A DNA stretch of 64,000 nt from Desulfurococcales archaeon (GTDB taxonomy: Archaea > Thermoproteota > Thermoprotei_A > Sulfolobales > Desulfurococcaceae). Of this stretch, positions 1-64,000 are shown one piece after another. The notes beneath the pieces were generated by a model. The model was not told the origin of the DNA, did not search any database, and saw only the letters and a program-made list of their open reading frames with translations. Made by a program: the position numbers and the translations under genes. The stretch lies in the NCBI GenBank assembly GCA_027022365.1, contig JALVYU010000031.1, forward strand, positions 310,001 through 374,000, written 5' to 3'. How positions within the stretch are numbered: position 1 is the stretch's first letter; the number at the start of each line of letters is the position of its first letter.

Positions 1-173
1 CCCTTAGTATCACCGTTTTCTATGCAGGCTATAATGTAGTCGGGTTTTGTGAATGGGTCTTTATGGATACATGTTTCTACGTGTTCATAGTCAATAAAGT
101 CGTGGGGAAGGAGCTTGTTTGCCGTAGTGACTATCTCGTGGTCGTTTAACCCCTTGATGATCTTGATGGTCAT
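1..173 (-). CDS. hypothetical protein, N-terminal part (cut by window edge)
   Basis: An open frame starts with ATG at 173 and runs off the left edge, giving 57 residues (begins MTIKIIKGLNDHEIV, includes ETCIHKDPF). GTGAT lies just upstream of the ATG and may serve as a ribosome binding site. The visible part is soluble and mixed charged/hydrophobic, with two cysteines and no recognisable motif. I do not recognise the family. The next gene is divergent, so this probably heads its own transcript. Confidence 0.5.
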   Translation of the reverse strand, partial: MTIKIIKGLNDHEIVTTANKLLPHDFIDYEHVETCIHKDPFTKPDYIIACIENGDTK

Positions 174-339
174 ATTATCACATGGTTAATAGTAATTGCT
201 AGAGGAATAATTGCTTTCGTATAATAGCACGGCTTAAAAGGGATTTGTACATTATAGATAGTAGTTTTCTATTAGAGTGGCTTCTAGAACAAATCAATAT
301 TAATACGATGGTTCACAAAACATTACTCTGTATACTGCG

Positions 340-840
340 GTGTATGTAGACTTGGCGACAACTTCGCCTCCCTCATCACCAGTAGTTCTCGGTAGGGTGT
401 CTTGGTTCTACTATTATCCTATTGAGGGGATTGTTTATGATCTTAACTTCTCCGGAGATGTGGCTGTTCTTCATACCAATCATGGTGCTCTGAGATATAG
501 ATATACAGGTATTTCTGTCAAGTACCTTAGAATTCCGGATCCGAGGATCACGAAGATCACTATGATTTTCACCGCAATAATGTTCGTAATTATCGCATTG
601 ATCGTGCTCAGCTCCGTGAACACAGGCTTCGGACTATTATTCGGGTCAAGCCCATCTGGGTTCTTCCGGCTCTTCACTCTCCTCATCATCGTCTCAGCGA
701 TATTCGCGGCTTTCACTCTCGTATCAGCTTGTAGATCTAAGCCCGTCCTCGCCCTAATCGATCATGCTGGTGTTGAGCATTATTATATCGTCGATTCTAA
801 GAGCAGGGATAGAATTCTCCGTAATGTTGTCTCTCTGTAA
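340..840 (+). CDS. hypothetical two-span membrane protein
   Basis: 166 residues from a GTG start. A hydrophilic N-terminal region of about 70 residues is followed by two hydrophobic segments (about 76-97 and 110-130) and a short basic C-terminal tail of about 35 residues. No catalytic motif is visible and I do not recognise the family. It stands alone between a divergent gene fragment and trpB2, with its own stop and a 120-base AT-rich gap after it. The alternating coding and membrane pattern makes it credible as a gene; the exact start is uncertain. Confidence 0.6.
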   Translation: MYVDLATTSPPSSPVVLGRVSWFYYYPIEGIVYDLNFSGDVAVLHTNHGALRYRYTGISVKYLRIPDPRITKITMIFTAIMFVIIALIVLSSVNTGFGLLFGSSPSGFFRLFTLLIIVSAIFAAFTLVSACRSKPVLALIDHAGVEHYYIVDSKSRDRILRNVVSL

Positions 841-940
841 TAGTTTTTGTCGGTTAGATATGCTGATTGTTTTCTATAACGTTGTAACACTATTCAATTA
901 TTCTTAACAGTTCAAGAAAAAATTGAAACATGACGTAAGG

Positions 941-948
941 CTTAAATA
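941..948 (+). promoter_or_regulatory. TATA box for trpB2
   Basis: CTTAAATA lies about 20 bases before the first ATG of trpB2, the distance expected for an archaeal TATA box serving a leaderless or very short-leader mRNA. Because transcription would start around 966-971, the real start codon could be the TTG at 973 or the ATG at 997 rather than 964. Confidence 0.5.
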
Positions 949-963
949 CTGTTATGGGACAAA

Positions 964-2292
964 ATGGTGGGTTTGAGGTGGTATTTTGCAGCGCCAATGG
1001 CGTTAAGAGCTAGTCAAGTCCCGGATTATCTCCCTTCCTCATGGTATAATATCCTCGCAGACCTGCCCGGAGAACTGCCCCCTATGAAGCTGCCCAACGG
1101 CCAAATAGTCGAGAAGCTCATGCTGGAAAAACTATTCGCTAAAACACTTGTCGAGCAGGAATATAGCCGCGAGAGATACATACAGATACCTGCCGAGCTA
1201 CGCAGCAAATATCTTGAGCTCGGAAGACCTACACCTCTTCTGCGCGCCAAGAACCTAGAAGAATACCTTGGGACACCAGCGATAATACTCTATAAGTATG
1301 AAGGAGTAACGCCAACTGGTAGCCACAAGATAAACACAGCTCTAGCCCAGGCCTATTATAATAAGCTCGAGGGGACAGAGACAATAGTGACAGAGACAGG
1401 GGCTGGGCAGTGGGGTTCAGCGCTTAGCCTCGCTGGGGCACTGACCGGAATACATGTCAGGGTGTACATGGTTAGAGTGAGCTACTATCAGAAGCCTTAC
1501 CGCGGAGTACTCATGAGAATATATGGTGCCGAGGTATATCCTAGCCCGAGCAACAGGACGAGCTTCGGACGCAAGCTCTTGGAGCAAAACCCTGAACACC
1601 CGGGTAGCCTAGGCATAGCAATTAGTGAAGCCATAGAAGACGTAGTGATGAGCGGCGGTAAGGCAAAATACTGTCTAGGTAGCGTGTTGAACCACGTCCT
1701 CCTCCACCAAACAGTAATAGGGCTCGAAGCCAAGAAGCAAGTGGAGGAACTAGGACTCTACCCCGACGTCGTCATAGGATGTGTCGGCGGGGGAAGCAAC
1801 TACGCGGGGCTCAGCTACCCTTTCATATATGATAGGCTGAAGGGATCAAGCGATACAAGGTTTATAGCAGCCGAGCCAAAGGCTGTTCCAAGCATGACCC
1901 GCGGAGAATACAGGTATGACTACGGAGATACGGCGGGCATGACCCCTATGATCAAGATGCATACTCTTGGCCACGAGTTCACGCCGCCACCGATCCACGC
2001 GGGAGGGCTACGGTACCACGGCGTAGCACCCACGCTCAGCGTACTCATAAATCACGGTGTAGTGGAGCCTGTAGCCTATGGTCAGAGGGAGGTGTTTGAG
2101 GCCGGAACATTGTTCGCCAAGCTCGAAGGAATAGTTCCTGCTCCGGAGAGCGCCCATGCAGTTAAAGCAGTGATTGAGGAGGCTCTGAGAGCCAAGGAAA
2201 GAGGTAGAAGAGAGGTAATATTATTCAATATGAGTGGGCACGGGCTACTCGATCTACAGGGATACATCGACTACTTAGAGGGAAGGATTTAG
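964..2292 (+). CDS. trpB2: tryptophan synthase beta chain, TrpB2 type
   Basis: PLP enzyme that joins indole and L-serine to tryptophan. The protein is 442 residues, longer than the roughly 400-residue TrpB1 class, and has the extended N-terminal region with the YNILADLP motif typical of TrpB2. The PLP lysine is K122 in GSHKINTA, followed by ETGAGQWG near 146-153 and a glycine-rich phosphate cradle [10 protein letters not shown] near 276. No trpA or other tryptophan gene is nearby, so it is an orphan copy. TrpB2 proteins are thought to act without TrpA, scavenging indole, or as serine-deaminating side enzymes; the sequence cannot decide which. A start at 997 (MALRASQV) is also possible. Confidence 0.93.
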
Positions 2293-2355
2293 AACGAACA
2301 ATGAGCTACCATCCTTTTGATCGGAACAAACAATTAATTTTTCCTTTTTGCCTAA

Positions 2356-3306
2356 ATGGTACAATATGTTAAAAATATTTGTAGCGGTGCATGGTTCTTG
2401 GAGAAAACAGCAAGGTTATTCGAGATTATTTGTAGAGCTCTTCCCCAGCCATGCCGTGTAACCTACATGTCTAGCGCGAAAAACCCTTTCACAGCCAGTG
2501 TTTTCAGCCCAGCAGATGGCATCGTTGATTCGGATATAATCGTAATGGATGCCCAGATACTATATCATGACCTGCTCGTAAACGTCCTCCCAAGGACTGG
2601 TTCTGATACAATAGTGGCTATACCCAACATATTCGATCAGATGGTAAGGCTTCCAAAAATAATGCATACAGCCAGGACAAACTATTATGTTTCATCGATC
2701 CTATCGGTTGATAACGGCCTGCTCCTAATGATGAAGACCCGTATCCCCCGCGAGTTCCTCGAAGCGCTTGGGAGAGCCTACCGCGAAGCAATGCTAAGGG
2801 GGGCTCACCCGGTATCATATAATACAGGCAGGTTTCTCTACATGATCGCGAGGTTTATGGGGACAAGGAGGAAGACGTCGATACTTGAGATAGGCGCTGG
2901 AACAGGCTTCTCAACACTATGGCTAGGCCTGGCAGCACAGCACGCTGGTGCCAAGCTGGTATCCTATGAGAGGGATCCTGATCTCGCGGGGCTGGCTCGG
3001 GCACATATCGTATCTTCTAGTCTTCAGAAAAACATAGAACTACTATGCGGCGATGCAGCTAGAGGTATTAAGGAAAAAGACTACTACTTAGCGTTCATAG
3101 ATGGCGAGAAAACAGAGTATATAAAATATATCCAAATACTTGAGCCCCTCATGAACAACACGGTCATAATCTCCCACAACACGTTATCCCATCCCATAGA
3201 GCTAAGAGAATTCATCGAGAAGATCTATGGGAAAAACTATCTATCGCTTACACTCATGCCCGACAACGCAGGCCTTACAATATCGCTTTACCATATCAAC
3301 AAATAG
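2356..3306 (+). CDS. SAM-dependent methyltransferase, O-methyltransferase-like
   Basis: 316 residues. The C-terminal half is a class I Rossmann methyltransferase: SAM motif I ILEIGAGTG at 176-184, an acidic residue ending strand 2 (YERD, about 204-207), and AFIDGEKTEY near 246-255, which resembles the strand-4 signature of caffeoyl-CoA-type O-methyltransferases. The first 150 residues do not resemble that family and may be a substrate-recognition domain. It follows trpB2 by 63 bases on the same strand and could be cotranscribed, but an AT-rich TATA-like stretch (about 2331-2345) suggests its own leaderless promoter. The substrate is unknown. Confidence 0.8.
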   Translation: MVQYVKNICSGAWFLEKTARLFEIICRALPQPCRVTYMSSAKNPFTASVFSPADGIVDSDIIVMDAQILYHDLLVNVLPRTGSDTIVAIPNIFDQMVRLPKIMHTARTNYYVSSILSVDNGLLLMMKTRIPREFLEALGRAYREAMLRGAHPVSYNTGRFLYMIARFMGTRRKTSILEIGAGTGFSTLWLGLAAQHAGAKLVSYERDPDLAGLARAHIVSSSLQKNIELLCGDAARGIKEKDYYLAFIDGEKTEYIKYIQILEPLMNNTVIISHNTLSHPIELREFIEKIYGKNYLSLTLMPDNAGLTISLYHINK

Positions 3307-3508
3307 TCCCACTTGATAACGAAGTTTTATCATGGTCTAGAATATCTGTACCTTTTTATGTGGGTTAACAACAGCTATAATCGAAGCGATAATAGATTCC
3401 TAATTATACGCTGGGCCTGCACGACAATATATGAGTGGGAACACCTGCCCGGCAACATTTATTCAATCCTTCTAAGATAAGGCATTCATAGAGGATCAGG
3501 TGAGCCTC

Positions 3509-4582
3509 ATGTTTAGAATCGGTGGAGAATATCTGGTTCGTTCAACGGATCCTGTTATCCTTGAACGGGCGCTTAGCGGCGGCGTAGCAACTGCGCTCAC
3601 GAAATATTTGCTCGAGAAAAGAATTGTGGACATGGCGCTCCTTATCAGATCTGATGGAATCACTGGTGGCAGGTTATTCTTTGCGCGCGACCCCGAGGAA
3701 GTAGTCGAGTCTGCTGGTAGTATTTGCTTATCCCCTATAAACATGGCCAAGGCTATACGGGACTACGTCTCAAGAGACGAGAAGGTCGCAATAACGGTTA
3801 AGCCGTGCGAAGAGAAAGCGATCGACTACTTGGTCAGAACAGGACGTGTTAGGAGGGAGAACCTCTTCCTTATAGGATTGAATTGCGGCGGGTTATTTGA
3901 CCCGCTAAGCCTTGAGAAGACCATGGAGGAGCTAAGCGTAGACCCCGACAAGATAACCGATATCAGGTATCATGACGACGCGATAGAGATAGTTATTGAT
4001 AACGATAAGTCCTTCAGGATAGACTATGTGAAAGGATATGAGAAGCTAGGGCAGAGAGACGCTTGTAAGAGATGCTTAGACCATACTCCCTCATTATCAG
4101 ACGTAGCTCTTGGATACTGGGGCGTACCGATCAGGACCGCCAAGTACACGTATACCATACCCTTGACCGAGCGTGGAAGGAGAGCATTGGAGGAGATGCT
4201 CTACAATGGCTATATCGAAGCGGTTCCAGCTCCGCCGAGCGCCGTGGAAGCTAGGAAGAGGATCATAGAGACTATTAGGAAGGCCAGCATGATCGCGAGG
4301 GAGAAACAATACGAGGTATTGGATAGGGCTGGCATAGCGATGTTTCTCCAGAAATGCCTAATGTGTATGGAGTGCTGGCACGCCTGCCCGATCAGGAGCG
4401 AGAAAGAAATCTATGCGTGGAAGAAGAAGCTCGACCCTGTATTGTGGCAGATCAGCGTGATCACGTACATGTACGACAAATGTGTCGGGTGCGGGGCCTG
4501 TGAGGACGCCTGCCCCGTCAAGATACCGTTTGCACTCATCATAGAGCGTCTACGCGACCTAAGAAGAGAGCTGGGTGTCTAG
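3509..4582 (+). CDS. FrhB/FdhB-family iron-sulfur flavoprotein, formate dehydrogenase beta-like
   Basis: About 357 residues. The N-terminal 270 residues match the coenzyme F420 hydrogenase/dehydrogenase beta family (FrhB, FdhB): GGVATALTKYLL near the start, KPCEEKAIDYL, GLNCGG and CKRCLDHTPSLSDVALG. The C-terminal part adds two ferredoxin clusters, CLMCMECWHACP and CVGCGACEDACP. It ends two bases before fdhA, so the two are almost certainly cotranscribed and form a complex passing electrons between formate and an acceptor. The acceptor (F420, ferredoxin or NAD(P)) cannot be read from sequence. A GTG at 3500 is possible, but GGTGAG at 3499-3504 sits well placed for the ATG at 3509. Confidence 0.85.
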   Translation: MFRIGGEYLVRSTDPVILERALSGGVATALTKYLLEKRIVDMALLIRSDGITGGRLFFARDPEEVVESAGSICLSPINMAKAIRDYVSRDEKVAITVKPCEEKAIDYLVRTGRVRRENLFLIGLNCGGLFDPLSLEKTMEELSVDPDKITDIRYHDDAIEIVIDNDKSFRIDYVKGYEKLGQRDACKRCLDHTPSLSDVALGYWGVPIRTAKYTYTIPLTERGRRALEEMLYNGYIEAVPAPPSAVEARKRIIETIRKASMIAREKQYEVLDRAGIAMFLQKCLMCMECWHACPIRSEKEIYAWKKKLDPVLWQISVITYMYDKCVGCGACEDACPVKIPFALIIERLRDLRRELGV

Positions 4583-4584
4583 CC

Positions 4585-6690
4585 ATGGCGGGAGAGATAA
4601 GGCTTGGATATACTGTGTGCCCCTTCTGCGGAGCCGGCTGTGGATTCCATCTCGTTGTACGGGATGGGAGAGTAATCGGTGCTGAGAGAATATATGATCA
4701 CCCTGTCTCCGCCGGAGTACTATGTCCCAAGGGAGCATATGCGTGGAAGATCATAAATCACCCCGACAGGCTCACAACACCGCTGAAGCGGACCGAGAGG
4801 GGCTTCAGGCCAATAACATGGAGAGAAGCAATCAGAGAAATAGCAGAGGCTATGAGGAGGATAGCCAAAGACGATCCGGACAGAGCATACTTCCTGGCGA
4901 GCGCTAAGTGCACGAACGAGGAGAACTTCCTCCTACAGAAAATAGCGAGGACGATCATAGGGACCAACAACATAGATCACTGTGCAAGGCTATGCCACAG
5001 CCCGACCGTCGCCGCCCTGGCGCGCAGCCTTGGATCAGCGGCTATGACTAATCCTATAAACGATGTAGCGAACGCCAAGACACTGTTCATCATAGGCTAT
5101 AACCCTGCAGAGACCCATCCCGCCATATTCAGGTTCGTAGAGGACGCACGCAGGAAATACGCATCGGTACCCGCACGGAAGATCGCAATCGCGAGGTTCG
5201 GCCTAGGACTAGGAGAGACAGAGTTCAAAATGATAGTGGCCGATCCAAGGAAGACGATGACGGCCGTACAAGCCGATATTCATCTCCAGCAAAAGCCGGG
5301 AACAGATGCTGTATTGATAAACGCAATGATAAAAACAATCATAGATCACGGCCTCGTGGACAAAGAATTCGTAGAGAAGAGAACAACTGGCTACGAGAGA
5401 CTAGTTGAGAGCCTCAAAGACTTCGACCTAGATGAGGCCTCGAGGATTACGGGGGTGCCACGGAAACTCATAGAGGAAGCAGCAATAACATATGCGGTGA
5501 ACAAGCCCTCCACGATATACTACGGAATGGGGATAACCCAGCACAGGAACGGCACAGCCCTCGTCCAAGCCCTCGTAAACATGGCACTAATAACAGGAAA
5601 CATAGGCAGGCCAGGGGCAGGAATATGTCCTGCAAGGGGACAAGCCAACGTGCAGGGAGCATGTGATATGGCCGCACTACCTGACTTCTACCCAGGGTAC
5701 AGGAAGATAGCGCCGGAGAACGCCCGTGAACTCAGCCACATATGGGGCCTACCAGTACCGGTTGATGAGGGAATGTTTAGCACCGAGATGTGGAATGTAG
5801 CCTTGACGGGAGGCATAGACCTCCTGTACATAATGGGTGAAAACCCGCTGATCTCCGAGCCGGGATACTACCGTATAATGAGGGCGCTCAAAAGAATAGA
5901 TCTGGTCGTGGTGCAGGATATATTCCTCACCGAGACAGCCAGGCATGCAGACATAGTATTGCCAGCAGGGCTGTGGGCTGAGAAAACAGGCACAATGACA
6001 AACACGGAGAGAAGAGTACAGCTATTCGAGAAAATAGTTGACCCGCCCGGAGAGGCTAGGCCCGACCTAGACATCCTATTGGCACTACTCAAAGAGCTGG
6101 GGGCACCATTCAGATACGACGGGCCGGAACAAGTATTCGAGGACATCCGACGAACAATACCTACTTACCGCGGGATAACATACGAGAGGCTGAGAAAGAA
6201 GCGCTATGGCATACAGTGGCCGTGTCCCAACGAGAATCATCCGGGGACACCGATCCTCCATACCGAGAGGTTCCCGACACCCGACGGCAAGGCGAGGATC
6301 ACGCCTGTTAGGCCCGAGGTAACCGTTAAGACCACTGATGAATACCCGTTCATACTCATCAACGGCAGGCTCATAACACACTATAACACAGGGACAATGA
6401 CGAGACGCATAATGGAGCTCCTACTAAAGGATGATTCAAGCCTTCTATATATAAGCCCTGACGACGCGAGGAGCCTAGGAATATTAGACGGAGACATAGT
6501 AGAGCTCGAGACGCCCTACGGCAGAGAGAGGATAACAGTCAAGATAACGACGGAAGTACCAAAAGGCGTGCTATTCGTGCCGAACCACTTCATAGACCCG
6601 CCGGTAAACACGTTCGTCGGCGATATAATAGATCCTGTGTCGGGGATACCGGAGTATAAGGGGATACCGGCAAGAATTAACCTGATATAG
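4585..6690 (+). CDS. fdhA: formate dehydrogenase alpha subunit, molybdopterin oxidoreductase
   Basis: Catalytic subunit of 701 residues with the full molybdopterin oxidoreductase layout. The N-terminal [4Fe-4S] site uses C12, C15, C19 and C47. The metal ligand region is DHCARLCHSP, with C137 and H138 in the place of the Sec/Cys-His pair of formate dehydrogenases. Further bis-pterin segments include YGMGITQHRNG, GNIGRPGAG and ADIVLPAGLWAE, and a C-terminal molydopterin-binding barrel starts near 590. It is a cytoplasmic-type enzyme, as no Tat signal precedes the cysteines. Partner is the upstream FrhB-like protein; the convergent mobA-like gene could supply its guanylyl cofactor. In this kind of organism the metal may be tungsten. 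The substrate formate is inferred from the Cys-His pair and context. Confidence 0.88.
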   Translation: MAGEIRLGYTVCPFCGAGCGFHLVVRDGRVIGAERIYDHPVSAGVLCPKGAYAWKIINHPDRLTTPLKRTERGFRPITWREAIREIAEAMRRIAKDDPDRAYFLASAKCTNEENFLLQKIARTIIGTNNIDHCARLCHSPTVAALARSLGSAAMTNPINDVANAKTLFIIGYNPAETHPAIFRFVEDARRKYASVPARKIAIARFGLGLGETEFKMIVADPRKTMTAVQADIHLQQKPGTDAVLINAMIKTIIDHGLVDKEFVEKRTTGYERLVESLKDFDLDEASRITGVPRKLIEEAAITYAVNKPSTIYYGMGITQHRNGTALVQALVNMALITGNIGRPGAGICPARGQANVQGACDMAALPDFYPGYRKIAPENARELSHIWGLPVPVDEGMFSTEMWNVALTGGIDLLYIMGENPLISEPGYYRIMRALKRIDLVVVQDIFLTETARHADIVLPAGLWAEKTGTMTNTERRVQLFEKIVDPPGEARPDLDILLALLKELGAPFRYDGPEQVFEDIRRTIPTYRGITYERLRKKRYGIQWPCPNENHPGTPILHTERFPTPDGKARITPVRPEVTVKTTDEYPFILINGRLITHYNTGTMTRRIMELLLKDDSSLLYISPDDARSLGILDGDIVELETPYGRERITVKITTEVPKGVLFVPNHFIDPPVNTFVGDIIDPVSGIPEYKGIPARINLI

Positions 6691-6724
6691 GCAGGCGTGA
6701 CAGTAGCGTTAAAAACAGTTTTTA

Positions 6725-7411
6725 TCATCTGTAACATGTTTTTATCCATTGAACGCACCTCAGGCAAGGATCAGGTTCTCCCGCCAGTACGCCGTCCTCG
6801 AAGCATCTAACGTCATCCCTGTTGTTGATATTATAGAGACTCAGTTTTACGAGGTCTGGATAATCATCGATCAATAAGATCTTAGCGCCGGGAACCAAGC
6901 GAACGGCCTGGGAAAGACTCCTGATCCCGCGTAGGTATAGTTTACGGAGATAGCTTTCGGCCCCCCTAGAATAGTATCCATGCAGTGGCTCGAGGAAACC
7001 ATTCCTCCATCCAGGCAAAACTATGGAGAACCCTTGCAGAGCGGTATTGAGGATCTCAGATACTAGTTCCATGCGTACACACGGCATATCCCCGCCGAAA
7101 ACCATTATCTGGTCGTAAAGCTCCAGTGCCTTCAGAATACCCGTGATAGGGCCTCCGAGCAGGTTATCAACGTGTATTTTCGAGGAAATCTTGGCCCGTG
7201 ATAGCTTCTCAGCATTCGTCTTAGAAGCGATAATGACTGGTTCTCTACCAAATATCTTCTCAACGTTCTCGCATGTATATTTTATCAATGGTTTTTCAGC
7301 TATTCTATAAAATAATTTGTCTCCGTCGAATCTCCTGGATGAACCACCTGCGAGAATAATTGGAATCAAGTCTTTAAATATATCATTTGTTATATCGTTA
7401 TCGTCTTCCAC
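6725..7411 (-). CDS. mobA: MobA-like molybdopterin guanylyltransferase
   Basis: 228-residue nucleotidyltransferase. The GTP-binding signature ILAGGSSRRFDGDK is at about 19-32, and the metal-binding GDMPCV is near 99-104. These are diagnostic of the MobA/IspD-like fold, and MobA attaches GMP to molybdopterin to make the dinucleotide cofactor used by FdhA-type enzymes. The C-terminus carries an extra cysteine-bearing tail (CFEDG, DPCLRCVQW, CYR), not a standard MobA element, which might bind metal. The gene is convergent with fdhA, only 34 bases from its stop, which supports a cofactor role. MobA-like enzymes acting on other substrates (e.g. cytidylyl transfer) cannot be excluded. Confidence 0.8.
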   Translation of the reverse strand: MEDDNDITNDIFKDLIPIILAGGSSRRFDGDKLFYRIAEKPLIKYTCENVEKIFGREPVIIASKTNAEKLSRAKISSKIHVDNLLGGPITGILKALELYDQIMVFGGDMPCVRMELVSEILNTALQGFSIVLPGWRNGFLEPLHGYYSRGAESYLRKLYLRGIRSLSQAVRLVPGAKILLIDDYPDLVKLSLYNINNRDDVRCFEDGVLAGEPDPCLRCVQWIKTCYR

Positions 7412-7553
7412 TGTCTTTCCCTATAAGAATTAGTACGAAAACCACGTATTAGGATAGGGGTTATTTAAAATTATGAAAGAGTGTTCACAAGATCCTGTAA
7501 CAAACACGTTCAATTCCAATAGCACATGATTACGAAAAAACCTTGTCCTCGTC

Positions 7554-8996
7554 CTAGCCGAAATGCTTCTTCATTTCCTCGTTACCCGGCATATTAAGGA
7601 GATCGTCTATGGTCTCTTGTACCTGTCTTGTAGACTTTGTACGTGGATCCATGTGTAGCCAGTCCTCGAGTATCTCCCTCCCGCCCTCCAGGAAAGCTGT
7701 GAGGGCCATCTCCATCCTGGTCATTCTAGGCAGTAGGACTAGATCCCTGATCTTCTTGGGTAGGGGCTCGAATATATAGCGGTGCAGGCCCTTCCCATCG
7801 ATCTGCACGGGCATCTCTACCGCTACATTATCGGGTATTCCCGGTATGCTGCCCAGGTTTAATGTGTTGACAATGTATTCATCCCTCCTATTATTGGCTA
7901 TGCTGTCTATGATTGGCACGATTGATTCGCCGCTCCACTCCGGCGGTATATGTACGGCGAGCGGGTGCTTCTGATCCCTGAGGGCTTCGTATAGTCTTTG
8001 TAGCTGCATGTTTAGATAGGCGATATACATCATCCACCCTATCTCTGAGTCAGGCCCTCCTGTCGAGCCGTACCATTTCTGTTTCGTCTTGAGGTCCCAG
8101 TGGTACATCCACGTGCCTCCACGTACAGTGTCCCCTACGGGTAGGAGGCCGTACCTTTTATACATGTCTATGGCTGCTGGCGATAGATCTATATCGAACG
8201 GGTTTACCTGCGTCTCTCTCCAGCGTTCCCAGTACTTCTCGGCTTTTTCCTCGATCCACTTATCCAGTAATGGATAAGCGTCTTCGCTCTTGTACTTGAA
8301 TTTCGTCAGCCAGATCACATGGTTGAACCCTAGGACTTCGAACTCGGTTTCCTCGCGTGGTAGGCCGAGCTCCTTCATGACATTGTAGATGCCGTGGTAT
8401 CCATGGCATAGACCGATCATCTTTATCTTGACGTGTCTCTGGATCAGGGTTGTGAGCTCGAAGACGGGGTTAGCGACATTGATTAGCCAGGCATCGGGAG
8501 CGTATTCCTCGACATCCTTCGCTATGCTTAGGGCTAGTTTGAACTGGTAGTAACCCCAGATCGTGTGGTAGTCGCTTACCATGTTCCACTCAACACTATT
8601 TATACCACGGTAGTAGCCGTGGCGTTCACATATCTCTCTCATACGCTCATAGTACATGTGGCCGCCATACATGGCGGAGTTCACGACGAAGTCGGCGTCC
8701 TTTATCGCCTCGATGCGATCCGTTGTTAGTACGAATTCTAGGTCGGCATGTAGCTCTGAGGCGTATCGTTTGGCGAAGCTTGTTATTAGGTTGAGCCTCT
8801 CCCTGTTTATATCCATGAGGTAAACCCTGGCTCCATGGAGGCTCTTGGCAAGTATGAGGTCTATGATGATCCTCGAGCTCCATACAGCGCTTCCCGCGCC
8901 TATAAAGGCGATCTTGAGTCCCTTGCCCTTAGGCTCATCCTCCATAAGGGGTTTAAGCCTGTTCTTGTACTTCATGGAGGAACAACCCTTAACCAT
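7554..8996 (-). CDS. glycoside hydrolase family 4 (alpha-glucosidase/alpha-galactosidase-like)
   Basis: 480 residues, with the NAD(H)-binding Rossmann start KIAFIGAGSAVWS near 28-40. The GH4 signature follows: NVANPV and the metal-binding cysteine in CHGYHG near residue 195. GH4 enzymes use NAD+ and Mn2+ to cleave glycosides by an oxidation-elimination mechanism, and length and motifs fit the AglA-like branch that acts on unphosphorylated sugars. The first 25 residues are poor in family similarity; ATG at residue 8 is an alternative start. It lies alone, with an AT-rich promoter-like region above it (about 9035-9050). Exact sugar and anomeric specificity are not readable. Confidence 0.85.
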   Translation of the reverse strand: MVKGCSSMKYKNRLKPLMEDEPKGKGLKIAFIGAGSAVWSSRIIIDLILAKSLHGARVYLMDINRERLNLITSFAKRYASELHADLEFVLTTDRIEAIKDADFVVNSAMYGGHMYYERMREICERHGYYRGINSVEWNMVSDYHTIWGYYQFKLALSIAKDVEEYAPDAWLINVANPVFELTTLIQRHVKIKMIGLCHGYHGIYNVMKELGLPREETEFEVLGFNHVIWLTKFKYKSEDAYPLLDKWIEEKAEKYWERWRETQVNPFDIDLSPAAIDMYKRYGLLPVGDTVRGGTWMYHWDLKTKQKWYGSTGGPDSEIGWMMYIAYLNMQLQRLYEALRDQKHPLAVHIPPEWSGESIVPIIDSIANNRRDEYIVNTLNLGSIPGIPDNVAVEMPVQIDGKGLHRYIFEPLPKKIRDLVLLPRMTRMEMALTAFLEGGREILEDWLHMDPRTKSTRQVQETIDDLLNMPGNEEMKKHFG

Positions 8997-9118
8997 GTAA
9001 TGGATTCTCTGATAATCTATTGTCGCCTCATGCTAATTAATTTTTAACTGAAATGTTTAAAGCATTCAAAGAAGAGGCCATGAATTTTACATAGGTATTT
9101 TTAATTGTGTAGGAAAAA

Positions 9119-9919
9119 CTACATGATCCCAATGGCTTTAACGCCTTCACGCCTGATCTTATGGATGCTGTAGTGCAGGAGCAGTAATGCCATGACTAGG
9201 AAGCCCAGTGAGTACGGCAGACCAATCATGATTAGTGTGCTGGTCGGTAGGACAGGCATTGTCCCTATCAACCCATATCTGATGAGCTCGGCTGGGTAGC
9301 TGAACGGCGTTGTGAGGGCGATAATCCTGAGTATCTCCGGATACATTATAAGCGGTGTAAAGCCTCCCGTCGCTATAGGGAGTATCCATGAAAGTATCTC
9401 GACGACTGGGCCGCTTGTACCGCTCAACAGCATGCTCGAGCCTAGGATCAAGCTATACCCGGACAGGACTATTAACAGGCAGGCGAAACCAGCGATCAAC
9501 GCTAGGGGGTCGTGAACCCATATTGCAGGAGGCGCGTAAAGTATTGCCATGATAACATATACCATTGCAAGACTCAGAGCAACCCATAATAGCCCGACGG
9601 GCATGAGGCCGACGTAGACCATGATCACTGGTCTTCCGCTTATAATGTAATGCTCGAGAATACCCCTGATCATCATTTGGCGGAGGCTCCACGCCCAGTC
9701 CCAGCCAGCCATATTGTACGACATGAAGACCAGCACAGCGATGAAGGCATAGGCAGCAGCGACTTCGCGGGGAGTCGAGGGCCTGCTGAACAGGATCATC
9801 GGAGAAATCAATAGCGTCATCCATAAAGCCATCTGCAAAACTCCAACTATGATCGCTTTATTCCTAAGCAGCGAAGCGGTGAGATAAGCCTTAAGTATGG
9901 CCAGCAAGGAGCGGATCAA
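9119..9919 (-). CDS. ABC-2 type transporter permease
   Basis: 266 residues with six hydrophobic segments and the ABC-2 membrane domain layout: an N-terminal juxtamembrane helix, then spans around 25-50, 60-80, 100-130, 140-165, 175-200 and 225-250. It is the last gene of a three-gene operon, starting four bases before the stop of the preceding permease (ATGA-type overlap, translational coupling). Together with that gene it would form the heterodimeric channel driven by the ATPase at 10734-11741. Cargo (lipid, drug, or peptide) is unknown. Confidence 0.85.
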   Translation of the reverse strand: MIRSLLAILKAYLTASLLRNKAIIVGVLQMALWMTLLISPMILFSRPSTPREVAAAYAFIAVLVFMSYNMAGWDWAWSLRQMMIRGILEHYIISGRPVIMVYVGLMPVGLLWVALSLAMVYVIMAILYAPPAIWVHDPLALIAGFACLLIVLSGYSLILGSSMLLSGTSGPVVEILSWILPIATGGFTPLIMYPEILRIIALTTPFSYPAELIRYGLIGTMPVLPTSTLIMIGLPYSLGFLVMALLLLHYSIHKIRREGVKAIGIM

Positions 9920-10737
9920 TACTCTTTCACCCCCTTAAACCTCAGCCTCTCCTCCCATCTTGTCACGGTCTTACCGCCTATGGGGAGGAGTAGAATGAAA
10001 GATGCAGTTGCGACGCCTAGCAGTACGCTGGCAAGGCTCATGGTGAGATTATTGGTCAGCATGTACTGTATTATTTCAACGATACTACTACTAGGGATGA
10101 CCATAGTGGCTACTCTGAAGACCAGGGGGAGAAGGTAGCGTGGATAATATACGCCTACGAGTATCAGTAGTAGCGGTCTAGCGATATTGATTATTCTCCA
10201 GCCCTCCTCCGACACCATGTATGCTAGCCCCATGGTAACCATTGCTATGGGGACCATGAACAATCCGGCGAGAACAGATAAGAATACCACGAGCAATGCT
10301 AGGACAGCGCCCTCCACGCCATAGTAGTAGACATAGACGGGCGTGAGACAAATGATCCCCTGAACAATGAACGGGGCAAGCATTGGGAGAGCAACAGCCA
10401 GGTATCTCAATATACGTGGAGCCGGAGAAGCGAGGATGTAGGGCAGAGTTCCAGCCCACATATCTGATGAGGGCCTCTGCATGATCATATCGGCACCTAT
10501 GAGGACTGTCAACATCAGGTAGCTCATCGTAAGGAAGAAAGTTATGGCGGAAACATGGAACCGCTGGCTAAAACTCGTCAGACCACCCACAGCTAAGCCC
10601 ATGATAACGAATAACAGGGTCAATATGTACGGGTAAACAATAAACGATACGATCAGGCTCTTCCGCCTAGTTAAATCCTTGTAGAAAGCCATCCATTCAG
10701 CCCATAAGATCTCTCTGAGACCCAATGAACCCGTCAC
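9916..10737 (-). CDS. ABC-2 type transporter permease
   Basis: 273 residues and about six membrane segments, in the same family as its downstream neighbour but clearly diverged. The N-terminus GLREILWAEWMAFYKDLTRR is the cytoplasmic amphipathic connecting helix common in ABC-2 permeases. Start and stop overlap both neighbours by four bases, so the ATPase, this protein and the second permease are made as a unit. The C-terminus is basic (TRWEERLRFKGVK), consistent with a cytoplasmic end. Confidence 0.85.
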   Translation of the reverse strand: MTGSLGLREILWAEWMAFYKDLTRRKSLIVSFIVYPYILTLLFVIMGLAVGGLTSFSQRFHVSAITFFLTMSYLMLTVLIGADMIMQRPSSDMWAGTLPYILASPAPRILRYLAVALPMLAPFIVQGIICLTPVYVYYYGVEGAVLALLVVFLSVLAGLFMVPIAMVTMGLAYMVSEEGWRIINIARPLLLILVGVYYPRYLLPLVFRVATMVIPSSSIVEIIQYMLTNNLTMSLASVLLGVATASFILLLPIGGKTVTRWEERLRFKGVKEY

Positions 10738-11741
10738 CCCTTACTGCTGTAGTAGACAAAGACATCCTCGAGGGTCGGCTCTTCCACGGTTAGCTTCACT
10801 ATATCGGCACCATTAGAGACCAGCACACGGATGACATCACCGATTAACTCCTCCGGCTTTCTAGCCTTGAACATAATAGTTGTGAGCCCATTCTCTCTAC
10901 GTATTTCAGGGTCGACACCGATCACTTCCTTCAATTTATCATATCTACGGGGCCCGCCCTTGACCATGATCTTTACGGTCCTGAAAGCCATGATCTTGTC
11001 TTTCAGCTCGTCCGGCGTGCCCTCGGCAACTATTATTCCCTTATTGATCAATATGATCCTATCGCAGACTATCTCGGCCTCAAACATGTTGTGGGTGGTG
11101 TACAGGACGGTCTTGCCTTCCCGGTGGGCCAACCCCTTGACGAGATCCCTGATCTTGCGGGCGCTAGGAGGATCTAGGCCTAGGGTAGGCTCGTCCAATA
11201 ATACGACGTCGGGATCGCGCAGGAGTGCTCGGGCAAGATTGAGTCTTGCCTTCATGCCGAGACTGTATTCCTCGAATAATCTATCACTAGCACCTAGTTC
11301 TTCAAGACCTACTACCTCGAGGACCTCTTGCACACGCTTCTTAATAGTGTTGGAGGAGAGACCATAGAGCGCTGCGAAGTACTCTAGGTTCTCTCTTCCA
11401 GTCAGCTTATTGTAGAAGCCCTTCTCAACCGTCAACATTACCCCGATATTCTTTCTAACCATGTCCGCCTCCGTAACCACATCATAGCCTTTAACATATG
11501 CTTCTCCTTCATCCGGAATTAGGAGGGTGGATATGATCTTGATCGTAGTTGTCTTTCCAGCACCATTAGGACCGAGTAACCCCACTACTTCGCCCGGATA
11601 AATCTTAAAACTAACGCCCTTCAAAGCCTCTATAACAATGGTTCGGCCCTTGAATAATCCTTTCCTCTCCTTAGTCTTGTATCTTTTGATGAGACCTATT
11701 GCCTCAACGCTGGGGGACCTTGGCACAGCGAAACCCCTCAC
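10734..11741 (-). CDS. ABC transporter ATP-binding protein (DrrA/CcmA-like)
   Basis: 335-residue ATPase. Walker A GPNGAGKTT is at 57-65; the Q-loop region lies near 95-105, where MLTVEKG replaces the usual QE pattern; signature YSLGMKARL is near 163; Walker B is VVLLDEPTLGLDPPS. After the H-loop (TTHNM) comes a C-terminal extension of about 90 residues, typical of DrrA-type ATPases of ABC-2 exporters. It heads the operon of two overlapping permease genes. The first 15 residues (MRGFAVPRS) look weakly conserved, so a later start is possible. Confidence 0.9.
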   Translation of the reverse strand: MRGFAVPRSPSVEAIGLIKRYKTKERKGLFKGRTIVIEALKGVSFKIYPGEVVGLLGPNGAGKTTTIKIISTLLIPDEGEAYVKGYDVVTEADMVRKNIGVMLTVEKGFYNKLTGRENLEYFAALYGLSSNTIKKRVQEVLEVVGLEELGASDRLFEEYSLGMKARLNLARALLRDPDVVLLDEPTLGLDPPSARKIRDLVKGLAHREGKTVLYTTHNMFEAEIVCDRIILINKGIIVAEGTPDELKDKIMAFRTVKIMVKGGPRRYDKLKEVIGVDPEIRRENGLTTIMFKARKPEELIGDVIRVLVSNGADIVKLTVEEPTLEDVFVYYSSKG

Positions 11742-12022
11742 ATCCTGTTTGATTCATTGTTCTTTATAATGCGTATGTGGAGGGGTCTCCATAGTGGAAT
11801 ATAGGACCTTGTCTAGCACGCTCCACATCTTATGGTCTAGGACTGTCCACCCGGAAACATATGATTCCTGCGCTAATAAAAAAGAATTACATATCAAGAG
11901 TAGCCGGAACGTGGCCAAAGGGGGATCGGAAGTCCCGTCTGCCTTGCTCGCCGATTAGGTTTTATTATATGTTAATAATGATATGTAGGTAGTATTGGCC
12001 TCTCAAGGAGCTTGTAAGGTGT

Positions 12023-15000
12023 ATGGTTTTGGGCCGAATAGGCAGGATCAACGGTCACTATAATCCTTGGACTGTGGAGGAAGAGATTAAACGCTTCTGG
12101 GAGGAGAACAAGATCTACGATAAGGTCAAGAAGAAAAGCATGTCTCAGCCTAGAAAATTCTTATTCATAGACGGGCCCCCTTACCCCAGCGGAGATATAC
12201 CACACATAGGTACTGCTTGGAATAAGACCATCAAAGACGTGATCCTCAGATACAAGAGAATGAGGGGCTACAACGTATATGATCGCCCCGGGTACGACTG
12301 CCACGGCCTCCCGATTGAGGTGAAGGTCGAGCAAAAACTAGGGATCAAAGTAAAGCGTGAGATAGAGGAGAAGATAGGCGTAGACAAGTTCATTCAAGAG
12401 TGTAAGAACCTAGCCCTCAGCAACCTCTCAAGCATGACAAAGTGGTTCCGAGAACTAGGAGTGTTCATGGACTGGGAAAACCCCTACCTAACACTGAGAG
12501 ACGAGTACATTGAGGCTGGATGGTGGCTTTTCAAGAAGGTGTACGAGAAGGGCCTCCTGGACAGCGAGCTGAGGGTAGTGTACTGGTGCCCAAGGTGCTC
12601 CACGACACTTGCCGAGTACGAGATAGAGTATAAGGTATTAGAGGATCCGAGCATATACGTAAAGTTCCCCGTAAGAGGAAGGGAAAAAGAATACATCCTG
12701 ATCTGGACCACGACGCCCTGGACGCTCCCGGCCAACACCTTCGTAATGGCTCACCCAGACGAGACCTATGTTAGGATAAGGGTTGGTGACGAGAAATACA
12801 TTCTCGCCAAGGCGAGGCTAGAACATGTCGTAAGGGAGACCGGGATAAGAGAGTACGAGGTAATCGAGGAGTTCATGGGTAAGGAGCTAGAGGGGCTCGA
12901 GTATGATCATCCGCTGAGAGACATTGTCCCCCTACAGGAGAAACTATCAAAACACCATAAGGTCTTCATGGCCCCCGAAGTAGTCACGATGTATGAGGGT
13001 ACAGGACTAGTACACGGAGCGCCCGGACACGGTATGGAGGATTTCAGCATAGCGAAGAAATACGGCGTAGACATTATCGCTAGCCCTGTAGACGATGAGG
13101 GAAGATTCACCGAGGAGGCGGGCAAGTATAAGGGCCTATACGCCAGGGACGCCAACCCGGTTATAATACAAGACCTTAGAGACAGGGGAGCCCTCCTATG
13201 GAGCGGCTCTCTCCAGCACAAGTACCCTATATGCTGGAGATGTAAGACCCCTGTACTCCAGAGGGCTACGAGGCAGTGGATAATAAGGGTGACGAAGCTC
13301 AAGGAGGAACTGAAGAGAGAGGCTTCAAGAGTTAACTGGATGCCCGGATGGGCGCTTGAAAGACTAATGAACATGCTGGAGAATCTGCAGGACTGGGTGA
13401 TAAGCAGGCAGAGGTACTGGGGAACACCACTACCAATATGGATATGCCCAGAAGGCCATAGGCTCGTCATAGGCAGTATCAAGGAGCTCGAAGAACACGG
13501 TGGTAGAAGACCAGTAGAACTGCACAGGCCGTGGATAGACGAGGTGGTGTTGAAATGCCCTGTCTGCGGGAAACCCATGAAGAGAGTGCCGGACGTAGCG
13601 GATGTTTGGTTTGACAGCGGAATAGCATTCTATGCGGCGAGAGCTCATCCCGAGAGGCTCCCTAGGGACGAGGTCGTCCTAGACTTCATAACGGAGGGAC
13701 ATGACCAGATTAGGGGCTGGTTCTTCAGCCTCCTAAGATCCGGTGTCTTGGGCTTCGGCAAAGCCCCCTACAAGAACGTGCTGGTCCACGGCTTTGTCCT
13801 GGACGAGCATGGGAGAGAGATGCATAAGAGCCTTGGAAACTATGTGGGCACTGATGAGGCCATAGAGAAGATGGGTAGGGACCCCCTTAGGCTATGGGTT
13901 CTACAAGCAACCGCGTGGGAGGACTTAAGGTTTAGCTGGAAGGGCATAGAGGAGACTAGGAAGGATCTAAGTATAGCGTGGAACACATATGTCTTCGCAT
14001 CAACATATATGGAGCTCGACTGCTACGACCCAATAGAGCAGGGACTGGAAAGGCTCAGGGAACACCTAAGGATAGAGGACAAGTGGATCCTGTCAAGAAT
14101 AAACACCCTCACCAAGAAGGTTACGGAGTACCTTGAGAAATACTATGTCCACGAAGCCGCGAGACTCATCAGGAAATTCATCGTAGAGGATGTGAGCCAC
14201 TGGTACATAAGGCTGATAAGGCCTCGTGTATGGATCGAAGAGAACGTTCCCGACAAGCTCGCAGCCTACGCTACACTCTATTATGTGTTGAAGAAATGGC
14301 TGCTCCTGGCAAGCCCGATGATACCCTTCATGGCTGAGAAAATATACCGGGAGTTCATAAGGCCCGCGGAGCCCGGTGCGCCAGAATCAATCCATCTAAT
14401 GGAGTGGCCGAGCATTGACGAAGAATACATTGATCCAGGGCTTGAGGAGGAAATGGAGCTGGTCAGGCAGATCTATGAGGCCTCGGCGGCAGCGCGTATG
14501 AAGGCCGGGATAAAGCTGAGACAGCCGGTCAAAAGCATAATAATATATAGTGACGATGAAAGAATCGCTGAGACGGTGAAGAAGTACGCCGATCTAGTAA
14601 AGCGTATAGCCAACGCTAAGAACGTGGAGGTAAGACCCGTAAGTGAACTAGGAAAACTAGTCAGGTACAAGATAGAGCCGATTTACAAGGAGATAGGGCC
14701 GAGATTCCGCAAACAGGCTAGGCAGGTGATAAAGTATCTCCTAGAACACCAGGACGAAGTAGCCAGAACAATACTTGCAGAGGGCAAGGCCCTGATCAAG
14801 CTGGAAGACGGCGGCGAAGCCGAGATAACCAAGGACTATGTCAAGATAACACCAGTATATATTGAGGGCTACAGCGTGGAGGACACGGAGTGGGGAGCCG
14901 TAGTAATAGATACAAGGCTAACAGAGGAGGAGCTGGCGGAGGGCCTAGCAAGAGACGTTATAAGACGCATACAGGTCATGAGGAAGGAGCTAAACCTACC

Positions 15001-15196
15001 GCTCGACGCCAAGATAATCGTCTGGATGACAGTGCCGGAGCCGCATGTAAAGCTGATCGAGAAGAAGCTCAGCTACATCGCTGGCGAGACGCGTGCAGAG
15101 AAAATAATGATAACGAGCGAGCACCCCGGCGACGCCTATACCAAGGAATGGGAGATCGAGGGGGAAACATACAAGATATCGATCAGACAAATCTGA
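12023..15196 (+). CDS. ileS: isoleucyl-tRNA synthetase
   Basis: Charges tRNA-Ile with isoleucine. The 1057 residues match the archaeal/eukaryotic-type IleRS length. The class I HIGH motif is present as HIGT at 61-64 after PPYPSGDIP, and the KMSKS motif as MHKSLGN near 600-606. The editing (CP1) domain lies between, with TTTPWTLPANT as its hallmark threonine-rich motif. Zinc-type pairs CWRCK, CPEGH and CPVCGK are visible, and the C-terminal anticodon-binding region starts near 670. The gene is single and well set off by a 280-base gap upstream in which I found no clear RNA gene. Confidence 0.97.
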   Translation: MVLGRIGRINGHYNPWTVEEEIKRFWEENKIYDKVKKKSMSQPRKFLFIDGPPYPSGDIPHIGTAWNKTIKDVILRYKRMRGYNVYDRPGYDCHGLPIEVKVEQKLGIKVKREIEEKIGVDKFIQECKNLALSNLSSMTKWFRELGVFMDWENPYLTLRDEYIEAGWWLFKKVYEKGLLDSELRVVYWCPRCSTTLAEYEIEYKVLEDPSIYVKFPVRGREKEYILIWTTTPWTLPANTFVMAHPDETYVRIRVGDEKYILAKARLEHVVRETGIREYEVIEEFMGKELEGLEYDHPLRDIVPLQEKLSKHHKVFMAPEVVTMYEGTGLVHGAPGHGMEDFSIAKKYGVDIIASPVDDEGRFTEEAGKYKGLYARDANPVIIQDLRDRGALLWSGSLQHKYPICWRCKTPVLQRATRQWIIRVTKLKEELKREASRVNWMPGWALERLMNMLENLQDWVISRQRYWGTPLPIWICPEGHRLVIGSIKELEEHGGRRPVELHRPWIDEVVLKCPVCGKPMKRVPDVADVWFDSGIAFYAARAHPERLPRDEVVLDFITEGHDQIRGWFFSLLRSGVLGFGKAPYKNVLVHGFVLDEHGREMHKSLGNYVGTDEAIEKMGRDPLRLWVLQATAWEDLRFSWKGIEETRKDLSIAWNTYVFASTYMELDCYDPIEQGLERLREHLRIEDKWILSRINTLTKKVTEYLEKYYVHEAARLIRKFIVEDVSHWYIRLIRPRVWIEENVPDKLAAYATLYYVLKKWLLLASPMIPFMAEKIYREFIRPAEPGAPESIHLMEWPSIDEEYIDPGLEEEMELVRQIYEASAAARMKAGIKLRQPVKSIIIYSDDERIAETVKKYADLVKRIANAKNVEVRPVSELGKLVRYKIEPIYKEIGPRFRKQARQVIKYLLEHQDEVARTILAEGKALIKLEDGGEAEITKDYVKITPVYIEGYSVEDTEWGAVVIDTRLTEEELAEGLARDVIRRIQVMRKELNLPLDAKIIVWMTVPEPHVKLIEKKLSYIAGETRAEKIMITSEHPGDAYTKEWEIEGETYKISIRQI

Positions 15197-15215
15197 TAAA
15201 ATACTATCGTTTCTC

Positions 15216-15506
15216 TCAAGCTATTTTCTTGACCCTGAATTTCGCGACTCTGCTGGTTTCACTCTCTTCTATGATCTCGGTTATCTCGGCTTCAACCCCG
15301 TGGTCTTCCAGCACGTACTTTAGATCCTCGATCCAGTCATTGATTCCACACGTGAAGCAAAAAGAGCCAGTGAACCTGACAATCAGCTCTTTGTCTTTAT
15401 AATCAATAATTTCCGCTATTGCTTCGGGTGACCGGTACCTGTTGTATTCATCGATCGCCTCAGTGATCTTTGCTGGCACTTTAACTTTATGTACAGCATC
15501 TCTCAT
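15216..15506 (-). CDS. small conserved-looking protein with CxxC motif
   Basis: 96 residues, soluble, rich in acidic and basic residues. The one notable motif is SFCFTCGIND (about 49-58), a CxxC pair that could bind iron or zinc or act as a redox dithiol. The region around it (LIVRFTGSFC ... WIEDLKYVLEDHG) looks like a small alpha/beta fold, reminiscent of NifU C-terminal or ACT-like small domains, but I cannot assign the family. It is convergent with ileS (20 bases between stops) and on the same strand as the superoxide reductase upstream. Confidence 0.7.
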   Translation of the reverse strand: MRDAVHKVKVPAKITEAIDEYNRYRSPEAIAEIIDYKDKELIVRFTGSFCFTCGINDWIEDLKYVLEDHGVEAEITEIIEESETSRVAKFRVKKIA

Positions 15507-15588
15507 TCCGTGATCACCAGTAGTGGTTATGAGGATTTGGGGAAAAGTTCTGTTTGCCGAAGGGTTATCTGGCTAAGTAAAAAAGGCT

Positions 15589-15960
15589 CTAGAACCTGAT
15601 CTCTTTTCTGGCCTCCCATAATCCGTGCAGGTTGCAGTATGCGATGGCATAGAGTGTTCCCGGCTTCTCGAGCTTCAGTGTGATCTCCAGTTTTGGCTCA
15701 GCGTATCCTGGCTCCAAGTCGATGGTCGCCAGCCTCACGGGGTTGAAGGGGCGGCCTTCCTCGTAATAATATAGCTCGATCCTCCTTATGCTGTGCTGGG
15801 CCGTGTTTGGATGGGGGCCCACCTCTACTTTTACTGTGAATGGCTCGCCGGGCTTGATCTGCTCCGGAACCTCTATTTTTGGGGTATGCGTCTCTGCCTT
15901 AGTTATTGCCTGGCCTTGGGCTGTTTCCGGGGAGTATATGAGTTCGGAGAATCTGGGCAT
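15589..15960 (-). CDS. sor: superoxide reductase (neelaredoxin type)
   Basis: Reduces superoxide to hydrogen peroxide at a mononuclear iron site without making oxygen, the usual defence in hyperthermophilic anaerobes. At 123 residues it is the one-iron class with no desulforedoxin domain. The complete ligand set is visible: E23 and H25 in AETHTPKIE, H50 in GPHPNT, H56 in AQHSIRR, C109 and H112 in AYCNLHGLW. The spacings (25, 6 and 3 residues) equal those of the Pyrococcus furiosus enzyme. The ribosome binding site GGTGAT stands about six bases before the ATG. Its usual rubredoxin partner is not adjacent. Confidence 0.95.
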   Translation of the reverse strand: MPRFSELIYSPETAQGQAITKAETHTPKIEVPEQIKPGEPFTVKVEVGPHPNTAQHSIRRIELYYYEEGRPFNPVRLATIDLEPGYAEPKLEITLKLEKPGTLYAIAYCNLHGLWEARKEIRF

Positions 15961-16063
15961 TTATTAATCACCATTTATCTAGTTCTGTCTTTTCTCTTTA
16001 TTAAGGATTACCTCTACAAAGTATTTTGTTAGAAAAACTAATCAATCTGCATAGATAGTCAAG

Positions 16064-16264
16064 TCATTGGTCAGTCTTTTTGGCGGCGTCGCGATATATT
16101 GACAGGCTTGTGCTCAACAGTATTATGCCGGTTACAAACGATAACAGGCTTTCAAGAACCTTATTGTACACGAGAACATATACGGCGAATGAGAAGAAAC
16201 CTATTGAGGCCAGTAGCGATATCAAACTATATATTAGGCCGAACCTGCGTAGTTGGCTCCCCAT
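16064..16264 (-). CDS. small two-span membrane protein
   Basis: 66 residues with two hydrophobic helices (about 10-32 and 38-56) and a basic C-terminal tail RDAAKKTDQ. GGTG is seven bases before the ATG. It sits 25 bases after the larger membrane protein of the MoxR/DUF58 cluster on the same strand, so it is probably the last gene of that operon. No function is recognisable. Confidence 0.65.
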   Translation of the reverse strand: MGSQLRRFGLIYSLISLLASIGFFSFAVYVLVYNKVLESLLSFVTGIILLSTSLSIYRDAAKKTDQ

Positions 16265-16288
16265 CTTTACACACCTTTATCTAAGACC

Positions 16289-16957
16289 CTAGTATGTGTT
16301 TATGGTAAGAAAAAATATCGTAAGAACCATGGATACGGCTAAAGCAATATTAGATAATACTCTATGACCTTTGCGCCTCAGAGCTAGAGAGACAGTATAG
16401 GGCATGAGACCTAGAAGGCCCGCTGAGCTATATGAAGGCCATATAGCTGTGAGTAGAAGCACTATGCCGAGCACATAAGCCAGCTTTATAAGGGCGTTCT
16501 CGATGCTCGACAGTTCTCTTTTCAGCTTATCACCGATCCACGTGAAGAGCCCTGGTCTCGGATCAAGAGTTGCCGTGAGGGCCGTGAATACTACAAGTAT
16601 GTATAGCATCTCGGACTCCCACGCGCCAATGTATTCCAGCTTCTTCCCGGCAAGGACGAGGGATAGTCCAATGGCCAGCATCATGTAGACCGAGTACCTC
16701 GATAATGACCCCCATAGGATCTTTAGGCCGCCGCTGGCTCTATACGGTTTATCCGTCATGAGAAGCACGTACTTATAGCCGGGGATCAATGCGGCTATCA
16801 GTGCTATGTAGACCGGGTTAAGCCCGAGATATATGCCCGCAAGCACCGACCCTAGAATTATAGCTGCCGCTATCTCTGTCGCACAAATATATTTCTCCAG
16901 AATGATACCTATGCTTATCACTGCCAACACAATAATGAATATCACTAGATCATCCAT
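16289..16957 (-). CDS. polytopic membrane protein of the MoxR/DUF58 cluster
   Basis: 222 residues with about seven membrane segments and very short loops. It starts directly at the stop of the DUF58 gene (one-base overlap), so it belongs to the same operon. I do not recognise a family. In MoxR/DUF58 operons of other prokaryotes, uncharacterised membrane proteins commonly occupy this place, so a role as a membrane partner is an inference from position only. Confidence 0.75.
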   Translation of the reverse strand: MDDLVIFIIVLAVISIGIILEKYICATEIAAAIILGSVLAGIYLGLNPVYIALIAALIPGYKYVLLMTDKPYRASGGLKILWGSLSRYSVYMMLAIGLSLVLAGKKLEYIGAWESEMLYILVVFTALTATLDPRPGLFTWIGDKLKRELSSIENALIKLAYVLGIVLLLTAIWPSYSSAGLLGLMPYTVSLALRRKGHRVLSNIALAVSMVLTIFFLTINTY

Positions 16958-18210
16958 TATCGTCGCCCTCCAACATTGATCCTAACACCTATCTCTGGAA
17001 TCTCAAATCCTAGCCCAAGCCCTGCTATTCGGGCCGCTATCCTTGAGAGGAGAGCCTTGTACTCGTCTCTGCCTGTGAGGCTCTCGTAGTCATAGTCGGG
17101 GAAGAGGAGGAAGAGCTTCCCCGCGTATACGTGGAGCAGCTTATCCAGCGGATCGGGTCCTTCCAGTAATAGTGTCAGCGGATTAGTGACGAGGACTACT
17201 AGATCGTACCGCATGGGGTCTATGCCGAGATACCGTGCTTGCTCAGCGTATACTGATAATGGTGACTGGCACCCCTCGCCCGGCTTTATTAGTGATGACA
17301 TATCATATATTGCTCCAAGAATGTCTTTTTCAACCCCTATCCTAAGCTTAGGGGATATGTCACAACATACGGCCATATCGATATGGGAGCCTGTCTTGGC
17401 TAGATATTCTAGTATTCCCCGTGCAAGCCTTAACTGTGCGTGGGCGAGAGTATTGGGTGGTCTTCCAACGTACCATAAATAGTTCCTTGTATCGACTAGT
17501 ACGAGGGTCTTAGCCCTTGACTCGCCGTAATCTAGTCTTACAACCAGTTTCCTCGTCTTTGCATATTCTTTCCACAGGATCTTTCTAGGGTCATCGCCTG
17601 GCTGGTACTCTCTATAACCGGCTAGATCGTATAGTCCTGACAATGATTTCCCAGCAATATATGCCCCGATGATCTTCTGGAGACTCTTAACGGAAACCCT
17701 TGTCCTAGCGGTTCTCGGCAGAGCCACAGTGTACGCGTTAGCTGTATAGGAGTATTGCTCGAAGAAGTAGCCCAGTGGATCGGTTATCGACATATAGAGC
17801 TTTCCGAAGCAATGGGTTCCGGGAGCCTCTACCCTAAAGAGATATTCTGCTACGGCCTCGCATCTCGGAGGTAATGCTATTGTGAATACGGGTTTCTTCC
17901 TGGTGCTCGTGAACTCGGGGAGCGTGTCGATCGCCATTAGCCGCGGGATAGGCTTATCTCCATGGTTCTTGAACCTCAGAATCATTTTCACCTGGTCTAG
18001 CTCACCGCATACCTTCTTGTCTACGCCACGCTCGACAGTGATGTCCCGTACATAGTTTTTTGTCTGGAAGAACACGTGGTATTCGTAGTAGAAAACAAGT
18101 ATGAGTGCGAGAGCTATGGATAATCCGATCAGGGATCTAGAGTACAGGCTGTATAGGAGAAGCAATAAAGCAACGACTAGATGTGTGTATCCGCTAAAAG
18201 TTATCTTCAA
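16957..18210 (-). CDS. DUF58 domain protein
   Basis: 417 residues. Two N-terminal membrane helices (about 10-25 and 27-44) are followed by a beta-rich domain and then the DUF58 signature YREYQPGDDPRKILWKEYAK near 210-230. Its C-terminal half is von Willebrand A-like (LVLVDTRN, followed by LVVLVTNP). DUF58 proteins are partners of MoxR ATPases and are proposed to be substrates or adaptors in ATPase-driven assembly or insertion of metal-dependent or surface complexes. The start overlaps the MoxR stop by four bases. Confidence 0.88.
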   Translation of the reverse strand: MKITFSGYTHLVVALLLLLYSLYSRSLIGLSIALALILVFYYEYHVFFQTKNYVRDITVERGVDKKVCGELDQVKMILRFKNHGDKPIPRLMAIDTLPEFTSTRKKPVFTIALPPRCEAVAEYLFRVEAPGTHCFGKLYMSITDPLGYFFEQYSYTANAYTVALPRTARTRVSVKSLQKIIGAYIAGKSLSGLYDLAGYREYQPGDDPRKILWKEYAKTRKLVVRLDYGESRAKTLVLVDTRNYLWYVGRPPNTLAHAQLRLARGILEYLAKTGSHIDMAVCCDISPKLRIGVEKDILGAIYDMSSLIKPGEGCQSPLSVYAEQARYLGIDPMRYDLVVLVTNPLTLLLEGPDPLDKLLHVYAGKLFLLFPDYDYESLTGRDEYKALLSRIAARIAGLGLGFEIPEIGVRINVGGRR

Positions 18211-19166
18211 GGAACCTCTACCCTTTCGAGAATGAAGTCGATGATCTTGTCAGGCGTCAGCCCTGTTATCAAGGCTTCACCGGATAACATTATCCTATGC
18301 CTCAAAGCAGCATGGGCAACGTACTTCACATCATCGGGTGTTATATAGTCTCTCCCCCTCATAAGAGCTATTCCTCTTGAGAGCAGTAGGAGTGCTATTG
18401 CTCCACGGGGTGATGCACCCAGCCTCACCATTTTATGGCTACGGGTAGCCTCCACGATCAATGCTATGTATTTCAACACGTTCTTATCAGCCCTGATCTT
18501 CTTAACCGTACTGATTATCTCCAAGATCTCTTTCGGCGTGAGGACAGGCTCCACATCTTCTTCGCGGACTATATCGTAGTAGCGCATAAGGATCTCAACA
18601 GTCTCATCCACACTGGGATACCCTATAATGATCTTGGACAAGAACCTGTCAACTTGTGCTTCGCTCAGGGGGAATGTCCCCTCGATCTCAATGGGGTTCA
18701 TTGTCGCAATAACGAGGAAGGGGCTCGGCAACCTGTATGTTCTGCCCTCGATGGTTACTTGTCTCTCCTGCATAGCCTCAAGCAGTGCCGCCTGGGTCTT
18801 CGGAGGCATACGGTTTATCTCGTCCACAAACAGGATATTGGTGAACACTGGACCCTGCTTGAAGACGAAGCCTTGCCTGGAAGGGTCGAAGATTTGTACC
18901 CCGATAATATCTGATGGCAGCATATCTGGTGTTCCCTGTACACGTTTGAAGTCCAGGCCCAGAGACCTGGCTATAGTTTTTGCCATTAGGGTCTTTGCGA
19001 CACCGGGGACTCCCTCGAGGAGGACATGGCCCTCGGAAAACAGTGTCGCCAAGACCAGTTCTAGCTCCTTCTTCTTACCGATCACTTTCTTCGAGACATT
19101 GTCTATGACGCGGGATAATAGTCTACTATACTTCTTTACTTTTTCTTCGAGGTCTCGGCTCCCCAA
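18207..19166 (-). CDS. MoxR family AAA+ ATPase
   Basis: 319 residues. Walker A is GVPGVAKT (about 57-64), Walker B LFVDEINRMPP, sensor 1 VIATMNPIE and the MoxR segment EGTFPLSEAQVDRFL. The helical lid carries GASPRGAIALLLLSRG, also diagnostic for MoxR. These ATPases act as chaperones that activate or assemble partner complexes. Its start overlaps the end of the DUF4350-like gene by 31 bases, and its stop overlaps DUF58, so it is embedded in the operon. Confidence 0.92.
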   Translation of the reverse strand: MGSRDLEEKVKKYSRLLSRVIDNVSKKVIGKKKELELVLATLFSEGHVLLEGVPGVAKTLMAKTIARSLGLDFKRVQGTPDMLPSDIIGVQIFDPSRQGFVFKQGPVFTNILFVDEINRMPPKTQAALLEAMQERQVTIEGRTYRLPSPFLVIATMNPIEIEGTFPLSEAQVDRFLSKIIIGYPSVDETVEILMRYYDIVREEDVEPVLTPKEILEIISTVKKIRADKNVLKYIALIVEATRSHKMVRLGASPRGAIALLLLSRGIALMRGRDYITPDDVKYVAHAALRHRIMLSGEALITGLTPDKIIDFILERVEVP

Positions 19167-20047
19167 TCTTTTAGCCCCCTCTGAATCTCTTTACGGGTAA
19201 TCAATGCCTCGTGTCTCGCAGGTTTCTTGAGCTTGGGGTAGGGTGCCCGGGGAAAGCTGAACAAGTACATTGATACAAACCCTGTGGTGATCATCCATAG
19301 AATCATTAGGGAGATTATCTTTAGCAGGCCCCGGTGCCCGAAGAATAATCCGGGAAAGCCGGAGACCATAGCCATGATGGTGTTAATAGTCATTACTCCT
19401 TTTAATGAATACATCATCCTATATGCTCTATTACCCTCATAGACCAGGATCTCCTTGTTCCCGACCAAGCGTTTTATGAAGTATGTATCGTGTACGCCGT
19501 AACGCGTGTCTGTCACTATGTAGTTTATTACGAGGCTCGAATCACCGATCACTATCACTTCTCCCTTACCGATCTTCTTCTCGAAAGCCACAACGCCGTT
19601 CCCGGCCCAGCAGATAGGCCTGGCATTCCTAGGCTCTGGGAAAGTCTTGAAGACATCGAATAGGACGGGCACGGCACGATCATCCACTCTACATATACCC
19701 ATAACAACACGCCCGGCAAAAACACCCGTGTTAACTCCCAGTAGCTTTAGGATCGCATCTGTATTATTTGTTTCATCCATAACTATTACTTCTCCGCCAT
19801 TCCTAACCCATTCGAGCACCTTGCGGGCATCATCTATGCTTATGGGCTTATCCGGGCTTATAATGAACAATACGTGAATCCATGGCGTGTATTGATGGAG
19901 ATCATCGAAGTCCGTGATGACTATCGGGCTATTCCTATACATCATTACCATGAAGAAATAGGATACACCTCCCGGGCCATTATTATATATTGATGGGGAA
20001 TCACCTATCACCTCGCGGGCTATCATTAAGTTTGAGTAGACAATCAA
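19136..20047 (-). CDS. DUF4350-like membrane-anchored protein
   Basis: 303 residues from the TTG at 20047. The first 200 residues form a glutamine-amidotransferase-like alpha/beta domain (VLFIISPDKPISIDDARKVL, WVRNGGEVIVMDE), as in DUF4350 proteins, then a C-terminal membrane helix pair near 225-265 and a basic tail. The TTG start truncates an N-terminal membrane helix: in the same frame upstream, 20098-20048, lies IGSKAIGVSIAVVLILL with no ATG, GTG or TTG before the upstream in-frame stop at 20120-20122. The likely true start is CTG at 20098, which overlaps the stop of the preceding gene and follows GGTGGT by eight bases. Confidence 0.75.
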   Translation of the reverse strand: MIVYSNLMIAREVIGDSPSIYNNGPGGVSYFFMVMMYRNSPIVITDFDDLHQYTPWIHVLFIISPDKPISIDDARKVLEWVRNGGEVIVMDETNNTDAILKLLGVNTGVFAGRVVMGICRVDDRAVPVLFDVFKTFPEPRNARPICWAGNGVVAFEKKIGKGEVIVIGDSSLVINYIVTDTRYGVHDTYFIKRLVGNKEILVYEGNRAYRMMYSLKGVMTINTIMAMVSGFPGLFFGHRGLLKIISLMILWMITTGFVSMYLFSFPRAPYPKLKKPARHEALITRKEIQRGLKDWGAETSKKK

Positions 20048-20094
20048 TAAGATCAGAACAACGGCTATACTTACGCCGATAGCTTTTGAGCCTA

Positions 20095-20622
20095 TCAGTC
20101 TCCGACACCACCCCTGATCTTATCGATCTCCCTTACTACCTCATCGACATCGCTTCTTTCCTTGGATCCGTAAACTACGTCCTCGTAGACCTCCGCGAAC
20201 CTATAGATCCTCCTATCCCTGCTCATCAATGCCAGTTCTCTCGGCGTGCATGAGAGACAGCCGAAAATCTCTCTTAGCCGAAGATAATAGCTTCTCAGAA
20301 TCTTCTTTATCCCAGCATACTCGTAGATCGCTCCAATAAAAGAACGGCGTTCTCTGGCGCCGAGCTGAACTATTACACGTGTAGGGGCATGGAATCCGCC
20401 ACCATAATAATGGGCCAGGATCAATATCACGGCGATCACTATGGCGGAGAACAAGTAGTATACAAGAAAAGAAAAATGTAGAGCCCCGGCCTGGGGCTGC
20501 TTGTTCATTAATGCTACTGTAGAATTTAGTGTTAAGTTGCCCCTGGGAAACGTGGAATTAATTATGACTGGGTGGGCCGTACTGTTCTCGGGGATGGGTA
20601 TGTACCTTATAGGATTGCTCAA
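20095..20622 (-). CDS. DUF4129-like membrane protein of the MoxR cluster
   Basis: 175 residues. A short extracytoplasmic segment with several N-S-T/S sites leads into one membrane helix (about 49-70), then a cytoplasmic domain of about 100 residues containing YEYAGIKKILRSYYLRLRE and CTPRELAL. This resembles the C-terminal DUF4129 region found in MoxR/DUF58 operons, where it often ends transglutaminase-like proteins. It is the first gene of the operon, preceded by a TATA-like AT-rich tract (about 20650-20685). The family assignment rests on layout and context. Confidence 0.65.
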   Translation of the reverse strand: MSNPIRYIPIPENSTAHPVIINSTFPRGNLTLNSTVALMNKQPQAGALHFSFLVYYLFSAIVIAVILILAHYYGGGFHAPTRVIVQLGARERRSFIGAIYEYAGIKKILRSYYLRLREIFGCLSCTPRELALMSRDRRIYRFAEVYEDVVYGSKERSDVDEVVREIDKIRGGVGD

Positions 20623-20700
20623 TAACCCCGGGCACCCCAGAGATATAGTATGGTTGATTTTTCCTAAATATATTTGATATTAAAACCGGTTTAAACAGGC

Positions 20701-22200
20701 TTAAGAGCCGCTATCGATGATGCCCCGTATGATTTCCAATTTATCTTTCCTGGAAGGCAGAAGAGCATCGTCCTGGACGTAGTCAAGCCCTAATCTAAGG
20801 GCTTCCTCCGCCTTTGCTAGTTCGCCGCCTATGTAGGAGGCGTGATCGAGTCTCGACAAGAGTCCTTCCCGGATAATGGTGTCCCTGATCTCTCTCGCCG
20901 TCCTTCCTCTGATCAATAATCTGCCCTTCTTACCCATGTAGAGAGCCTCTATGACTCCTTCACGATGATTAACCCTTATCTTGAATATACCCATAGGATC
21001 CATAACGATCCTATCACTTGGTACAGCCTCGACCACCCTATACGGCTTTTCAAAGCCCACCCAGTGGAGAATTCTAGGCTTTACCAAAAGCATATCAATG
21101 CCTAGGTCACGGGGATTTTGCCCGAGATATGCTGAGAGGAGAAACAAGTTGTTCAAAGCCTTGATCTCCTGGAGGCTCCAGTAGAGCTTCTCTTCGAGCT
21201 CCCAGATAAACAGTAGGCCCACGCCCGTCCTAGCCAGTAGTGGAAGGAGCAGCCCGTAGAGCCCATGACTGTCAACGTCGACCCCCCACGCATGGTTGGT
21301 GGGCCAAGCCGATTTAGCAATACCATCAACCACCTCTAGCTGCTTGAGACGATCAAACAGGCTGAACGGATTGGGAGGCAGGGATATGTCGAGAATAATC
21401 CTGTGCGGCTCATCCTCAGCTCTCCTGACCGCAGAGGCTAGATCACTATATGACTCCACAACGACCCCGTACTTGTCCTCAATACTATCAACCTGTTCCG
21501 GCATGACACCATAAACCAGTGAAACCGTTACACCCTCCCCGACTATAGTGTCAAGGTACTGGTACGGCGCCGCTATCCTTCCATCGTACATCCTCAGATC
21601 CTTCACCAGGCCAAGTATTTCTTCGTCGGGCTCTCTCGGCGGAAGAGCGATTATGTCGGGCCTATAGGTTAGAACATAGTTTTTCAGCCAATCAGCGCCG
21701 AGACCGTGATCTAGGATGAGAGCGGTGATGAAGGGAGGCGGATTCAATGGCATCCGTAGATTGTTTATCATGATCGACTCCTTCAGCCGTTCACTCCGGG
21801 CCTTCTCTATGATCTCTCCTAGTTTTTCGCCGATGATCTCCTCAGCGGGGCGATCAGGCTCTAAGTTATCGATACCTATCATAAAGGCCAGGAGGAGCTG
21901 TTCAAGCTTATTAGGCCCACGTACAATCCTTACTCCCAGCTCCTCCATTATCTCCCTTAAGTCTCCTCTCACCAGGCCAGGAACCAGTATGATATCCGGT
22001 TTATCCTCCCCTACCAATCTCTTAAGATGATACAGGACCACGTTGCTCGTAGCGAGACCTATGACCTTCACAGGTATTTTCACAACCTTTACTTCCATAT
22101 CCCTTGAGAGAGGAGCTACATACCTATTAACATATTCCCTAACCATGGGATAAGCATACTCTCCCGTAACTATCCAGATCCTTCTAGCCACACCCATCAT
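20701..22200 (-). CDS. dihydropteroate synthase-like protein
   Basis: About 499 residues. It matches the archaeal dihydropteroate-synthase-related family seen in methanogens and crenarchaea: an N-terminal domain (RRIWIVTGEYAYP, DIILVPGLVRGDL, GPNKLEQLLLA) and a central TIM-barrel-like part (ITALILDHGLGADW, DIIALPPREPDEE, DISLPPNP). The C-terminal domain includes ALYMGKKGRLLIRGRTA. The true role in archaea is unsettled; the barrel suggests a pterin-dependent reaction. A TTG at 22230 would add ten residues, but a TATA-like TTATTTAAT at about 22219-22229 points to leaderless starts at ATG 22200 or 22197. Confidence 0.82.
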   Translation of the reverse strand: MMGVARRIWIVTGEYAYPMVREYVNRYVAPLSRDMEVKVVKIPVKVIGLATSNVVLYHLKRLVGEDKPDIILVPGLVRGDLREIMEELGVRIVRGPNKLEQLLLAFMIGIDNLEPDRPAEEIIGEKLGEIIEKARSERLKESIMINNLRMPLNPPPFITALILDHGLGADWLKNYVLTYRPDIIALPPREPDEEILGLVKDLRMYDGRIAAPYQYLDTIVGEGVTVSLVYGVMPEQVDSIEDKYGVVVESYSDLASAVRRAEDEPHRIILDISLPPNPFSLFDRLKQLEVVDGIAKSAWPTNHAWGVDVDSHGLYGLLLPLLARTGVGLLFIWELEEKLYWSLQEIKALNNLFLLSAYLGQNPRDLGIDMLLVKPRILHWVGFEKPYRVVEAVPSDRIVMDPMGIFKIRVNHREGVIEALYMGKKGRLLIRGRTAREIRDTIIREGLLSRLDHASYIGGELAKAEEALRLGLDYVQDDALLPSRKDKLEIIRGIIDSGS

Positions 22201-22288
22201 CTCTTTTTCAGCCACATCATTAAATAACAAGTATTTCTAGAACACCATGTATGATAATATTATTGCACTACAATTATACTCTAACTCT

Positions 22289-23138
22289 CTAATATACACC
22301 GATGAAGATCCCTAGCGCTGAAACCAGTGTGCCATAGACTGCTCTGGGAGACGGCTTTTCTCCAGCTATTACCCTAGAGAACATCCTGCCTAGGACGGGG
22401 CTTATGCTGGTTGCCAGCGCTGTTACCGCTACGCCAACTGTTTTCACCGCGTACAGGAATAGGGTCATGCCTATTCCGAAGCCCAGTCCCCCGGCTATGA
22501 ATCCTAGTATGAAGCCGTTCTTCGTGAAGACATAGGGTGTCTCCCTGTATGATACTGTTGCTAGGATTAGGAGAACTGTTAGGTTCCTGTAGAGGGCTAC
22601 TACTAGTGGTGCTCCGTAGCTGACGGCGAGTCTGCTCAGGGTGGCGCCCATTCCCCATGAGAGAGCTGCTGCTAGGGCTGCGGCTACACCGGCCTTGTTC
22701 AGCCTTTGTTTCTCGCCACTGTAGATCAAATATATTCCTGTCAGGGCGAGGACTGTGCCTATGACTAGTCTTGGACTAAGCTGTTCGTGGTAGAGTATGG
22801 CAGATAGTACTTGTGCTATGAATATATATGTATATCCTATTGAGACTGCGTTTCCTCCCCCTATTCTCTGTATGCTGTATATGTAGGATAGGTCGCCGAG
22901 CAGTGGCCCGAAAACAGCGCTGATCGCTATTACGAGGAGGCCTGCGGGGGGGAATACTTGGTGGTAGTGATGACGCTATAACCATTAACGCCAGTAAGAT
23001 GACGGCGTACATGCTGCGTGCATAGTTGATGATATAGAATGGTTTGTCGCGCCCATACCTGCTTATTATCCCTGGTGCGAGGCCCCAGATCGTGCCCGCC
23101 AGTAGTCCTGCCAGTACGCCTAGCACTATCGTTGTCAT
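22289..23138 (-). pseudogene. EamA/DMT family transporter, frameshifted
   Basis: Two frames together encode one ten-span drug/metabolite transporter of about 283 residues. The first half begins MTTIVLGVLAGLLAGTIWG at 23138; the second continues AGLLVIAISAVFGPLLGDL and runs through YLIYSGEKQ to the stop at 22289. They are joined at a run of seven G (22946-22952, seven C on the coding strand). Six C restores the frame exactly (IPPAGLLV). Either the gene is newly inactivated, the run slips during expression, or the base count is a sequencing error. It lies between the pteroate-like gene and the thiamine locus. Confidence 0.85.
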
Positions 23139-23258
23139 TTATAGTCTCGCTCCTCTAAGGATATTACCATGTTATAGCCTTGATTAAACAACTACCTAAT
23201 AAGCAACATTATCTCCGATGAGAGGAAGGAAAAGACATTATGATCCGGGCTTGTGGTG

Positions 23259-23930
23259 CTAGACGGGCCACTTCTCCATCCTGTAGGCCATGTCCCAGAA
23301 CATGTACTCGTACCTGCTACTGGTTCTGAAAATCCATTTCAGCCTCTCGATATCACTGTACCCGATGCCTATCTTGTCGACTGTTTTTATCAAGTCCTTT
23401 GTCAGCTCCCTGTACTCCTTTGACCTGTACGTCTCTATCCATTCACGGTATATCTTGTTCTTGTTCTCCTCTATGAGATCCTCTAGTTGCTCGGGAAGCC
23501 ACATGTATGTCCAGAAGCAGGGTAGTGTTGAGACAAGGCACTCGACCGGCTCTCCCAGACTACATATGCTTAGGACGTGGTTCACGTAGGCGAGAGTTGT
23601 TGGCGCGGGCTCGACGGCTCTGACCTGCTCGAGCGTCAGCCCGATCTCGCCTAGGTGTTTCTCGTAGTTCTCGAGCTCTATGGTCGCATCGCTGTAGGCC
23701 ATCCATAATGCTTTCCTGGTGAGCTCGTAGTCCCTTGTCTTGGCCGCTAATAGTGCGAAACTCCTTGTCATACCCACTAAGAAGTAATAGTCTTGGGCGA
23801 CATAATACCTGTACTTTTCCAGGGGGAGTGTTCCCCGGAATAGTTCCTGGACGAATGAATGGTTCTTTATTGCTTCCCAGATCCTCTTGGAATCCCTGTA
23901 GAGTAGGTTGTGTAGGGGCTCCTCTGCCAT
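23259..23930 (-). CDS. tenA: TenA family thiaminase II / aminopyrimidine aminohydrolase
   Basis: 223 residues, all helical. TenA hallmarks include FVQELFRGTLPLEKYRYYVA, QDYYFLVGMTRSFALLAAK and the catalytic cysteine region STLPCFWTYMWLP (about 132-144). TenA proteins salvage thiamine breakdown products by hydrolysing aminopyrimidines to hydroxymethylpyrimidine (HMP). The gene is four bases from the upstream transporter gene, so both are cotranscribed, and it lies opposite thi4. The set gives HMP salvage and uptake beside thiazole synthesis. Confidence 0.9.
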   Translation of the reverse strand: MAEEPLHNLLYRDSKRIWEAIKNHSFVQELFRGTLPLEKYRYYVAQDYYFLVGMTRSFALLAAKTRDYELTRKALWMAYSDATIELENYEKHLGEIGLTLEQVRAVEPAPTTLAYVNHVLSICSLGEPVECLVSTLPCFWTYMWLPEQLEDLIEENKNKIYREWIETYRSKEYRELTKDLIKTVDKIGIGYSDIERLKWIFRTSSRYEYMFWDMAYRMEKWPV

Positions 23931-23934
23931 GCTA

Positions 23935-24462
23935 TCATCTCCTGATAGCTTTCCCTACGGCGGCGGCTACTGCTCCATATACTGCTCCGCTGAACATTGC
24001 TGCTACTAGCCAGAACAGCATTACTGGTGGTGTAGCTATTTCTCCAAAGAGTATCGCGTCGAGTGCTACGCATGGGAATGCTGCGAATACTCCTGCTAGT
24101 GCACCTGCTAGTACTCCCCAGTTCTTATACCCTAGGAGGAGATAGGCCAGCTCGCTTGCAAGTCCCTGGGCTATACCGTATTCGAGGTTTGTGAATCCTC
24201 CCGCTGTAGGTATTATTGTCTCGATCAATGCTCCGAGGGTTTCTCCCAGGAACGCTGATCCCGGCTTCCTAATAAGAGTGGCTGCGAGGGGTGCCCCAAT
24301 ATACCATAACCCGTAGCTTATTGCTCTGGCCAGCACTGGTCCGCCGAGTGCTTTGCCGAAGTAGTAGACGTACCATGCTGAGTAGAACACTATTCCCGAT
24401 ACGACTGCTACTACGCCGAGTATAGCGTAATCAACCGTTGTGTATCTCGTTCTGCCCACCAT
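23935..24462 (-). CDS. YkoE-like thiamine/HMP transporter membrane component
   Basis: About 175 residues with five or six membrane segments. Motifs GSAFLGETLGALIETIIP and FTNLEYGIAQGLASELAYL resemble the YkoE membrane component of ECF-type transporters linked to HMP or thiamine uptake. Position next to tenA and opposite thi4 supports a thiamine-precursor role; no energising ATPase is adjacent. An ATG at 24474 adds four residues, but the sequence between gives GGTGATAAAA immediately before the ATG at 24462, so I prefer the latter. Confidence 0.78.
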   Translation of the reverse strand: MVGRTRYTTVDYAILGVVAVVSGIVFYSAWYVYYFGKALGGPVLARAISYGLWYIGAPLAATLIRKPGSAFLGETLGALIETIIPTAGGFTNLEYGIAQGLASELAYLLLGYKNWGVLAGALAGVFAAFPCVALDAILFGEIATPPVMLFWLVAAMFSGAVYGAVAAAVGKAIRR

Positions 24463-24474
24463 TTTTATCACCAT

Positions 24475-24494
24475 GTTATCTATCCCTAGATAAC
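24475..24494. promoter_or_regulatory. perfect palindrome, candidate thiamine operator
   Basis: GTTATCTA-TCCC-TAGATAAC: two perfect 8-base arms around four bases, in the 75-87 base gap between the divergent YkoE-like/tenA operon and thi4. For the leftward operon it lies between a TATA-like TTTATTAC (about 24498-24508) and the start codon, so binding would block transcription start; for thi4 it lies about 30 bases above the TATA box. Archaeal thiamine genes are known to be controlled by dedicated repressors; the identity of the binding protein here is inference. Confidence 0.65.
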
Positions 24495-24520
24495 CAGGTA
24501 ATAAATGTTTTAATAACCCA

Positions 24521-24530
24521 GTAAATATAC
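24521..24530 (+). promoter_or_regulatory. TATA box for thi4
   Basis: GTAAATATAC centred about 24 bases before the thi4 ATG at 24550, which predicts a leaderless mRNA starting at or next to the start codon. Confidence 0.6.
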
Positions 24531-24549
24531 TGAGACCCCGGGAGAGAAC

Positions 24550-25362
24550 ATGAGCTTCTTCCCCGAAACACTCAAGAGCCTGGACGAGGCCGACCTAGCT
24601 AGGAGAATAATAGATGCAGCGCATGACAGGCTATGGGATATCGCTGAGACGGACGTAGTGGTCGTGGGCGCCGGCCCAGCAGGCCTTACGGCGGCCTACT
24701 ACCTCGCAAAGAAGGGCGTCAGAGTACTTGTTCTCGAGAGGATGCTGGGCGTCGGCGGCGGGATAAGAGGCGGCTCGATGCTCCTGCCAGTAGCACTCGT
24801 CGAGGAGGGCGAGGCCCTTAAGATAGTCGAGGAAGTAGGGGCCCATACAAGGGGACTCGGAGAAGGAGTCTACGCTGTAGATCCCACGGAGCTAATGCTA
24901 AGAATAGCTGTCAGAGCAATAGACCACGGCGCAGTAATATGGCCCGGCGTACACGTGGAAGACCTGATAACGAGGGGAGAAGACAGTGCCTTGCGGGTAA
25001 CAGGAGTACTGATAAACTGGACGGTAGTCTACGAGTCAGGGTGGCACGTGGATCCACTCTATATATGGAGCAAAGCAGTGGTAGACGCGACAGGCCACGA
25101 CGCCTACATAGTGAAGATCCTGGCAGAGAGGCATCCGGAGCTCAGCCTCCTAGTACCTGGGATGCAGAGCCAGGACGTCTGGCGCGGCGAAGAAGAAGTA
25201 GTTGAGAAAACAGGACGGGTAATCCCCGGCCTATACGTAGCAGGAATGGCGGTAGCGGAGCTGTACAACACGCCGAGAATGGGCCCGATAATCGGGGGAA
25301 TGCTTGTCTCAGGCAAGAAAGTAGCAGATCTTATAACTGATGATTTGTCCAAGAATCCCTAA
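24550..25362 (+). CDS. thi4: thiamine thiazole synthase, Thi4 family (cysteine-free)
   Basis: 270 residues. The dinucleotide-binding start DVVVVGAGPAGLTAAYYLAK (about 35-54), the LERMLGVGGGIRGGSM segment, ATGHDAYIV (about 180-188) and the C-terminal GLYVAGMAVAELYNTPRMGP identify Thi4. The enzyme builds the thiazole of thiamine from an ADP-ribose derivative and glycine. Yeast-type Thi4 donates sulfur from its own cysteine and dies after one turnover. This protein contains no cysteine at all, so it must use external sulfide and be catalytic, as described for methanogen Thi4. Some family members instead make ribose-1,5-bisphosphate products, but the thiamine context supports thiazole synthesis. 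Confidence 0.93.
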   Translation: MSFFPETLKSLDEADLARRIIDAAHDRLWDIAETDVVVVGAGPAGLTAAYYLAKKGVRVLVLERMLGVGGGIRGGSMLLPVALVEEGEALKIVEEVGAHTRGLGEGVYAVDPTELMLRIAVRAIDHGAVIWPGVHVEDLITRGEDSALRVTGVLINWTVVYESGWHVDPLYIWSKAVVDATGHDAYIVKILAERHPELSLLVPGMQSQDVWRGEEEVVEKTGRVIPGLYVAGMAVAELYNTPRMGPIIGGMLVSGKKVADLITDDLSKNP

Positions 25363-25561
25363 AACATAGTATTACAAGCCTTCTGAAGATGAAGAAATAC
25401 AGGCACGTTCAATGTGTCTCTCCAGCATTCCTTCAAGGACCTACAGTGAATAGCCTTTGTTTCATTCTTATGATATGTGTTTTCGAGATATGAACATCAT
25501 GTTTATATATTCGTTGATTAAAATTAGTTTTTCTCTGACATAGGTACTTCCTCGCGATTCA

Positions 25562-26488
25562 ATGGTGTATGTCATGTTTACGGTAGAGAATATAACACGA
25601 TATTTTGGCAGGTTTAAGGCGCTAGACAATGTTAGTTTTAAGGTTGATAACGGAGAGATTGTCGGATACGTCGGCTTGAATGGCGCTGGTAAAACAACCA
25701 CTATTAGGATTTGCGTCGGCGTTCTCCGCCCTTCCAGCGGCGATGTAGTCGTTGATGGCTACTCGATCACTAGGCAGAAACGCGAGGCCAGCTTCCACAT
25801 AGGCTGGGTGCCCGAGCTACCTATTTTCGAGCTCGACGAGAAGGCTATCGACTACTTTGTCTACCTGGCCGGATACTACGGCTTGTCCAGGAGCGAGGCG
25901 CGCAGGCTTGGGAAGGAGCTTTTCGAGCAAGTAGGGCTGTCTAGGTTCATGGAGCGCAGACTCAAACACTACAGCCTAGGCATGAAGAAGCGTTTTGCCC
26001 TGGCGGTGTCGATGATTAATGATCCACGCAACTTCTTCTTCGACGAGGTCTTGAACGGCCTCGACCCTAAGGGAATAGCTTTCTTCAGGGATCTGGTGAA
26101 GCGGTTTAAGCGTGAAGGCAGGGCAGTGCTGTTTTCAAGCCATATACTGAGCGAGGTTGAGAACATAGCCGACAAGGTTGTATTCATCCACAAGGGCAGG
26201 ATCATCGCCGTCAAGACCATGGATGAGATCAAGAGCATGGTTAAACCCGCCCTGGTCGTGAAGGTATCTAATCCTGACGACAAGCTACCAAAGATCCTAG
26301 AGAAGTACGGGGAGGTCAGAGCCAGGGACGGGAAATACATCTTAGTGTTCAAGGAGAAGCCGGACAAAAACCAGATAGTCAAGGAGCTCGTTGAGAACGG
26401 CTATAGCGTCGAGGAGATCAGGCCAGCCAGGACCAGTCTCGAGAAAGTATTCTTCAAACTAATAGGCGAGGCGGGGGAGGAGCGGTGA
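25562..26488 (+). CDS. ABC transporter ATP-binding protein
   Basis: 308 residues. Walker A GLNGAGKTT at 38-46, signature YSLGMKKRF near 138, Walker B NFFFDEVLNGLDP (the usual DEP is DEV, catalytic glutamate kept), H-loop SSHIL and a C-terminal extension of about 80 residues as in ABC-2 exporters. It overlaps the next gene by four bases (GTGA) and powers that unusual permease. ATG at 25574 preceded by GGTG is an alternative start. Confidence 0.9.
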   Translation: MVYVMFTVENITRYFGRFKALDNVSFKVDNGEIVGYVGLNGAGKTTTIRICVGVLRPSSGDVVVDGYSITRQKREASFHIGWVPELPIFELDEKAIDYFVYLAGYYGLSRSEARRLGKELFEQVGLSRFMERRLKHYSLGMKKRFALAVSMINDPRNFFFDEVLNGLDPKGIAFFRDLVKRFKREGRAVLFSSHILSEVENIADKVVFIHKGRIIAVKTMDEIKSMVKPALVVKVSNPDDKLPKILEKYGEVRARDGKYILVFKEKPDKNQIVKELVENGYSVEEIRPARTSLEKVFFKLIGEAGEER

Positions 26489-27981
26489 AGAGGAGCCTTG
26501 TCCCGGTAATATATGATTTCAAACGCTCATTCCTCAGGGCTTCAACACTTGTATTGCTCGTATTATTCATAGTGGCCGGGATAGGATTATCGTATCTAAG
26601 CTACAGCATAGTCTCGAACCTTGCCGGCCCCGTCAGAACACTCGGGATAATAGCCATGGATAACGGCAATACAACAGTCTATGGCGTAGCCTATGACCTG
26701 GTCGGAAGACAGTTGAGCGGTGCGAAAATATTGTTCCTAGACAAAATGGGGAGAACAATATATGAATCCCGGGTCGATGGACTGTATCATCTAAGCTTCA
26801 AAGCACCTATTAATGATAGAATAGCTAGGGTCAGGATAATATATAATGGTAAGAGAGCAGACGAGGACGTCCTACCCCTAAACTACGTCAATAAGACATA
26901 CTATATCCTATACTATGCAAATCCTTTCTCTCTAACCGAGAGCGATGGAGTACTATGGATGCCCCCAGATAACCCGAGGACATATGCTGTTGTTTCCCTC
27001 ATAATGCTGGATAAGAGCTCCGGCGAGGCTCTACTCCAGGTATTGTCGTTCAACACCGCTGATCATCGGCTTAAGCCGAACTACGAACTAATCATCGGCT
27101 ACATGAAGCTGAGCAGCAACGGCCCGGATACCACTTACATCAACGCAAGCAAACTGCCACATATAGTCCCTTATAAGGTTATCAATATTAGCGACCCTTA
27201 TGTTAGATATAGGGTTAAACTAGATCCCAGCTATAACGCCATAGTGGTAAGGGTTAATGGATCAAATGAGACCTTGATAATAAGATACGATAGGCTACGG
27301 CCTGCGAAAGGGTTCATGATAGAATCAATGCTTAGCTCGAGCGGCCTCCAGTTATTCCTCAACTTCTTCCCCATAGTCTTCCTCTACCTAGCATATAAGC
27401 TGATATCTAAGCCTAAGGCCAGCGGCGCGCTCGAATTCATTCTAGCGAGGCCGGTTACTAAATGGGATCTATATGTCACGCGTTATGTGTCAGGAGTCCT
27501 AACCGCCCTGGTTTCATCCGCTATCTTCGTAGTAGCCCTCGACATCGGCTTTGCGGCTTTATGGGGCATAGCTTTCGGGGCTTACACGTCTTTTCTGCTC
27601 TTCCTAGCGATATTCCTGGGCCTGGTTGCATGGTATAGTTTCTGCTACCTATTGTCGTCCGGGCTGAAGAGCTCCTCAGGCTACTTAGCGCTCTCTATAG
27701 TATTCTATTTGTTGTTCGCCATGTTCTGGGGCCTCATAACGTTCTTGGTCGCTCTGCAGATAGGGGCCGGTTTCACGGGTGAGGCCTGGGAGAGCCTCAG
27801 CTACAAGCTCAGCATGCTGAACCCGATTAAGGTCAGCGACCTGATAATATATTATGTTAGGCTGCATTACGGCTTGGTCACGCCCATACAGTGGATTAAC
27901 CCCGGCATCGTGGCTGGGGCGATCCTCGCCTGGATAGTAGTGCCATTCATACTCGGCTATCTCGTGTTCAAGAAGGACTGA
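26485..27981 (+). CDS. ABC-2 type permease with large external domain
   Basis: 498 residues from GTG. One N-terminal membrane helix (about 17-40) is followed by an extracytoplasmic domain of about 225 residues with a carboxypeptidase-regulatory-like beta fold (TTVYGVAYDLVGRQLSGAKI ... VDGLYHLSFKAP), then six membrane helices from about 285 onward, including ARPVTKWDLYVTRYVSG, a typical ABC-2 cytoplasmic loop. The large loop places a beta-sandwich outside the cell and suggests work on surface material. It is translationally coupled to the ATPase. Confidence 0.85.
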   Translation: MKRSLVPVIYDFKRSFLRASTLVLLVLFIVAGIGLSYLSYSIVSNLAGPVRTLGIIAMDNGNTTVYGVAYDLVGRQLSGAKILFLDKMGRTIYESRVDGLYHLSFKAPINDRIARVRIIYNGKRADEDVLPLNYVNKTYYILYYANPFSLTESDGVLWMPPDNPRTYAVVSLIMLDKSSGEALLQVLSFNTADHRLKPNYELIIGYMKLSSNGPDTTYINASKLPHIVPYKVINISDPYVRYRVKLDPSYNAIVVRVNGSNETLIIRYDRLRPAKGFMIESMLSSSGLQLFLNFFPIVFLYLAYKLISKPKASGALEFILARPVTKWDLYVTRYVSGVLTALVSSAIFVVALDIGFAALWGIAFGAYTSFLLFLAIFLGLVAWYSFCYLLSSGLKSSSGYLALSIVFYLLFAMFWGLITFLVALQIGAGFTGEAWESLSYKLSMLNPIKVSDLIIYYVRLHYGLVTPIQWINPGIVAGAILAWIVVPFILGYLVFKKD

Positions 27982-28017
27982 TTACAGGGAGAAAAATAAG
28001 AAAAAAACTGTTTGTTT

Positions 28018-28042
28018 CGGGGAAAAACCTATCTTTTCCCCG
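28018..28042. terminator. perfect stem-loop between convergent genes
   Basis: CGGGGAAAA and TTTTCCCCG form a 9-base perfect stem with a 7-base loop, ending directly before the stop codon of the leftward symporter gene and 37 bases after the rightward permease stop. It could serve both strands. Archaeal termination usually relies on T-runs rather than hairpins, so the terminator role is tentative; the structure itself is exact. Confidence 0.5.
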
Positions 28043-29503
28043 TTACTCGTATTTTCTACTCGTCGGCAAACTGACAATTATGAACGCTATTGTCCCCGCT
28101 GCCAGGGCTGGGACTGCCGCGATGTAGATGCTGTCCCATATAGCCCAGTCCAGCTCGCCCTCTACAGCGATCGTGGCCGGCAGTGTCAGCAGTATTAGGG
28201 CAATCCATACCGTGAGGTTCACGGCTATGCTCGCATACGCCCCTTGTTTCGTCGCGCGTCTCCAGTAGAGCCCTAGTATGAAGGGTATTCCCTGTACCAT
28301 CAATATCAGCTCCCAGCTAAGATTCATTAGGAAGTATATCGTCTTGCCGTAGAAGGCTATCAGGAGGCTGATCACAGTTATGATCGGGACAAGTATCCTG
28401 CCCAGCAACAACTTGGTCTTCTCACTGGTTCCAGGCCTTATCTTCGGCAGTATATTGTTGACTATCATGGTAGAGGGGATGAGCATCGCGGAGTCAGCGC
28501 TGCTCATGAGGGCTGCGAGAAGGCCTATGCTGAAGATCACGAAGGGTATTGTCGGCAGAAGCTTTAGGCCGAGGGTTGGCAGGATCTCGTCGGGATTGGA
28601 TAGGTTGGGCACTATTAGGCGGCCGAAGATACCGATAGTAGCGGGCACTAGTCCCAGCAACACATAGGTTATCCCGGCGGCGATGCTTGAGTATTTGCTG
28701 ACCTTCTCGTTCTTGGCCGATAATGCCCTCTGGACCAGGTCCTGGCAGCTGAGGCTTCCTATTCCCTGGACAAGCCATGAAGAGATGTAGAAGCTCGCGC
28801 CCAGCAGGCCAACGTATCCCAGGTATCCCCAGTTGTTTTCGGGAAGTATTGAGAAGTCGCTTAACGGTATCTTTGACCCGACGACTCCTAGCCCGCCGGC
28901 AGCGCTGATAACGAAGGGGAGGAGTATGATTATCCCCGTGATAAGTAGCATTGACTGGAAGAAATCTGTTACGGCAACACTCCACATGCCGCCCAGCGTT
29001 GTATATGCTACCGTGACTATTGTTCCGAGCAGTAAACCGTACGTGTAGGGTAGGCCTAGGAACACCTTGAATATCGTCCCGAAGCTCAGCAGTAGGCTCG
29101 CCATCCATCCCATGTAGGCTATTGTCTGCACTACCGCGGAGGCCAGCTCCATCCCGCCGCCATACCTGTCCCTGAAGAAGTCGCTCACAGTCATGTATCC
29201 TTTACGCCTCAGTATCCCGGCGAAGAATAGGCCGAACAATATGATGCAGAGCCCGGCCCCGATGGGATCCATTATCACGCCGCGGTACCCGTAGCTGTAA
29301 GCCATGCTGGCACCGCCGAGGGCGAGTCCTGTGCCAAACCATGTTGCTAGTATAGTTCCATATGTTAAGAGGTAGCCGAGCCTCCTCCCGGCAACGATGT
29401 AGTCGGCTAATCCCTTCACTCTCCTTGATGCCCAGTAGCCTATGATTAGGGTGAAGACCATGTAGAGACCTATACCTATGAATGCTAGTCCGACCTTATC
29501 CAT
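28043..29503 (-). CDS. sodium:solute symporter family transporter
   Basis: About 486 residues with 12-13 membrane helices. SSS-family features: N-terminal GYWASRRVKGLADYIVAGRR, the GTGLALGGASMAY segment of TM2, and IGLLAALMSSADSAM, the family's conserved A-x-x-S-S-x-D-S motif for the sodium site. The substrate is probably an organic solute. The preceding hisD-like gene ends inside its ribosome binding site (GGAGGTGA, five bases before ATG 29503), so the two are coupled and the transporter likely imports the substrate of that dehydrogenase. An upstream GTG at 29512 is less likely. Confidence 0.9.
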   Translation of the reverse strand: MDKVGLAFIGIGLYMVFTLIIGYWASRRVKGLADYIVAGRRLGYLLTYGTILATWFGTGLALGGASMAYSYGYRGVIMDPIGAGLCIILFGLFFAGILRRKGYMTVSDFFRDRYGGGMELASAVVQTIAYMGWMASLLLSFGTIFKVFLGLPYTYGLLLGTIVTVAYTTLGGMWSVAVTDFFQSMLLITGIIILLPFVISAAGGLGVVGSKIPLSDFSILPENNWGYLGYVGLLGASFYISSWLVQGIGSLSCQDLVQRALSAKNEKVSKYSSIAAGITYVLLGLVPATIGIFGRLIVPNLSNPDEILPTLGLKLLPTIPFVIFSIGLLAALMSSADSAMLIPSTMIVNNILPKIRPGTSEKTKLLLGRILVPIITVISLLIAFYGKTIYFLMNLSWELILMVQGIPFILGLYWRRATKQGAYASIAVNLTVWIALILLTLPATIAVEGELDWAIWDSIYIAAVPALAAGTIAFIIVSLPTSRKYE

Positions 29504-29508
29504 CACGT

Positions 29509-30858
29509 TCACCTCCCGGTCAAGCGTTCGAGGCGTGCATCGATGCTTTTCTTGTGGAAGAAAAACCCTTCGATACCGGCTAGTACCGACGCGTCACGGC
29601 CTGTTATCTCTAGGCCGCGGGGCTCGACGTACTGGATATCTATTATCTTGATGTAGTCGAGGACGCTGAGGCCGCTCCTAGACCTTGCGGCGCCACCGGT
29701 TGGGAGCACATGGTTTGACCCGAGGCTATAATCTCCCAGTGCTGCCCCCGAGTATTCGCCGATAAACACTGTTCCTGCGGAGCTTATCTTCTCCAATACA
29801 ATGCTTGTGTTCTCGGGTCTCGTAATGACTTCCAGGTGCTCGGGAGCATACTGATTTGCAAACCGTATTGCTTCGTCGAGACCATCCGCTACGAGTATCC
29901 CTCCATACAATGACATGCTCTCTGCAGCTGTCTCACGTGCTTTATCAGGCGCCTTGTCCAGCCATGATATGATCTCGTCCCTAACACGGTAGGCTTGTTC
30001 CTCTGAAGCCGTCACGAGTATTGAGGACGAGAGCACTCCGTGCTCGGCCTGGGCCAGTAGGTCGAGGGCTATAAGGCCCGGATCACCGGACCCGTCGCTC
30101 AGAACCATTATCTCCGAGGGCCCCGCCAGCATGTCTATGCCTGTCCTAGTGGAGGCCAGGAATTTGCCCGCCGTGAACCAGGGTCCTCCGGGCCCCACGA
30201 TCTTGTCTACGCGCTCCACGGTCTCCGTGCCACACGCCATTGCGGCTGCCGCTTGCACTCCGCCTAACCTATAGATCTTGTCCGCACCGGCGATAACTGA
30301 TGCAACTATTATTGATGGATCGATTCCGGGGTCGCCTCTGCCCCTGGGCGGGGAGGCGGCGAATATGTTTCTGCAGCCCGCGACTCTTCCGGGCACTATG
30401 GTCATCAGGGCTGTTGATGGATACGGGTAGAGTCCGCCCGGTATATATGCTCCGACCTTCTCGACAGGCCTCACGATCTGGCCGACATATACTCCGGGCT
30501 CGACGCGGTAGATCCACGTATCCCTGAGCCCTTCCAGGATCTTCTGGTTGAAGCGCCTTATCCTATCAGCGATCCTTTCGAGAGAGCCCCTTAGCTCGCT
30601 GGGCACCTTCTTAAAGGCGTCCCTGACCTCATAGTCGAGGATCTCGATAGGAGTATCTCTTGGGATACCGTAGAATTCCTGGTAGAAATCCCTTATGGCT
30701 TCGTCTCCGCGGCGGCAAACATCCCTGAATAATACTTCTGCTCTCTTTACCTGTTCCTCTCCTAGGCGCCAGCGGCTCAGGATCTTCTCTGCGTCTTCAC
30801 GGCGTAGACGGGCTATCCGCTCTAGCCTTATATTGTATTTTCTCGTGAACGGACACAC
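29509..30858 (-). CDS. hisD: histidinol dehydrogenase family protein (HisD-like)
   Basis: 449 residues from GTG. HisD motifs are conserved: TGIDMLAGPSEIMVL, DLLAQAEHG with the Q and H zinc ligands, the catalytic pair in YAPEHLE, ALGDYSLGSNHVLPTGGAAR with the D ligand, and a late H in EGFFFHKKS. The NAD-binding segment differs: GPGGPWFTAGK replaces the usual GPGN motif. No other histidine biosynthesis gene is near, and it is coupled to a sodium symporter. HisD homologues also oxidise other polyols (for example HpsN on dihydroxypropanesulfonate), so a catabolic role on an imported alcohol is plausible. Symbol given for the family only. Confidence 0.85.
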   Translation of the reverse strand: MCPFTRKYNIRLERIARLRREDAEKILSRWRLGEEQVKRAEVLFRDVCRRGDEAIRDFYQEFYGIPRDTPIEILDYEVRDAFKKVPSELRGSLERIADRIRRFNQKILEGLRDTWIYRVEPGVYVGQIVRPVEKVGAYIPGGLYPYPSTALMTIVPGRVAGCRNIFAASPPRGRGDPGIDPSIIVASVIAGADKIYRLGGVQAAAAMACGTETVERVDKIVGPGGPWFTAGKFLASTRTGIDMLAGPSEIMVLSDGSGDPGLIALDLLAQAEHGVLSSSILVTASEEQAYRVRDEIISWLDKAPDKARETAAESMSLYGGILVADGLDEAIRFANQYAPEHLEVITRPENTSIVLEKISSAGTVFIGEYSGAALGDYSLGSNHVLPTGGAARSRSGLSVLDYIKIIDIQYVEPRGLEITGRDASVLAGIEGFFFHKKSIDARLERLTGR

Positions 30859-30918
30859 CTCTACACCCCGAGAAACGCGTTATTCTTAGTGTTAGGACTG
30901 TTGTAGCCTGGAGCGAGG

Positions 30919-31097
30919 CCTATAATGGTATAGGATTGACTATCGGAGACGATATATCCGGTCTCTAGGTATGGGTGTATGAACCATGACACCTCGCACC
31001 TCTGGAGAGGAGAAATGCTTTGGAACAGCATTATACGTTGTGTGTTCTAGATGGAACTCGCCGCGAGTGTTTCTCCGACGTGGCCGGTGTTTACCGG
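30919..31097. other. intergenic stretch dense in short hairpins
   Basis: The 300-base gap between the HisD-like gene and the ABC permease shows seven short inverted repeats in a row: CCTATA/TATAGG (30919-30934), GAGAC/GTCTC (30946-30965), GGTGT/ACACC (30974-30994), CCTCT/AGAGG (30999-31010), TGCT/AGCA (31016-31030), CTCG/CGAG (31057-31067) and CCGGT/ACCGG (31084-31097). Base composition is richer in GC than other gaps. It may be a leader of the leftward hisD-symporter mRNA or a separate RNA. No strong promoter is visible. Confidence 0.35.
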
Positions 31098-31158
31098 ATC
31101 TCGACGTAGGTGTGGATTAGGAAAAACACTGTTTTCAGCTCATTGTGGGGGAGGAAAA

Positions 31159-32427
31159 CTATTTTTCAGCGTACCTTCTTATCTGGATCCTATAGATCGT
31201 TGCTCCGGCTACGAATATTGCGATCGCCGCCACCACGGACTTAACGAACAAGGGCAGTATGTCGGGTAATCCGTACTGGTATACAACGATATCCCTTATA
31301 CCGTCTATTGCCCAGGTGAACGGGAAGTTCTCCGCAAAGATCCTCATCCACCCCGGGAGCCATTCTTTCGGGAACCATATCCCTGCCGTGAAGGTGAATA
31401 GCAGTCCCAGGGCGGTCGATAGGCTCGAAGCCCCCTTACTGGTTCTCGAGGCGAGTGATAGGACTAGACCCATACCTATCGACATAATGGCGGCTGCCAG
31501 CATGAATACTGGTACGAGCCAGTCGACAGGGTTTAATGGGCTCCAGTAGATCCGGGCACCGGCAACTCCTATTCCCACGAACAACGCTATAAGCGCTGAT
31601 ACCACTAGGACAATTATACCGCCCAGCGTCTTGCCTATTAGGAGCTCCGGGCCGCTCGAGGGGCTTGCCAGCAGCCTCTTTAGTGTTCCAAGCTCTTTCT
31701 CCCTCACAATCATCGCAGAGCCGATCAATAGGCCCGTGTACAGGAACATCATACCTATAGCTCCAAGGGTATACCATCCTATAATAGCTGGCCTAGACCC
31801 CACCGATTCGGGTACTACTTCCTCCACCGAGGCATTAATGGGGAAGGCGATACCGATCAGATACTGCTTTATCCTGTCCAAAGACATCGTAGCATTGGCT
31901 GTTGGCATATATTTCGAGATATAGGCTAGGCTAACATTGATCTTAACGCTTGAAAGCCTACGGGAAACTCCCTGGAGGAATCCCGTGATTATTCCCTCAT
32001 AGATCTGCTTCGTGGATGGATTATCAGCTCTTATAAGCACGATCAGCCTGCCGGTGCCGTATGTCGCGTTCACGCCGAACCCGTCGGGTATAATGATGCC
32101 TGCGTCGAGCCTCCCCTTGAGGAGGAGTTCTTTGAGACGCACCGAGTCATTTATCATCTCGACGTTGAACAAGTGCTTACCATTGATCATCGTGTTGTTC
32201 ATGAGGTCTACGAGATAAGTACCGTTAAAAGGCGCCACGCTATGATCATTGTTCACCACACCAACGCTTAGAGTAATTACATGTCCGGCTCCAGGCGGCA
32301 CGAACACGTAGGCCGTCATCAAGATCCATATAATCGGCCATGCCACCACCCAGAACAGCGCCGCCTTATCTCTAAACATGGTTTTTACATCGCGTACAAT
32401 AAAGGCTTTAACAGCACGCCAATTCAT
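31159..32427 (-). CDS. ABC-2 type permease (YhgE/LinA-like with external loop)
   Basis: 422 residues. A basic cytoplasmic start (RAVKAFIVRDVKTMFRDK), one membrane helix (about 24-44), an external domain of about 170 residues with N-x-T sites, then five or six helices from about 215 on. EKELGTLKRLLASPSSGPEL is the typical ABC-2 cytoplasmic loop before the second half, and the C-terminal end is basic. It overlaps the ATPase gene by four bases and forms a one-ATPase one-permease exporter. Confidence 0.88.
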   Translation of the reverse strand: MNWRAVKAFIVRDVKTMFRDKAALFWVVAWPIIWILMTAYVFVPPGAGHVITLSVGVVNNDHSVAPFNGTYLVDLMNNTMINGKHLFNVEMINDSVRLKELLLKGRLDAGIIIPDGFGVNATYGTGRLIVLIRADNPSTKQIYEGIITGFLQGVSRRLSSVKINVSLAYISKYMPTANATMSLDRIKQYLIGIAFPINASVEEVVPESVGSRPAIIGWYTLGAIGMMFLYTGLLIGSAMIVREKELGTLKRLLASPSSGPELLIGKTLGGIIVLVVSALIALFVGIGVAGARIYWSPLNPVDWLVPVFMLAAAIMSIGMGLVLSLASRTSKGASSLSTALGLLFTFTAGIWFPKEWLPGWMRIFAENFPFTWAIDGIRDIVVYQYGLPDILPLFVKSVVAAIAIFVAGATIYRIQIRRYAEK

Positions 32428-33362
32428 CCCTCCAGCCTCCTACCCGTTAGTTTGAGGAACACGTCCTCGAGATCGGGCTTGAGCACCCTTAGAACACTTA
32501 TGCTGAGACCCAACTCGTAGGCGGTGCTCGTGATCTCTGGTACGAGCTGGTCTGGATCCCTACAATGTATCCTCAGGGTCTCCGCACCAGTCTTATTAAC
32601 TTGTAGCCCGAGGTTTCCCGCCAGGTACGACTCGAGCTTCTCAGCCATGCTTTGTTCTCTAAGAACCACTTCTATAACGGCCGGCGGCCCATACCTTGAT
32701 TTCAGCTCCTCCGGCGACCCGGAAACTATTATGCGGCCCTTATCCATGATGGCTACTTCGTCGCTGAGCTTATCGGCCTCCTCCATGTAATGGGTCGCCA
32801 GAATAACTGTTTTACCGCTTCTCCTCAGATCCATTATGAGCCCCCAGACGCTCTTCCTGATACCCGGGTCTAGGCCTGTTGTCGGCTCATCGAGAACTAT
32901 CAGCTCCGGATCATGGATGAGAGCCGCTACAATGCTTAGCCTCTGCCTCAACCCACCACTATATGTCCTGACAGGCTTGTCTAAGTAACCAGTGATCCCT
33001 AGCTTCTCCGCGAGCTCCCTGATCCTATCCCTGGCATCACGGGGGCTCACACCATATATTCCGGCGTAGAAGAAGAGATTCTCCCACCCGGTCAGGTTTG
33101 GATGTAATCCGTGTTCTTGGGGCTGGAAGCCTATCCTTGCCCTGATCCCCGGGCTCAACGGTGATCCGCCCAAGACCATCACTTTGCCCTTATCCGGCTT
33201 CGAGACCCCAACTATTATTGATATGAGTGTCGACTTGCCAGCCCCGTTAGGTCCGAGTAAACCGTATACGCATCCCACAGGAACCCTAAGACTTACGTCG
33301 TCGAGAGCCCTGACGCTATTATATGTTTTCACAATGTCTTCAGCGATGACCGCATAATCCAT
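32424..33362 (-). CDS. ABC transporter ATP-binding protein
   Basis: 312 residues. Walker A GPNGAGKST at 37-45, Q-loop GFQPQEHGLHPN, signature YSGGLRQRL near 138, Walker B LIVLDEPTTGLDPG, H-loop ATHYMEEAD, and a C-terminal exporter-type extension ending VLKPDLEDVFLKLTGR, a hallmark of ABC-2 exporter ATPases. It leads the operon; a TATA-like TTTAAAAAC/ATAT tract sits about 33400-33430. Confidence 0.92.
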   Translation of the reverse strand: MDYAVIAEDIVKTYNSVRALDDVSLRVPVGCVYGLLGPNGAGKSTLISIIVGVSKPDKGKVMVLGGSPLSPGIRARIGFQPQEHGLHPNLTGWENLFFYAGIYGVSPRDARDRIRELAEKLGITGYLDKPVRTYSGGLRQRLSIVAALIHDPELIVLDEPTTGLDPGIRKSVWGLIMDLRRSGKTVILATHYMEEADKLSDEVAIMDKGRIIVSGSPEELKSRYGPPAVIEVVLREQSMAEKLESYLAGNLGLQVNKTGAETLRIHCRDPDQLVPEITSTAYELGLSISVLRVLKPDLEDVFLKLTGRRLEG

Positions 33363-33529
33363 CTTCGACGCCTCACAGCATGATTAGATGTTTTGTCAAA
33401 ACCATATTATATGATATTATTTAAAAACAATTATCGGTTTTCTGAATAGCAGAACAAATAGCCCGTTACCTACGGGTTACAAAGAATAGTAACCATTGAC
33501 ATTAATACTCCTAACACATATAATACCTT

Positions 33530-34708
33530 GTGGAAACCGAGACAATACGTTCTTCTATATACATGGTTGAGGCTGATGAGATGAGGGAAAACCATGCAGG
33601 ATCGGCTCTGAGAATAGGTGACTGGATCTTAGGCATAGCTAGGGAGAGCCGCCCGAAAGAACTAATGGTTGAGGTTACAACTTCTTGTAATTACCAGTGC
33701 ATTTATTGTTTCAGAAACAATATCATAGGAGAAAAACTAACCCACATGATGACTCCTGAGACATTCATGAAAGTAGTCGAGAACGCGCTGGAGGCCGGTG
33801 TAGAGAAGATAAGCTTCTCAGGATGGGGCGAACCCCTGGTCAACCCGCATATCATAGAGTTTATCAGGACAGCGAAGGAGAAGGGTCTCAGGGTTCTTCT
33901 GAACACCAATGGATACTACTTGGACAAGTACCTCGACGACATATATCGTCTTGGAGTAGATGAGCTCGTCGTCAGCATGGACAGTGATGAAGACGATGTA
34001 TACAGGCTGTTGAGACGTGGAGGGGATCTCGGAAGAATCGTTGATGCTCTTCTCAGGCTCAAAAAATACAGGGTAAGGGATACGAGGCGTTCACCGGATC
34101 TATGGATAAACTTCACCCTGACAAAATACAACTACAAAAACATAGTTCCGATGATAAAGCTAGCCGAGAAACTCGGGGCCAGAATGCTGGTCGTATCAAA
34201 CATGATACCGCTATCAAAAGAAATGGAAGAGATCACCTGCTACAGCAACGAGGACTGTGCCGAAACAATAGAGAAGCTCAAAACAATGCTTGCAACACTG
34301 AGTCTAACACACAATGTCGTGATAAGTCTTCCGGACATAAGGCTGAGAACCGAGAGGCGTTGTCCGTTCGCGGCGGATAAGGCCCTATATATAAGATGGG
34401 ATGGCAAGGTAGCACCCTGCATATACTATGCTCATCACTGGAGAAACTACTTCATGGGGATAGAGAGGGAGATATACCCAGTAATACTCGGAGACCTGAA
34501 GAAGGATAGACTCATCGACATATGGAGATCACCCAAGTACCTACGGCTAAGATTCATGACGGAGTTCAGCCACATGCCTAGCTGCCTCGACTGCCCGGTC
34601 AGAGACTACTGTATCCTAACAAGAGACAACAAGGCGGACTGCTGGGGCAACACACCCACATGTGCTCACTGCCCCTACAGCAGGAACATGACCAGATGCC
34701 CATTATAA
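33530..34708 (+). CDS. radical SAM/SPASM domain protein
   Basis: 392 residues. The radical SAM cluster is C53, C57 and C60 in CNYQCIYC, followed by ISFSGWGEPLVNP (GGE-type motif) and LRVLLNTNGYYLD. A C-terminal cysteine-rich SPASM region (RRCPF, GKVAPCIYYAHHW, CLDCPVRDYC, DCWGNTPTCAHCPYS) would hold extra iron-sulfur clusters. Such enzymes modify peptides or proteins. Radical SAM/SPASM proteins are often encoded near tungsten AOR-type oxidoreductases, and two such enzymes lie 9 and 19 kb away, so a maturase role is possible but unproved; no small peptide substrate gene is adjacent. GTG 33530 follows a TATA-like CATATAATAC too closely; ATG 33563 may be the real start. Confidence 0.85.
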   Translation: METETIRSSIYMVEADEMRENHAGSALRIGDWILGIARESRPKELMVEVTTSCNYQCIYCFRNNIIGEKLTHMMTPETFMKVVENALEAGVEKISFSGWGEPLVNPHIIEFIRTAKEKGLRVLLNTNGYYLDKYLDDIYRLGVDELVVSMDSDEDDVYRLLRRGGDLGRIVDALLRLKKYRVRDTRRSPDLWINFTLTKYNYKNIVPMIKLAEKLGARMLVVSNMIPLSKEMEEITCYSNEDCAETIEKLKTMLATLSLTHNVVISLPDIRLRTERRCPFAADKALYIRWDGKVAPCIYYAHHWRNYFMGIEREIYPVILGDLKKDRLIDIWRSPKYLRLRFMTEFSHMPSCLDCPVRDYCILTRDNKADCWGNTPTCAHCPYSRNMTRCPL

Positions 34709-35055
34709 GGAGAAATATAGCTTGTTTGCGTAGCTTAATCGCTTTCCTCCCTCAATACAATATAAACAACCACAGCTATCATCATGAATGAAGAACTCCG
34801 AGGATCATCAGTCTGTGTTAAAATCTTGAAATAGCCGTCTATAGAATACAATACTTCATTAAGGAAAACGTTCTCGTGCCAATATTGAAAATATAACAGC
34901 ATATCCCTATAGGCTACATGCTTTAGAAGCATAACAAAGCATAATTTTTAGTATACTCGGTTATCTCATATACGTACAATGCTCATAGAATTATTGGTTA
35001 AAGATCCATAGGGTTTTATCACATAGATGTTCATATGATAAAATGGATTGAACGA

Positions 35056-35125
35056 GGCAAGATATGATGAAATACCTTATAAAAATTATTTATGTTGTAC
35101 CTTTTGTACTTCATCATATCTTGCC
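35056..35125. repeat. long inverted repeat around a TATA-like core
   Basis: A 16-base perfect arm at 35056-35071 (GGCAAGATATGATGAA) recurs inverted at 35110-35125; with one mismatch the arms extend to 20 bases. The 30-odd base interior is AT-rich and contains CCTTATAAAAATTA. It lies in a 500-base gap with no convincing gene (34709-35209). It could be a transcribed hairpin, a paired operator, or a miniature element remnant. Confidence 0.7.
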
Positions 35126-35209
35126 CGTTTATGCCTAATGTTTTTCATAGTCGATCGTAATTGAGTGATTGCATATATATCGGCATTTAAGCGAACATCA
35201 TAATATATT

Positions 35210-35671
35210 ATGAACTTGATATGGATATATAATACTTTGATTATCTACTATGTATGGAATTATTATAGTACCATAAGGGTGAATAATAGTTTGTCCGAAG
35301 AGGAGAGATGCCTTGAAATAATTCTTCACATAGATAGGCAGAGGAAAATCTCTACTGTTATTGGGTCATTAAATGCTATATTATTCAGTGTAATACTCTT
35401 ATTCGCATTACTGATTATGCTAATTGCTAATCCTCTGATCAACGGTTTTGGGCTAGTCGGCGTAATATTAGGCTTAGCATTATACGTTATTGTATTATTC
35501 GTAATAAAGTACTCCAGTACGAAACGAGAACTAGATTTGGAGGGTCCTTTACAGCGATACTGTTTATCAGAGAACATTCCTGAAGAACTAAGGAAAATAG
35601 CTCAGAGTTTATTGGAGGAGAGAAGGAAACCTGAAATCTCCATGAGAGGGGAGAATATCTACAATAAATAG
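35210..35671 (+). CDS. hypothetical membrane protein
   Basis: 153 residues. A short hydrophobic N-terminus, a charged linker (about 25-45) and two strong membrane helices (about 48-72 and 76-100), ending in a hydrophilic cytoplasmic-looking tail of 50 residues. A TATA-like CATATATATC lies near 35172-35181, about 30 bases up. Codon use is AT-rich like the following surface-protein gene, so both may belong to an acquired or fast-evolving block. Family not recognised. Confidence 0.6.
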   Translation: MNLIWIYNTLIIYYVWNYYSTIRVNNSLSEEERCLEIILHIDRQRKISTVIGSLNAILFSVILLFALLIMLIANPLINGFGLVGVILGLALYVIVLFVIKYSSTKRELDLEGPLQRYCLSENIPEELRKIAQSLLEERRKPEISMRGENIYNK

Positions 35672-35810
35672 GAGATAAATTTGGTTATTGTTGGGGATAT
35701 ATAATTTTTCATATATTTTTAAACATTATTAACTACTTTTCAAGAGTACGAAACGTTATTGTCGAATATTGATATCCTATTACGGAAAACTGATTATACT
35801 GGTGATATAC

Positions 35811-38114
35811 TTGCGTAGTGTATCCACTATTGTTGCTGTCGTCATTATTGTCGGTATAACAATGGCTATCACTGTAGCAGTTGCGCTTTGGTTATCAGGA
35901 GTAATTACTTCGAACAGTTATGGGACAGGAGTAACTAAGCTCACCATACTTGATCTAGAATCTTATGGTAGATTAACAAAGATCATTGTATGGAATTCTG
36001 GAAGTACTACGGCTTCCATAAACGGTGTCTATATTGATGAAAAGCCTGTTAGGGTCAGGGTTGCATATAATGCCAAAGACAAATCCGAGTACAGGATATA
36101 TATTAATAGGACCATCGGTGATGAACCATTTACGATCAAGCCTGGAGACACAGTTGATCTCTGGGTTGTAACAAATAAGCCGTTGGAGCCCGGCGTCCTT
36201 TATAACGTAAAGATTACTTTATCAAATGGAGAATCATTTATGATGCCCCTTAGGGTTTCTAGAGCAGTTTCTGAGAATATTCATGAAGTGGGTCTAGCAT
36301 GTTTCGTGGATCCAGCACCAAAATATGATCCTCCTATAAGATTATGGCTCAACTGGAGCGGCTCTGTTGCGATCTATATTAATGGCAAACAAACATATAG
36401 TTCATTGACGAGTGGGCCTACGACGCTCTACCCCAATGACTACGTATCAACAAGAATTCTAAAACCGGGTTTGAATATACTAGCTGTCGAATATAATTCT
36501 TCGACTACGACATATATAGATCTATCACTATATGTTCAAAGGTTCCTCATAAATGGTGTGAAGTCGTGGACGAACTTGTTTAGAAATAATGGGATCTGGA
36601 AAACATTCAATTCTACGAACCCTCCATCTCCGGATTCAAGAGGTAATCAATGGTATTCACCACAATATAATGATACTTCGTGGAAGACTATTCAAGCTCC
36701 TGCAGGCACTACAGGCTACTACGCGACTTACTCGTACGTTCCAAACGGCTATACAGAGTACTACCGTGCAGTAATTCCTGTCCCGTCAAAAATAGATGGT
36801 GTGCCCGTGACAAGTATAGTCAATGCTACTATTAGGGTTGCGTCAGACGATAATTCTACAGTTTATCTTAACGGTGTTAAGGTATATAGTGATACAAGCT
36901 ATCATGGATACAATTATTGGAACTACGTATATACCATAAGTGATACTACTAAATATAGTTTAGCTGTAGGCGGTAAAGCTGTTCTGGCCATAGCTGTATA
37001 TAATGATATTGGAGACTACTATTTTGACGTTGAGATACAGTTCAGGCTAAAGCTGGCAAATGGTAATGTTGTGTCCTATATATGGCCTAACAGAATATTA
37101 ATTAAATACAAGATATTATCTCAAGGGCAACAAGTACCGAACGGATGGTATTTGCCAGACTTTGATGATAGTTCTTGGAGTACGGGATATCTTCCCATGG
37201 GCTATACAGTTGATACTTCTGCAGGCCTTGTTTACAATACGATTGACTCCTCAACAGGATTAACAGCTTCTCGTATTCTTATCAGGATTCACATGGATCT
37301 AGGATCAAACAATATGCCCGTAGCTCTCGACAATGAAGAATACTATAATGCAAATTACACAGGTTACAATGGGTATCTCGTGTTATTTGACGTCGTAGAC
37401 TGGAAGTTCAAGTACTATAAGCTATATAACCCAACAGGTGATCCGAGGCGCACAAGTCAGTACATAGTTATTGGTGCAGGAGGCGTTGAAGGCAGCCTGT
37501 CCGACGTATTTAATGGTATTGTCAAACCCATATACTCAGGCAACCCCTATCTCTTGCTGGGAACCATTAGTGCTGAGGCCTCAAGATACAATAGTCCTCC
37601 AACTTCTCCAATAATACTTTATGTTAACCCCTATTCTAGTACTGAAAGGAACTTTACTTGGACAAGCCTAAATACATCGTATATTGATAGGTTCATCTTG
37701 ATCAAGGAACCTGAAGCTGTTCCAGGCCTAGATATTATAGTGTTATGGGAAGATATGTGGAAGTCCCCCACATGGACTGATGATACGGATCAGCATAGCT
37801 GGGTTGATGAAGCGCTGAGAATAACTTGGCTCGAGAATGGAAGCATCCTTATTGGTGTGTACAGGGCTAGCGGAGACTGGTTGCATGCAGTAATAATTGC
37901 TGGTAAACTAGCATACTTTAAACCACACTATGATGAATATGGCACAAATACTTCACAGCCATGGACGGCACTAGATGATCTCAATGGCGATGGTAAAATT
38001 ACACCAACAGAGCAGGTGCACTGGGAAATAGGATATGATCCGATAACTGGTACTATTACACAGTACAGGGCGCCATCGGGTGCAGTTGTAACAATATGGA
38101 AAATAACACCCTAG
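35811..38114 (+). CDS. large surface protein with type IV pilin-like N-terminus
   Basis: About 768 residues from TTG 35811, which follows GGTGAT by four bases; an upstream in-frame TTG at 35769 has no such site. The N-terminus is a basic residue then STIVAVVIIVGITMAI, the archaeal pilin/archaellin-type leader and helix, ending ALWLSG. The rest is extracellular beta structure: an N-terminal Ig-like part (to about 150), two jelly-roll-like modules containing YNDTSWKTIQAPAG and FDDSSWSTGYLP, and a C-terminal domain with calcium-type loop DLNGDGKITPTEQ. The modules resemble carbohydrate-binding sandwiches. It is probably an exported surface fibre or adhesin. A second gene at 51414-52538 shares the same N-terminal design. 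Confidence 0.8.
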   Translation: MRSVSTIVAVVIIVGITMAITVAVALWLSGVITSNSYGTGVTKLTILDLESYGRLTKIIVWNSGSTTASINGVYIDEKPVRVRVAYNAKDKSEYRIYINRTIGDEPFTIKPGDTVDLWVVTNKPLEPGVLYNVKITLSNGESFMMPLRVSRAVSENIHEVGLACFVDPAPKYDPPIRLWLNWSGSVAIYINGKQTYSSLTSGPTTLYPNDYVSTRILKPGLNILAVEYNSSTTTYIDLSLYVQRFLINGVKSWTNLFRNNGIWKTFNSTNPPSPDSRGNQWYSPQYNDTSWKTIQAPAGTTGYYATYSYVPNGYTEYYRAVIPVPSKIDGVPVTSIVNATIRVASDDNSTVYLNGVKVYSDTSYHGYNYWNYVYTISDTTKYSLAVGGKAVLAIAVYNDIGDYYFDVEIQFRLKLANGNVVSYIWPNRILIKYKILSQGQQVPNGWYLPDFDDSSWSTGYLPMGYTVDTSAGLVYNTIDSSTGLTASRILIRIHMDLGSNNMPVALDNEEYYNANYTGYNGYLVLFDVVDWKFKYYKLYNPTGDPRRTSQYIVIGAGGVEGSLSDVFNGIVKPIYSGNPYLLLGTISAEASRYNSPPTSPIILYVNPYSSTERNFTWTSLNTSYIDRFILIKEPEAVPGLDIIVLWEDMWKSPTWTDDTDQHSWVDEALRITWLENGSILIGVYRASGDWLHAVIIAGKLAYFKPHYDEYGTNTSQPWTALDDLNGDGKITPTEQVHWEIGYDPITGTITQYRAPSGAVVTIWKITP

Positions 38115-38224
38115 ATCCTTAAATGAGAATGTTTATTATTGTTAACTTTTTACCGTGCTGTTCGGAAAATAACCAGCCATGCTTATATCACTGAGTACTC
38201 AAAATAATCCCTTGGGTCCTTAAT

Positions 38225-39190
38225 ATGGGAAGGACTATCCTATTTGTACATGGGGATAGTGATGGTGTGGTTTCCGGCTCATTAGCTCTTCAAGCATTCA
38301 GGCTTAAAGGCTCCACTGATATCCGTATAGTGTTCACGCACCCGGCGGGTTTAGCAAGTGATCTTGCTGAGTTCGCGCGTCCAGGCGATACCGTGTTTAT
38401 TGCGGATATAGCTTTAAGCGAAGCTCATCTGGATGAGATAGAGGCGTTGTTCAAAGAATACAGTAGGCGCGGAACACTGATCTATGTTGATCACCACCCG
38501 GAGCCCCTGGGGCTGAAGCCCGGCGATCTCGAGGGGATCATAATTCATGATACGAGAGCCTCGGCAAGCGAGCTCACTTACAGGTATTTCGAGGAGATCC
38601 TGGGATGGGAATACAGTAGGGTCGCACTCTATGGTGCTATAGGTGATTACCTCGATACGACCCCGTGGGTTCTCGATGTTCTGAGAAACTGGGATAAGAG
38701 GACGATTTATTTCGAAGCCGGGGTTCTCTGCCAGGGCCTTGAGGGTAGTAGGCGGATGTATGACTTCAAAAGACATGTCGTGGAGCACCTGTCAATGAAT
38801 AAGCTCCCTAGCGGTCTCAGCGAGCTACTTGTCCGGGCACTCATAGAGAGTGTTAACGACGAAGAACTAAGGCTTTGGGTATCACGTAATATCAATGTGC
38901 TAGAGAATCTCGGATACGTCATGAATCCGCCGGGTAGTCTGGGAAAAGCGGCTCTTTATGCCAGAACATATAGTGATAGGCCAGTCGGGTTAGCGGCTCA
39001 GAGACACCGTGGGCTCTACAACATTAGTATTAGGGCGGCGAAAGGAGTTGATCTAAACAAGATCATACGCTCTATCGCCGTACGTGTCGGTGGGACAGGG
39101 GGCGGCCACCCCCAGGCCGCGGGGGCTAGAATACCTATTCATAAATTCAGGGAGTTCCTACAGCTCCTGGATCAAGCCCTAAAAAGATAA
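38225..39190 (+). CDS. DHH family phosphoesterase
   Basis: 321 residues. The N-terminal DHH domain shows HGDSDGVVSG (about 9-18), FIADIALSE and YVDHHPEP (about 89-96), the metal-binding motifs. The C-terminal DHHA1 domain ends GGTGGGHPQAAGARI. Such archaeal proteins include RecJ-like nucleases and nanoRNA or cyclic-dinucleotide phosphodiesterases; at 321 residues it fits the short RecJ-like/nanoRNase-type group. It is alone in its transcript, with no replication gene nearby. Confidence 0.9.
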   Translation: MGRTILFVHGDSDGVVSGSLALQAFRLKGSTDIRIVFTHPAGLASDLAEFARPGDTVFIADIALSEAHLDEIEALFKEYSRRGTLIYVDHHPEPLGLKPGDLEGIIIHDTRASASELTYRYFEEILGWEYSRVALYGAIGDYLDTTPWVLDVLRNWDKRTIYFEAGVLCQGLEGSRRMYDFKRHVVEHLSMNKLPSGLSELLVRALIESVNDEELRLWVSRNINVLENLGYVMNPPGSLGKAALYARTYSDRPVGLAAQRHRGLYNISIRAAKGVDLNKIIRSIAVRVGGTGGGHPQAAGARIPIHKFREFLQLLDQALKR

Positions 39191-39271
39191 TGATAACTCA
39201 TATCAACGGTTTGTCGGAGCCAACGACTTTTCGGCCCAGGGCTTCGTCTAGCCGCACGTGTTCCTGGATAA

Positions 39272-39706
39272 CTAGGACAGGCTTATCAGTACTAGGCCCG
39301 CGAACACCATTAGCCCACCGATTATTTTGAGGGGAGCCGGTTTTTCTCCCAGCAACACTATGCTCAGGACTAGGACGAACAATACACTGCTCCTATCGAT
39401 GAAAGCTACCTTGGATGCATCGCCGAGTTTCAGCGCCTTGAAATACAGTATCCATGAAGCCGCCCCGGCTAATCCGCTTAACAATATATAGAGCCAGGCA
39501 CTGCCCCGGAGCCCTGACGGTCTCCAGTAACCGCTCCACATGAGCATCATTAGGAAAACAAGGATCAATGATGTCATGACGATACTGCGTATGCCCGTAG
39601 CTGTCAGGGAATCGATGTCCCTCAGCCCCACCTTGGCGAAAATAGTTGCGAGAGCAGCGCATAATGCCGCCGCTAAGGCGTAGTAGAGCCACGAACCCAT
39701 TATCAC
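39272..39706 (-). CDS. EamA-type single-domain small membrane transporter
   Basis: 144 residues, five membrane helices: one EamA half-domain (ALAAALCAALATIFAKVGLR at the N-terminus; LFVLVLSIVLLGEKPAPLK near the end). Family members of this half size work as dimers like small multidrug resistance proteins. GGTGATA precedes the ATG at 39700, so the protein may start there. Substrate unknown. Its full-size relative at 22289-23138 is frameshifted. Confidence 0.85.
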   Translation of the reverse strand: MIMGSWLYYALAAALCAALATIFAKVGLRDIDSLTATGIRSIVMTSLILVFLMMLMWSGYWRPSGLRGSAWLYILLSGLAGAASWILYFKALKLGDASKVAFIDRSSVLFVLVLSIVLLGEKPAPLKIIGGLMVFAGLVLISLS

Positions 39707-39823
39707 CGCCCAAAAACAATTATTTCTCGGGCAACTTGATATATTATGGCATCATATTTTTAGCGCTGATTGCGTGGTGTCCGCGGCGTCATAGCGTGTT
39801 CGCGTAGCGAATGATATGGATGA

Positions 39824-40798
39824 TTATCTCGACTGTGAGACAAAGAGACGCTGTATTCGTCTCCAGTATTTCCTTAATGGATGGTTTCTTGGAACACGTA
39901 TTCCTTCCTGGAGAAGATTATATGCTAGCAGGGAGTCTATCGTTGCAGCCGCTTCACCGAGCGTCTCGAGCCTCTTGATCGGACCGTACATTATGTAGTC
40001 GGCGCCCATGGTTCTTAGGTAGGCTATTGCGGCTGCGTTGACGCTGTAGTATGTCTGGGCGCCGTGCTTCTTCCTCGATATAATACCTATACTGTTAGCC
40101 GGGGCGCAGCCGCTGGGTATCCCTACGTGTTTTTTCACTAAGTATATGGTTTCGCCGCTGAGAGCTATGCTCGCGGGATCCAAGACAATAGCGTCCGCCA
40201 AGAGGTTCTTGAACCCCGCCTCCTCGGCCATCGGCTTGAGCTTCTCGGTGAGAAGCCTTAAGCGGTCACGGGGCCTGAGACTCCCCGTAGGGTTCCTGGG
40301 GTCGAACAATAGTAGTATGGCTGAGTCGACTCCTGCCTCTCTTATTAGGCCCAGCTCCTCCTTACTGGTATATGGGTCTACGCCGTTGGCGACTATTAGT
40401 TCTCCTAGCCCCTTCTCCCCGACAAGCCGGTAAGCCTGGGGCCTTGCGGCCTCGTCCGGTATGTCCAGGAACACGGGCGGCTCCAAGAGGTCGATAGTGT
40501 CTAGGATCTTCTCGACCAGCGGCTTATCCGGGATAATCAGGTCAACACCTAGCCCGAGGCCATAAGTGTCGGCAGCAGTTCTCGCCTTATTGTACACGTC
40601 TTCTACACAGGTTTTATCAACACTGTTCTCGCCTAGGCACTTGTCACCCATGTAGAACAGACTACCGATCATGAGCAACGGCTTCTCGCCCGGTATTCCC
40701 CCAAGCTTAACACCGCCTGGAAGCTCCGCCAGGAACTGCTCTGTCCAACCACTATAAGGGCCGATCATCACACGATCAGCTCCACTTATCCGGCTCAT
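39824..40798 (-). CDS. MtrH-family methyltransferase
   Basis: 324 residues. It resembles tetrahydromethanopterin S-methyltransferase subunit H: GVKLGGIPGEKPLLMIGSLF near the start, VFLDIPDEAARPQAY, LLFDPRNPTGS, DAIVLDPASIALSG and GIPSGCAPANSIG with a TIM-barrel pattern. In methanogens MtrH moves methyl groups between methyl-H4MPT and a corrinoid. This genome segment shows no methanogenesis genes, and no corrinoid protein or MtrA is adjacent, so it probably serves one-carbon or methionine metabolism, or a demethylation. The partner is unknown. Confidence 0.85.
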   Translation of the reverse strand: MSRISGADRVMIGPYSGWTEQFLAELPGGVKLGGIPGEKPLLMIGSLFYMGDKCLGENSVDKTCVEDVYNKARTAADTYGLGLGVDLIIPDKPLVEKILDTIDLLEPPVFLDIPDEAARPQAYRLVGEKGLGELIVANGVDPYTSKEELGLIREAGVDSAILLLFDPRNPTGSLRPRDRLRLLTEKLKPMAEEAGFKNLLADAIVLDPASIALSGETIYLVKKHVGIPSGCAPANSIGIISRKKHGAQTYYSVNAAAIAYLRTMGADYIMYGPIKRLETLGEAAATIDSLLAYNLLQEGIRVPRNHPLRKYWRRIQRLFVSQSR

Positions 40799-40946
40799 TA
40801 TTACTTATAATGACACTATACGGCTACTAAATTCTTAACTACCGAAAAATACAATCTTAACCCCCGGTAGGATTGGTAGCTCGTAGCATTTCCTGGATAT
40901 AAAAACATGTCATCGCCCGTGAAGATACTGGCAAATATTGTTTGAA

Positions 40947-42317
40947 CTATATTATTGCGTCTACTATCAACGCTACACCAAGTGGTACCATGTAATTTGT
41001 TGGGCGGCTATAGTGAAGTACGAGTATGCCTGGAACTGGTTCGGGGTTCATCCTGTAGAGGGTGATGTAGAGGTCGGCCTTCATGGAGCGTTCTATATAT
41101 CCTAATTCATCCATACTGGCTGGACTTAATACTACATATAAACTGCTTGTCCTTACAAGGTAGTGTTTGCCCGGGGATATCTCTATGGTTCCATTACGTG
41201 TTACTAGCTCTATCTTTCCAATCATGTCTCCTTTTACGGCAAGTATGGCGCTGACCACGTAGTTTCCACCGGGGATTCCTAGATGTATTGTGAGAGGCTC
41301 CATTATCTTACCCATCATGATGCTATATGATGTCCCTTTCTTGGCCGATGATGAGGTCGTTAAGACTGTGTAATCGATCCCCGGCGTATCCCTTGGATAA
41401 TAATCTAGGTTTACATGCAGATGGTAATATATGATCTCGGGCGCTATCACGCCATAGTATGATGTATATCCTCTAAATACTGGTTGGTAGAAGCCGTCCA
41501 GCCTGATCAGTGTTGCGGGCGGTGATAGAACCACCGATCTATAGGTGAATCCCCTGTTTACCAAGAGACGATAACTCTTGCCCCCAATATACAGCATATA
41601 GGTAGTTGTATCGGAGGGGTCAAAAGAATCGGTGTGGACGTAACCATTCTCCTTATCTAGGGCATAGATCATACTGCTTGTTGTGGCTAGTAAAGACAGG
41701 ATAACCAGTATAATGACTGGGTAGAGGAGGATAGTAGCTGTAATACTCCTAATCTTAGGCCTTGTAATCACTGTGTCCGGATATCCGGCGATAACCCATC
41801 CTTCAAACGCTTTGATCAAGATAGCGATAATTATTAGGAATAGTAGATAAGCTGTCGGAGCGGCTCTTAATGATATGAGTAGGTTGGTTGCGCCGACGAT
41901 GCAGTATGTGATTCCCAGTAAGAATGTTCTAAGGGGAAGATCCACGTGCATGTAGGCACCTATATATGCCAGGCCATAAGTTATTGATGGGGCGAACACT
42001 CCTGTGAATATAAGCAACATGTATAGGGTCTCATATGCGTCGGGATAAAGAGCTGATAAGATAGAGTAAGCTATCAATGATATGATCATCAGGAGGAATG
42101 AATAGATGATGTACTTGTAGTATATTGTGAGCCTCGGCTCTACAAGCTTAAAACTATGTGCGTAGAATAAGATGATGATTAATCCTATAGCATATATGGC
42201 TGGAGATAATATGGGGTCTAGCCATAACAATATTATGCCCACGATCTCTATGATTATGCCCGTGATCCCGACCGTTTTTAACCGTATTTGCAAGGATCCG
42301 GCTCCCCGCACGATCAT
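40947..42317 (-). CDS. large hypothetical membrane protein
   Basis: 456 residues. The first 220 residues carry about seven membrane helices; residues about 225-435 form an extracytoplasmic, beta-rich domain (GGKSYRLLVNRGFTYRSVV, MGKIMEPLTIHLGIPGGNYV), and one C-terminal helix follows (PLGVALIVDAII). I do not recognise the family. It stands alone between the MtrH-like gene and AOR. The topology suggests a cell-envelope protein with an exposed domain. Confidence 0.72.
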   Translation of the reverse strand: MIVRGAGSLQIRLKTVGITGIIIEIVGIILLWLDPILSPAIYAIGLIIILFYAHSFKLVEPRLTIYYKYIIYSFLLMIISLIAYSILSALYPDAYETLYMLLIFTGVFAPSITYGLAYIGAYMHVDLPLRTFLLGITYCIVGATNLLISLRAAPTAYLLFLIIIAILIKAFEGWVIAGYPDTVITRPKIRSITATILLYPVIILVILSLLATTSSMIYALDKENGYVHTDSFDPSDTTTYMLYIGGKSYRLLVNRGFTYRSVVLSPPATLIRLDGFYQPVFRGYTSYYGVIAPEIIYYHLHVNLDYYPRDTPGIDYTVLTTSSSAKKGTSYSIMMGKIMEPLTIHLGIPGGNYVVSAILAVKGDMIGKIELVTRNGTIEISPGKHYLVRTSSLYVVLSPASMDELGYIERSMKADLYITLYRMNPEPVPGILVLHYSRPTNYMVPLGVALIVDAII

Positions 42318-42423
42318 CCTGTTCCATATCCATGTATCATTAAGGAAAATACTCGTCTGAAACCCGAATATAATGTTATAAAAAAGGGTTCGTTCTTAAA
42401 GGATTCCACTATAATAAAACGTG

Positions 42424-44298
42424 TTAGCCCGGCAGTAGGCCTTCTTCCTCGAGCCTGTCCGCCAGCCACTTGAGTCCTAGCTCTTCTAGTTTGGCGCGTG
42501 TTGGCCTGCCTTTGATCCATCCGCGTAGCTTGTAGTATTCGGGTAGCATCTCGTGTAGTCTGACCACGTGTCCTTTGCTAGGTCCCTCTTTGATTGGTTC
42601 TTCGAGTAGGCGCTTCGGCAGGGTATCGTATTCTTCGCCGTCGCCGAAGCTTAGGACGTTGAATGCTCTCTCAGCATTATATATTCTCTCGCCCGTCTTC
42701 ATGACGTCTTCCTTGGTGTAGTTCCAGCCAACTACTGCTGATATTATTTTGGCGTAGTCTTCGGCCCATACTGCGAAGGTGCTGAACTTACAGACGATCA
42801 TCGAGTCCACTACTGCGAATACGTCCTGGAACTCTTTGACTAGAGCTGGTTTGCCCTTGGTCTCGAACCTGTCGACTAGTGTTGGTACACCCAGTACCTC
42901 CGGGCTTATCATGTAGGCTCTCAGGTGGCATCCTCCACGGTTGCTGGTCGCGTATCCTAGTCCGTGGCCTTGTGCGCCGCGCGGGTCATATGCTGGTAGT
43001 TCTTGTTTGCGGACCGACATGCTGACCTCTGGCGCCCCGTATTTCTGGCAGAGCCTGTAGCTACCCTCTGCTAGGTCGTCGCCGATGCCGCTCCTGTATG
43101 CTATCCTCCATGTCAGCTCGACTATTACTTCTGGGGTGCCCCACTTCGCGTGGAGGCCTCGTAGTTTCTCCTCAGGTATCTTGCCTAGCTCTACCAGTTC
43201 TAGGAAGGCCGCTATGGTTGCTCCGGTGCTTATCGTGTCTAGTCCCAGCTCATTGGCTAGGTAGTTTGCCTTCATGATCGCGTGCATGTCGAATATTCCG
43301 GTGTCTGCTCCGAACGCCCAGATTGTCTCGTATTCGGGGCCACCGCCTTCTCCGCTGAACGGGCTCTTGGCCTTTGTGTAGCGGGCACATGTGATCATGC
43401 ATCCCCAGCACGCCTCCTCTAGGCTCTTCTTCTTGTCGAGGTATTTCTCGGCCATTGTTTCTCCGCTTATCTTGTCGGCGTGGGGGAACACGCTTTCCCT
43501 GAAGTTCTTGGTGGGGAATATTCCTGCGTTGTTGATTATGTTGACGAGGACTGCTGTTCCGAGCTTGGGTAATCCCTCGCTCGTCACGGGGTTCTCGCGG
43601 TGTTTGCGGGCTGCCTCCTTGGCTACTTCTCTGAATAACGCCTCGTTCGCTATCTTGGGCTTCTCGTGTCCCAGGACAGCTATTGCTTTGACTTTCTTAC
43701 TGCCCATTACTGCTCCGTGCCCGCCTCTGCCCGCGGCCCTGTTCTTATCGTTCATTATGGCGGCGAACCTGACGAGGTTCTCGCCGGCAGGGCCTATTGC
43801 CGCGACCTTTATGTTCTTGGCCTCGTCTCTACCTATTTCGGCTGAGAGCTCCTCTATGATCTTGTCTGTCGTGTGGTGGACGTCTAGCCCCCAGAGATGG
43901 TGGGCGTCCCTGATCTCGGCTTTCCCGTCATGTATCCATATGTAGACGGGCTTCTCCGTGGTCTCCTCGAGTATGATCCCGTCGAACCCCGCGAACTTCA
44001 GCATGGGCCCGAATTTCCCGCCGCTCTGGCTATCGTGGATCGTATCTGTCAATGGGCTCTTGGTTACACTGCACCATCTACCGCTCTCGGGGACACCAGC
44101 TACCCCTGTTACCGGGCCTGTTAGGACGAACAACTTGTTGCTGGGACTGAGCGGGTCACATCGTGGCGGGATCTCTTTGAGCGCTAGATAGACTCCTAGG
44201 CCTCTACCGCCGATCCACATCTTGAGAACATTCTCGGGCGGAAGGGGCTCAATTCTTATCTTCTCGTTCCAGAGGTTAATACGAGCTAGTCTGCCCAT
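42424..44298 (-). CDS. aldehyde:ferredoxin oxidoreductase family, tungsten enzyme
   Basis: About 624 residues. The N-terminal tungstopterin domain includes IGGRGLGVYLALKEI, PSNKLFVLTGPVTGVAGVP and VTKSPLTDTIHDSQSGGKFG. The [4Fe-4S] ligands are in CWGCMITCARY near 292-302 plus a later cysteine (DSMIVCKFS). AOR-family enzymes oxidise aldehydes to acids with ferredoxin. The sequence looks closest to the AOR/FOR branch; the substrate is not readable. ATG 44298 is preceded by AGGAGG five bases up; the longer start at 44322 lacks one. It is divergent from a ferredoxin gene and an AhpD-like gene, a probable electron-transfer partner set. Confidence 0.92.
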   Translation of the reverse strand: MGRLARINLWNEKIRIEPLPPENVLKMWIGGRGLGVYLALKEIPPRCDPLSPSNKLFVLTGPVTGVAGVPESGRWCSVTKSPLTDTIHDSQSGGKFGPMLKFAGFDGIILEETTEKPVYIWIHDGKAEIRDAHHLWGLDVHHTTDKIIEELSAEIGRDEAKNIKVAAIGPAGENLVRFAAIMNDKNRAAGRGGHGAVMGSKKVKAIAVLGHEKPKIANEALFREVAKEAARKHRENPVTSEGLPKLGTAVLVNIINNAGIFPTKNFRESVFPHADKISGETMAEKYLDKKKSLEEACWGCMITCARYTKAKSPFSGEGGGPEYETIWAFGADTGIFDMHAIMKANYLANELGLDTISTGATIAAFLELVELGKIPEEKLRGLHAKWGTPEVIVELTWRIAYRSGIGDDLAEGSYRLCQKYGAPEVSMSVRKQELPAYDPRGAQGHGLGYATSNRGGCHLRAYMISPEVLGVPTLVDRFETKGKPALVKEFQDVFAVVDSMIVCKFSTFAVWAEDYAKIISAVVGWNYTKEDVMKTGERIYNAERAFNVLSFGDGEEYDTLPKRLLEEPIKEGPSKGHVVRLHEMLPEYYKLRGWIKGRPTRAKLEELGLKWLADRLEEEGLLPG

Positions 44299-44589
44299 GT
44301 AGCCTCCTAGCAAGAATTCCATCCCCAGTTTATGGTTTTGTAAACGTTTTTCTAAAACTTTTCGTTAGTAACATACAGATTATTATCTGTTGATAAACTG
44401 TTCGTCTTTCTGTATATTTTGTTTGATTCCACGGTTTTCCCACTAAAACATGTCAATGAAAAAAGGTTGAACACATTGAATCATATAGATAAGTATATTT
44501 TTCATATAAAAACAGAAACAGTAATAAACTCGATGAAACATCGGAAAATAATGAATAAAAGTTCATCAAATAAAAAGGAGGCGAAGAAT

Positions 44590-44982
44590 ATGAGTCAAGG
44601 TCCCAAGATCATAGGTAAAGACGCTCTTGGAAGACCAATAAAAGACTTCTCAAGCATCCCGTGGTGGGGCGTACCAAGGAAACAGATACCCTGGTATCCC
44701 CGGATAAATTATGAGCGGTGTATAGGATGTGGAATATGCTTCATAACATGTGCGGGCAGAACAGTCTACGACTGGGACTTCGAGAAAATGAGGCCTATTA
44801 TCGCCAGGCCATACAACTGCATGGTCGGATGCGACACATGCGCAAAAATGTGCCCGCGCGACGCGATCATATTCCCACACCTAGGAGAACTAAGAGCATG
44901 GCGGGACAAGTACCAGGTAATAACAAAGGCGAGGAAGAAGCTCGAGGAGATCAAGAAGAAAATGGGTGAGAACAAGGGATGA
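44590..44982 (+). CDS. 4Fe-4S ferredoxin-type protein, probable AOR partner
   Basis: 131 residues from ATG 44590, with GGAGGCG six bases up; a frame extending to 44419 is AT-rich and non-conserved looking. Two clusters: CIGCGICFITCAG and CMVGCDTCAKMCPRD (second with an unusual C-x3-C spacing at its start). A conserved-looking N-terminal part (GKDALGRPIKDFSSIPWWG) precedes them, and a lysine-rich helix ends the protein. It overlaps the next gene by four bases. Small 4Fe-4S subunits accompany some AOR-family enzymes, so it likely carries AOR electrons. Confidence 0.85.
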   Translation: MSQGPKIIGKDALGRPIKDFSSIPWWGVPRKQIPWYPRINYERCIGCGICFITCAGRTVYDWDFEKMRPIIARPYNCMVGCDTCAKMCPRDAIIFPHLGELRAWRDKYQVITKARKKLEEIKKKMGENKG

Positions 44983-45299
44983 GCAAGGAGTTACCGACAC
45001 CTATGAAAACACTTGGTGAAGTATCAGCCGAGCTACTAGAGGCTTTCAAGAAGCTTAGAGAAGTTGCACAGAAGCCCGGCAGACTGGATAAAAAGACCAA
45101 GCGGCTAGCGTTGACTGCTGCGTATGCGTCTATAGGATGCGTTGATTGTCTCGCGGGATGTATTATCGAGGGGCTTAGAGAAGGAATAGATCTCAATGAA
45201 CTATTGGAAGCGGCATCGATAGCAGTTCTTGTTCATGGTGCTGAAGCGGTTATAACGATCCATAAAGCGGTCAGCATAGTGAAGACCAAGATGAAATAA
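44979..45299 (+). CDS. AhpD/carboxymuconolactone decarboxylase-like protein
   Basis: 106 residues, all helical, translationally coupled to the ferredoxin gene (ATGA overlap). The central CVDCLAGCIIEGLREGIDL (about 54-72) matches the AhpD-like motif C-x2-C-x3-H-x3-A-x2-G, but with cysteine where the histidine of the proton relay stands. The dithiol may act in peroxide reduction or disulfide exchange linked to the AOR module; the third cysteine could alternatively bind metal. Confidence 0.82.
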   Translation: MSKELPTPMKTLGEVSAELLEAFKKLREVAQKPGRLDKKTKRLALTAAYASIGCVDCLAGCIIEGLREGIDLNELLEAASIAVLVHGAEAVITIHKAVSIVKTKMK

Positions 45300-45316
45300 T
45301 ACACTTACACAGCATA

Positions 45317-45892
45317 TTATTTAAAAAAGGTTTTCTCCCGGGGATAAAACATCTTCTTGACTATATCACCATACTTCTCGGGCGGTATACACTCATGTGG
45401 AGTTAGAACATAACATATCAATGAACCTATGAGGCTCCTAATCCTTACACGTTCTTCTACACCATCGTTTCCATAAACTTTCCTGGCAAGAATAGTTATC
45501 GTTGAGCTACATAGCCTGGAGATCTCCCGGTCTATCTCTTCGTCGAGGGCTTGGTAGGAAAACGTGAACAGCAGTAGTCTCCTCATGCGTTTGTCATAGT
45601 ATTTCTCTAGAAAACCGTAGACTATGCAGTCAATAAGCTCTTTTCCCTCATATTTATCTGCGCATTCCTCGAGAAGTGTGCGTGGTAGAACTCTGAGAGC
45701 GACTTCTCTTATTAGGTTCTTCTTTGACTTGAAATACCAGAATATAAGGCCCTTGGAAACACCTGCTCTGACCGCGATCTCGTCTATGCTTGCCCCACTG
45801 TACCCCTTCTCCGAGAACACGTCAATGGCCGCATCAACGATCTTATCTCGTGTGTTACTCAACACTTCTTCCCTATGAACATCTTGTAACAT
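45317..45892 (-). CDS. TetR family transcriptional regulator
   Basis: 191 residues. The N-terminal helix-turn-helix (about 16-60) is classic TetR: DKIVDAAIDVFSEKGYSG, ASIDEIAVRAGVSKGLIFWY and FKSKKNL. The C-terminal ligand domain is helical with several cysteines. It lies 60 bases from the transporter gene on the same strand and downstream of it. A TetR-type palindrome sits at the transporter promoter (46948-46967), so this protein probably represses that gene until an effector binds. It also could act on its own AT-rich upstream region, where no second copy of the palindrome is seen. Confidence 0.92.
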   Translation of the reverse strand: MLQDVHREEVLSNTRDKIVDAAIDVFSEKGYSGASIDEIAVRAGVSKGLIFWYFKSKKNLIREVALRVLPRTLLEECADKYEGKELIDCIVYGFLEKYYDKRMRRLLLFTFSYQALDEEIDREISRLCSSTITILARKVYGNDGVEERVRIRSLIGSLICYVLTPHECIPPEKYGDIVKKMFYPREKTFFK

Positions 45893-45952
45893 AGCATAAT
45901 TACAATATATATAAAGTAGAAAAATAGTGTTTTATCAGATAAAAACCCCGTC

Positions 45953-46936
45953 CTAATAAGTTTGCGTGTTTTTTATCCTTGCTAATACGTGGAGATACAG
46001 GATACAGAGTACAGGCTGGATTGCAGGGATTATTGCCGGGGCTACCGTGGCAGCTCCGCCCAGTGCGACCGCTGAGATTATTGTCGCAGCGCTCTCGTTC
46101 TTAGATATACTGACATACGCTATTGCTGTGTGTTCACCATATCTTATTCCGAGTATTCTAGTGATGATCCACAATATACCGAGAACGACGAGTATGATTG
46201 ATGCTTGGCCGAAAATTATTGTGGCTGCTATGTATGGCTTATTCACGATTATCGGAGCCTTACTCATTATCAGCAAGAATATCAGTGATAGCATACAAGT
46301 CATCGTTATGAATGATAGGTAGGGCCCGATCCTTCTCTCATCCACCTGTTTCTTATGTATAAGGTAGTATCGGGTTATCTGGCCCAGTACTAGAGGCGTG
46401 ATGAGAGCTATCAGCATAGACACTGCTATTTTAGATACAGGTATTCTCACCATTTCAAGGCTTCCGTAATATTCCAGATAAAGTGGCCCAACGAAGAGCG
46501 AGCCGAGGATCGTTATGAAGACTAGAGATGTAGCCAGCTCAATGCTCCCCTCGGCTAACAATACGTAGCCCACTGACGCACTGCTGGCAGGAACAATATT
46601 TGCCGCAACGTATCCCAGCCTTATAGTTGGGTCTGGGAGATAATTCGCTATCAGCATTGATAGAGCTGGTGCTATGATAAGTGTTAGGAGGATTGCTGTT
46701 AGAAGTGACTTGGTATCTCTCAGCGCTCCACCTATCTTTTCTAATCGTAGCTTTATCATCGATGGGTAGAGTGTCGATATCGCTAAGATTATTATGATGT
46801 ACTTTAGTAGCTCCTTGTGCTGCTTTACCGCCGGTGCTATATAGTATCCGGTTATAGTGCCCGCTATTAGGGCTACTATTGTTAGTACAAGAAGGTATTT
46901 CTTCATTATTGCTTCTATTGTTGTTATTTTAGCCAT
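45953..46936 (-). CDS. BASS/ACR3-like membrane transporter
   Basis: About 327 residues with ten membrane helices. The sequence around YVAANIVPASSASVGYVLLA and the second half's LGQASIILVV/NESAATIISAVALGG fit the bile-acid:sodium symporter superfamily, which contains the ACR3 arsenite exporters. The N-terminal KYLLVLTIVALIAGTITGYY is ACR3-like. Specific substrate is uncertain. ATG 46936 follows GGTGAACAAA; an ATG at 46948 overlaps the palindrome. Regulated probably by the neighbouring TetR protein. Confidence 0.8.
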   Translation of the reverse strand: MAKITTIEAIMKKYLLVLTIVALIAGTITGYYIAPAVKQHKELLKYIIIILAISTLYPSMIKLRLEKIGGALRDTKSLLTAILLTLIIAPALSMLIANYLPDPTIRLGYVAANIVPASSASVGYVLLAEGSIELATSLVFITILGSLFVGPLYLEYYGSLEMVRIPVSKIAVSMLIALITPLVLGQITRYYLIHKKQVDERRIGPYLSFITMTCMLSLIFLLIMSKAPIIVNKPYIAATIIFGQASIILVVLGILWIITRILGIRYGEHTAIAYVSISKNESAATIISAVALGGAATVAPAIIPAIQPVLCILYLHVLARIKNTQTY

Positions 46937-46947
46937 TTTGTTCACCA

Positions 46948-46967
46948 TTGACTGACTGGTCAGTCAA
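46948..46967. promoter_or_regulatory. TetR-type operator at the transporter promoter
   Basis: TTGACTGAC-TG-GTCAGTCAA: two perfect 9-base arms around two bases, a typical TetR-family operator. It lies just upstream of the preferred transporter start (46936), and a TATA-like TTTTTAAATT stands about 46978-46990, so the operator covers the expected transcription start. Confidence 0.8.
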
Positions 46968-47143
46968 TTAGAGAATCGATAAAGTAATTTAAAAATATTT
47001 CGAACTTCATATGAGTTATATTATAATAGAATGGCTAGAAGCTAGAGAACATGATACTGGCTACCACGTATAATCGATTACATAAACGCTCCAAGTCACG
47101 TAGGCCTCTCTCATCCTTCAGCGCATCACCGTACTTGTATCCT

Positions 47144-47639
47144 CTAATCCTTGCACCTCTGGCAGAGAATCGTCTCGTGTTTCAACCCCCACGAATATAT
47201 GGGCTGTATTGCTGTATCCAAGCCATATCCCCTTCCGACGACAATAGCTCCGAGAATCTTGGTTTTGAGAAATCCTCTGATACACCATGTTCTATCCATG
47301 ATTTTTTTTCACTAGTGCCGTGGCGTTGTCAAAGTATACTGGAAAGGACACTATAATTATATGAGCCTTCATTATTATTGGTATTATCTTCTCGGTCATA
47401 TCATCCATAATACAGCACTTCTTTATTTCAACACATCTCCTACATCCCATGCGCTCGCCGAAACGATATTCTCTAAGCCTTATAAGGTAGACATGAATGC
47501 CTTTACGCTGAAGGTGCCCAGCAGCATTCACGGCTAATAGCTCTGTATTGCTCCTAGCTCTAGTTGACCCTGTAATGATGGCAGTCCTCAGCACCACTTC
47601 CTCGGCACCCCTGACCAATGTACTCAGTTGCTTCTCCAT
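47144..47639 (-). pseudogene. NADPH-dependent FMN reductase family, frameshifted
   Basis: The first frame codes a flavodoxin-like iron-sulfur flavoprotein start (LRTAIITGSTRARSNTELLA, GCRRCVEIKKCCIMDD, IIIVSFPVYFDNATALVKK), then ends at 47292. The second frame continues the family end (MDRTWCIRGFLKTKILGAIV, GYGLDTAIQPIYSWG) to the stop at 47144. They meet at a run of eight T (47302-47309, eight A on the coding strand); seven restores the frame as VKKIMDRT. The start at 47639 overlaps the previous gene by 80 bases; GTG codons near residue 15 are more likely starts. Slippage, real mutation or sequencing error are all possible. Confidence 0.82.
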
Positions 47640-47943
47640 TCAAGAACTTTCTTATAGCCTCATCAGCATTAAGAGCCCCAACGATAAATATCTTAACATT
47701 ATTTCTACGGAGAAAATCCAAGGCCTTAAAACCTATACCGCCCTGCTCCGGCAGAAGGACAGCGTCGACAAGGCCCGCAAAGTACTGGCCTGCCGGGATG
47801 CCGTGCCCACGAGGATTCTCCATACATTTCACCATAATAGTATCGTTATTGCGTATATCCACGACTATGAAGCCGCCTGCCCTACCAAAATGTGGAGAGA
47901 GCCTTTTTGTTGTGCATTCTTCTACCGGGATCAATACCTTCAT
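47560..47943 (-). CDS. NifX/NafY-like dinitrogenase iron-molybdenum cofactor family protein
   Basis: 127 residues. Features of the NifX/MTH1175 fold: an N-terminal strand MKVLIPVEE, SPHFGRAGGFIVVDI, ENPRGHGIPAGQYF, LPEQGGIGFKALDFLRRNN and KIFIVGALNADEAI. These small proteins bind or carry iron-sulfur or molybdenum-containing clusters; in non-nitrogen fixers their role is general metallocluster handling. It overlaps the flavin reductase gene and was probably cotranscribed with it, a pairing often seen in anaerobes. Confidence 0.85.
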   Translation of the reverse strand: MKVLIPVEECTTKRLSPHFGRAGGFIVVDIRNNDTIMVKCMENPRGHGIPAGQYFAGLVDAVLLPEQGGIGFKALDFLRRNNVKIFIVGALNADEAIRKFLNGEATEYIGQGCRGSGAEDCHHYRVN

Positions 47944-48029
47944 GGCTCACCGCCACTTAGATAACTACATAGTATGTATAATATAAAATAGACTATCCTC
48001 ATATGATATAAAATAAAGATAAAACTACA

Positions 48030-48445
48030 ATCACAACTAAGCAATACCCTAGCCTTCTCAAATCGTTTATTACTGGCTTCATCTCATCTTCTTGCTTTTT
48101 AAAGAGAGGCGTGACATTCACTGCTTTTGCAGTTGCTATAACGTATGTTTCTTTAATTCCCCAGCTCTTAATGCTATATCTTCATCTACGCTAATCACAT
48201 ATGTTTTACTTCTAATTCATTCTGTAAAATCAAGTGCCTCTTTATTGGGTTTATTTACTCCTGAAGCCTCGTATATTCTTGAGGCAATATAAAGTATAAA
48301 GTGTTTCACTTAGAGTAACAGTATTTACATACAGATCCAACTGTCTGGCCTTGGTTTTTCTCGAATAATCTGGTAACTACAGACCTATAAGGGGCTCCCT
48401 CATGATTGTATATTCTATAATTACACTCGTGTCAAGAACCAACAT
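48030..48445 (-). pseudogene. vapC: decayed VapC-type PIN toxin gene
   Basis: Reading the three leftward frames in turn recovers a PIN-domain toxin: MLVLDTSVIIEY (from ATG 48445, overlapping vapB by 14 bases), then EGAPYRSVVTRLFEKN, QLDLYVNTVTLSETLY, SGVNKPNKEALDF, YVISVDEDIALRAGELKK and YVIATAKAVNVTPLFKK. At least three frameshifts, an in-frame stop and loss of the usual ALPDC-type segment before YVIATAK show that it is dead. The first acidic residue (LD of MLVLD) and the SE pair remain readable, the late aspartate is deleted. No full protein can be made. Confidence 0.82.
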
Positions 48446-48689
48446 TCTCACTATAAATCATTTCTCTATATCTCTTTGTTTCGAGACTATCCTCCTTGCG
48501 GAGAAGTTCGAAGACAATCCTCGAGTCAACATCAACGACTCTAGGCTTTAAAGCCCTAAGGAGAATCTTATCACTAGCAACATCTATCATAACCTCATCC
48601 TCCCCATCAATGCCCGTTGCTTCCCTAAGATTTTTTGGCAAAACTATCACATCCTTCTTACGGACATTCAAAACAACTCTCATATACAT
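48432..48689 (-). CDS. vapB: VapB-type antitoxin, AbrB family
   Basis: 85 residues. N-terminal AbrB/SpoVT DNA-binding hairpin: VVLNVRKKDVIVLPKNLREA, GIDGEDEVMIDVASDKI. The C-terminal half (DVDSRIVFELLRKEDSLETK) is the toxin-binding tail. The frame is intact although the neighbouring toxin gene is ruined, so it may persist as a solitary regulator or be decaying late. A tandem 12-base repeat precedes it directly, a candidate autorepressor site. Confidence 0.85.
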   Translation of the reverse strand: MYMRVVLNVRKKDVIVLPKNLREATGIDGEDEVMIDVASDKILLRALKPRVVDVDSRIVFELLRKEDSLETKRYREMIYSENVGS

Positions 48690-48690
48690 T

Positions 48691-48714
48691 CTTAATTAAA
48701 ACCTTAATTAAAAC
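48691..48714. promoter_or_regulatory. tandem 12-base repeat upstream of vapB
   Basis: CTTAATTAAAAC occurs twice head to tail with no spacer, ending one base from the vapB start codon. Each unit holds the palindrome TTAATTAA. AbrB-type antitoxins often bind AT-rich repeats over their own promoter. Confidence 0.55.
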
Positions 48715-48797
48715 ATGGTAAAAAACGAACGAATATAGTTAAACCATACCTAGCAAGTACATCCTAGATAGTATAGTTAGACACTGATCCAACAAGA

Positions 48798-48930
48798 CTA
48801 TCCTGGTCTTTTAGCTATTCCTCTAACGATATATTGAGCTACATTTCTTTCTGTGCACTCATTATCGATTATGTATGGGTTCGCAGTGTCATGTCTAGAG
48901 GCTATTATCTCACCTAGTAGGGCATTACTT
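48798..48930 (-). pseudogene. possible gene remnant in the 48.7-49.2 kb gap
   Basis: Within a 500-base AT-rich gap (48715-49215) the minus strand keeps an open stretch of over 40 codons ending at 48798 (ALLGEIIASRHDTANPYII, RNVAQYIVRGIAKRPG) with no start codon in reach. Protein-like composition suggests the tail of a broken gene; the family is not recognised. The rest of the gap shows short CAATCTAG-type repeats near 48962-49000 and no gene. Confidence 0.3.
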
Positions 48931-49215
48931 CAAGACAATTATATTCAAGGAGAAGAGTAGTGCAATCCGGTACTAGGCGGTGCAATCTAGCAATCTAGAA
49001 ATATATTTCAACGCTAGACCGATTATGGTTCTCCTTTGTTTCCTGCCCCTTTAAGACTATTTTCTGGGGAACAGGTATTCTAGAAGGAGAGGTCTATATC
49101 GTTTGTTCTATTATGGTTTTAGCTTGTATTGATACGGATGGTATTACTGCTTATTATATATTATTATGTATTATCCTATCCGTAGTGAATCTCGTAGGGA
49201 GGTGCTATTGCTGCT

Positions 49216-49482
49216 GTGAAAATACGTGTTAAGGTCTTCTTCACGCTGAGAGAGAGGCTCGGCTGGAAGGAAAAACTGGTGGAGCTACCGGAGAATGCCA
49301 AGCTTAAGGACCTGCTGGATCTCCTACCCGCGATTAAGGAGGAGATCAACCGATATAGAGTCAGGGGCTACAACATGATAATAATGATTAATGGGAGACA
49401 CGCCGAGTTCCTTGGAGGGCTCGACGCTGAACTCCATGAAGGGGATGAGGTTGCCTTCTTCCCGCCGGCTGCTGGTGGATAA
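49216..49482 (+). CDS. moaD: MoaD-like molybdopterin synthase sulfur carrier
   Basis: 88 residues with the ubiquitin-like MoaD/ThiS pattern: VKVFFTLRERLG, a middle LPAIKEEINR, the MIIMINGRHAEFLGGLD strand-loop and the terminal FFPPAAGG whose final Gly-Gly is thiocarboxylated. It supplies sulfur for pterin dithiolene formation, needed by FdhA, AOR and GAPOR in this window. GTG start at 49216; GGAGGTG lies 12 bases up. An alternative in sulfur transfer for tRNA or thiamine cannot be ruled out, but thi4 here works without such a carrier. Confidence 0.9.
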   Translation: MKIRVKVFFTLRERLGWKEKLVELPENAKLKDLLDLLPAIKEEINRYRVRGYNMIIMINGRHAEFLGGLDAELHEGDEVAFFPPAAGG

Positions 49483-49509
49483 AAGTTATGAAAAATACTC
49501 CCTGGGTTT

Positions 49510-50289
49510 CTAGCTTGATATTATTATTGGTCTTAGAGACGATAGGATGACCGCGCGGGCTAATGGTGTCAGCATGTAGCCCCTAAATACTTTCTTGTAG
49601 AATATGTCCGGGTGTACTATGCAGAACCTGTAGTCCCTGAGCCCGTCCTCTATCTTCTCCTCTATTTTCCCGCTCTGTATTCTTGATAGGACTAGGTGTT
49701 TGTAGCGTAGATCCTTCCTTCCCCTCAGGTATTTCTCGATCTCCTCTGGGCTCGGCTTATGGGTGAAGGCCAGCTCCACGGTATCGATGTCCACTAAGCT
49801 AGTATACCCCGTGTGGAACCTATAGGGCGGCTTATCCTTGGCGAGAATAAGTATGTCGCGGCTCTTACCGATCCTTGTCTGCGGGGTATAAAGGATCAGG
49901 CTAGTCCTCCCCTCAAGTACGGGCTTGGCAACTGCAACCAATAATCTCTTGCTCGGCGGCAACTGCAACGGTATAAATACGGTCTCATACGTGTACTCCT
50001 CAAGATACCTCCTAAGAGCCTCGCCTGGCTTCCCCCTAATAATGTCCCTTCCCGCAACCTCGATACCCTTGGCCCCCAGGATTTCCTCGGCCCTAGCGAA
50101 TTCTTTCTCGAGCTTTCTCATGACTACATCCACATATAATTTATTGAGCACCGCCCTGCCTCTGAGGCAAGGTATAACACCAACCATGTAAACGTCATGG
50201 CCGGGGAGAAGCACATCAATGTCGCGAAGCATGTTCTCTATAGATTCCCACTCACCATAAACAACGATCAACGCACGTGACCTAGGCAT
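49510..50289 (-). CDS. hypothetical protein, universal-stress-like fold
   Basis: 259 residues, soluble. The N-terminal part has alternating strands and helices (RALIVVYGEWESIENML, DVYMVGVIPCLRGRAV, RAEEILGAKGIEVAGRDIIR, YETVFIPLQLPPSKRLL) reminiscent of universal stress or DHH-like alpha/beta folds, but the nucleotide motif GxxG(9x)G(S/T) is not clear. The second half (about 150-259) is a diverged alpha/beta domain. Convergent with moaD. Function unknown. Confidence 0.7.
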   Translation of the reverse strand: MPRSRALIVVYGEWESIENMLRDIDVLLPGHDVYMVGVIPCLRGRAVLNKLYVDVVMRKLEKEFARAEEILGAKGIEVAGRDIIRGKPGEALRRYLEEYTYETVFIPLQLPPSKRLLVAVAKPVLEGRTSLILYTPQTRIGKSRDILILAKDKPPYRFHTGYTSLVDIDTVELAFTHKPSPEEIEKYLRGRKDLRYKHLVLSRIQSGKIEEKIEDGLRDYRFCIVHPDIFYKKVFRGYMLTPLARAVILSSLRPIIISS

Positions 50290-50389
50290 GACTCACCACG
50301 AAGGATAATATGAGTCACTATATTCTTGATCAAGCGGATAAATAATATTATTCTTTATAAGGAACAACAGTATTGAAGAGGTGCAATAA

Positions 50390-51139
50390 TTGGATTTAAC
50401 CTCATATCTTCTTCACCCGAGAGACGAGTTCGATAAGATAAGCAAAAAGATCCCTATGAGTTTCGTCGAGGAAGTAATAGAGGTTGAACCACTTGATGAG
50501 TTTACCGCACAGTTACCCGAGGATCTACCTTTGGTGCTGGAGAGGGCTGGTCATGGCCTTCATTTCGTGGTGATCAAAATCGGTGAGAAAACCTATAAGC
50601 TACTCCTAAGCGGAGCCAGAATAGCAAATATATCATTATTCCATGGAGGGGAGGAAGTTAGCGGTCTTAGGGCGTTTGAGAAACTATTTAAAGAGCAGGG
50701 CCCAGCACTGATCTACGTTTATCGCGTACACCCACCGACAGCAAAGGCGATTAAATCCCTCATGTCAGGCTACGAGCCCATGGATAGGATACATGAGGAA
50801 ATGATATCGCTAGCCAATAGCATCATAATAGAAACAATCCTTGGTAGACTTGGAGAGGCAAGAAAAGCGTTGAAGAATCTATACAGACATACAGTAGACA
50901 AGCATTTTCCCTTCGAAGAGAATCTTATGAAGCGATACAACTACCCCAACATCTATGAACACATAAAGTATCATAAACTCTACAGGGAAGCACTAGAGCA
51001 GATCATGACGCTGGCCGCGAAAGAACAGTACATGGATATGATCTACGAACTACTAACAACGTTTGACTCGTACCTAAAATACATGGGAGACGAGGACAAG
51101 AGGCTGGCCAGATACATCAAGATGATAATAAACAAATAA
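50390..51139 (+). CDS. hemerythrin-like protein with extra N-terminal domain
   Basis: 249 residues from TTG, supported by GAGGTG six bases up. The C-terminal half aligns with bacteriohemerythrin: H135 in DRIHEEMISLANSI, H172 and E176 in KHFPFEENLMKRY, H191 and H195 in EHIKYHKLY, spacings 4, 15 and 4 exactly as in the family. The last His of the H-x4-D pair is missing (Y231/M232 before D236), so the di-iron site would be incomplete or altered. The N-terminal 125 residues are an unrecognised domain (GLHFVVIKIGEKTYKLLL). Likely an oxygen, iron or NO sensor or scavenger. Confidence 0.8.
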   Translation: MDLTSYLLHPRDEFDKISKKIPMSFVEEVIEVEPLDEFTAQLPEDLPLVLERAGHGLHFVVIKIGEKTYKLLLSGARIANISLFHGGEEVSGLRAFEKLFKEQGPALIYVYRVHPPTAKAIKSLMSGYEPMDRIHEEMISLANSIIIETILGRLGEARKALKNLYRHTVDKHFPFEENLMKRYNYPNIYEHIKYHKLYREALEQIMTLAAKEQYMDMIYELLTTFDSYLKYMGDEDKRLARYIKMIINK

Positions 51140-51206
51140 GTATCCCATAGAAAAAACACGGACATCCTCTCATGATAGCTTGGCTGACAGCAATGTAGTT
51201 ATGGAA

Positions 51207-51215
51207 GTATAAAAG
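51207..51215 (+). promoter_or_regulatory. TATA box of the candidate structured RNA
   Basis: GTATAAAAG is a strong TATA element 25-30 bases before the GC-rich structured stretch starting near 51236 and has no protein gene downstream on this strand. Confidence 0.5.
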
Positions 51216-51235
51216 GGGTTTTCTGTAGTTGTTGG

Positions 51236-51390
51236 CTACAGGGAGCGCCCAATAAATCCCAGGCGAGGCCAGACGGCGGCTCGAGATCACTAGGATTTAA
51301 CTCGCTAACCACAGTAGGGGGTATTCATGGAAACGGCTGGATAATCCTGCCTGGCCTTGTCATGGTGGAGTCGGCGAAGCTGATCGCGTG
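51236..51390 (+). ncRNA. candidate structured non-coding RNA
   Basis: A GC-rich island inside an AT-rich gap of 274 bases. GGCGAGGCCAG (51262-51272) pairs over 11 positions with CTGGCCTTGTC (51351-51361) using two G-U pairs that work only on the plus strand; with one bulged A the helix grows to 14 pairs. An outer AGC/GCT plus GCC/GGC stem (about 51245-51250 with 51373-51381) encloses it, and GCGAG/CTCGC (51264-51268, 51301-51305) is an alternative inner stem followed by ACA. It does not match 7S RNA, RNase P RNA or tRNA motifs known to me. An H/ACA-type guide or a new RNA are options. Confidence 0.42.
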
Positions 51391-51413
51391 AATAAAAACC
51401 AGGGTATGCATCC

Positions 51414-52538
51414 TCATATTTTATCGATCGTATAACCTATCTTCCCATTATATAACAGTACCGGGTAGCCTCCAATATCTTTGCTCGAATAGTTTGAGGA
51501 GACGCCATACACGTATAGCGTGAAATAATTTGTTGATAAGTCGTTAAAGTCCTCCGCAACAACGCTGTCGGTTCCATTATACCACTTGATCTCTTCTACG
51601 ATGTTGTCAATATACATGTCGTAAAGGCCGGCTACATCCCAAACACCGAAGCACTCATCAACAATATCTGCTCCGTATAAACCTGTATATTTTCTCAGCA
51701 CAATTGTTTTTCCGTCTATGGCTAGTTTGAATTCGATAATATTGTTTGGATAGGCGGAGAACTCTAAGTCGATGTGGTGAGGGGTATACACCCTGAAGTT
51801 GGTGAATACTTCTTCTCGGCTCACAGTATCGTAGAAGACTATGGTTCCATTCTTGTATGCTTTGATATCGAAGAAGAAATTGTTACCGTTTTGGTAGAGG
51901 CGTATCTCATGTATTATGGTATAGTCTTCGCCTAGCTGGAATAGACCATACCATATATTATAACCTATACGTAGCTTCTCAATATTACTTCCTATATACA
52001 GATCTATGCCGTAGTATCTCCAAAACTGGTGGTATATCGCCGAAAAATGCTCTGGGTCATAATCCCACGCGTTGAAGTATCCTTTCTTAATATAGCTTAG
52101 CACGGGGTGTGCAGTAAGCTTTATTGTTTTATAGAAGGTTGCCCCCGACGAAGTCAGGATCTTGAACTCGACCATGACGCCGGGGACGAGCTGGAACTCC
52201 TGGGTTCTAACAGCGATTTCTACGAGGTGGCCCGGCTTGATCGGCACCTCTCCGTAGCCAATATACTTGTTACTTGTTTCATCCCACGCCCACATTATTT
52301 TGGCTTCCCGCCCATTGATCAGTACATGTGTTATCGTTGTTTCGGCAGAGCCAGTATTCTTGATATAAAGCAGTATTGTTTTAATCGCCATTTCGGCGTC
52401 ATAGAATTCGAGCTTTATGGTGCCTCTATTAATCATGTTCGCAGCCATAGACGATACCCATAGTGCATAGGCAACGCTTATTGCAATAACTATCGCAACA
52501 ATTATTACCGTTGCGAGCAACGATTGCATACTCTTCAA
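51414..52538 (-). CDS. surface protein with type IV pilin-like N-terminus
   Basis: About 374 residues from TTG 52538, preceded by GGTGGT with four bases between, the same layout as at 35811. The leader is KSMQSLLATVIIVAIVIAIS then AYALWVSS. After it come an Ig-like region (IKTILLYIKNTGSAETTITH) and a C-terminal beta-sandwich like a laminin-G/concanavalin lectin (KGYFNAWDYDPEHFSAIY, VFYDTVSREEVFTNFRVY). It is likely anchored or assembled outside the cell. Upstream in-frame starts (52586) would add a non-leader sequence. Confidence 0.8.
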   Translation of the reverse strand: MKSMQSLLATVIIVAIVIAISVAYALWVSSMAANMINRGTIKLEFYDAEMAIKTILLYIKNTGSAETTITHVLINGREAKIMWAWDETSNKYIGYGEVPIKPGHLVEIAVRTQEFQLVPGVMVEFKILTSSGATFYKTIKLTAHPVLSYIKKGYFNAWDYDPEHFSAIYHQFWRYYGIDLYIGSNIEKLRIGYNIWYGLFQLGEDYTIIHEIRLYQNGNNFFFDIKAYKNGTIVFYDTVSREEVFTNFRVYTPHHIDLEFSAYPNNIIEFKLAIDGKTIVLRKYTGLYGADIVDECFGVWDVAGLYDMYIDNIVEEIKWYNGTDSVVAEDFNDLSTNYFTLYVYGVSSNYSSKDIGGYPVLLYNGKIGYTIDKI

Positions 52539-52857
52539 GAATACCACCATTAAGTATCTTGACCATGATATCTTATCAAGGAACAATTAATTCATTTGAT
52601 ATATAATGTTTTTGAAAAGTAGCCGCTAACCACGCAGCTATAGCTGGCTTCAAAAGAATAATGGATGAATAATCTTATCCTTATTTTTATCCCTATGACA
52701 ATGCAACAATGCTTGAAGGTTTATCTAAATATGCCTGTTATCCGGCTCCGTAGAGAGTAGCTAAACATACCGTTTTACTCCGGCTCCTTTCGGAATAACT
52801 GCTCGTTCGGATCCGTCTTCATCATTAATTGATTATTACCGGGAAAGAATTTAGATT

Positions 52858-54825
52858 CTACTGGTTCAAGAGCTCTTCGAGCTTTGCATAGAATTTCTTC
52901 CACCACTCCCGCGCCGCTTTCTCCTTGTTGAGCTGGAAGAGCGTTGCCCATTTCTCGTTGCCGAATTCCTTTGCTCCTAGGGCTAGGTAGTCTATGACTT
53001 TGCGGCTGTCCCAGAAGCTCGGTGCTGCTCCTGCTTTGTCCTGGTACTCGAGGATCTTCTTGTACAGCTTCTTGTATCTGGCGTCGAGGTCTTTGAGCCC
53101 GAACAACTGGTCTAGTATCTTGTCCAGTGTTTTCTCGAGCCATCCGCGGTGGAAGCGGCAGAATCCACCGTTATCGCTCCACATCTCCTTGATCGCCCTC
53201 GTGAATGCTTTCTCCGCGTACTCCTCGGGCTCAGTGAAGACGCTCTTGTATAGGGTCCAGTACCTGCCGAGAACCGCGAGTGGCGCCACCATCCCAGGCG
53301 TCCAGTAATAGTTCGGCGTTATGTGTCCTTCCTCGCCGAAGCTCGCATACACTATTAGGTCGCTGAACCTCCACCCAGCCTGCTTCACCCTGTCCTCATA
53401 GAGTATGTCCAGTATCTTGGCGGCCGACCTGAGACCGCGTTCACCAACTAGTTTTAGGAGCGGGTTCCCACCCCATGCAAGTTTCTCGAGTATGCTGACA
53501 GCTAGCTCCGCGTTCGTCTTGCTGTACTCGATACTGTATTTCTCCGGGTTGAAGAACGGCTTTCGGGGCAGGCCCAGCTCCTCGGGCCTTAGGAGGCCCT
53601 TCTCCATAGCGTCGTAGAGGAAGCCTATCACCTGGCCGGTCTCGATCGCGTCGAAGCCGAGTGCATCTGCTTTCTCCACGGCTTTCTGGGCCTCGTGTAT
53701 CTCGAAGACCCCTATGAATGGACCGAAGCCCTCGTATGGCTCGTAGTCGGTCTTGTACCTGCCGAGCCTCACCTTCTTACATGCTATTGGGCATGGTTCT
53801 CCACAGGTCTTCCAGGTCTTGGTCTCTATTGCTTCGCGGTTGAAAGGCTCCCAGATGAACTTCATGATTAGTTCGTGTAGTCTCTGCCTGAGCTCCTGCG
53901 GCAGATAGATCATGTTCCAGTTGAACATCGGGGTGAGGGTTTTTAGGTGTGGGTAGTTTCCTCCGAGGGTACCGCCCGTGTTGAGCTTGGGGTTAAACCT
54001 GTACTTCGTCCCGGCCTCTATCACCATTGTGACGTACGGCTTCTTCGCAATGTCTAGGAATAACTGGTTGATCGTCTTCAAGTCCCTCAGCTGCTCGGGG
54101 AGATCCTTGCTTCTATCATAAGCTCCGCCATAGATTATCGCGGCAACATGATGGGCACGATATAGCACGCTTCCGGGCCCGCCCCTTGCAGCGTAGTCTT
54201 CGCTGCCCCAATCAATTCTTCCCTTATGGAGAGTTATGCTAGCAAGCGCTCCGAGGCTCGTGTACTTAGCGGCTGGGCCGACCAGGACGCTCCTACCGTC
54301 GTATTTCTCGTAGAACTCCCTGTAGGTGTCGCTGAGGTACTCCTGGAGAGCATACACTCCCTCGAGCCCCTTGTAGCCCCTCCATATCTCCTCGAGCTTG
54401 TCCTCCTCGATCTCGATAAACTCTACCCTAACCTCCCCAGTGCCGGGGTCCTCGAGCTTAAGTATCAATGGCTTCTCGCTCTTCCCCACAACAACGACTG
54501 CATCAACTCCCAGTCTGAACTGGTATGCGGCGCCGCCCATCGCTGCTACGTGGAAGCCCCTCGTCAATGGGCTCTTGAACGCTGCCACGAGGCGGTGGCT
54601 ACCATATAGTTTGCTCCCAGCAAACAATCCCGCACCGAGAACCAGGGCGTTCTCGGGACTGTATACTGGTTTCTTCCAAGTCTCCAGCTCCTCGAGATGA
54701 ACCTTAAGCCCCAGCTCTATAGGCCCCATAACCTCCTCGATCGGATACTCCTTCACCCACGTCTTCCTCGTGGAAACATCTATGAATAAAGCCCTATACG
54801 ATTTCTTCACCGTTAAACCCCCCAT
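52858..54825 (-). CDS. gor: glyceraldehyde-3-phosphate:ferredoxin oxidoreductase-like (GAPOR)
   Basis: 655 residues, the size of GAPOR. Compared with the Pyrococcus enzyme as remembered, shared features include GAGLFAGSKLYGSHRLVAAF, SPLTRGFHVAAMGGAAYQF and YKGLEGVYALQEYL. The iron-sulfur cysteines are in CGEPCPIACKK near 340-352. GAPOR oxidises glyceraldehyde-3-phosphate to 3-phosphoglycerate in the modified Embden-Meyerhof pathway, reducing ferredoxin, and carries a tungsto- or molybdopterin. No sugar-phosphate gene is adjacent. GTG at residue 6 (54810), seven bases after GGGGGG, is a possible start. Confidence 0.88.
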   Translation of the reverse strand: MGGLTVKKSYRALFIDVSTRKTWVKEYPIEEVMGPIELGLKVHLEELETWKKPVYSPENALVLGAGLFAGSKLYGSHRLVAAFKSPLTRGFHVAAMGGAAYQFRLGVDAVVVVGKSEKPLILKLEDPGTGEVRVEFIEIEEDKLEEIWRGYKGLEGVYALQEYLSDTYREFYEKYDGRSVLVGPAAKYTSLGALASITLHKGRIDWGSEDYAARGGPGSVLYRAHHVAAIIYGGAYDRSKDLPEQLRDLKTINQLFLDIAKKPYVTMVIEAGTKYRFNPKLNTGGTLGGNYPHLKTLTPMFNWNMIYLPQELRQRLHELIMKFIWEPFNREAIETKTWKTCGEPCPIACKKVRLGRYKTDYEPYEGFGPFIGVFEIHEAQKAVEKADALGFDAIETGQVIGFLYDAMEKGLLRPEELGLPRKPFFNPEKYSIEYSKTNAELAVSILEKLAWGGNPLLKLVGERGLRSAAKILDILYEDRVKQAGWRFSDLIVYASFGEEGHITPNYYWTPGMVAPLAVLGRYWTLYKSVFTEPEEYAEKAFTRAIKEMWSDNGGFCRFHRGWLEKTLDKILDQLFGLKDLDARYKKLYKKILEYQDKAGAAPSFWDSRKVIDYLALGAKEFGNEKWATLFQLNKEKAAREWWKKFYAKLEELLNQ

Positions 54826-55028
54826 AACAATTGTCTCTACAGACTCATAGTGTACATATTATTAATCAAGTTATATAAGAATACCCTAGCATCCAAAGGC
54901 GAGTCTACAAAGCCGATTAAAATAATTATATTAAAGAGAGAATATGACTAGATATACATACGATCTTTTAGGTCGGTACAAGCAAGAGAACAGCTGGAAA
55001 ATGATGTTCTGAGCTGAATAATGACCTA

Positions 55029-55973
55029 TTACCGCTTCTTTCTACCAGCCATATAATACAATACTATAACTGCGGCACTGGCCCCCAGGAGTAGGGGGAG
55101 AATATAAGAACTAGCAGTGCTATAGGGACGGGCATTACTCTCTGCTGACGTGCTGGTATTTCCGAGAGGAACAGGCGATCCTCGGTCTGCCTCGATCACT
55201 ATTGGTACACTGTAGCCTATAATATCCCTTAAGGCCCTGAAGAGATTCTCCACGCTCTCCCTAGAGGGCTTGGCCCTGACTCCATCGAGTACTATGCCGA
55301 GGCACCCGAAAGCCTTGTACCTGCCCGAGAAGGATAGCCCGGGTAGCTTGCCGCCGTTAACACTTCTTAAGGCTTTCTCGAGCTCTATAGATAGCTTGCT
55401 GAACTGGGAATGCCTACTGCTAACATTGTATATAGTGTCCAGTATGGGTACCAGCTTCGCGGCCGCTTCATCCACAGCGCCCGGATCATATACGATGCCC
55501 CGCGGTATGAGCTTAACCACAATGACGACTCCCTCGTTACGCGCAATAGGCTCTATGGCGCGCACCGCCTCTTCAAGCCGATCCTTATTGCTTGGCTGTA
55601 TTACTGGCAGTACTATGACCCTAACACTCTTGTTAACAAGGTATATTGACCCCCTATATGGGATCTCCAGTCCACATTTCTCACGGAGTAAATCAATGAC
55701 CCTGTCCTCGAGACAACTGATCTTGCTATAGCTCTTAAATGAGGCAACGGATACTATGGGTGTGAACCTGCAGTGCTTACAGCCACATATATCGCTGACA
55801 TGGTAGTATCCAATAAAGCCATCGCCAGAGTATATGAAATAATTTACTCCACGAATACCGCTGATCTTGTATGTGTACTTGAAGCCCTCCACTCTAACAT
55901 ACATATTGCCTAGACCAGCGGCAACACTGCTCAAAAACGCGGAGAAAACTACCATTATTAATAACCAAGACAT
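55029..55973 (-). CDS. secreted or surface-anchored protein
   Basis: 314 residues. An N-terminal signal-like helix (about 3-19) and one C-terminal helix with basic tail (PLLLGASAAVIVLYYMAGRKKR region, about 290-310, split) anchor a domain of about 260 residues outside. It holds CGCKHC near 62-67, an acidic-basic alpha/beta central part and a Ser/Thr-rich stretch before the anchor. Family not recognised. It lies just downstream of the ABC exporter genes on the same strand, separated by a 156-base gap. Confidence 0.7.
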   Translation of the reverse strand: MSWLLIMVVFSAFLSSVAAGLGNMYVRVEGFKYTYKISGIRGVNYFIYSGDGFIGYYHVSDICGCKHCRFTPIVSVASFKSYSKISCLEDRVIDLLREKCGLEIPYRGSIYLVNKSVRVIVLPVIQPSNKDRLEEAVRAIEPIARNEGVVIVVKLIPRGIVYDPGAVDEAAAKLVPILDTIYNVSSRHSQFSKLSIELEKALRSVNGGKLPGLSFSGRYKAFGCLGIVLDGVRAKPSRESVENLFRALRDIIGYSVPIVIEADRGSPVPLGNTSTSAESNARPYSTASSYILPLLLGASAAVIVLYYMAGRKKR

Positions 55974-56129
55974 AATTTTAGCTTCACGGATCTGATCTAC
56001 TATACCTGGACACCTTTTCCAATTCTTTATCTGTAAGCTTGATTATTTGTATATAGATATCTACATATATATTTTCCTGTATTCATAGTGCTCCACCAGC
56101 CTAAATCCTAACGATCCTTGAAGAAATGT

Positions 56130-56876
56130 TTATCCAAAAATTATCTTCTCCATGGTCCTGCCGCTTAAGAGGAGCCACAGGTATACCGTGTAGAAGATCA
56201 GGATAATTATGAGCGCTACTATTGATGTAACCGGGTTAACCACATCATATATGCCATAGAAACTATACCGCATAAGCTCAACCACGTAAGTCAGGGGCAA
56301 CACATAGGATACTGGCTGGAGAAACCATGGAAGCATGAACACTGGTATGAATATCCCTGACAAGAACATCATTGTGAATCTCAATATGTTCATTACAACC
56401 ATGCTATTCTCTATGCTTGCGAGTAGAGCTATTATTGAGCCGATCAGGGAGAAAACAATCGAGCCCAGAATTATCGCGATAATCAGCGGTAATACATGGA
56501 TGACATGTATAGGCGTCAAAACAGATGCTATCACGCTGGCTATTCCAGCCCCTATAAATCCAAATATGAGGCCCGATAATACTTTCGCAGTAACCAGACT
56601 TGCCAGGTTTATAGGGGTATAGAGGAGCTTCTCTATACTTCTAGCTTTTCGCTCAATACCCATTGCGACCTGACTCATTGTCGTTGAGGACCACATCATG
56701 GCTAATGCGATAACTCCGGATATTATTCTCCAATTATAAGAAGCAGCTAACACCAGCATTGCAACAATTGCTATGGGTGTTATGAAGCCCCAGCTCAGAG
56801 TAGGGGGCTTCAAATAGTATTGCCTAAGGTCTTTTTGTAGAATAATTATGGTGTCTCTTAAGAAGCCCATTTTCAT
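56130..56876 (-). CDS. ABC-2 type transporter permease
   Basis: 248 residues, six membrane helices. GIERKARSIEKLLYTPINLA is the cytoplasmic ABC-2 loop, and the end LPWFLQPVSYVLPLTYVVELMR contains the family's YVL-PLTY signature. It overlaps the ATPase gene by four bases, forming a two-gene exporter. Neighbouring secreted proteins suggest an envelope-related cargo. Confidence 0.88.
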   Translation of the reverse strand: MKMGFLRDTIIILQKDLRQYYLKPPTLSWGFITPIAIVAMLVLAASYNWRIISGVIALAMMWSSTTMSQVAMGIERKARSIEKLLYTPINLASLVTAKVLSGLIFGFIGAGIASVIASVLTPIHVIHVLPLIIAIILGSIVFSLIGSIIALLASIENSMVVMNILRFTMMFLSGIFIPVFMLPWFLQPVSYVLPLTYVVELMRYSFYGIYDVVNPVTSIVALIIILIFYTVYLWLLLSGRTMEKIIFG

Positions 56877-57814
56877 TTCACCGGTTTCCTATAGATCCGG
56901 ATAAAGATCTTGTCCCAGGGTGTCCCCGCCATTCTGATAGAGTCGATTCCATTTCCGTTGCTCGATAGAATATCCTCAGCACGGCTAAGCAGTTCTGGTA
57001 GATCGCGGGATCTCCTGTAATAAGCAACTACTCCGTGTCTGCTAACAACCTTGAAACCTTCTCTCTCTAGTGCAGTCCTAGTACGGGGGTCTATAGGCTT
57101 CTTTGTTGTTATGATAATCTGCTCTTCGATAGGATACTTCGTCATTAGCTCTGAAGGAGTTGTCTCTAAGACCTTTTCTCCATTTTTCAGGATTATAACC
57201 TTGTTAGAGAGATCCATTGTCTCAGGAATATTGTGTGAAGTTATGATTATAGCCTTGCCTTCTCTTGAGAGCTCGATGATGTTCTTTTTGATCAAATTCT
57301 TTCTCTCAACATCGATTGCATTGAAGGGTTCATCTAACAATATGATTTCTGGGTCATGGATTATGGATGATATATAGTCAAATATTCTCTTCAAACCCAT
57401 TGATAATTTCGCGTATTTCCGTGGAAGAAATGATGCAACATTAAAATAATTTGATAACTCTTTTATTTGATCATTACATATGTTTTTATCAATACTATAC
57501 AGTCTACACAGGATGTTTAGTGAGTCCTTAACGGGGAGATCAGGGAATAGTGATGGTTCCTCAGTCATGATACCCATAATCCTCTTCCTCAACGAGGCCT
57601 TATCGGTCATATCTTTTCCATTGATAATAATTCTACCTTTATCTGGGCGTAGGACGCCTCCGATAATCCTTATTGTCGTGGTCTTTCCTGCTCCATTTGG
57701 TCCAAGGAGTGCTAGGATCTCTCCCTTACCTAAAGTAAAGGAAAGATCTCGTACTGCGACTGTTTTTCCATAGGATTTATAGATATTATCCACAACTAAT
57801 ATGGCTGGGCTCAT
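56873..57814 (-). CDS. ABC transporter ATP-binding protein
   Basis: 313 residues. Walker A GPNGAGKTT at 38-46, signature LSMGLKRIF near 136 (diverged from LSGGQ), Walker B IILLDEPFNAID, H-loop TSHNI and a C-terminal extension that includes VAYYRRSRDLPELLSRAED. First gene of the exporter pair. It faces away from the propeller gene at 57917; the 100-base divergent gap carries AT-rich promoter-like sequence. Confidence 0.9.
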   Translation of the reverse strand: MSPAILVVDNIYKSYGKTVAVRDLSFTLGKGEILALLGPNGAGKTTTIRIIGGVLRPDKGRIIINGKDMTDKASLRKRIMGIMTEEPSLFPDLPVKDSLNILCRLYSIDKNICNDQIKELSNYFNVASFLPRKYAKLSMGLKRIFDYISSIIHDPEIILLDEPFNAIDVERKNLIKKNIIELSREGKAIIITSHNIPETMDLSNKVIILKNGEKVLETTPSELMTKYPIEEQIIITTKKPIDPRTRTALEREGFKVVSRHGVVAYYRRSRDLPELLSRAEDILSSNGNGIDSIRMAGTPWDKIFIRIYRKPVK

Positions 57815-57916
57815 ATGATGACGCCTTCGATATAGATAAATGTTTAATCTGGATAATCATTAATAGTATTCTCTGAGGCTTGTAATTAAGCATAAAGGTG
57901 TATATTATTGCATATA

Positions 57917-59434
57917 ATGAAATTTGTTGTATTTATGACATTGTCTATTATGCTGATATTGTCTTATACCCAGCCTAGCGTTGCTTATTCTATGGCGCAT
58001 CCACGTAATACTAGGATCCTTTGGCCCATGTACATGTATTCTCCACAGCACAATGGCACTTTTCCTGGACGCTCCGCTAGTCATGCAACAGGTTTCAAGG
58101 TAATGTGGAGATTTGAGGCGAAACTTTGTATTGCTAGCCAGCCAGCTGTAGCAGAGATCAATGGTGTGACTCTCATTTATTTCTCGAGCTGTGACGGGCA
58201 TTTATACGTGGTTAATAACAAAGGCAAGCTGGTTTGGTCATATGATACAGGCGGTGGAATGGATACACCAGCCCTAGGGGATGTTAACGGTGATGGAAAA
58301 ATCGATGTGGTCGTGGGGAGCGGGCCGGGAGATCTCTGGATCCTCGATGCAACAACTGGGAAGCTAGAGTACAGGATACATGGCGACTTCAGCATAACCT
58401 CACCGACACTCTATCCAATATATTCTAGGCACGACGATATAGTGATAGGGAGCTGGGATGGAAGCCTCTATATAATAACAATAATGAACAACCATCCGGT
58501 AATTAAGAAGATCAGAATAGGGAACTGCATAATTTACTCTCCAACAATCGTGACAATAAATGAAAAACCATACATACTGATTGGGACGGCTCTCTCCGAG
58601 CAGGAGATAGGGGAAACAAGAGGCTATATAGCATTGATCGATCCGAATATAGGTAAAATAATTGCCTATAATGAGATAGGCAACCAGATCCATGGAGGAA
58701 TACCCGTGACGAATTACGAAGGAGTTACGATAGCTGTAGCGACCACATTGCACCAGGTAGTCATATTCAAACTACCAAGTCTCAAAATAATTAGACAGAT
58801 AAATGTACCAGGATACATATCAATGAGCCCAGCAATCGGTGACTTCAACGGCGACAATGTACCAGACATTGCTGTAGCGAGCAGCCAGGGATTATTCGTC
58901 TACAGCATTAACGGTACACAAATATATAGTTTCCCATACACGAAGGGATATGCAACCCCCCTATATGCGGATGTTGATGGCGATGGAATATCAGAGATAA
59001 TAGTTCCAGGCTATGACGGGCGACTAGTAATTATCAACTATAAGAAAGGCCCCGAGTACTTCCTAGAGACAAAGGGGCCGCTCATGAGGCCCCCAAGTAT
59101 CGCGGACATAGACAATGACGGTATGCTCGAGATCCTATTAACAAGCAGGGACTTCCACCTATACTGCATAAAGCCGATACCAGAGACAACGAGCACCTCT
59201 GAAATAACCACTACAACACGCGGAAACATAGGATCAGCAACTCTTCAAACCCCTACACAATATCCTATGCAAAGCATCACGGAAACTTCTATCCCGGAAC
59301 ATAACGGTGGAGCTCGTAATCCTAGTGGCTTATCAATACCAGTACAACCAGACATACTTGTTATAATGACAGCTGGACTATCGATAATTCTCGTCATAAT
59401 AGCTATAATATCGAAATACTACAGTATAAAATGA
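57917..59434 (+). CDS. surface-anchored beta-propeller protein (FG-GAP/PQQ-like repeats)
   Basis: About 505 residues from ATG 57917. A signal peptide (about 1-24) is followed by repeats typical of propeller blades with calcium-like loops: DVNGDGKIDVVVG, DFNGDNVPDIAVA, DVDGDGISEIIVP and DIDNDGMLEILLT. A Thr/Ser/Pro-rich stalk (about 430-470) and one C-terminal membrane helix complete the protein. It is displayed outside the cell; ligand or catalytic role is not readable. It could be an adhesin or integrin-like structure. Confidence 0.85.
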   Translation: MKFVVFMTLSIMLILSYTQPSVAYSMAHPRNTRILWPMYMYSPQHNGTFPGRSASHATGFKVMWRFEAKLCIASQPAVAEINGVTLIYFSSCDGHLYVVNNKGKLVWSYDTGGGMDTPALGDVNGDGKIDVVVGSGPGDLWILDATTGKLEYRIHGDFSITSPTLYPIYSRHDDIVIGSWDGSLYIITIMNNHPVIKKIRIGNCIIYSPTIVTINEKPYILIGTALSEQEIGETRGYIALIDPNIGKIIAYNEIGNQIHGGIPVTNYEGVTIAVATTLHQVVIFKLPSLKIIRQINVPGYISMSPAIGDFNGDNVPDIAVASSQGLFVYSINGTQIYSFPYTKGYATPLYADVDGDGISEIIVPGYDGRLVIINYKKGPEYFLETKGPLMRPPSIADIDNDGMLEILLTSRDFHLYCIKPIPETTSTSEITTTTRGNIGSATLQTPTQYPMQSITETSIPEHNGGARNPSGLSIPVQPDILVIMTAGLSIILVIIAIISKYYSIK

Positions 59435-59472
59435 AAAATATTTTATATCCGTAATTATGTTTGTAAAGGATA

Positions 59473-60462
59473 CTACTTTACAAGAGAGTTATGGCAAGCG
59501 ACATAGTGATTGGGGCTTACCTCGCGTAGCTCAGGCTCTATGGTGCTGCATTGCTTGGTTGCGAAGGGGCATCTTGTGTGAAATCTGCATCCTGGTGGCG
59601 GGTTCTTGGGGTCTGGTATGTCTCCCTTGATCTTTAGTCTTTCTCTTTCTCTCTTCCTTATGCTTGGCACGGCGTCTATGAGTGCTTTTGTGTAGGGGTG
59701 TGCGGGGTTGTTTATGACTTCTTCTGTGGGGCCTATCTCCACTATTTTCCCTAGGTACATGACTGCTATGCGGTCACTGACTATTCTTCCGACGCCTATG
59801 TCGTGTGTTATGAAGAGTGTTGATAGCCGGTATTCTCTGCGGAAGCTTTCGAGCAGGTCTAGTATTGATGCTCTCATCGACACGTCTATCATTGATACTG
59901 CCTCGTCGGCAACGATGAACTCTGGCTTCAGTATCATGGCTCTAGCGATGACTACTCTCTGCCTCTGGCCTCCGCTGAGGTGGTGTGGTAGTCTCTCGTA
60001 GAACTCCTCTGGTGGTGTTAGGCCTACGCGTTTGAGCATTGCTAGTACTTGTTCGCGTGCCTCATTCTTTGTCGCCAATCCGTGTATTATGAGTGGCTCT
60101 GCTATCTGATCCCCTATCTTGATCCTCGGGTTGAGGCTGGCGTATGGGTCCTGGTATATCATCTGCATGTGTCTGCGGAGGGGTCTGAGCTCTTTCCTAT
60201 TGAGCTTCGTGATGTCTCTGCCCTTGAATATTATCTGTCCGCCGCTGGGCTCCTCAAGCCTTAGCACCAGCCTGCCTGTCGTGGTTTTGCCGCACCCGCT
60301 CTCTCCTATGAGGGATAGCGTCTCGCCCCTCTTGATAGTGAAGCTTATCCCATCCACTGCTCTAACGTATTCTTGGCCGTGCCCCCTGATCATGTCGAGC
60401 AGCGTCCTGGTCACCGGGAAGTATTTCCTCAGGTCCTTGACAACTAGGACGGGCTCCACCAT
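59473..60462 (-). CDS. oppF: oligopeptide ABC transporter ATP-binding protein OppF-like
   Basis: 329 residues. Walker A GESGCGKTT at 53-61, Q-loop MIYQDPYASLNP, signature LSGGQRQRV near 162, Walker B FIVADEAVSMID (the usual DEP reads DEA), H-loop ITHDIG and the Opp/Dpp C-terminal cysteine domain CRFHTRCPFATKQC. It ends the oppABCDF operon; it starts six bases after the oppD stop. Drives uptake of peptides or short oligosaccharides. Confidence 0.93.
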   Translation of the reverse strand: MVEPVLVVKDLRKYFPVTRTLLDMIRGHGQEYVRAVDGISFTIKRGETLSLIGESGCGKTTTGRLVLRLEEPSGGQIIFKGRDITKLNRKELRPLRRHMQMIYQDPYASLNPRIKIGDQIAEPLIIHGLATKNEAREQVLAMLKRVGLTPPEEFYERLPHHLSGGQRQRVVIARAMILKPEFIVADEAVSMIDVSMRASILDLLESFRREYRLSTLFITHDIGVGRIVSDRIAVMYLGKIVEIGPTEEVINNPAHPYTKALIDAVPSIRKRERERLKIKGDIPDPKNPPPGCRFHTRCPFATKQCSTIEPELREVSPNHYVACHNSLVK

Positions 60463-60468
60463 ACCTGC

Positions 60469-61437
60469 TCACCCCTCGACCCCGCTTGATCCAGCCTTAT
60501 GACAGGCTACGCAGTGTTCTCCCAAACACCTTAGGACGGGTTCTTCCCTCCTACACCTATCGTCGGCATAGCGGCAGCGCGGATGAAACCTGCATCCCGG
60601 CGGCGGGCTCCGTAGGTCCGGCGGGTAGCCTGGTATGCTCTCGATCTTCTTGGGGCCCCATAGGTCTGGAACGCTTTTGAGGAGTCCCCGGGTGTATGGG
60701 TGCTGGGGGTTATCCACTATCTCTTCAACCGGGCCCTCCTCGACGAGTTTACCGGCATACATGACCGCTATCCTGTCGCTCCGCTCCGCAGCTAGTGCTA
60801 GGTCGTGTGTGATGAACAATATGCTTGTCCCCTCCTTCTTGAAGCTCTGCAGCAGATCCATTATCGTGTCCTGGACTATGACGTCAAGCGCAGTGGTGGG
60901 TTCATCAGCTATGAGTAGTTTGGGCTTGAGGGCCACCGCTATAGCGATCGCGACACGCTGTCTCTGGCCACCACTCATCTGGTGAGGGTAGGCGCTGATC
61001 TTGTCGCGTGGGATCCCCACTCTCTCAAGCACCTCTCCAGCTTTCTCTAGGGCTTCCTTCTTCTTCATGCCTAGATGCGTCATGTAGACCTCCGCTATCT
61101 GATCACCTATCCTCCTGAGCGGGTCAAGGCTTGTCATCGGGTCTTGGAATACTACCCCGATCTCTCTGCCGAGGATCCGTCTGAAATCTCTCGCACTCAT
61201 GCCGAGCAGGTCTCTGCCATCAAATATTATCTTGCCGCCGACGATTTTTCCAGGTGGGCTTATGAGCCTAACTATGCTGTACGCCATTGTGCTCTTCCCA
61301 CAACCGCTCTCGCCTACTATGCTGAGCCACTCGCCCGGCTTTAGCTTGAGGGATACATGGTCTACCGCCCTGACCACTCCCGTTAATGTATAGTACTTGA
61401 CCACCAGGTCCCTTATTTCGAGGAGATATCCAGGCAT
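60469..61437 (-). CDS. oppD: oligopeptide ABC transporter ATP-binding protein OppD-like
   Basis: 322 residues. Walker A GESGCGKST at 42-50, Q-loop VVFQDPMTSLDPLRR, signature MSGGQRQRV, Walker B LLIADEPTTALD, H-loop ITHDLA and C-terminal CRFHPRCRYADDRC. It pairs with OppF as the two ATPase halves. It starts 11 bases after the oppC stop, in the opp operon. Confidence 0.94.
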   Translation of the reverse strand: MPGYLLEIRDLVVKYYTLTGVVRAVDHVSLKLKPGEWLSIVGESGCGKSTMAYSIVRLISPPGKIVGGKIIFDGRDLLGMSARDFRRILGREIGVVFQDPMTSLDPLRRIGDQIAEVYMTHLGMKKKEALEKAGEVLERVGIPRDKISAYPHQMSGGQRQRVAIAIAVALKPKLLIADEPTTALDVIVQDTIMDLLQSFKKEGTSILFITHDLALAAERSDRIAVMYAGKLVEEGPVEEIVDNPQHPYTRGLLKSVPDLWGPKKIESIPGYPPDLRSPPPGCRFHPRCRYADDRCRREEPVLRCLGEHCVACHKAGSSGVEG

Positions 61438-61448
61438 CCGTGCTCACC

Positions 61449-62321
61449 CTAGATCGACTGTGCCAGGCTGAGTCTCTCGCTTAGAGCCTCGCCTATCAGG
61501 GCGAACCCCATTGCGAGGAGCATGACCGATAGTCCCGGGAAGAATACCAGCCACCACTGCCCGTTCAGGAAGAACGGCTGCCCGACTCTCAGGTCGTATC
61601 CCCAATCAGGTGTTGGGGGAGTTACCGAGAGCCCTAGGAAGCTGAGGCCGGCCTCCGTCAATATGGCGTCGGCGACGCTGAGGCTGAATACAACCAGTAT
61701 CGTGTGTGCTAGGTTGGGGAGTATGTGTCTCAGCATTATCCTCTTATCCGGTATTCCTAGGGCGTGCGCTGCATCGATGAACAACTGGTTCTTGATGCTC
61801 AGTGTCTGGCCACGTATCATTCTGAAGTATGTCGGTATATAGACGAAGGCTATTGCTATAGCGGTGTTCATAGGGCTCGGCCCGAGCACCGCGGCTATGG
61901 CTATTGCCAGTATTAGTGCGGGGAAACTGTACATGCTGTCCATGAACATGCTCAGCACACGGTCGATCTTCCCTCCCCTGTAGCCGCTCAGTAGTCCGAG
62001 CGGTATCCCTATCGCCATGCTTAGTAGTGTCGCGCTGAACACTACGTAGAGGACTATCCTGCTACCCCAAACTATCCTTGAGAACACGTCCTGGCCTATC
62101 CTGTTGGTCCCCATGAGGTGCTTGAGGCTTGGGGGCAGGAAGGGCTTGTCCACCATCTTGGTTGGGTCGTAGGGGCTTATCCACGGCGCGAAGACCGCCA
62201 TCCCTATGAATAGGAGGACTATGGCTAGCCCTGCGAGTAGTAGGCCCCTCCCGGGGAGGCGGCTGGTGAGCTGCTTTGCCAGCGGGGATAGGAGGCTCTT
62301 GGGCTTGATCCTCGTCTCCAT
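61449..62321 (-). CDS. oppC: oligopeptide ABC transporter permease OppC-like
   Basis: 290 residues with six membrane helices. A long hydrophilic start, then FAPWISPYDPTKM and LKHLMGTNRIGQDVFSRIVW, the DppC/OppC hallmark, and the EAA-type cytoplasmic loop AAHALGIPDKRIMLRHILPN. The second channel half with OppB. Starts 13 bases after the oppB stop. Confidence 0.94.
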   Translation of the reverse strand: METRIKPKSLLSPLAKQLTSRLPGRGLLLAGLAIVLLFIGMAVFAPWISPYDPTKMVDKPFLPPSLKHLMGTNRIGQDVFSRIVWGSRIVLYVVFSATLLSMAIGIPLGLLSGYRGGKIDRVLSMFMDSMYSFPALILAIAIAAVLGPSPMNTAIAIAFVYIPTYFRMIRGQTLSIKNQLFIDAAHALGIPDKRIMLRHILPNLAHTILVVFSLSVADAILTEAGLSFLGLSVTPPTPDWGYDLRVGQPFFLNGQWWLVFFPGLSVMLLAMGFALIGEALSERLSLAQSI

Positions 62322-62334
62322 AAGTGTTCACCTC

Positions 62335-63357
62335 CTAGTACTTGATCCTCGGGTCTAGTAGGGCGTAGATCACGTCCACTATCAGGCTTATGACGGCGAC
62401 GAAGAATGCGAAGAATATTATCGCTCCCTGTATGGAGTTGTAGTCGCGGTACTCTATCCTGTCCACTATGAATGTGCCCATGCCGGGCCAGCTGAAAGTT
62501 GTCTCGGTAAGTATTGCTCCTCCAAGCAGGATGGCGAACTGGAGCCCCATAAGGGTTATCACGGGTATAAATGCGTTTTTGAGAGCATACCATGTTATCT
62601 TGTAGCGGGGTATACCCCTTGCCTTGTAGCTCCTTATGAAGTCCATGCTGAGGACATCCACCATGTTGTTCCTGACGAGCCTGGTGTAGGCACCGCTGAG
62701 CACTATTCCCAGGGTTAGGCCCGGGAGTATCAGGTGCTTGATACTGCTTATTAGGGCTGGTATGTTCCCCGTCAAGATGCTGTCCAGCACGTATAGCCCT
62801 GTTATTGTCTGGAGGCTTATCCTCGGATCAATCCTTCCACCAGTCGGTAGAACCCCTAGTATGACGCCGAAAACATACTGTAGAATCATGCCGAACCACG
62901 GTATGAAGAGCGTGTACGCCACTATGCTGTAGATCCTCATCCCCGTGTCGATCTTGCTCCCCCTCTTCAGAGCCGCTATCATCCCGGTCACCAAGCCTAT
63001 GATCACGCTGAACGTGAACCCCCAGATGGTCAGCTCGAGGGTTGCAGGGAACCTTGTAGCGATATAGTTTATCACTGGTACACCCATGGGGGAGGCAAGC
63101 GTTACCCCGAAGTTTCCGTGGAGCACGTTCCAGAGATAGTCGAAGTACTGAATGATCAAGGGCTTGTCCAGCCCGGCCAGATGCTCTAGGTGCTTGAGCT
63201 GTTCGGGCGGAATATTCCTGGTACCCACAACCGCTAGTATGGGGTTGCCGGGGAGGATCCTTAGGAGTATGAACACTATCGTGTAGAGGATTAGGATTGT
63301 CGGGATTATCATGAGCGCCCTTACCACTATGTAGTATCCGAGGCCCTTCTTCGCCAT
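62335..63357 (-). CDS. oppB: oligopeptide ABC transporter permease OppB-like
   Basis: 340 residues with six membrane helices. DppB/OppB features: ILRILPGNPILAVVG at the start, GNFGVTLASPMGVPVIN and the EAA loop FIRSYKARGIPRYKITWYAL. The longer-than-usual loop RIDPRISLQTITGLYVLDS follows an archaeal pattern. It begins 123 bases after the binding-protein gene. Confidence 0.94.
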   Translation of the reverse strand: MAKKGLGYYIVVRALMIIPTILILYTIVFILLRILPGNPILAVVGTRNIPPEQLKHLEHLAGLDKPLIIQYFDYLWNVLHGNFGVTLASPMGVPVINYIATRFPATLELTIWGFTFSVIIGLVTGMIAALKRGSKIDTGMRIYSIVAYTLFIPWFGMILQYVFGVILGVLPTGGRIDPRISLQTITGLYVLDSILTGNIPALISSIKHLILPGLTLGIVLSGAYTRLVRNNMVDVLSMDFIRSYKARGIPRYKITWYALKNAFIPVITLMGLQFAILLGGAILTETTFSWPGMGTFIVDRIEYRDYNSIQGAIIFFAFFVAVISLIVDVIYALLDPRIKY

Positions 63358-63480
63358 CTATTACACCCTAATACCCTGCTCCATGATGACACCGTAAGCA
63401 CGGCTGTCTAGGGGATGGGAGAGGAAAAAGAGGATTAACCTAAGATCACCGGCTTAAAAACCGAGTGAATACGTTTATCC

Positions 63481-64000
63481 CTAGCCCTGCACCTTGTATA
63501 TCGTGTTGTACATCAGTATCATGGTGGGGCTGGGTATGATGCCACCGATATCGCTCCTTGTCACTATGAATAGCTTGCCCTGGAACAGCGGGACATATGG
63601 TACCTGCTCGGCAAGTATCTTCTGTACCTCCTCGTAGATCTTGGCGCGCTCCTGCTGATCGACTATTGTCTGCGCCTTCTCGAGCAGCTTGTTCACCGTC
63701 TCGTTGGCGAACCCTGTTCCGCTCCACCCGTTAGCGTTGCTGTCGAGGAACGGGGTCAGGTAGTCGTCGGGGTCGAGGTAGTCGGGATACCATCCCAGCA
63801 GGTATGCCTGTAGCTGTCCCTTCCTAATGTATGATACGTAGGTGCTCCACTCGGCGCTCTTGATCGTGACCTTTACCAGCCCGGTCTTCTCCCACTGCTG
63901 GGCTATGAGCTGCGCGATATCCGCCTCGGTGTCACCGTAGTGCGTCGGGGTGTACCACAGCGTTATCTCTAGGGGCTTGTCCTTGCTGTAGCCTGCCTGC
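63481..64000 (-). CDS. oppA: peptide ABC transporter substrate-binding protein, C-terminal part
   Basis: The open frame enters from the right edge and ends at TAG 63481, giving 172 residues. Typical family-5 extracellular solute-binding text is visible: ITLWYTPTHYGDTEADIA, WSTYVSYIRKGQLQAYLLGW, LDPDDYLTPFLDSN and AEQVPYVPLFQGKLFIV. It would capture peptides outside the cell for OppBCDF. The start and signal region lie beyond the window. Confidence 0.9.
   Translation of the reverse strand, partial: QAGYSKDKPLEITLWYTPTHYGDTEADIAQLIAQQWEKTGLVKVTIKSAEWSTYVSYIRKGQLQAYLLGWYPDYLDPDDYLTPFLDSNANGWSGTGFANETVNKLLEKAQTIVDQQERAKIYEEVQKILAEQVPYVPLFQGKLFIVTRSDIGGIIPSPTMILMYNTIYKVQG

Follow-up and report, generated by a model that had tools for sequence, protein, structure and literature searches.

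What controls the divergently transcribed thiamine genes ykoE-tenA and thi4 of this Desulfurococcales archaeon, and could a single palindrome in the spacer between them act in both directions? An earlier note on this DNA, a stretch of 64,000 nucleotides referred to below as the window, had proposed that uptake, salvage and the synthesis of thiazole are all under a single repressor site. The site was analyzed in the window, in the remainder of the genome and in related archaea. The palindrome is highly likely to be the core of an operator for the thiamine regulator ThiR, through which ThiR would repress transcription in both directions by means of a three-unit array with a 23-bp period.

The divergent locus and its core palindrome

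The 8+4+8 palindrome was present letter for letter as noted, the 20-mer between ykoE-tenA and thi4 reading GTTATCTATCCCTAGATAAC (Table 1). The identities given for the neighbouring genes agreed with Pfam and NCBIfam, with a YkoE-family S component and TenA encoded leftward and Thi4 rightward. TenA scored 146 bits against the NCBIfam thiaminase II model (cut-off 130) and Thi4 262 bits against TIGR00292 (cut-off 148). The palindrome had been described as lying exactly between the YkoE-like/tenA operon and thi4; it does lie in the spacer but not midway, since it abuts the ATG of the leftward operon (24474) and stands 55 bp before the ATG of thi4. On the minus strand at 22289-23138, an EamA-type transporter appears to be divided over two frames (ORFs 22776-23138 and 22289-22729) close to a G run at about 22945, representing either a sequencing error or a pseudogene.

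Table 1. Features of the divergent thi4/ykoE-tenA locus, with positions in the window
Feature	Position	Strand	Evidence and remarks
tenA, aminopyrimidine/thiamine salvage hydrolase (223 aa)	23259..23930	-	PF03070, 1.4e-43; TIGR04306 above cut-off
ykoE-like S component of ECF transporter (179 aa)	23935..24474	-	PF09819, 3e-31
Composite four-half-site operator, ATCACC-nn-GTTATC-nA-n4-Tn-GATAAC-nn-GGTAAT	24467..24502	none	24/26 consensus positions, best in the 64-kb window
Core palindrome GTTATCTA-TCCC-TAGATAAC	24475..24494	none	Read directly in the sequence; fits core GTTATCNANNNNTNGATAAC
Second, weaker operator register	24490..24525	none	20/26, second best in the window; overlaps the first by one unit and covers the likely thi4 TATA box
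TATA-like element TTTATTA of the ykoE-tenA operon (putative)	24499..24505	-	ATG about 26 bp downstream; an outer half-site overlaps the element
Likely thi4 TATA box TTTTAATAA (putative)	24510..24518	+	Invariant in three same-genus genomes
thi4 TATA box proposed in the earlier note, GTAAATATA; less likely	24521..24529	+	Position 24526 differs in all three same-genus genomes (T/G/A)
thi4, ADP-thiazole synthase (270 aa)	24550..25362	+	PF01946, 3e-63; TIGR00292 above cut-off

The window contains four perfect 8+4+8 palindromes, compared with a mean of 1.1 and a maximum of 4 in 60 dinucleotide shuffles, and symmetry alone is therefore weak evidence of function. The perfect palindrome CTTATCCAGTAATGGATAAG at 8259-8278, inside a 480-aa coding frame, was taken as a chance occurrence. 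When the palindrome sequence itself was searched for, a single place was found in the window even when as many as 3 of the 16 arm bases were allowed to differ. The search of the whole 1.74-Mb genome for the 20-base motif, which the note had recommended, gave one perfect place and two places with 2 arm mismatches, and one of the latter precedes the thiD-thiN fusion gene (thiDN), the first sign of a regulon.

A true thi4 was present in three of the six same-genus genomes searched (G000, the genome under study, G002 and G005), and the palindrome was identical in all three. This identity is weak evidence on its own because the genomes are close relatives, their Thi4 proteins being 91-96% identical. 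The divergent thi4/ykoE-tenA order was kept in genus g1, in genus g3 (G025 and G070) and in G015, which belongs to another family. The strict palindrome was absent from the divergent spacers of g3 and of G015 (L208/L275).

A composite operator-like site and a possible three-unit array

Alignment of the sites revealed conserved half-sites outside the core. Their positions were evaluated after excluding the hits in G035 and G153 (92-116 bp before the start, probably chance), the Thi4 rows (which are ykoE's site again), sites scoring below 11/14 and ThiDN hits below 200 bits (ThiR paralogues); 30 sites were left, of which 15 were kept, a single site for each gene in each genus, covering nine genera. 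ATAACC stood at a fixed offset to the left in 14 of the 15 sites and GGTTAT at a fixed offset to the right likewise in 14 (at least 4 of 6 bases); the remaining offsets that were compared gave 0-4 of 15. A at -4 and its mirror counterpart, T at 25, were invariant in the 15 sites. The resulting 36-bp dyad consensus is ATAACC-nn-GTTATC-nA-n4-Tn-GATAAC-nn-GGTTAT, with the palindrome as its core. Apart from the two registers in the divergent spacer, all scores of this 36-mer in the window were at or below 16. Among the other divergent spacers, a weaker version was kept in g3 (20/26), and none in G015 (14/26).

The spacer can also be read as 15-bp units of the form GATAACC-n-GGTTATC, located 23 bp apart at 24466-24480 (11/14), 24489-24503 (12/14) and 24512-24526 (9/14). 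The third unit is weak, with p = 0.0026 at the 23-bp offset and 0.078 at any offset. The g3 spacer likewise has three units, at distances of 21 and 23 bp.

On the leftward side, the TATA element that the note had assigned to this operon could be located as the TATA-like TTTATTA. The elements follow in the order TTTATTA-ccTG-core-ATG, with the upstream outer half-site overlapping the TATA-like element and the downstream one the start codon. The same order of elements is repeated at ecfA, thiDN and thiB. On the rightward side, the TATA box suggested near 24521 has a likelier competitor: TTTTAATAA is favoured over GTAAATATA because the former is invariant and has a match, TTTAATAAC, at the corresponding spacer position in L208 from another family, whereas the latter varies among the three same-genus genomes. 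The palindrome ends 15 bp before this likely thi4 TATA box, which is covered by the second register alone, the main operator being upstream. Operator and core promoter overlap clearly at ykoE; at thi4 they would do so only through the weak second register.

Distribution of the operator among related genomes

The pattern GTTATC-N8-GATAAC was searched for in 197 genomes of the order and matched at 42 places in 34 genomes. Places having A8 together with T13 stood at thiamine genes; many of the others stood at tungstate/molybdate transport genes. Neighbouring genes, including the non-thiamine ones, were compared at all but eight of the 42 places (those eight being in G071, G123 twice, G083, G008 and the second places in G183, G182 and G065).

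When 229 genomes of the class were searched, the strict core GTTATCNANNNNTNGATAAC was found at 11 places in 8 genomes, all of a single family, and the reversed pattern at 2 places. All 11 places are at thi genes, namely 3 thi4/ykoE spacers, 5 thiDN genes (47 bp before the start) and 3 genes for thiB-like transporters (34-35 bp upstream of the start), indicating that the core is kept at thi genes and is not widespread at unrelated ones. The core had been refined to A at 8 and T at 13 after it was seen which sites stood at thi genes, and for this reason it was tested on material outside its making.

Upstream of ecfA the core was detected in 16 of 20 genomes at p <= 0.03 (all except G015, G122, G128 and G176), two of these matches (G035 and G153) lying 92-110 bp before the start and possibly due to chance. 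It was also detected upstream of thiDN in 6 of 8 genomes (missing in G015 and G134; ThiDN hits below 200 bits were dropped here too), of thiB in 3 of 3 and of thi4 in 3 of 6 (missing in G015, G025 and G070). For ykoE, 8 of 21 genomes reached p <= 0.02 and 13 did not. No core was found upstream of the operon-internal ecfT in any of 20 genomes or upstream of tenA in any of 6.

With the 36-mer, 17 of the 30 ykoE genes of the order passed at p <= 0.02. Outside family f1, where the loci had no part in the consensus, 9 of 16 passed at the same level (f2, 5/8; f9, 3/3; f4, 1/1; f5, 0/2; f6, 0/1; f10, 0/1). The composite site recurs within the family, in nine genera, at ecfA, thiDN, thiB and ykoE, and beyond the family at ykoE. 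Upstream of thi4 in Metallosphaera yellowstonensis, no such site was seen by eye.

Other sites in the same genome

The genome under study carries the operator also 47 bp before thiDN, and GTTATCCAAGTAATAATAAC is located 3 bp before the start codon of ecfA. The extent of the regulon is thus wider than had been noted, as thiDN and a separately encoded ECF module have the same kind of site. This module consists of a fused double ATPase (two ABC_tran stretches) followed by CbiQ/EcfT, the latter being the sole CbiQ-type match found in the genome. The double ATPase and EcfT genes (L220:2265-4467; C31:452.3-454.5 kb) lie apart from ykoE yet with ykoE's type of operator.

Two further sites were rejected. 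The site at C26:255881, with 1 mismatch to the core, was ascribed to chance, having no thi gene nearby and a best composite score of 16/26. At C31:444032 (L142:6033-6052), the fully symmetric 20-mer GTTATCGGAGCTCCGATAAC lies 72 bp upstream of an ORF of 187 aa to which no Pfam family could be assigned; it does not fit the strict core and was not accepted as a thiamine site.

No thiC was found in the genome (G000), though thi4, thiDN, tenA and ykoE are present; the ThiC model detected the gene in 13 of 14 control genomes. The pyrimidine must therefore come from outside, by way of YkoE, the ECF module and TenA, and the organism probably makes thiamine from imported pyrimidine and its own thiazole.

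The probable regulator, ThiR

Two genes with a ThiN domain were identified in the genome, thiDN and a gene for a 297-aa HTH-ThiN protein (L006:1483-2373, minus strand; C31, about 17.5 kb). In the latter, PF10120 matched residues 137-290 (1.8e-44) as the sole Pfam family at E <= 0.001, and the ThiD kinase domain is lacking. In a structure model built with an alignment of 33 relatives (pLDDT 91.8), the N-terminal part forms an HTH and the C-terminal part a ThiN fold, the predicted HTH helices being at residues 33-40 and 44-51 (pLDDT about 94). Pfam HTH matches among the 33 members were weak (HTH_37 in 18, best 0.00074; HTH_3 in 16; HTH_23 in 15; overall best 0.00068). When the whole model was compared with the PDB, the matches were all filled by the ThiN part, which aligned with 2php over 167 residues (Z 23.1, rmsd 2.2) and also matched 2pb9 (Z 23).

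Of the family's 40 genomes, 39 have ThiN. In 6 of 30 ykoE loci (L194, L196, L203, L207, L212 and L213, from f2 and f9) the HTH-ThiN gene adjoins ykoE, and the composite site is found upstream of ykoE in all six. The note had mentioned dedicated regulators of archaeal thiamine genes while leaving the one at this locus unnamed; by gene content and co-occurrence it is very probably ThiR. ThiR is a known HTH-ThiN regulator of archaeal thiamine genes with palindromic operators at thi genes, and its DNA binding is described as responding to thiamine phosphates.

No good site was found at the promoter of ThiR itself (core, 0/3), and autoregulation was rejected, the best upstream score in a longer list of ThiR genes examined being 11/14. 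The putative recognition helix (residues 44-49) contains QPQ in g1, g3, g7, g9 and g13; most other genera have QPM or QPL there. Variants of this helix perhaps track variants of the operator.

Proposed mechanism and alternative explanations

The sequences establish the sites with their positions and conservation, the genes and the presence of a ThiR gene; from these we infer that ThiR is the binder, that it represses rather than activates, that its ligand is a thiamine phosphate and that it has a role at thi4. ThiR would bind a series of 15-bp units, GATAACC-n-GGTTATC, at 23-bp spacing, a dimer occupying either the 15-bp unit or the 20-bp core. In a normal operator, made of two units, the upstream one would cover the TATA box and the downstream one the transcription start or start codon, hiding both elements at ykoE-tenA, thiDN and ecfA-ecfT. 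In the divergent spacer a third unit would sit over the thi4 TATA box, and one array could then close both promoters. With thiamine phosphates in good supply, ThiR loaded with a thiamine phosphate would bind the array; when they are scarce it would leave, allowing import of the pyrimidine by YkoE and the ECF module, salvage by TenA, synthesis of the thiazole by Thi4 and joining of the two moieties by ThiDN. The idea of one repressor site for all three functions has good support at ykoE-tenA, where the site is between the TATA element and the start codon, but less at thi4, where the palindrome is upstream of the TATA box; control of thi4 probably uses the second, overlapping operator. In its most detailed form for this order, with two units per promoter (at TATA box and start site), three units at thi4/ykoE of which the middle one serves both sides, and ThiR as a cooperative oligomeric repressor on the 15-bp, 23-bp-period array, the scheme is put forward tentatively, as somewhat less likely than not to hold. 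If the shared unit is real, the switch would couple thiazole synthesis to pyrimidine salvage.

The position of the palindrome upstream of the thi4 TATA box, the weakness of the thi4-side unit and the thi4 spacers of g3 and G015, which lack the strict core, would also be expected if ThiR bound the site to control the ykoE-tenA side only, with thi4 constitutive or activated from the site. Such one-sided control appears rather unlikely, however, as the divergent gene order is kept in g1, g3 and G015, and as the second register (20/26) covers the thi4 TATA box with the same three-unit layout in g3. Since ThiR was assigned from co-occurrence and gene content, a different regulator might occupy the site; this is improbable given that the genome has one HTH-ThiN protein, that nearly every genome of the family has ThiN, and that in six loci the composite site is accompanied by an HTH-ThiN gene adjoining ykoE.

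Membership in a tungstate/molybdate (ModE-like) regulon was considered because similar palindromes occur in the order. Those at TupA, WtpA or ModE-like genes (L116, L120, L133 and L140, each at 1501-1520, and L150 at 7396-7415) show GTTATC-N8-GATAAC without A8 together with T13; they are a candidate tungstate/molybdate operator with a half-site nearly that of the thiamine operator. No such gene accompanies any of the 11 strict-core places, and this assignment was rejected on inner bases and gene content as very unlikely. Also very unlikely is a role of the palindrome at the RNA level, whether as riboswitch, attenuator or hairpin, or its origin by chance: about one perfect 8+4+8 palindrome is expected per window, but the site is conserved at several genes with fixed offsets, and it directly adjoins the start codon of the leftward operon and precedes any transcript that begins at that codon. 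A TPP riboswitch or other known RNA was rejected, as Rfam gave no match in 23000-25600 even at E <= 1. Repression by ThiR from the three-unit array is the reading we prefer; in these heat-loving archaea the sensor ThiR very probably uses the switch to regulate genes for the uptake and synthesis of vitamin B1.

A locus formerly without either now has a named regulator and a predictive operator, and three separate operons of one genome are joined in a B1 regulon that takes in the ECF module needed by the S component. This suggests how an archaeon without ThiC coordinates salvage with thiazole synthesis. An exact footprint prediction follows, for whose test a single purified protein would suffice.

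Comparison with known systems

The YkoEDC-type ECF transporter handles the pyrimidine part of thiamine. The genome described here likewise encodes an S component of the YkoE family, a double ATPase in fused form and a CbiQ/EcfT subunit. It differs in that this genus has the S component and the ATPase-T module at two loci apart from each other, both with an operator of this kind, whereas in g3 and several other genera of the family they are close together. ModE-type molybdate/tungstate operators are similar in half-site (GTTATC) and spacing at the tungstate genes of the order; the thiamine site differs from them in the inner bases and in the genes served.

The ThiR-operator family of switches is already known (Rodionov et al. 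2017, J Bacteriol 199:e00743-16, as listed among the references of PMC10746257; Hwang et al. 2017, J Bacteriol 199:e00810-16, on ThiR, as listed among those of PMC12029414). No description of the four-half-site or array architecture was found in the literature searched, the main ThiR paper (Rodionov et al. 2017) lying outside it. Likeness to the ThiR system is seen in the HTH-ThiN make-up, the gene content of the regulon and the palindromic operators at thi genes, and the difference consists of the 36-bp operator with four half-sites and the three-unit array in the divergent locus. The four-half-site form, the 23-bp array, the shared middle unit and the spread across the group may be new detail within a known family.
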